A stretch of DNA of 20,053 nucleotides from a virus. The stretch lies in the IMG/VR virus record IMGVR_UViG_3300012920_000379, positions 1 to 20,053 of that record. The stretch is one strand, 5' to 3'. Position numbers and translations under genes: made by a program. This document shows, piece by piece, positions 1 to 20,053 of this stretch (position 1 is its first letter; each line of letters starts with the position of its first letter). The notes under the pieces were generated by a model. It had not been told where the DNA came from. It was given only the letters and a program-made list of their open reading frames with translations, and searched no databases.

Positions 1-18
1 ATAAATATGGGTGAATAA
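1..18 (+). CDS. 3' end of an upstream gene (partial)
   Basis: The first six codons read I-N-M-G-E-stop. The stop TAA at 16-18 overlaps the ATG of the next gene by one base (TAATG), the same junction seen at 6116, 6436, 7354 and 10727. This makes a truncated upstream gene likely, but five residues identify nothing. The reading frame could also be chance. Confidence 0.3.
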   Translation: MNMGE

Positions 19-3000
19 TGGCAGAAAAAGATCCAATAAGGCTGAATTTAGATGGAGATGGTAATCCTGATGGTTTTGCTGAATTTCAATCAGCCGATTT
101 TATTGGAATAACCGATGGTGGTACAGGTGGATCTTATTCATCTTTAGCAGATCTTAGAATTGGCTTAGGTTTACAAATTGGTTCTGATGTACAAGCATAC
201 GATGTTGATTTAACTACTTTATCTAACCTAGTACATTCAGATGGTTCATTTATAGTATCAGATGGCACACAATGGGTTGTTGAGTCAGGATCAACAGCAA
301 GAGATAGTCTAGGTCTTGGAACAGGAGATAGTCCAACATTTACAAGTTTGACTACCTCAGGATCGGTCACAATACAAGGCAATCTTGATGTTCAGGGAGA
401 GTTCTTAAATACAACAGCAGAAGTCATTGTAGTTGATGATGCTTTTGTAAAACTTAACACAGGTAATAGCGAAGTTGACGCAGGTATTATTGTAGAAACT
501 TCCGATACTGATGATGCAAGAATATTTTATGATGTATCTACAAATCGTTGGGTTTTAGGAGAAAATCAGTCTTATGACGAAATTATAACTAGAACTTCTA
601 CAGATACTCTTACTAATAAAACAATAAGTGGTGCATCTAACACTATTACTAATTTACCTAACTCTGCATTTAGTAATAGTTCTATAACAGTCACAGATGG
701 ATCTAACTCAACAGATATTGCATTAGGTGGCACAATAACATTTACAGGTGGTACAGGTCTTACTTTAACTGAAGGATCTGGAACTATCACAGGTGCTTTA
801 GACTTTTCAGAATTTGATACAGATAATATTACTGAAGGTTCTACTAATTTATTTTTTACAAATGCAAGAGCAGATGCCAGGATTGCAGCAGCAAGTATTG
901 CAGATCTAAGTGATGTAGGTTTTTCAAGTTTAGCTAATGGTGATGTTCTAAGATATAACGGATCATCTTGGGTAAATGATCCAATAGACTTAGCAACTGA
1001 TACAGTTGGTGATTTCGTACAAAACTTGGTTGCAGGAACAGGTATATCTGTAAGCGCTACCTCAGGTGAGGCACAAACACCTACTGTGGCTGTCACAATG
1101 TCATCATTCGATACAGATGATTTAACAGAAGGCAGTACTAACCTTTATTACACAGACGCAAGGGTTAATAGTGCATTCGATACAAGATTAGCTACAAAAG
1201 ATACAGATGATCTTTCAGAAGGTAGCACTAATTTATATTTTACAAATGAAAGAGTTGATGACAGAGTTGGTGCATTACTAATAGACTCAGCAACTTCTGG
1301 TATTGATATAAATTATGATGATGCAAACAATCAATTAACTTTATCAGTAGATTTAACCGAAGTCGAAGATTCTCTTGAAGACATAGTAAATGGATTAGTT
1401 GTAGGTGGTACAGGTCTTTCATCTACCTATGACGATACTGCAAATACTTTAACCTTAGCTTTAGATTTTTCTGAATTTGACACAGACAATATTACTGAGG
1501 GATCTTCTAATCTGTATTACACAGATGCTAGATCAAGAGCAGCAGTTTCTGTCACAGACTCAGGTGGAGATGGATCATTATCTTATAACAGCTCAACAGG
1601 AGTAATAACATATACAGGACCATCAGCATCCGAAGTCCAAGCACATATAACAGCAGGTACAGGTGTTGCGATATCTTCAGGAGAAGTATCTATAGGACAG
1701 GCAGTAGCAACCACATCAGATGTCACATTTAATGATTTGACAGTATCTGGTGACTTAACTGTTAGTGGAACAACTACTACAGTAAATTCAACTACAGTCA
1801 CTATAGATGATCCGTTAGTTAGATATGCAGATAATAACTCAGGAAACTCTGTTGATTTTGGTTTCTATGGTAAGTATGTTCAATCTTCTACAACAAAATA
1901 TGGTGGTTTAGTTTGGGACGCATCACAATCTGACAAGTTTAGATTGTTTAGTGGGTTGCAAAGTGAACCTACAACAACAGTAGATATAACCGGCACAGGT
2001 TATACATTAGGTACATTATTAGCAAACATCGAAGGTGACTTAACAGGAAATGTGACAGGTAATGTCACAGGTACAGTATCTAGCATTTCAAATCATGATA
2101 CCGATTCACTTTCTGAAGGTAGTACTAACCTTTACTTTACAAATGAGAGAGCGCAGGATGCTTTAGGTACTGCACTTACCATGGGTACACAAACACTTAT
2201 TACTGTGACCTATGATGATACAAACAACAATTTTGATTTTGTAGTAGATAATGATTTATCTAATTATGACAATTCAACTTCAGCGTTTACTACATTGTCT
2301 GATTTTAGTGGTGGTACAAACATTAGCTTTAGCTCAGGCACAATAGCTTTTGATAATACTTCAGATCTTGATATGGGTGGTAGAAGAGTGTTGTTTGGTA
2401 ATGTTTACTCAACAACAGGAGATCTTCCAAGTGCCTCAAGTTATCATGGTATGTTTGCTCATGTTCATGGAACAGGAAGAGCTTACTATGCACATGCAGG
2501 AAATTGGGTAGAACTCATTGGATCTGGAGAAATAGGAACAGGTCTTACATATTCTTCAGGTTCTTTATCAGCAGACTTTACACCTACTAGCACAGATACA
2601 ATAACTAATAAAACAATAAATTTTGAAGACAATACACCAATAATTGAATTTGCAGTCACAGTTGCGAATGTTAGTGGTAATAAATATCACTTAGATGGAG
2701 AAACTGCTGCAAGTATTCAGTTGATACCTGGAATAACATATAGATTTGATCAAAGCGATGGTTCTAACGGAGGACATCCATTAGTACTATCCACAACTAA
2801 AGATGGTACTCATGGTTCAGGATCTGCTTACACAACTAATGTGACAACAAACGGATCTCCAGGATCATCAGGTGCCTATACACAAATAGTTGTTAATGCA
2901 GCTACACCTGACACACTTTACTATTATTGTTCTGCACACTCAGGAATGGGTGGTGATGCAGTAGTTTCTGTACAAGGAACATCACTATCTGCGAGTGACA

Positions 3001-6000
3001 CAGATGATTTAACTGAAGGTACTTCTAACTTATACTACACAGACGCAAGAGCCAGATCATCAGTATCAGTCACAGATAGTGGTGGTGATGGATCACTATC
3101 ATATAATTCATCATCAGGTGTATTTACCTACACCGGTCCTAGTGCATCAGAAGTTAGAGCGCACTTTAGCGCAGGAACAGGTGTCACAGTATCATCAGGC
3201 CAAATTAGTATTGGTCAGGCAGTTGGCACAACAAGTGATGTCACATTCAACGATCTAACTGTATCAGGAGATCTTACTGTAAGTGGTACAACTACAACAG
3301 TAAATACTGAAACAATCAATCTTGCTGATAATGTAATACTTCTTAACAGCAACGCTACAGGTAGTGCCTCAGAAAATGCAGGAATAGAAATTGAAAGAGG
3401 CGATGATACTAATAAAACTTTAATTTGGAATGAATCTACTGATAAATGGACTGTAGGTTCAGAAACTTTTGTAGCATCTACCTTTGAAGGTAATCTTACA
3501 GGTGATGTCACAGGTGATGTCACAGGTAATGTGACCGGAACAGTTTCTTCTATATCTAATCATGATACTGATAGTTTGTCAGAAGGTTCAAGCAACCTTT
3601 ATTTCACAAATGAAAGAGTTGACGATAGAGTAAATGCTCTACTTACAGCAGGTTCAAATGTTTCTTTAAGTTATGATGATGCTGCTAACACTTTAACTAT
3701 CGCCTCAACTGATACCAATACACAACTTACACAAGAACAAGTAGAAGATTATGTAGCAGGAGTTATAACTGCCGGTACAGATATATCTGTCACTTATGAC
3801 GACTCAGCAGGTACATTAACAATAGCTAATACTGCTTCTTTAAGTAATGAACAAGTACAAGATATAACAGGCGCTCAGATTGTCACAAACGGATCACATA
3901 CAGGTATATCTTTTGCTTATGATGATGCAAACGATGGTGCTATAGATGCAACTGTATCTTTATCAGGATTTAGTACTAGTGATCTATCTGAAGGAACAAA
4001 CTTATATTATACAAATGCTAGATTTGACACAAGATTAGGAACAAAAGATACTGATGATTTAAGTGAAGGATCAACTAATCTTTATTTCACAAATGCTAGA
4101 GCAGACGCGAGAATTGGTGCAGCCGATCTAAACGACTTGAACGATGTATTATTTAGCGATCCAACATCAAGCGATGACGCAAAAGTTGTATCTTATAGTA
4201 ATAGCTCTGGTGGTTTTGTTCTTTCCTCTCTTGGTGGTTTGTCTGGATCTGGTGAAGTAAATACAGCATCCAATCAGAACACAGCAGGTATTGGTGTATT
4301 TAAACAAAAGACAGGTGAAGATCTCGAATTTAGAGGTATAAACGCAGGATCAGCAAAGATAACTGTCACAAATGATACAGCTAATGATGAAATAGATATT
4401 GACTTTGGTACAGTATCTATTGCAGATCTAAGCGATGTTATAACAACTTCTGTATCAGACGGACAAGCATTGGTCTATAGTTCATCTAACTCAAGGTTTG
4501 AACCTGGAGATGTCACAGCAACATTAAGTGGTTTGACAGACACAACTATAACCTCTCCATCTAATGGTCAATTAATAAAATACAATGGCTCTGCATTTGT
4601 AAACTTTACTGCTGATACAGATGATATAGGAGAAGGATCTACAAATCTTTACTACACAGATGCTAGAGTAAACTCTGCTTTTGACACAAGACTTGCAACT
4701 AAAGACACAGATGATCTTAGTGAAGGTTCATCAAATCTTTATTATACAGATGCAAGAGTCCAAACAAAGATAGATAGCTATGTCACAGGTGGTACAGGAG
4801 TATCAATATCTTCAGGTGCTATAAGTATCGGCCAGGCAGTAGCTACTACTTCTGATGTGACATTTAATGACTTGACTGTAAGTGGCAACTTAACTGTTTC
4901 AGGTACTACAACTACTGTCAATACAGAAACAATTAATTTAGCAGATAATCAAATCGTTCTTAATTCCAATGCAACCGGTTCTGCCTCAGAAAATGGTGGT
5001 ATTGAAATTGAGAGAGGTGACGATGCCAACAAGACTTTGATTTGGAATGAGTCTACAGATAAGTGGACAGTCGGATCTGAAACTTTTGTTGCAGGAACAT
5101 TTGAAGGTAATGCTACAGGGCTTACTACAGCAGCTATTACATCTCTAACAGAAGATAGTAGTCCTGCTGAAACAGACTTGATAGTTGTTTATGATGGAAG
5201 TGCTAATGCTCTAAAGAAAGTAGCTAAATCTAATTTTGCTGCTAGTGCAACATTTAGTGTCAATGATGAAATGCCACTTACTTTAGCTGATGGTAGTTCT
5301 GATCCTATAGAATTTACAAATGTTGGTACATCAGCAACAGATCTTGATTTAACACTTGCAGATGGAACTGTTGATCCAATTAACATTACAGGAACTTCAA
5401 ACTCTGCGACAACTTTTAGAGATGGCGATACAGATACATTTATAAGAGTAGAAAGTTCTAACTCTGATAATGATCAGATAGATATGCACACAGCAGGTAC
5501 TGAAAGAGTCACAATCGATTCTTCTGGTGTACTTGACATAGTTTCAGCTAAATTAGAAATAGCAGGTGCAGCAGGTAGTGCTGACCAAGTATTAACAACA
5601 AATGGCTCTGGAACTATAAGTTGGGCTGACGCATCAGGTGGTGGTAAAATATTACAAGTAGTTCAGGGAGAACTTACAAGTACAACTTCAGCACAAAACG
5701 AGATTGCTTCACCTGTTGATATGGGATTAAGTGCAAGTATTACACCTTCATCAACAAGTAGTAAAATATTAGTATTAGTAAATATAGGTCTTATAGGTTG
5801 GAATCAAGACACAGTTTGGGCTATACAATTAGTTAGAGGATCAACTACTTTTGGAACAGGTGCTGCTTCAAGCACAAGAATACCAATACACGCAGGTGGT
5901 GGTCATACAGACCACTCAACTTGGCAATCAACTTCTCTTTCTGGTATGTATTTAGATAGTCCAAATACTACTTCTGCTACAACATACAAAGTTCAATATG

Positions 6001-6116
6001 GTGGTAATGGTGCAGCAACTTTATATATAAACAGAAATGAGCGTGACCATACAGCAGGAGGGGATGAAGACCTCAGAGCAATATCAACAATTACATTAAT
6101 GGAGGTAGGTGCATAA
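18..6116 (+). CDS. Giant repeat-rich tail fibre / adhesion protein with embedded cupredoxin-like domain
   Basis: A 2032-residue virion protein, probably a long tail fibre or adhesin made largely of beta structure. The sequence shows several interleaved repeat families. Eleven copies of D-T-D-D-L-S-E-G-S-T-N-L-Y-F/Y-T-N/D-E/A-R lie between residues 267 and about 1580. About seven Y-D-D-x-A-N-x-L-x-L/I units occur. Four D-L-x-D-V ... L-x-Y-N-G-S units lie near residues 294, 1370, 1469 and 1503. Three copies of D-V-T-F-N-D-L-T-V-S-G start near residues 570, 1073 and 1612, with a looser relative near residue 110. A cupredoxin-like domain sits at about residues 873-986. The C-terminal 170 residues are non-repetitive, look like a globular tip, and begin near G-K-I-L-Q-V-V-Q. 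Composition is rich in Thr, Ser, Asp, Gly and Asn with very little Cys. The ATG at 18 overlaps an upstream stop. That it is a fibre is inferred from similarity of these repeats to marine T4-like phage structural proteins; receptor and host are unknown. Confidence 0.85.
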   Translation: MAEKDPIRLNLDGDGNPDGFAEFQSADFIGITDGGTGGSYSSLADLRIGLGLQIGSDVQAYDVDLTTLSNLVHSDGSFIVSDGTQWVVESGSTARDSLGLGTGDSPTFTSLTTSGSVTIQGNLDVQGEFLNTTAEVIVVDDAFVKLNTGNSEVDAGIIVETSDTDDARIFYDVSTNRWVLGENQSYDEIITRTSTDTLTNKTISGASNTITNLPNSAFSNSSITVTDGSNSTDIALGGTITFTGGTGLTLTEGSGTITGALDFSEFDTDNITEGSTNLFFTNARADARIAAASIADLSDVGFSSLANGDVLRYNGSSWVNDPIDLATDTVGDFVQNLVAGTGISVSATSGEAQTPTVAVTMSSFDTDDLTEGSTNLYYTDARVNSAFDTRLATKDTDDLSEGSTNLYFTNERVDDRVGALLIDSATSGIDINYDDANNQLTLSVDLTEVEDSLEDIVNGLVVGGTGLSSTYDDTANTLTLALDFSEFDTDNITEGSSNLYYTDARSRAAVSVTDSGGDGSLSYNSSTGVITYTGPSASEVQAHITAGTGVAISSGEVSIGQAVATTSDVTFNDLTVSGDLTVSGTTTTVNSTTVTIDDPLVRYADNNSGNSVDFGFYGKYVQSSTTKYGGLVWDASQSDKFRLFSGLQSEPTTTVDITGTGYTLGTLLANIEGDLTGNVTGNVTGTVSSISNHDTDSLSEGSTNLYFTNERAQDALGTALTMGTQTLITVTYDDTNNNFDFVVDNDLSNYDNSTSAFTTLSDFSGGTNISFSSGTIAFDNTSDLDMGGRRVLFGNVYSTTGDLPSASSYHGMFAHVHGTGRAYYAHAGNWVELIGSGEIGTGLTYSSGSLSADFTPTSTDTITNKTINFEDNTPIIEFAVTVANVSGNKYHLDGETAASIQLIPGITYRFDQSDGSNGGHPLVLSTTKDGTHGSGSAYTTNVTTNGSPGSSGAYTQIVVNAATPDTLYYYCSAHSGMGGDAVVSVQGTSLSASDTDDLTEGTSNLYYTDARARSSVSVTDSGGDGSLSYNSSSGVFTYTGPSASEVRAHFSAGTGVTVSSGQISIGQAVGTTSDVTFNDLTVSGDLTVSGTTTTVNTETINLADNVILLNSNATGSASENAGIEIERGDDTNKTLIWNESTDKWTVGSETFVASTFEGNLTGDVTGDVTGNVTGTVSSISNHDTDSLSEGSSNLYFTNERVDDRVNALLTAGSNVSLSYDDAANTLTIASTDTNTQLTQEQVEDYVAGVITAGTDISVTYDDSAGTLTIANTASLSNEQVQDITGAQIVTNGSHTGISFAYDDANDGAIDATVSLSGFSTSDLSEGTNLYYTNARFDTRLGTKDTDDLSEGSTNLYFTNARADARIGAADLNDLNDVLFSDPTSSDDAKVVSYSNSSGGFVLSSLGGLSGSGEVNTASNQNTAGIGVFKQKTGEDLEFRGINAGSAKITVTNDTANDEIDIDFGTVSIADLSDVITTSVSDGQALVYSSSNSRFEPGDVTATLSGLTDTTITSPSNGQLIKYNGSAFVNFTADTDDIGEGSTNLYYTDARVNSAFDTRLATKDTDDLSEGSSNLYYTDARVQTKIDSYVTGGTGVSISSGAISIGQAVATTSDVTFNDLTVSGNLTVSGTTTTVNTETINLADNQIVLNSNATGSASENGGIEIERGDDANKTLIWNESTDKWTVGSETFVAGTFEGNATGLTTAAITSLTEDSSPAETDLIVVYDGSANALKKVAKSNFAASATFSVNDEMPLTLADGSSDPIEFTNVGTSATDLDLTLADGTVDPINITGTSNSATTFRDGDTDTFIRVESSNSDNDQIDMHTAGTERVTIDSSGVLDIVSAKLEIAGAAGSADQVLTTNGSGTISWADASGGGKILQVVQGELTSTTSAQNEIASPVDMGLSASITPSSTSSKILVLVNIGLIGWNQDTVWAIQLVRGSTTFGTGAASSTRIPIHAGGGHTDHSTWQSTSLSGMYLDSPNTTSATTYKVQYGGNGAATLYINRNERDHTAGGDEDLRAISTITLMEVGA
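2634..2975 (+). other. Cupredoxin-like (type 1 copper) domain inside the fibre protein
   Basis: Residues about 873-986 of the fibre have cupredoxin features: a start I-I-E-F-A-V-T-V, a central Y-R-F-D-Q-S-D ... G-G-H-P-L, and a closing Y-Y-Y-C-S-A-H-S-G-M-G-G. The possible copper ligands are His920, Cys971, His974 and Met977 (H...C-x2-H-x2-M). Plastocyanin has H...C-x2-H-x4-M, and the shorter Cys-to-Met loop is, from memory, seen in some archaeal and marine cupredoxins. Cys971 is one of very few cysteines in the protein. Copper binding is inferred, not shown; the fold may be kept only as a structural module. Confidence 0.7.
3228..3494 (+). repeat. 89-residue fibre module, copy A (partner at 4845-5111)
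   Basis: Residues 1071-1159 are matched by residues 1610-1698 (4845-5111). A hand codon alignment gives 83 of 89 identical residues, but about 46 of those 83 are written with a different codon. The module runs from T-T-S-D-V-T-F through W-N-E-S-T-D-K-W to T-F-E-G-N. A third, more diverged relative of its first half lies near 1725. Confidence 0.85.
4845..5111 (+). repeat. 89-residue fibre module, copy B (partner at 3228-3494)
   Basis: Second copy of the module described at 3228-3494. It differs at six residues (D/N, V/Q, L/V, A/G, T/A, S/G). Five serines switch between the AGN and TCN codon classes. No identical DNA run between the two copies is longer than about 15 bases by eye. Confidence 0.85.
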
Positions 6117-6436
6117 TGCTACATAAAGCAATTAGAGAATTATACGACAATGTTGTCGTAATATATGGCGACACAATAGATGATGTTGTAGCTAAAGACA
6201 AAGATATGATTGAAGTCGTCTTGAATACAACAGATGTATTATCAAAAGTAGAAGAATTAGAAACTGCTACAACAAATACACAATATCAAATAAATAGAGC
6301 TACTGAATACCCAAGTTCAAAAGAATTTATGGAAGCATACACAGAAAAAGAAATACTTGGTGATTCAACTAAGTGGGACGCTTATGTTGTTAAATATAAT
6401 CAAGTAAGAACAGATAATCCGAAACCAGGTGAATAA
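6116..6436 (+). CDS. Small uncharacterised protein downstream of the fibre
   Basis: A 106-residue protein I do not recognise. Its ATG overlaps the fibre stop by one base (TAATG), so it is translationally coupled. It is acidic and mostly helical-looking, with a run of hydrophobic-acidic residues (about 10-50) that could form a coiled coil, and a charged C-terminus ending K-P-G-E. There is no signal peptide or membrane segment. Small genes directly behind fibre genes in T4-like phages are often fibre-assembly chaperones or minor tail parts. That is an inference from position only. Confidence 0.7.
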   Translation: MLHKAIRELYDNVVVIYGDTIDDVVAKDKDMIEVVLNTTDVLSKVEELETATTNTQYQINRATEYPSSKEFMEAYTEKEILGDSTKWDAYVVKYNQVRTDNPKPGE

Positions 6437-6558
6437 TGAAAGATTTCAAAGCCATAGATCAGGAAAGTTTAGATTATAATAATGTTGGTGGGAAAGCGCT
6501 TAGAGATATCATAGACTCTAAGTTTGATCCAGAAAACTATTTAGGAAAAGGTAAATAA
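6436..6558 (+). CDS. 40-residue small ORF in the fibre operon
   Basis: ATG at 6436 overlaps the preceding stop by one base, and the TAA at 6556-6558 is two bases before the next start. The product starts M-K-D-F-K-A-I-D-Q-E and ends L-G-K-G-K. It is charged, with no membrane segment or recognised motif. It fills an otherwise empty 124-base gap with the same coupling as its neighbours, which is the main argument that it is real. Confidence 0.55.
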   Translation: MKDFKAIDQESLDYNNVGGKALRDIIDSKFDPENYLGKGK

Positions 6559-6560
6559 AT

Positions 6561-7016
6561 ATGGCTGATAGACAACAATTAATAAGAGTAGCTATGACAG
6601 GATCTGATTCTACAGGTCTAGCAGAATTTCAAGATGGTCATGTTGATGGTGGTCCATTAATACCTGCATATACAGATACTGAAAGAGATGCAATCACTAC
6701 AGCTACTGAGGGTATGCTTATATATAACAGTACTGATGATCGACTTCAGGTTAGAACTGCAAGCTCTTGGTTATCAGTAGATATAGGTGATGTCACAGGT
6801 GTCACAACAAGTGCGACATCAGGTATATCAGGAGGTGCGACATCAGGTGCAGTAGCGCTTACGATTGATGCCTCAAGACTTGCAGATGGAACATCTGTAG
6901 ATATAGATGAAGATAATGATCTGGTTATGTTATATGATAATTCAGATACAACAATGAAGAAAGTAAATCCGGTTCAACTCTTTACTAATGAGGCGTTGGT
7001 CTGGATGGGATTATAG
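6561..7016 (+). CDS. Short tail-fibre-like structural protein
   Basis: A 151-residue protein. Its N-terminus, with L-I-R-V ... G-L-A-E-F-Q at about residues 8-24, resembles that of the giant fibre (I-R-L ... G-F-A-E-F-Q). This suggests a shared attachment segment. Residues 50-75 carry G-M-L-I-Y-N-S ... L-Q-V ... S-W, a motif common in phage fibre proteins. The end (D-N-S-D-T-T-M-K-K-V-N) resembles residues around 1725 of the giant fibre. It is probably a minor fibre or a short variant sharing the same socket. No clear Shine-Dalgarno lies before the ATG, so it may be translated by coupling. Confidence 0.65.
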   Translation: MADRQQLIRVAMTGSDSTGLAEFQDGHVDGGPLIPAYTDTERDAITTATEGMLIYNSTDDRLQVRTASSWLSVDIGDVTGVTTSATSGISGGATSGAVALTIDASRLADGTSVDIDEDNDLVMLYDNSDTTMKKVNPVQLFTNEALVWMGL

Positions 7017-7024
7017 GAGAATAA

Positions 7025-7354
7025 ATGGCAGTATATAATGCAGCAGAATTAGCAGAGGTCACAGCATTAGGAACTTCTGAAGCACAAGTATTCAGCAATT
7101 CTAATAAATGTATCATTAAGCAAATTATGTTAGCTAACTATACAGCGACTGACAGAACAGTCGAGATCAAAGTTATTCCTTCAGGGGACACAACAGGAGA
7201 TCAACACATCATTTTTGGTGATATAACTGTTCAAGCAAACACAACCACAACTATTGACTTAGCTATGGTTATACCTGCATCAGCATCAGTTGCTGCAAAA
7301 TGTTCAGCAGCTACATCTGTAAATATACATGTTTCTGGTGTAGAGGTGAGCTAA
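7025..7354 (+). CDS. Small putative virion protein, beta-rich
   Basis: A 109-residue protein preceded by a good AGGAGA ribosome-binding site ending about 6 bases before the ATG. It alternates short hydrophobic strands with Thr/Asp-rich turns, consistent with a small beta sandwich. Two cysteines (about residues 29 and 93) lie near the ends of the putative sheet. There is no signal peptide. It is coupled to the next gene by a one-base stop/start overlap. The location in a fibre/adhesin block suggests a virion or adhesin-associated part, but I do not recognise the family. Confidence 0.65.
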   Translation: MAVYNAAELAEVTALGTSEAQVFSNSNKCIIKQIMLANYTATDRTVEIKVIPSGDTTGDQHIIFGDITVQANTTTTIDLAMVIPASASVAAKCSAATSVNIHVSGVEVS

Positions 7355-8670
7355 TGCCTGAGATACAAGTACCTGAGCCAATTTTTTTGGACAGATTAGG
7401 TGGCGATGAAATATATGGGTTTGGTCAAGATGGGGATGTCACATTAGCATCTAATACAACTCTTGCTAGAGATATGTATTACAACGATCTAACAATTAAT
7501 AGTGGTGTCACTCTTGACACTAACGGCTATCGTGTATTTGTTCGTGGTACCTTAACATTCGCTGACTCAACTTCTAAAATTGGTAGATTTTCAAATAAAT
7601 CTAATGCAGGTACTTTAAAAGGTGGATTTGGTAAAGGTATAGACGCTACAGATACTCTAGGTGGTAGGTCATCTGAACAAACAGACAGCGAACACGCAGG
7701 CAACACATTTTTCGATGGAGAAAACGATTTTTTTAACTTATCTGTTGCTTTAGCAGGACAAAAATTTGATCAAGCTACAGAAACATTTAAATTTCTAGGT
7801 GGTGGATCTGGCGCATCTGATGGTGCAATAACAGCTACTCCACAAGAAGGTGATGATGGATCTGATACAAATTGGTCAGACTATCAAACAGTAGGTGCAG
7901 CAGGTGGTAAAGGTGCTACAGGTAATGCAGCTACAGCAGGCACAGGCGCAGTCGGAGGTGGAGTAGTTTTAGTTATAGCAAAAACAATATCTGGAGATGG
8001 AACAATTAGAGCTGACGCAGATGATTCTGTAGCTAGCGCTGATGGAACAGATGGCGCACCTGCCCCTGATGCTCAAACACCTGGCAACTCAGTACCAGGT
8101 AATACAAATCCAACTAACTATGGTGCTAACTATGGATCAAACTCAGGTGCAAACTATGGATCTAATGCAACTAATTACGGATCTAACAACACAAACTATG
8201 GATCAAATCCAACTAACTACGGATCACACACTCACTATCATTGGCATGGTGGTCCAACAATAAACAATTATCAATCAGGTTATTATCACTATCACTATGC
8301 TCATACGCATACTTATCCTGGAAATAATTATTCATATCCTGGAAATAATTATTCTTATCCAGGTAATAACTATTCGTATGGATATAGCTACGGATATTCT
8401 TATGGATATTCATATGGTGGAAATACAAACCCAACTAATACTAACCCTACAAACTATCACCCAGGTGGTGCAGGTGGATCTGGAGGAACTTCATCAGTAT
8501 CATATAACGCAGGTGGTGGTGCAGTAGTATTAGTCACAGGAACAAAACCACTACCTTCAGGTTTAACACTTGCTGCTGCGCAAGGTACAAGTGGATCTGG
8601 AACAGCAACAGCAGGTACTGTTGTGACAGTATTTAATATCGCAGCAACAGATACGGATCCAAGCAGTTAG
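7354..8670 (+). CDS. Adhesin-like virion protein with Asn/Tyr/Gly/His-rich insert
   Basis: 438 residues. I chose the ATG at 7354, which overlaps the preceding stop, over the in-frame ATG at 7300, which would lie inside the upstream gene and add an unlikely Cys-rich leader. The N-terminal part (residues 1-100) and the two short G-G-G-V/A-V-V-L-V strands are shared with the following gene. Between them, residues about 250-375 form a low-complexity insert: N-Y-G-S-N-type repeats, an alternating-His stretch (H292, H294, H296, H298; then H312, H314, H317, H319), three Y-P-G-N-N-Y-S repeats and four Y-G-Y-S units. Six X-Pro-Gly tripeptides occur in this region. It is probably a surface-exposed adhesin; alternating H-x-H clusters occur at the iron-binding tip of T4 gp37. 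Function is inferred from context and composition. Confidence 0.75.
   Translation: MPEIQVPEPIFLDRLGGDEIYGFGQDGDVTLASNTTLARDMYYNDLTINSGVTLDTNGYRVFVRGTLTFADSTSKIGRFSNKSNAGTLKGGFGKGIDATDTLGGRSSEQTDSEHAGNTFFDGENDFFNLSVALAGQKFDQATETFKFLGGGSGASDGAITATPQEGDDGSDTNWSDYQTVGAAGGKGATGNAATAGTGAVGGGVVLVIAKTISGDGTIRADADDSVASADGTDGAPAPDAQTPGNSVPGNTNPTNYGANYGSNSGANYGSNATNYGSNNTNYGSNPTNYGSHTHYHWHGGPTINNYQSGYYHYHYAHTHTYPGNNYSYPGNNYSYPGNNYSYGYSYGYSYGYSYGGNTNPTNTNPTNYHPGGAGGSGGTSSVSYNAGGGAVVLVTGTKPLPSGLTLAAAQGTSGSGTATAGTVVTVFNIAATDTDPSS
8101..8472 (+). repeat. Low-complexity NYGSN / YPGNNYS / GYSY repeat tract
   Basis: The tract encodes residues 250 to about 373 of the adhesin. It holds N-Y-G-containing units at 8104-8232, a His-alternating section at 8227-8250 and 8287-8310, three 21-base YPGNNYS units at 8314-8376, then Y-G-Y-S units to 8424 and two N-P-T-N units. 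The repeats also open long spurious reading frames on both strands here. The next gene, a paralogue, lacks the tract. Confidence 0.85.
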
Positions 8671-8678
8671 GAGATATT

Positions 8679-9338
8679 ATGGCAATAGTAGAAGTAGGAC
8701 AAGTACCATCAGATTTTGAAACATTTGATGTTGTTCCTGACAGTATCTATGGTTCAGGAATGGATGGTAATGTTTCTATAACTAGCAACACAGCTCTTAC
8801 AAGAGATATGCATTACAACAATTTAACTATAGATCCTGGAATCGCATTAGATACAGCAGGCTATAGAGTTTTTGTAAGAAATGTTTTAGCTCTTGCACCA
8901 ACCTCTACTAATCAAGCAGATACAACAATAGGAAGAATTGGTGGTGTTTCAACATCAGGAACTCTAAGAGGTGGCGCAAGTGCAGCAGTCACAAATTCAC
9001 TTGGTGGAAATGGTAATGGATATACGGCTACAGCACCTACATTAGGGGCAGAGTATTTTAATCATCCTGATATAGCCATTGAAGGAGTCATAGTACATGG
9101 TGGTCAAACAACTCCTGTTGCATTACAAGGTGGTGCAGGTGATAGTGTAAATCACGGAGGTGGAATTGTAGTGGTATGTGCTAGAAGATTGCAAGGTTAT
9201 GGAACTATTAAAGCGACAGGCGAAACCACAACCGGTGGTGGAGTAATATTTATCGTTTCTCAAGATATACCATTGACAGGTATATTGACAGATGTCACAG
9301 GATATGCATCAGGAACAGTAAAAACATTTAAGGTATAA
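8679..9338 (+). CDS. Paralogue of the preceding adhesin-like protein, without the insert
   Basis: 219 residues, preceded by AGGAGA about 5 bases before the ATG. The first 100 residues align with the gene upstream: I-Y-G-x-G-x-D-G-N-V, then T-R-D-M-H-Y-N-N-L-T-I, then L-D-T-A-G-Y-R-V-F-V-R. The core G-G-G-I-V-V-V-C-A-R and the following G-Y-G-T-I-K also match. It lacks the Asn/Tyr/Gly/His-rich section, so the two genes are a tandem duplication in which one copy gained (or the other lost) a large loop. The strand-turn pattern suggests a beta-helix-like virion protein. Confidence 0.7.
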   Translation: MAIVEVGQVPSDFETFDVVPDSIYGSGMDGNVSITSNTALTRDMHYNNLTIDPGIALDTAGYRVFVRNVLALAPTSTNQADTTIGRIGGVSTSGTLRGGASAAVTNSLGGNGNGYTATAPTLGAEYFNHPDIAIEGVIVHGGQTTPVALQGGAGDSVNHGGGIVVVCARRLQGYGTIKATGETTTGGGVIFIVSQDIPLTGILTDVTGYASGTVKTFKV

Positions 9339-9340
9339 CA

Positions 9341-10234
9341 ATGGCTACTGTTCGTGTATATTACAGTAGGGAAGATCAAGATTATGATAATTATAGTCTA
9401 TGGTATATGCCTGGCCGTCATCAAGGGAATGCTGACCTACTAGATCCAGATCACACTTTTACTGAAGAATATGGTGAGGCACCAAGAATTGTATCAGATT
9501 TTACCTCTGAAGGTAGTTTTGGATATGTAGATATAGATTTAAATGGTGCAGGTTTTTGTGATTTTTATATTAGAAGAAAAGATTTTTTAGTAGATCTAGA
9601 TGATAGTGCTACATACGAACCTGAATCATTATATTGGATGACAGGTTTTATATATTCTTTACAAGAAAACTTATATAGCGAAGTCTATGTAAAAGAAAAC
9701 AAACCATATATATATCAAGATAGTTTCTTTCAAGGAGTATATCCTATGGCTATAACCCTGGCAGGTGATGAAAGCACATCAACTAGTGATGATATATTAC
9801 ATGAAGTTGTAGAGCATGGTGAAGAGGGAGAAGGTTGGTGGTGGACACATTACAAAATATTCAATACACACGAAAATTCTACTACAATAGAAATACCACA
9901 AAGTGTTCTATATCAAATATTAGAACAAGAAGACATGGACACAATCATGACTACTCTGATGGTATACTTATGTGGTAAAACTTACACTATAGGAGAAGAT
10001 ATGCAATTATCAATAGACGCAGACGCTTTAGCAGTTGAAAAAGCCGATGCATTACAAGTAGTTGACAAAGCTATTGCTAACAGTCTTTATAAGTTAGGCG
10101 AAGTACCGGCAGACTTTGATGAAGATGCTTTCCTCGCTGATGTAGATGCTTACAAAGCTACTAAGAGCGAAGTTTTAGAAAGCACAATAGATTACTTAAA
10201 ATCTTGCTTAGACACAAGACCTAATCTAGTCTAG
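9341..10234 (+). CDS. Putative virion protein with CBM41/PUD-like N-terminal domain
   Basis: 297 residues. The N-terminus (about residues 4-83) starts V-R-V-Y-Y-S-R-E-D-Q-D-Y-D-N-Y-S-L-W and closes with G-A-G-F-C-D-F-Y-I-R-R-K-D. Bacterial pullulanase-associated (CBM41/PUD) domains have the same layout: V-H-Y-H-R-P-D-x-D-Y-x-x-W-G-L-W at the start and a G-F-I-x-H-x-G-D-x-K-D end. Those domains bind alpha-glucans. The middle region is rich in aromatic and acidic residues (W-W-W-T at about 166). The last 70 residues are helical and acidic. Only a weak ribosome-binding site precedes the ATG. A glycan-binding role in host recognition is inferred; the domain match is from pattern only. Confidence 0.55.
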   Translation: MATVRVYYSREDQDYDNYSLWYMPGRHQGNADLLDPDHTFTEEYGEAPRIVSDFTSEGSFGYVDIDLNGAGFCDFYIRRKDFLVDLDDSATYEPESLYWMTGFIYSLQENLYSEVYVKENKPYIYQDSFFQGVYPMAITLAGDESTSTSDDILHEVVEHGEEGEGWWWTHYKIFNTHENSTTIEIPQSVLYQILEQEDMDTIMTTLMVYLCGKTYTIGEDMQLSIDADALAVEKADALQVVDKAIANSLYKLGEVPADFDEDAFLADVDAYKATKSEVLESTIDYLKSCLDTRPNLV

Positions 10235-10242
10235 ATCTTTAA

Positions 10243-10250
10243 AGGGAGGT
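10243..10250 (+). promoter_or_regulatory. Strong Shine-Dalgarno at the head of the modification cassette
   Basis: AGGGAGGT lies 3-4 bases before the ATG at 10254 and is the best ribosome-binding site in the window. It follows one of the few true intergenic gaps. Most genes downstream to 16431 overlap and probably depend on coupling, so this site may set initiation for the run. Confidence 0.7.
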
Positions 10251-10253
10251 AAT

Positions 10254-10727
10254 ATGAGGAAGGTATTTTTTGTACCTGAAGGTCAAGACATCAACGACTA
10301 CAAAGATCAATGGAATGGTCAAGTAAAAGAAGTTCACAATAGTGTATCTGTAAACAACAAAGATTATATTCTTACTGATAAAGAAGCTCATTTCTTTAAC
10401 ATCCCTGAATTTCAAGCAGTAAATACTATTGAGCATTGTTCAAGTTTAGATTATATAATTTATAGTCTTATAGATGATTATGCAGAATTTGAAGATGATC
10501 CTGCATATATTATGGAAATATGGGAAAAAGATTACGATAATCCTAACAAAGAAAAAATTAAAAAAGATACTCACATTTTAGGTTTTAACAAAAACAAAGG
10601 TATTTACGAAACAGACTATATAAGACTTGATGCAGGTTGGTACGAACTAGTATTTAAAAAAGACAATGAATTATTTGATACATCTGAAGTTTCAGTTTAT
10701 TACAAAGATGTTGAGGAAGAAGAGTAA
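10254..10727 (+). CDS. Uncharacterised acidic protein, first gene of the cassette
   Basis: 157 residues, not recognised. It is acidic, with aromatic-rich segments (I-M-E-I-W-E-K-D-Y around 90 and Y-E-L-V-F-K-K around 135) and an E-E-E-E end. The last third (Y-I-R-L-D-A-G-W-Y-E-L-V-F) looks like beta strands, so a small beta-sandwich or accessory domain is possible. No signal peptide, membrane segment or catalytic motif is visible. It starts from a strong ribosome-binding site and its stop overlaps the next start by one base, tying it to the oxygenase downstream. Confidence 0.65.
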   Translation: MRKVFFVPEGQDINDYKDQWNGQVKEVHNSVSVNNKDYILTDKEAHFFNIPEFQAVNTIEHCSSLDYIIYSLIDDYAEFEDDPAYIMEIWEKDYDNPNKEKIKKDTHILGFNKNKGIYETDYIRLDAGWYELVFKKDNELFDTSEVSVYYKDVEEEE

Positions 10728-11443
10728 TGGTCTTAAAGAAGTTATGGAAACAGGTAGAGTCTAAAGAAATAGTTCCTGGAGTCATAGCGTGGGAAAATTG
10801 TTTAGAGGTACCTGAAGGTATTGTAGATACTATGAACTCTGAAGTAGATCGTTGGAAACAACGAGCTATTGAAAATAACGAATTTCATAAAGGTGGGAAT
10901 TACGACACAATTCGTAATGCAAATGGTCCAATTAGATTTGATCCTGAAACAGAGTTTATTGAAAAAGAAAGTAAAGAATACTTTTGGCAAGTACAAAGAA
11001 ACACTCTAGATAAAGTAAATGCTTACTGTGATATTTATCCTGATGTTAAAGATGAAATACATTGGATGGAACAATATCAATATATAACTTATAAGCCACC
11101 TAAGTATATGAATTATCATGGCGACAATAGATCAACTAGAAATCCTCAAACAGGAAGATTTTGGAATGCACCATTTTTAAGAAGAATAACTTGTTTGACT
11201 TACTTAACAGACGATCACAAAGGTGGTGCTTTAGATTTTAGATATTTTGATATGGATTCTTACAAACCACCGGCAGGTAGTGTCGTTATTATGCCAAGCT
11301 CTTTTGTATTTTCACACGCAACAACACCTTTACTTGATGGTAGGAAAGCAGCTTTTTTGGTAGCATGTTCTAGTGGTTTTGATTTAGATTCATTTTTAGA
11401 TGGTGTTCCACCAGAAGAATTAGCTAGGAGGTATATAGTATGA
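10727..11443 (+). CDS. 2-oxoglutarate/Fe(II)-dependent oxygenase (prolyl-4-hydroxylase-like), first copy
   Basis: 238 residues. It probably hydroxylates a protein or small-molecule substrate using O2, 2-oxoglutarate and Fe(II). The double-stranded beta-helix signature is visible: H131-G-D133 as the H-x-D metal pair, H197 in F-S-H-A-T-T-P as the distal metal ligand, and R206 in D-G-R-K-A-A-F as the 2-oxoglutarate anchor. Between them lie L-T-Y-L-T-D-D-H-K-G-G-A-L-D-F and the G-S-V-V-I-M-P-S strand. The gene is coupled to its neighbours by 1- and 4-base overlaps. Similar genes are frequent in marine T4-like phages, where substrates are mostly unknown. It is diverged from the next gene, so the two may act on different substrates. 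Confidence 0.85.
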   Translation: MVLKKLWKQVESKEIVPGVIAWENCLEVPEGIVDTMNSEVDRWKQRAIENNEFHKGGNYDTIRNANGPIRFDPETEFIEKESKEYFWQVQRNTLDKVNAYCDIYPDVKDEIHWMEQYQYITYKPPKYMNYHGDNRSTRNPQTGRFWNAPFLRRITCLTYLTDDHKGGALDFRYFDMDSYKPPAGSVVIMPSSFVFSHATTPLLDGRKAAFLVACSSGFDLDSFLDGVPPEELARRYIV

Positions 11444-12129
11444 AAAAAATAATGGGATGTGTAGAAATCTATGATGATTTCTTAACAAAAGATCAAGCTG
11501 AAAAAATTATAAAGTCTATAGATCAAATGGATCAAGATAAAGACTTTGAATTAGGCTATGAAGATGCGTCTATAGGAAAAGGTCACAAAGGTGGCAATAT
11601 AAGAACAAATCAACTGTTTCCTATAACGCGTTATGCTGTAGAGCCTGGAGAGGCACGATTTATTAGAGAGGCTATAAAAGATGGTAAAGAACAATATATT
11701 CTAGATCTAAAAAATATTCAACAATTATTGTCCACTAAATTACAAACATATGTGAATGATTATTGTGAAAGATATGAAATGAGCATACATTTTGATGAAG
11801 GTTATACACTTTTAAAGTATGAAGGTGGTCAAGAATATAAAGCACATTGTGATTATGCACCTCATAATCCTCGTCACTTGTCTGCTTTGATATTGTTGAA
11901 TCCTACTGAGTATAAGGGTGGTGGTACATACTTTACTCATTTCGAAGAAATGGTAAAACCAGATCAACCTGCTTTAGTTTTGTTTCCTAGTAATTGGGCA
12001 TACGCACACAAAGCTATGCCTGTTATAGAAGGAACAAAGTATGCTATTGTCACTTGGCTAGGTCATCAAATAGACTTTGATGGATTGCCTCCTATGTACA
12101 TTCCAGAAGGTATAAAAATAAATATTTAA
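11440..12129 (+). CDS. 2-oxoglutarate/Fe(II)-dependent oxygenase (prolyl-4-hydroxylase-like), second copy
   Basis: 229 residues. The motif set is H136-C-D138 (H-x-D), H190 in A-Y-A-H-K-A-M-P-V, and K200 in E-G-T-K-Y-A-I-V-T-W as the likely 2-oxoglutarate anchor. The Y-K-G-G-G-T-Y-F strand and the L-V-L-F-P-S turn are typical of the prolyl-4-hydroxylase group. Use of Lys as the 2-oxoglutarate anchor, where the upstream copy has Arg, is also seen in prolyl 4-hydroxylases. The ATG overlaps the upstream stop by 4 bases. The protein is cytoplasmic, with no signal peptide. Prolyl hydroxylation is inferred from the subfamily; other side chains or small molecules are possible. Confidence 0.87.
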   Translation: MKKIMGCVEIYDDFLTKDQAEKIIKSIDQMDQDKDFELGYEDASIGKGHKGGNIRTNQLFPITRYAVEPGEARFIREAIKDGKEQYILDLKNIQQLLSTKLQTYVNDYCERYEMSIHFDEGYTLLKYEGGQEYKAHCDYAPHNPRHLSALILLNPTEYKGGGTYFTHFEEMVKPDQPALVLFPSNWAYAHKAMPVIEGTKYAIVTWLGHQIDFDGLPPMYIPEGIKINI

Positions 12130-12145
12130 GTAGTAGGATATTAAC

Positions 12146-12853
12146 ATGACACAATCACAAACATTCAGAAATGGAATAACTATAGATATAGATGAAACAG
12201 ACTTGAGTGAATACAAAAAGGTATCTGCTCTTGGTCATATGAATCCATCACTTGAATTTTATCTAGAAGATAATGCAAGTTCTTTTTCTAAAGCAGTAAT
12301 AGTAGGTGCAGGTTGTGGAGTAGCAACAGGAATACTTGAAGGTGCAGGTGTTGAAACTGTAAACATAGAACCTAATGCTGATCGTTATGCAATACTTGAT
12401 GATAACTACAATGCTGCTGAAAACTACAACAAAGCATGTTCTGATGAAAATGGAACAGGCACTATGTATTTCTTTGAAGACAATAAATCAGGTGGCATAC
12501 TAGATATGGTATTTGGAGATTCTTCGCAAGCTGTAGATGTTATAACTGTTGATAGCTTAGATTTATCTGATATAGATCTAATGATTGTTTATGCAAATGG
12601 TAAAGAGTATGATGTTCTCAAAGGTGCAGAAACTACATTATCTAACAATTCAGGAACAAAAGTTGTTATGGATTGGAAACCAGATCAGATCTCGAATATT
12701 AATACTGTGCTAACTTACTTAGAAGACAATTTTACTTCTATAAAAATTATTCATTGGGAAGATGATGATTCAATATCTTTTAGACTTATCGGTACTGACA
12801 ATACTGTAGAAAATTTAAGAGCTGTGATGACAGCTACTTTATTGTTAGAATGA
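12146..12853 (+). CDS. FkbM-family SAM-dependent methyltransferase
   Basis: 235 residues. The Rossmann start is V-I-V-G-A-G-C-G at 51-58, in place of the usual D-V-G-A-N-x-G. Then come E-P-N-A at 75-78 closing the second strand, V-D-S-L at 135-138, and the FkbM-like I-D-L-M-I-V-Y-A-N-G-K-E-Y-D-V-L-K-G-A-E ending at E162. FkbM enzymes usually O-methylate sugars or small molecules. It sits 16 bases after the second oxygenase and 7 before the next gene. The substitutions in the first motif and in the K-I-D-V-E-G block (here V-Y-A-N-G-K) are notable and could alter activity. A sugar or hydroxyl target made by the flanking glycosyltransferase and oxygenases would fit the family. Confidence 0.75.
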   Translation: MTQSQTFRNGITIDIDETDLSEYKKVSALGHMNPSLEFYLEDNASSFSKAVIVGAGCGVATGILEGAGVETVNIEPNADRYAILDDNYNAAENYNKACSDENGTGTMYFFEDNKSGGILDMVFGDSSQAVDVITVDSLDLSDIDLMIVYANGKEYDVLKGAETTLSNNSGTKVVMDWKPDQISNINTVLTYLEDNFTSIKIIHWEDDDSISFRLIGTDNTVENLRAVMTATLLLE

Positions 12854-12860
12854 TAGGGTA

Positions 12861-13679
12861 ATGATGGGGAAAAAGTACAAAAGATTTTTAGAAGTTAAAG
12901 AACATAAAGTAGAGTTTGATACTATAAAGTTTTTAACACAAAAGCCTGAGTATATTGATCTTGCACCACCTCGTCCATCTAAAGAATTTATACCTGCATG
13001 GTATAAAAATTTACAAAGAGAATGGACTGAGATGCGTGATGGTAAGCATGGTGAAGGTGAAGACGAGTCTTGGAATACTGTTCCTTATAAAGATAACTCC
13101 TTAAAAAAATGTCCTACTGTAAAAGATATTATGCATGAAGGTTATATCATACCTTTGTGGCTTGATTTAAAAATAAGTCATACTAAAGAAACAGGTTTTA
13201 ATTGGTACAACAAACATGCATTTGAAAATACTATAACCTTTCATGATCCAAGATCTATTGGAAAAATGCCTTTGATGGATCACAGCTTTAACACAGCTCT
13301 TAAGTTTGAAAACCCTTGGGATATAATCACACCTCCAGGTTGGTCAGTTATTATTATGGATCCTTGGTATCACAGAAATACTGATATAGAAATCATGCCA
13401 AGTATTGTTGAAACTGATAGCTATCATCAAATGAACATACCTTTTTTATATCACGGAACAGGAGAAAAAACATTTAGACAAGGAACACCTCTAATTCATG
13501 TTATACCTTTTAAAAGAGAAACATTATCAAATATAGAAGTTGCAGAGATGGATGAGTTAGATGAGAAGTATTATGATAAAAGTAGAGCTGCTGAAAGAAC
13601 TAGACAAAATGGTTTTTACAGATGGCTAACACAACAAAATAAAAAAATATGGAAAGAACAGGGGATAATAGATGAGTAA
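12861..13679 (+). CDS. DUF6065-like protein, first paralogue
   Basis: 272 residues of unknown function. Visible blocks are I-D-L-A-P-P-R-P at 32-39, I-P-A-W-Y at 44-48, K-K-C-P-T at 82-86, G-Y-I-I-P-L-W at 94-100, T-P-P-G-W-S at 157-162, I-V-E-T-D at 182-186, and Q-G-T-P ... H-V-I-P-F-K-R at 207-219. The P-P-G-W / V-E-T-D / G-x-P / P-F-x-R order matches the DUF6065 family as I remember it. The same blocks recur in the gene at 14490. The AGGG ribosome-binding site is better spaced for the second ATG (12864) than the first. It overlaps the next gene by 8 bases. The conserved His, Asp and Glu residues would suit a beta-barrel binding site, but no reaction can be named. Confidence 0.6.
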   Translation: MMGKKYKRFLEVKEHKVEFDTIKFLTQKPEYIDLAPPRPSKEFIPAWYKNLQREWTEMRDGKHGEGEDESWNTVPYKDNSLKKCPTVKDIMHEGYIIPLWLDLKISHTKETGFNWYNKHAFENTITFHDPRSIGKMPLMDHSFNTALKFENPWDIITPPGWSVIIMDPWYHRNTDIEIMPSIVETDSYHQMNIPFLYHGTGEKTFRQGTPLIHVIPFKRETLSNIEVAEMDELDEKYYDKSRAAERTRQNGFYRWLTQQNKKIWKEQGIIDE

Positions 13680-14493
13680 GTGTCCATTCAAAATACCTAA
13701 TGTTGGAGATCTTTGGAGTAAACCTTTAAAAGAAACACATAGGAATATGCCTAGAGTAGCATTTACAATACCAAAACCATTAGCAAATGTAGTTGGCAAA
13801 GAACATGAGGAAACTAGTTCTATACCAATAATTAATTATGGCGCACCTAGAAAATTTGTAAAAGCCCCCAATGGTTGTGTATCAACACAGTATCAAAGAA
13901 ATAGATTATATGAAATGTATTTTCCGTACAGTAATGTAAAAGTAAAACTTGTCAAAAATCAATTTTCTGACGAAATAGACAGATATGGTGGTTTCTCTAT
14001 GCAAGCTAGTTATCATGGTGCAGTTAAACATCATGGACCATTTGATGAAATTATATTAGAAGAAAAAGAGGCATGGGCTAATCCTGAACAACCAATATTG
14101 CAAATAACAATGCCTTTTATGTTTTTTACTGATGATCCTGAAGTATGGTTGGATATTGTCCCTACAGATAGAAATACAGGAAAGAATTTACCAATATCTC
14201 TGATAGGTGGTTTTATGCCTATCTATAATTGGACTAGAGGATTGTCTTGGGCATTTGAGTGGACTGATACTTCTCAAGATACACTTGAATTAAGTCACGA
14301 TACAGTAATGTTTAATATCTTGTTTTCAAAGCCTGTAAAAATAGAGTGGGTTGAATGGAACGAAACATTTAGCGAAAGATGGAATATGATTGTAGGATCA
14401 GCAGTAAACAGAAGAGATACTAATACATTATATCCTGATGCTTTGGCAAGAAGACCGAAAAAAATATTACCTAGAAAAAAATTCTTTAAATGA
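13672..14493 (+). CDS. Uncharacterised protein between two DUF6065-like paralogues
   Basis: 273 residues, not firmly recognised. The N-terminal 90 residues are basic and Pro-rich. The second half has I-T-M-P-F-M-F-F-T-D-D-P, then I-V-P-T-D, L-I-G-G-F-M-P-I-Y-N-W, S-W-A-F-E-W, and a late I-L-F-S-K-P-V. The order of strands and gaps resembles the core of the flanking genes (F-x-x-P-W..T-P-P-G-W, P-x-I-V-E-T-D, M-N, G-x-P, P-F), so it may be a third, distant member. It overlaps its neighbours by 8 and 4 bases. The Lys/Arg-rich C-terminus (P-R-K-K-F-F-K) could contact nucleic acid or a partner, but this is speculation. Confidence 0.6.
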   Translation: MSKCPFKIPNVGDLWSKPLKETHRNMPRVAFTIPKPLANVVGKEHEETSSIPIINYGAPRKFVKAPNGCVSTQYQRNRLYEMYFPYSNVKVKLVKNQFSDEIDRYGGFSMQASYHGAVKHHGPFDEIILEEKEAWANPEQPILQITMPFMFFTDDPEVWLDIVPTDRNTGKNLPISLIGGFMPIYNWTRGLSWAFEWTDTSQDTLELSHDTVMFNILFSKPVKIEWVEWNETFSERWNMIVGSAVNRRDTNTLYPDALARRPKKILPRKKFFK

Positions 14494-15230
14494 AATTTAT
14501 CAAGAAAAAAAATATGCGCTTTTCTACAATGGATGAGCCTTTAATAGATCTTGCGCCTCCTGTACCTGCTGCGCAAATGATACCTGAATGGTTTCAGCAA
14601 TTAAATCTAGATCTACCAATATTTGACGCAAAACCTTTTCCTAAGATGGGTGAGTTTCTTAAGGATTATAATTCACATACAGTAAAAAAATGTCCTGCTA
14701 TTGTTGATTACTTTACGCAAGGATATATTGTACCTCTATGGTATGACATACTTGTCCAAAGAAAAGGTGAAGATTTTCATTTTGAAACAAATTCTATAAA
14801 TAATAACAGCAGTCATATAGAGTTTCATCAATACGAACAGTTGCCCACATATCCATTTAAAGAAACTGACATGAGGAAAGCAGTTAAGTTTACAAGTCCA
14901 TGGTTTTTTTGGACACCTCCAGGTTGGAGTACATTGTTTTTACCACCACTTCTACACAAAAATGATAATTTTACTTTACTTCCAGGAATTGTAGAAACAG
15001 ATAGTTTTCATCAAGTCAATTTTCCAAGTATATGGCATTCGGAAGGTGATGTAATATTAAAAAGAGGGGAACCATTTTTGCATGTAATCCCTTTTAAAAG
15101 AGAAAAAGTTGGTTTAGAAGTAGAGTTGTTTGATGACAAAGATCATGATGCAATAAATAACGAGGCATTTAGATTAAGATCTAAATTTACAGGTGGGTAT
15201 AGGGACATTACTAGACGAAATAAAAAATGA
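14490..15230 (+). CDS. DUF6065-like protein, second paralogue
   Basis: 246 residues, clearly paralogous to the gene at 12861. Shared blocks are I-D-L-A-P-P at 19-24, I-P-E-W-F at 31-35, K-K-C-P-A at 66-70, G-Y-I-V-P-L-W-Y-D at 78-86, T-P-P-G-W-S at 142-147, G-I-V-E-T-D-S at 166-172, and R-G-E-P-F-L-H-V-I-P-F-K-R-E at 192-205. An alternative start is the ATG at 14514, which would remove a Lys-rich leader; the ATG at 14490 is favoured by its 4-base ATGA overlap with the upstream stop. The next gene starts with a similar ATGA overlap. No function is known; conservation of the H-V-I-P-F-K-R block suggests both copies are functional. Confidence 0.62.
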   Translation: MKFIKKKNMRFSTMDEPLIDLAPPVPAAQMIPEWFQQLNLDLPIFDAKPFPKMGEFLKDYNSHTVKKCPAIVDYFTQGYIVPLWYDILVQRKGEDFHFETNSINNNSSHIEFHQYEQLPTYPFKETDMRKAVKFTSPWFFWTPPGWSTLFLPPLLHKNDNFTLLPGIVETDSFHQVNFPSIWHSEGDVILKRGEPFLHVIPFKREKVGLEVELFDDKDHDAINNEAFRLRSKFTGGYRDITRRNKK

Positions 15231-16171
15231 GTATATTTGTTTCTTTCCCAACAATGCACGATCCTGAAGTTTTAAATACAATAAATGGTATATATTCTTT
15301 GTCTAAAAACCCACAAGATATTTATGTATCTATATTTAATTTATATACACATGATTCTGAATATGAAAGATTAAAACATTTTCAAAATCACAAAAATGTT
15401 ATTGTCCAAAATCAATTATTTGACATGGATAATATTTGGGAGTTTGCAGGTCCATCTAAAAGCCGTATAAAAGCATTTAGTAAATACAACGGAGAAGATT
15501 ATATTTTACAAATAGATTCTCACACAAAATTTACGCCTAATTGGGATGATAGACTTGTTGAATTATTTAATGAGTCTGAAGACATAACAGATAAACCAAT
15601 TATTACTTCTTTTTTAGGTTTTTATGATGATGGTTTAGATATATTTACATCAGGTTCTATGAAATATCCATTCTATTATGATTGTGATTGTGAAAAATGT
15701 TTGCAAGCTGATGATCACCATCCACTACCTTTAGTAGATATAAAACAATCTTTACTAGAGTCTGATCAAACTTTACTTAATAAATTTTATCCTTCACCAA
15801 GATATTGTACGCAATTTGGATTTTCAAAATATAATTTTATAGAAGATCAAATACCAGATCCTATTGATAGCTTTGAGGATATATATCAATCAATAGAACT
15901 ACATAACAAAGGTTATTCTTTTGTATATCCAAATATTAACAAAGATTTTATGGCACATTCTTGGCAAAGTACAAAGAGAGCTAAGTGGAGTGATGTTTTT
16001 GGGGAAGATAACTTAGAATTACAAAAACAAAAAGGCATTGATTATTGGTATAATTACTTAGCGAATAATCATGATAAGGTACAAAAATATTGTGATTATG
16101 CAAATCTATATATAGATAACAATACCTTAAAAATAGATAAAGAATACACAATACCAAAAGGCTACAAATGA
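15227..16171 (+). CDS. PF11397-type glycosyltransferase (Skp1 GlcNAc-transferase-like)
   Basis: 314 residues, GT-A-like. The key block is G-P-S-K-S-R at 75-80 followed by Y-I-L-Q-I-D-S-H at 92-99 (D97 and H99 as the metal/nucleotide motif) and W106-D107. Around 217-235, F-E-D-I-Y-Q-S-I-E-L ... G-Y-S-F-V-Y-P resembles the family's G-E-E ... G-Y-D-x-Y-x-P acceptor-side region. PF11397 includes the Dictyostelium Skp1 enzyme that adds GlcNAc to hydroxyproline, and bacterial members of unknown acceptor. A cluster C153, C155, C158 with D162/D163 and H164/H165 may bind metal. It lies in the same coupled run as two prolyl-hydroxylase-like oxygenases. The donor sugar and acceptor cannot be read from sequence. 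Confidence 0.78.
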   Translation: MSIFVSFPTMHDPEVLNTINGIYSLSKNPQDIYVSIFNLYTHDSEYERLKHFQNHKNVIVQNQLFDMDNIWEFAGPSKSRIKAFSKYNGEDYILQIDSHTKFTPNWDDRLVELFNESEDITDKPIITSFLGFYDDGLDIFTSGSMKYPFYYDCDCEKCLQADDHHPLPLVDIKQSLLESDQTLLNKFYPSPRYCTQFGFSKYNFIEDQIPDPIDSFEDIYQSIELHNKGYSFVYPNINKDFMAHSWQSTKRAKWSDVFGEDNLELQKQKGIDYWYNYLANNHDKVQKYCDYANLYIDNNTLKIDKEYTIPKGYK

Positions 16172-16431
16172 AAGTATGGATAGATCAAGACCTATGTACA
16201 GGTGACGGACTTTGTGCAGAAATAGCACCTGATGTTTTTGTTATGCAAAATGATGGACTTGCCTATGTTCAAGAAACAGTAGGTAATTTTGGAGATCTAA
16301 AAATATTTAGTGCTATACACAGTAATGATCAAGGCGCTGAGGGTTTAGCAAGAGTTCCTGTAGGCCAGGAAGACATAGTGACTGAGGCAGCTGAAGAATG
16401 CCCAGGAGAGTGTATTTTTATAGTACCATAA
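16168..16431 (+). CDS. Single-cluster ferredoxin ([3Fe-4S]/[4Fe-4S] type)
   Basis: 87 residues. The start V-W-I-D-Q-D-L-C-T-G-D-G-L-C-A-E-I-A-P-D-V-F is typical of small ferredoxins. Cluster residues are C10, D13, C16 and the distal C78 followed by Pro. Asp at the position of the second Cys is found in [3Fe-4S] ferredoxins and in the Asp-ligated [4Fe-4S] type such as Pyrococcus furiosus ferredoxin. C82 is an extra cysteine. An insertion at about 40-68 lengthens the protein over the usual 60-65 residues. The ATG overlaps the glycosyltransferase stop by 4 bases. It probably gives electrons to a redox enzyme; 2OG oxygenases do not normally need one, so the partner is unclear. Confidence 0.82.
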   Translation: MKVWIDQDLCTGDGLCAEIAPDVFVMQNDGLAYVQETVGNFGDLKIFSAIHSNDQGAEGLARVPVGQEDIVTEAAEECPGECIFIVP

Positions 16432-16437
16432 AGTATT

Positions 16438-16581
16438 ATGGTTAATAATTACAACTTAGAATGGGAACTTCTTAAAAAAAGTGCAATTACTAACAGATCT
16501 CCTAAATCTATTATGGGTGACGAAAAGTCTGCAAATTTTCAATATATATTAGAATCTGAAGAAGAAAATAAACCCCAATAA
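16438..16581 (+). CDS. 47-residue small ORF after the ferredoxin
   Basis: ATG at 16438, stop TAA at 16579-16581. The product starts M-V-N-N-Y-N-L-E-W-E-L-L-K-K and ends E-E-E-N-K-P-Q. It is charged, likely helical and lacks a membrane segment or known motif. No clear Shine-Dalgarno is visible, but the start is only 6 bases after the ferredoxin stop, so coupling is possible. The neighbouring intergenic DNA after its stop looks regulatory, which fits an operon end here. Confidence 0.5.
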   Translation: MVNNYNLEWELLKKSAITNRSPKSIMGDEKSANFQYILESEEENKPQ

Positions 16582-16607
16582 TACAAGAATCTGTCACTTT
16601 TTGTGTA

Positions 16608-16627
16608 TATAATGATGGTATCATTAT
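16608..16627 (+). promoter_or_regulatory. TATAAT box within a perfect 8-bp inverted repeat
   Basis: The hexamer TATAAT at 16608-16613 matches the bacterial -10 consensus. It overlaps a perfect inverted repeat with arms ATAATGAT (16609-16616) and ATCATTAT (16620-16627) around GGT. No -35 match is visible 17 bases upstream. It lies 27 bases before the likely start at 16654 and just after an apparent operon end. It could be a promoter with an overlapping operator, or a weak AT-rich hairpin in RNA. Confidence 0.4.
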
Positions 16628-16653
16628 TGATTTAATTTATGAAAGGATCGGTT

Positions 16654-16875
16654 ATGGCTGAAGAACAGCAACAATTAACTCCTGAGCAAACAGCAGAATT
16701 AGTCAACAAAATCATGGCAGAAAATAAGACATTTAGAGCTATGCTTTCTGATACTGCTGAAAAAATAGCAAACTTAGAACTTAAAAATTCTGAACTCAAG
16801 GTTCAAAATCAAAGTTTACAACAGGTGCTTGCAAGCGTATCAGGACAAGCAGTAGAAACTACAGAAGAAGAATAA
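16654..16875 (+). CDS. Small coiled-coil protein
   Basis: 73 residues. I place the start at the ATG at 16654, which has an AAGGA ribosome-binding site 6 bases upstream; the in-frame ATG at 16639 lacks one and lies upstream of that site. Residues about 15-58 form an uninterrupted helix with heptad-like hydrophobics (I-A-N-L-E-L-K-N-S-E-L-K-V-Q-N-Q-S-L), so an oligomeric coiled coil is likely. Ends are acidic (E-T-T-E-E-E). The next gene starts one base after its stop. Small coiled-coil proteins of this kind can be capsid or packaging accessories, but I cannot assign one. Confidence 0.65.
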   Translation: MAEEQQQLTPEQTAELVNKIMAENKTFRAMLSDTAEKIANLELKNSELKVQNQSLQQVLASVSGQAVETTEEE

Positions 16876-16876
16876 G

Positions 16877-17110
16877 TTGTCTAGTTTACAAGAGTACTCT
16901 GAAAAAAGTAAAAAAACAGGGAAAGTACCTTGGCGAGAAGAATCTGAGTCTAACAGGGCTGCGTGGATAGAGGCTTGTCAAGGAGTTAAAGATGGAGTGC
17001 CGGCACTTCGTGCTGCTAAGTGGTTATCAGAAGTTAAAGGATGTCCACTTATGATAGACACTATCCGTACACAACTTAAAAATACAATGGATCGCTATGT
17101 CAAGTCTTGA
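16877..17110 (+). CDS. Small putative helix-turn-helix protein, TTG start
   Basis: 77 residues. A TTG at 16877, immediately after the upstream stop, is the likely start; only a weak GAAGAAG stretch is nearby. The product begins M-S-S-L-Q-E-Y, almost the same as the N-terminus of the next protein (M-S-S-L-D-E-Y). The central part (W-I-E-A-C-Q-G-V ... A-A-K-W-L ... T-I-R-T-Q-L-K) looks like two or three helices of a DNA-binding or terminase-small-subunit-like fold. It overlaps the metallophosphoesterase start by 14 bases, so the two are co-translated. Function is inferred from this layout. Confidence 0.6.
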   Translation: MSSLQEYSEKSKKTGKVPWREESESNRAAWIEACQGVKDGVPALRAAKWLSEVKGCPLMIDTIRTQLKNTMDRYVKS

Positions 17111-18338
17111 CGAATATAACAAAAATCAATCTGATTTAGAGAGTAAAAAGAAAAAGTCTGATAATCAACACCCTAAAGGATGGGAACCAAGCTATAAGCT
17201 AAAAGGTAATAAGGGTGAAATAATATCAGAACCTCAAACTAGAAATGACATTAACATATATGATGATATTCTTACTCAACTAGAGTTAGATCCTAAAAAG
17301 TTTGAAGTCATAGAACCTGTTGAGGTAAGGTCATGGGATAGTCCGACTGATGGAGGAACAAGGCTTTTTTACTATAAAGCCAAAATACAATCTAGAACAA
17401 AGATTAACGAAGATGATCCTGATTATGATCTACTTTTAAAAGAAGTAAAAAAGGTAAAAAAACCAAAACTTCCAAAAGTAGATAAGGATGATTCTATAGT
17501 ATTTTGTTGGTCAGATTGGCAACTAGGCAAGCCTGATGGGGATGGTACGAAAGCAATAGTTGAAAGACTTAATCAAATGATTCCTGATTTTGTAGATCAT
17601 GTCCAAAAGCTAAGGAAGAATGGAAAGAAAATTAAGAATCTTTATGTCATATCCCTAGGTGATATTATCGAAAACTGTAATGGGCATTACGACACACAAA
17701 CCTATGGAGTCGAATTAAATTTGAGGGATCAAGTTAAGGTCGCTAGAAGAATTATGGTCAAAGCTCTAACTGAATGGTCGCCATTGTTTGATAATGTTGT
17801 CGTCTGCGCAATAGCCGGAAATCATGGAGAAAATCGTAATAACGGAAAATCTTATACGGATTTTGCTGATAACCATGATGTAGCAATAGTTGAACAAGTA
17901 CAAGAAATAGTCGCACAAAATAAAAAAGCATTTGGTCATGTTAGTTTTTATATACCTAATAACGAATTATCAGCAACTGTTGATGTATCAGGTAAGGTAA
18001 TTGGATTTGCACATGGTCATCAGTTTAGATCTGGAGTTTCAGTTAAAACAGGTAGATATGCTTTTGATAAAGGTATTAAGTGGTTCGCAGGTCAATGTAT
18101 GGGCAAACAACCGATAGGGGATAGCGATATGGTGGTCACAGGTCATTTTCATCACTATTTCTGTATCTCTAATCATGGTAGGTGGTTTATGCAAGCCCCT
18201 TCTATTGATGGTGGATCAGAGTGGTACAAAGATATATCAGGAGATTGGTCGCCACCTGCACAAGTTAGCTTTACTGTTTCATCAGAAGATAAGATGTATT
18301 TTTGGGATAATTTGAAATTTTTTCCATATAATTGCTAA
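17097..18338 (+). CDS. Calcineurin-like metallophosphoesterase (SbcD/Mre11-like)
   Basis: 413 residues. Residues 1-130 are a charged, Lys-rich extension. The metal-binding core follows: S-D140-W-Q142 (in place of the usual D-x-H), G188-D189-I-I-E-N, G241-N242-H243-G-E, A-H306-G-H308, and G349-H350-F-H352. This order is the dinuclear metallophosphoesterase fold. Related phage proteins are often labelled SbcD-like nuclease subunits. No SbcC-like partner is in the window. The start shares M-S-S-L-x-E-Y with the small protein upstream, which suggests a shared docking peptide. Nuclease activity is likely but not certain; a phosphoprotein or nucleotide phosphatase is possible. Confidence 0.8.
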   Translation: MSSLDEYNKNQSDLESKKKKSDNQHPKGWEPSYKLKGNKGEIISEPQTRNDINIYDDILTQLELDPKKFEVIEPVEVRSWDSPTDGGTRLFYYKAKIQSRTKINEDDPDYDLLLKEVKKVKKPKLPKVDKDDSIVFCWSDWQLGKPDGDGTKAIVERLNQMIPDFVDHVQKLRKNGKKIKNLYVISLGDIIENCNGHYDTQTYGVELNLRDQVKVARRIMVKALTEWSPLFDNVVVCAIAGNHGENRNNGKSYTDFADNHDVAIVEQVQEIVAQNKKAFGHVSFYIPNNELSATVDVSGKVIGFAHGHQFRSGVSVKTGRYAFDKGIKWFAGQCMGKQPIGDSDMVVTGHFHHYFCISNHGRWFMQAPSIDGGSEWYKDISGDWSPPAQVSFTVSSEDKMYFWDNLKFFPYNC

Positions 18339-18379
18339 ATACCTCAAACAAGATATTGCTCATCTAAAATGGTCTAGAT

Positions 18380-19174
18380 ATGATATTAGAGGTAATTCGA
18401 TTCAGTTCTGAGGCAGATTCTACAAGTGGTTTGCTTTTTGATACAACAGACAATAAAAGAAAATTTCTTTGCTATACAGTTGAAGACGAATTTAGGGATG
18501 TCAAAGTAAAGCATGAAACCAGAATCCCTGCCGGCATTTATGAACTAACACTTCGTACTGAAGGTGGTTTTCACTCACGCTACCTACAAAGGTATGGTGC
18601 TGATTGGCATAAAGGTATGATCTATGTAAATGATGTTCCTGGATTCGAGTACATCCTTTGGCACACCGGTAATGACGATTCTAGCACCAGCGGCTGTCTT
18701 ATTTTAGGAAATTCACAAACAAGTAATAAAGTGAAACCTGACGGATTTGTCGGCTCAAGTCGTGATGCGTACACCGATGTCTATCCGATTGTGAGAGATG
18801 CTATATTATCAGGTGAAAAAGTAATAGTAAAATATATTGATTTTGATTACATAGAAGGGCAAGAGTTTAAAAGTATTTCAGGATCTGATCCTGTATATTC
18901 AAAAAGCCCTGTAGAAGATAAAAAAGAAACAGAAGTATACGATTTTTCAAAAGATTTTCCTAAATGGCCTAATACATACTTCAAGGTACAAGTACCTATG
19001 ATGCAATCAGAAGAGTTAAAAGCATGGCAAAAAGCTGTTGGTTTAAGTCCTGATGGTTGGTATGGAAACGGATCAAGGAAAAAAGTACTCGAACTCCAAA
19101 AGGAGTTTGGGCTAAAAGAAGATGGTGTCTTAGGTAAAAAGACCTGGGACATTTCTTTTGCAAAAGAAAGTTAG
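18380..19174 (+). CDS. Lysin: DUF5675 domain plus peptidoglycan-binding domain
   Basis: 264 residues. The N-terminal 150 residues match the DUF5675 pattern: R-I-P-A-G-I-Y at 48-54, F-E-Y-I-L-W-H-T-G-N at 89-98, S-G-C-L-I-L-G at 104-110, then Y-T-D-V-Y-P near 131. The H95 ... S104-G-C106 arrangement resembles the L,D-transpeptidase (YkuD) active site. The C-terminal 60 residues are a PF01471-type peptidoglycan-binding repeat (L-K-A-W-Q-K-A-V-G-L-S-P-D-G-W-Y-G ... V-L-G-K-K-T-W). There is no signal peptide, so release would need the holin directly downstream. The probable role is cell-wall cleavage at lysis; the actual bond is unknown. No convincing Shine-Dalgarno precedes the ATG. Confidence 0.8.
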   Translation: MILEVIRFSSEADSTSGLLFDTTDNKRKFLCYTVEDEFRDVKVKHETRIPAGIYELTLRTEGGFHSRYLQRYGADWHKGMIYVNDVPGFEYILWHTGNDDSSTSGCLILGNSQTSNKVKPDGFVGSSRDAYTDVYPIVRDAILSGEKVIVKYIDFDYIEGQEFKSISGSDPVYSKSPVEDKKETEVYDFSKDFPKWPNTYFKVQVPMMQSEELKAWQKAVGLSPDGWYGNGSRKKVLELQKEFGLKEDGVLGKKTWDISFAKES

Positions 19175-19184
19175 GAGATATTCA

Positions 19185-19409
19185 ATGGATTGGGTATTAA
19201 CAGACGCTTTTAAAGTGTCCTTAGTAAGAGCAGTTAGAACAGGTTTGCAAGCAGGCTTTGGTGTAATAGTTGCTGCACAAAGTGGTTGGCTAGAAATGTC
19301 AGTCATTGAAGGTGCAGTAGTAGCAGCAGGCGCAGCATTCTTCTCAGCATTACAAAATGTATTAGAAGAGGCACCTTTCAAATTCATGTCTAACATTCCT
19401 AAGGGATAA
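19185..19409 (+). CDS. r1t-type-like holin
   Basis: 74 residues. The start at 19185 has AGGAGA about 7 bases upstream; a longer in-frame start at 19158 would lie inside the lysin gene. Two hydrophobic segments are visible: about residues 18-35 (T-G-L-Q-A-G-F-G-V-I-V-A-A) and 40-58 (E-G-A-V-V-A-A-G-A-A-F-F-S-A-L). The pattern R-A-V-R-T, then a small-residue helix, then A-A-G-A-A-F-F-S-A-L resembles r1t-type phage holins (PF16945). The position after a lysin supports this. Such holins are best known from phages of Gram-positive hosts. Confidence 0.72.
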   Translation: MDWVLTDAFKVSLVRAVRTGLQAGFGVIVAAQSGWLEMSVIEGAVVAAGAAFFSALQNVLEEAPFKFMSNIPKG

Positions 19410-19448
19410 GTATTTCGGAAACGGAATAATTGGTGCGCAATAAAGATT

Positions 19449-19468
19449 GAGGGGGTTTACGCCCCCTC
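19449..19468 (+). terminator. GC-rich hairpin after the lysis genes
   Basis: A perfect 7-bp stem, GAGGGGG (19449-19455) with CCCCCTC (19462-19468), encloses the loop TTTACG. It is by far the most GC-rich spot nearby. A clear T-run is missing (TATCATTC follows), so it may be an imperfect intrinsic terminator or an RNA-stabilising hairpin separating the lysis genes from the nuclease gene. The rest of the gap 19410-19486 holds no ORF. Confidence 0.65.
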
Positions 19469-19486
19469 TATCATTCATGAGGTAAA

Positions 19487-19825
19487 ATGTATTATTATAA
19501 GATAGAAGTATTAAGAGTAGTAGATGGAGATACAGTAGATGTCAGAATTGATCTGGGTTTTAATGTGTGGCATAAATGTCGTGTACGACTCGTGGGTATT
19601 AATGCACCGGAATCACGAACAAGAGATAAGGAAGAGAAAAAACGAGGGCTTGCTGCGAAAAAGTGGCTTATTAATCGATTAGAAGATCAAGATGTAGAAA
19701 TGAAATCCTATGGATCAGGTAAGTATGGTCGTATATTAGGTGAGCTTTATATTGATGATGTAAACATAAATACAGATATGGTAGAAAAAGGTCATGCTGT
19801 TAAATATGATGGTGGGAAGAGGTAG
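19487..19825 (+). CDS. Staphylococcal-nuclease-like (thermonuclease) protein
   Basis: 112 residues, compact SNase fold. V-V-D-G-D-T-V-D-V at 11-19 gives D15 (equivalent of D21), and R-L-V-G-I-N-A-P-E-S-R at 34-44 gives R34 and E42 (equivalents of R35 and E43). K-Y-G-R-I-L-G-E-L at 79-87 supplies R82 (equivalent of R87). N39 sits where the Staphylococcus enzyme has D40, which is common in homologues. There is no signal peptide, unlike secreted thermonucleases, so it probably acts in the host cell. GAGGT lies 4 bases before the ATG. Likely role: degrading host DNA or RNA. Confidence 0.88.
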   Translation: MYYYKIEVLRVVDGDTVDVRIDLGFNVWHKCRVRLVGINAPESRTRDKEEKKRGLAAKKWLINRLEDQDVEMKSYGSGKYGRILGELYIDDVNINTDMVEKGHAVKYDGGKR

Positions 19826-19839
19826 GAAGTGATGAGAGA

Positions 19840-20053
19840 GTGCTTCGTAAGTTCAATACCTTAGTTCGTTTATTAATTGTTGGCTTACTTATATATCCTT
19901 TTCCTATTGCAGTCGCAGAAGAAGTACAAGTAAACGAAGGATTTGAAGACAGCACATATGAAGCTGGAATAACTATAAGTTTACATACAGGTTCTAATGC
20001 ACCTTTTATTTATACAAGCGAAACAAATCAGTATGGAACAACAGGCAACTCTC
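19840..20053 (+). CDS. Exported protein, 5' part (cut by window edge)
   Basis: GTG at 19840 opens a frame that runs off the window. The first 24 residues form a Sec-type signal peptide: basic start L-R-K-F, hydrophobic V-R-L-L-I-V-G-L-L-I-Y-P-F-P-I, and A-V-A before E-E. The mature start is E-E-V-Q-V-N-E-G-F-E-D-S-T-Y-E-A-G-I-T. AGGAAG lies upstream (19824-19829). An in-frame stop at 19807 limits the start. An ATG at 19832 is in another frame and stops soon. Nothing about function can be said. Confidence 0.6.
   Translation, partial: MLRKFNTLVRLLIVGLLIYPFPIAVAEEVQVNEGFEDSTYEAGITISLHTGSNAPFIYTSETNQYGTTGNS

Follow-up and report, generated by a model that had tools for sequence, protein, structure and literature searches.

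A conserved enzyme cassette exchanged together with the adjacent phage adhesin suggests chemical finishing of the host-recognition tip

What might a virus modify with a tightly coupled run of oxygenase, methyltransferase, DUF6065, glycosyltransferase and ferredoxin genes? We addressed this question in a 20,053-nucleotide stretch of viral DNA (IMG/VR record IMGVR_UViG_3300012920_000379, positions 1 to 20,053; hereafter the window), in which the cassette sits between tail genes and lysis genes. A sequence-only reading had described nine genes at 10254-16431 as one pathway modifying a protein or glycan. The open reading frames were found where claimed, all on the + strand, and the junctions were as described, with overlaps of 1, 4, 8, 4, 4 and 4 bases and gaps of 16 and 7 bases. 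GGGAGG is a ribosome-binding site upstream of 10254, but it is not the single strong one that had been claimed, as a second, AGGAGGT, precedes 11440. A promoter scan found fewer sites than in shuffled sequence and was uninformative. The features of the locus are as follows.

7300..8670, + strand: adhesin, the likely substrate; true start probably near 7351
8679..9338, + strand: short adhesin-like protein, the second of the locus, sharing the adhesin's N-terminal domain; found at 35 loci in viral contigs
9341..10234, + strand: unnamed gene between adhesin and cassette, function not assigned; position conserved, 33-79% identity
10254..10727, + strand: A, 157-aa protein at the cassette head; fastest-evolving core member
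10727..11443, + strand: B, 2OG-Fe(II) oxygenase (PF13640); nearest solved structure PKHD hydroxylase 3dkq
11440..12129, + strand: C, prolyl-4-hydroxylase-like 2OG-Fe(II) oxygenase (PF13640; 3itq/5hv0)
12146..12853, + strand: D, FkbM-type methyltransferase (PF05050, marginal; phrog_8156 methyltransferase, 4e-16)
12861..13679, + strand: E, DUF6065 (PF19541); dUTPase/dCTP-deaminase-like fold predicted (model, Foldseek)
13672..14493, + strand: F, no Pfam family; predicted fold class as in E, pLDDT 66
14490..15230, + strand: G, second DUF6065 (PF19541); 35% identity to E
15227..16171, + strand: H, PF11397 glycosyltransferase, accessory
16168..16431, + strand: I, single-cluster ferredoxin (PF13459/PF13370) with an invariant CxxDxxC...CP ligand pattern
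16438..16581, + strand: 47-aa ORF downstream of I; most relatives have one of ~40-52 aa at the same place

The enzyme families named from sequence held up in profile searches. The two genes called prolyl-hydroxylase-like both matched PF13640 (B, 30.4 bits; C, 51.5 bits; cut-off 27), and the HxD...H iron triad and 2OG ligand are invariant in the alignments of each (H131, D133, H197 and R206 in B; H136, D138, H190 and K200 in C). C resembles characterised bacterial prolyl 4-hydroxylase (3itq, E 3.1e-9; 5hv0, E 3.2e-9), and proline hydroxylation is its predicted activity. The FkbM assignment of D lies only marginally above the PF05050 cut-off (23.2 versus 22.7 bits), while H matched PF11397 at 68.6 bits (cut-off 21). 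The proposed redox carrier, I, scored 66.6 bits as a ferredoxin, with its cluster ligands conserved throughout the alignment and single-cluster ferredoxins as the closest solved structures.

Of the three proteins said to be DUF6065-related, E and G matched PF19541 (28.0 and 27.3 bits, both over the cut-off of 26.6), whereas F (13672) had no Pfam match and no profile similarity to them (hhalign probability 0.2-0.6 versus E/G), and it groups with DUF6065 solely by predicted fold, at pLDDT 66. In sequence searches F was detected only in this phage group, apart from an F-like gene in the relative G012. DUF6065 and F are predicted to share a dUTPase/dCTP-deaminase-like fold; the top Foldseek matches of the E model in the PDB were dUTPases (probability near 1, best E 2.7e-3, target TM-score ~0.5). 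On inspection of E by eye, a motif-3-like (I/V)VETD is present and the serine-containing motif 2 was not seen.

To place the cassette among relatives, we compared 52 related viral loci, 38 of which span the whole region. The core order A-B-C-(Y)-D-E-F-(X)-G-I is kept in 38/38 spanning contigs, with a dN/dS of about 0.07-0.2 across the core and 0.2-0.4 for the first gene, A. The cassette is therefore not a chance assembly, and its genes form one conserved unit under purifying selection. This unit differs from the nine genes originally grouped together. Only the window and L026, a relative, have H within the gene run; it lies on the other strand downstream in at least 10 relatives, and is also present elsewhere without the cassette; X and Y, two more oxygenase-like genes, are usual in relatives and absent from the window. 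With H accessory, and with X and Y counted among the set in relatives, we rejected the nine-gene unit for one of eight core genes, A-G and I. In the strict sense, the complete set was not found conserved in unrelated backbones, where only sub-sets recur: the common one is an adhesin with DUF6065, joined by 2OG oxygenases in cyanophages, and the other enzymes differ. A search by DNA matched no cultured relative, the short adhesin and the ferredoxin matched no protein in phage records, and the capsid showed at most 36% identity among its best matches.

The main result is an exchange between two relatives, G005 and G012. Their structural genes are mostly 95-100% identical and their downstream genes 97-100%, but they are completely different from the tail fibre to the exonuclease gene, in a block ending just before a 70-aa ORF. 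In G005 this block carries window-type adhesins and the cassette; in G012 it carries glycine-rich adhesins, accompanied only by a DUF6065-like gene with an F-like gene beside it. All eight core genes are present in 35/35 loci that have the window-type adhesin and reach the ferredoxin. Conversely, five loci combine the same downstream flank with different adhesins or tail genes (G012, L368, L370, L375 and L376), and none of them shows any of A-D or I; for the four other than G012, the absence was judged on only ~2-3 kb upstream of the flank. Adhesin type and enzyme set are thus exchanged together. A shared recombination site could also link genes in one exchanged block. Since adhesin type and cassette swap together, the adjacent phage adhesin is the likely target, which sharpens the earlier "protein or glycan"; the rest of that proposal, a conserved unit with a modifying role, fits. 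Simpler combinations exist: L404 has a tandem unit of a glycine-rich adhesin, a 137-157-aa protein and DUF6065, and L176, with an independent backbone, has an adhesin, two DUF6065 genes and a ferredoxin.

The adhesin at 7300-8670 has an N-terminal domain common to haloarchaeal virus adhesins, which the short adhesin-like protein also matches (hhalign E 1.8e-5); these halovirus adhesins were the only match, with no sequence homology detected to cyanophage adhesins. Residues 258-415 (158 residues) contain no D/E/K/R, consist to 89% of N/Y/G/S/P/H/T and include 5 HxH motifs. Pro-Gly occurs 6 times in this adhesin and 5-15 times in relatives; we discarded its enrichment as a hydroxylase signature, as the count in the window adhesin is not beyond composition (457/5000 shuffles reach it). 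We likewise dropped the idea that A is homologous to the small protein found behind adhesins in other phages, no homology being detected.

We propose, with a probability of about 0.5, that the locus is an adhesin-maturation cassette whose enzymes modify the adhesin tip; its position behind the adhesin and its exchange with it suggest that these uncultured marine phages chemically finish this host-recognition tip. The genetic linkage is observed; which molecule is modified and how, and what DUF6065, F, A and the ferredoxin do, is inferred. The receptor-binding adhesin would present its long uncharged N/Y/G/S/P/H-rich segment, and the downstream enzymes would act on it, or on the fibre bearing the adhesin, during assembly. 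Hydroxylation of the adhesin would fall to the two 2OG-Fe(II) oxygenases, of which relatives have up to four, and methylation to the FkbM-type enzyme; the accessory glycosyltransferase, where present, might attach sugar at the hydroxylated positions. The dUTPase-fold proteins (two DUF6065 and F), which are retained with simpler adhesins, could hold, cap or present the adhesin. In the weakest step, the ferredoxin may deliver electrons, for instance keeping oxygenase iron ferrous.

The cassette could instead alter the host surface (lipopolysaccharide or capsule glycan) and so block adhesin binding, preventing superinfection or progeny loss. Co-exchange with the adhesin is equally expected here, because the receptor destroyed must be the matching one. 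FkbM enzymes and PF11397/GT2-like glycosyltransferases are typical glycan enzymes, and FkbM and PF11397 enzymes often have glycans or small molecules as targets, which counts against the adhesin as substrate; S-SSM7 carries carbamoyltransferases and heptose enzymes near adhesin-like genes. We nevertheless consider this unlikely: C most resembles protein prolyl hydroxylases, the parallel cyanophage clusters include the protein-hydroxylase family JmjC_2, the core has no nucleotide-sugar or O-antigen polymerase/flippase gene, and the glycosyltransferase, which alone is clearly of glycan type, is accessory. It is a still more doubtful idea that the oxygenases and ferredoxin are metabolic hitch-hikers tuning host 2OG and redox state, placed in what is merely a late exchangeable locus. 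Against the many 2OG-Fe(II) oxygenases of marine phages, usually read as metabolic genes (PMC3037559), and the many viruses with a ferredoxin and no cassette, a point that also weighs against adhesin maturation, stand the fixed order and content across 38 contigs, the strict match to one adhesin type and the absence of the cassette where an almost identical backbone carries different adhesins. That DUF6065 and F are nucleotide enzymes (dUTPase/dCTP-deaminase type) in a cassette making modified nucleotides or DNA is improbable: the predicted fold, a visible motif-3-like GI(L/V)(D/E)x(D/K) and DUF6065 genes close to those for ribonucleotide reductase or thymidylate synthase (S-RIM4 and haloviruses) speak for it. 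Against it, no Foldseek match in the PDB had an E below 1e-3, and inspection by eye showed no SGLA-type dUTPase motif; the oxygenases fall into prolyl-hydroxylase families, with no Tet/JBP match in Pfam; the locus is flanked by tail and lysis genes; and each genome has several paralogues.

Adhesin maturation gains from a parallel in several T4-like cyanophages, which independently set DUF6065, oxygenases, JmjC_2 hydroxylase domains and halogenases beside glycine-rich adhesins. In Syn9, Syn10, S-CREM1, S-RIM44 and P-TIM40, glycine-rich adhesins, halogenase(s) and DUF6065 are followed by a run of further genes, mostly 2OG/JmjC_2 oxygenases among the genes scanned or annotated. As in the window, several 2OG-Fe(II) oxygenases share one tightly packed run; in contrast, tryptophan halogenases and JmjC_2 replace the FkbM enzyme, glycosyltransferase and ferredoxin, and the phage backbone is unrelated. 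The sequence-only reading knew of no described phage system with this set. This was nearly right, except that parts of the similar cyanophage cluster have been annotated one gene at a time, usually as auxiliary metabolic genes; we found no description of such a cluster as an adhesin system in the literature. A general phage link between halogenases and adhesins was rejected, as 6/10 sampled halogenase regions had no glycine-rich ORF, which counts against the adhesin reading. Further support comes from the HF1 group of haloarchaeal viruses, in which DUF6065 lies at most 1.5 kb from an adhesin with glycine-rich motifs and an N-terminus similar to that of the window adhesins (E 2e-5). Unlike the window, these loci showed no oxygenase or methyltransferase in the stretches read, and their DUF6065 is next to nucleotide-metabolism genes. 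Adhesin and DUF6065 are encoded on different strands there, again a point against. DUF6065 also occurs apart from adhesins in S-RIM4, beside ribonucleotide reductase, and in Sf-CH8, with the same bearing.

The Skp1 pathway of Dictyostelium (PhyA and Gnt1) likewise combines a prolyl-4-hydroxylase-type oxygenase with a "GlcNAc"-type glycosyltransferase, Gnt1, which we take to be the founder of the PF11397 family. In this known protein pathway, prolyl hydroxylation precedes GlcNAc transfer onto hydroxyproline (PMC3515798). It is eukaryotic and cytosolic with Skp1 as its target, whereas in the window the glycosyltransferase is accessory and the substrate putative. The gp38 adhesins of the T4 superfamily, as described in earlier literature, are likewise separate adhesins whose variable segments fix host range; they have receptor-binding tips of glycine-rich motifs, whereas the adhesin of the window is rich in N/Y/P/H and has HxH motifs. 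We know of no dedicated modification enzymes for gp38.

More tentatively, marine phages may diversify host recognition by adhesin chemistry too, each adhesin type having its own tailoring enzymes (hydroxylases and a methyltransferase here, halogenases and JmjC hydroxylases in cyanophages) and DUF6065 proteins as dedicated partners, so that the tip would be hydroxylated, methylated, glycosylated or halogenated. If so, phage host range would be set by protein chemistry as well as by sequence. The adhesin locus also gives DUF6065 a genetic context; bacterial operons were discarded as a source of one, since bacterial genomes gave only 7 matches, several of them in phage-like fragments. The portions of the halovirus and cyanophage virion proteomes consulted do not list DUF6065 as a particle component. 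For the cyanophage S-CREM1, a virion proteome has been measured (PMC9964418). Our literature search found no natural substrates for marine-phage 2OG-Fe(II) oxygenases and tryptophan halogenases, and for some of them adhesin modification, if true, would mean a testable substrate encoded next door. Tryptophan halogenases are carried by some marine phages and, like the oxygenases, are usually read as metabolic genes.

The window, a 20-kb viral record for which no close cultured relative was found, is laid out as follows:

First in gene order: 2032-aa tail-fibre-like protein, followed by small genes
7300-8670 and 8679-9338: two adhesin-like genes, after the small genes
9341-10234: gene without known function, between the adhesin-like genes and the cassette
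From 10254, plus strand: nine-gene cassette of A, B (2OG oxygenase), C (prolyl-4-hydroxylase-like), D (FkbM methyltransferase), E (DUF6065), F, G (second DUF6065), H (PF11397 glycosyltransferase) and I (ferredoxin)
Directly after the cassette: two small genes, before the exonuclease
17097: exonuclease, then an endolysin-like gene, then a nuclease

The nine genes and their spacing agreed with the sequence-only reading, which had also placed a single strong ribosome-binding site at the cassette head and related F to DUF6065; the second oxygenase (C) has an equally strong site, and F showed no link to DUF6065 at the sequence level. A search with E recovered 52 related loci in viral contigs. All 38 loci spanning A to I carried A-B-C-D-E-F-G-I in this order on a single strand. 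Variation was confined to optional genes: Y behind C, X behind F, an additional DUF6065 gene and the glycosyltransferase. The glycosyltransferase stood within the cassette in just the window and one relative (L026), and lay downstream on the opposite strand in at least 10 others. X and Y, absent from the window, are mutually related (hhalign E 1.5e-13), match phrog_2954 and, as judged by eye, have a histidine/acid-histidine pattern resembling 2OG enzymes. The dN/dS of the core genes was ~0.07-0.2. Two single relatives had other extra genes 3′ of the ferredoxin, one PAPS-reductase-like (L008:12995-13879), the other a methyltransferase (L024:11804-12412).

In B and C, two histidines, an aspartate and the 2OG-binding Arg or Lys were kept in all aligned members; the best solved relatives were a PKHD hydroxylase for B and bacterial prolyl 4-hydroxylases for C. 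The alignment of I retained CxxDxxC...CP. The AlphaFold model of E was good (pLDDT 82), and Foldseek matched it to PDB entries of the dUTPase/dCTP deaminase fold at a probability near 1, but an E of only 2.7e-3, and to uncharacterised phage proteins at E 1e-14, several of which were also matched by F (pLDDT 66). The predicted fold and a few gene contexts make a nucleotide role for DUF6065 possible.

The adhesin at 7300-8670 contains a 158-residue segment with zero D/E/K/R and 89% N/Y/G/S/P/H/T, in which NYG, YSYG and YPGN recur alongside five HxH motifs. Such motifs bind metal in T4 gp37, and by analogy may do so here. A segment of this kind was found in 19/19 relatives with a readable adhesin copy, its repeats shuffled between relatives. 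Both adhesin-like proteins have an N-terminal domain matching the one in haloarchaeal virus adhesins (hhalign E 2e-5), described as host-range-linked, glycine-rich-motif tail proteins of HF1-like viruses (PMC7230728).

A natural swap was found between two contigs, G005 and G012. Most of their terminase-to-tail proteins are 95-100% identical (a few 78-90%), as are the downstream exonuclease, amidase and lysis proteins (97-100%), whereas the sequences are unrelated from the tail fibre (48%, N-terminal part only) up to just 5′ of a 70-aa ORF. The swapped block of G005 holds window-type adhesins and A-B-C-Y-D-E-F-X-G-I; that of G012, which lacks a ferredoxin, encodes several adhesins rich in glycine (24-37% Gly) together with a small protein, a DUF6065-like one and an F-like one. 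All eight core genes were present in 35/35 loci that have a window-type adhesin and extend to the ferredoxin, and no A-D or I was seen in five loci with the same downstream flank and other tail-end genes (G012, L368, L370, L375 and L376; upstream sequence of only 2-3 kb in four), both counts representing non-independent events. The cassette is thus shown to be an exchange module that is conserved, under selection and linked to the adhesin, its oxygenases intact. The enzyme set goes with the type of adhesin, as would be predicted for an adhesin-specific function. We infer that the adhesin is the substrate, its modification changing or stabilising receptor binding. The strongest rival, modification of a receptor on the host by the cassette, would also be expected to track adhesin type. 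An exchange hot-spot alone could be enough to link adhesin and cassette genes.

Most unrelated loci recovered through DUF6065 alone had this gene within ~0.5-6.5 kb of a glycine-rich ORF (L112, L114-L118, L176, L245, L249, haloviruses and cyanophages), with S-RIM4, Sf-CH8, L113, L246 and L247 as exceptions; 0/21 ferredoxin-only loci had such an ORF at a comparable distance. L176 combines an adhesin, two DUF6065 genes and a ferredoxin, and in L404:637-5191 a unit of glycine-rich adhesin, small protein and DUF6065 is tandemly duplicated. Related phages also carry a DUF6065 paralogue among their tail-tip genes (G001, G013, G029; L056:11615-12379, L358:10744-11514, L359:6939-7739). The cassette ferredoxin occurs without the cassette in many other viral contigs (L157-L177 and G023), in two of them immediately 3′ of a tape-measure-like gene (G023:21603-21842 and L158).

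In the cyanophages Syn9, Syn10, S-CREM1, S-RIM44 and P-TIM40, glycine-rich adhesins come first, then a small protein, then one or two tryptophan halogenases and DUF6065, and after these mostly 2OG and JmjC_2 oxygenases. S-WAM1 and P-RSM6 have a cluster resembling this type, in which no DUF6065 was identified. In published work on cyanophages, the halogenase has been assigned to an antibiotic pathway and the 2OG oxygenases to DNA repair, the 2OG level or protein modification of no specified kind (PMC3037559; PMC9964418). A structural survey found prolyl-hydroxylase-like proteins to be widespread in marine phages, giving no substrate (PMC12774648). Among open-licence papers, whose silence is weak evidence, none was found that mentions DUF6065. 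In Pelagibacter phage HTVC008M (L257:81-4844), five opposite-strand genes annotated as 2OG/phytanoyl/ferrochelatase type lie near a 33%-glycine ORF. S-SSM7 (L258) may have another enzyme set: behind its Cys-rich adhesin-like proteins come carbamoyltransferases, 2OG oxygenases, a halogenase and heptose enzymes.
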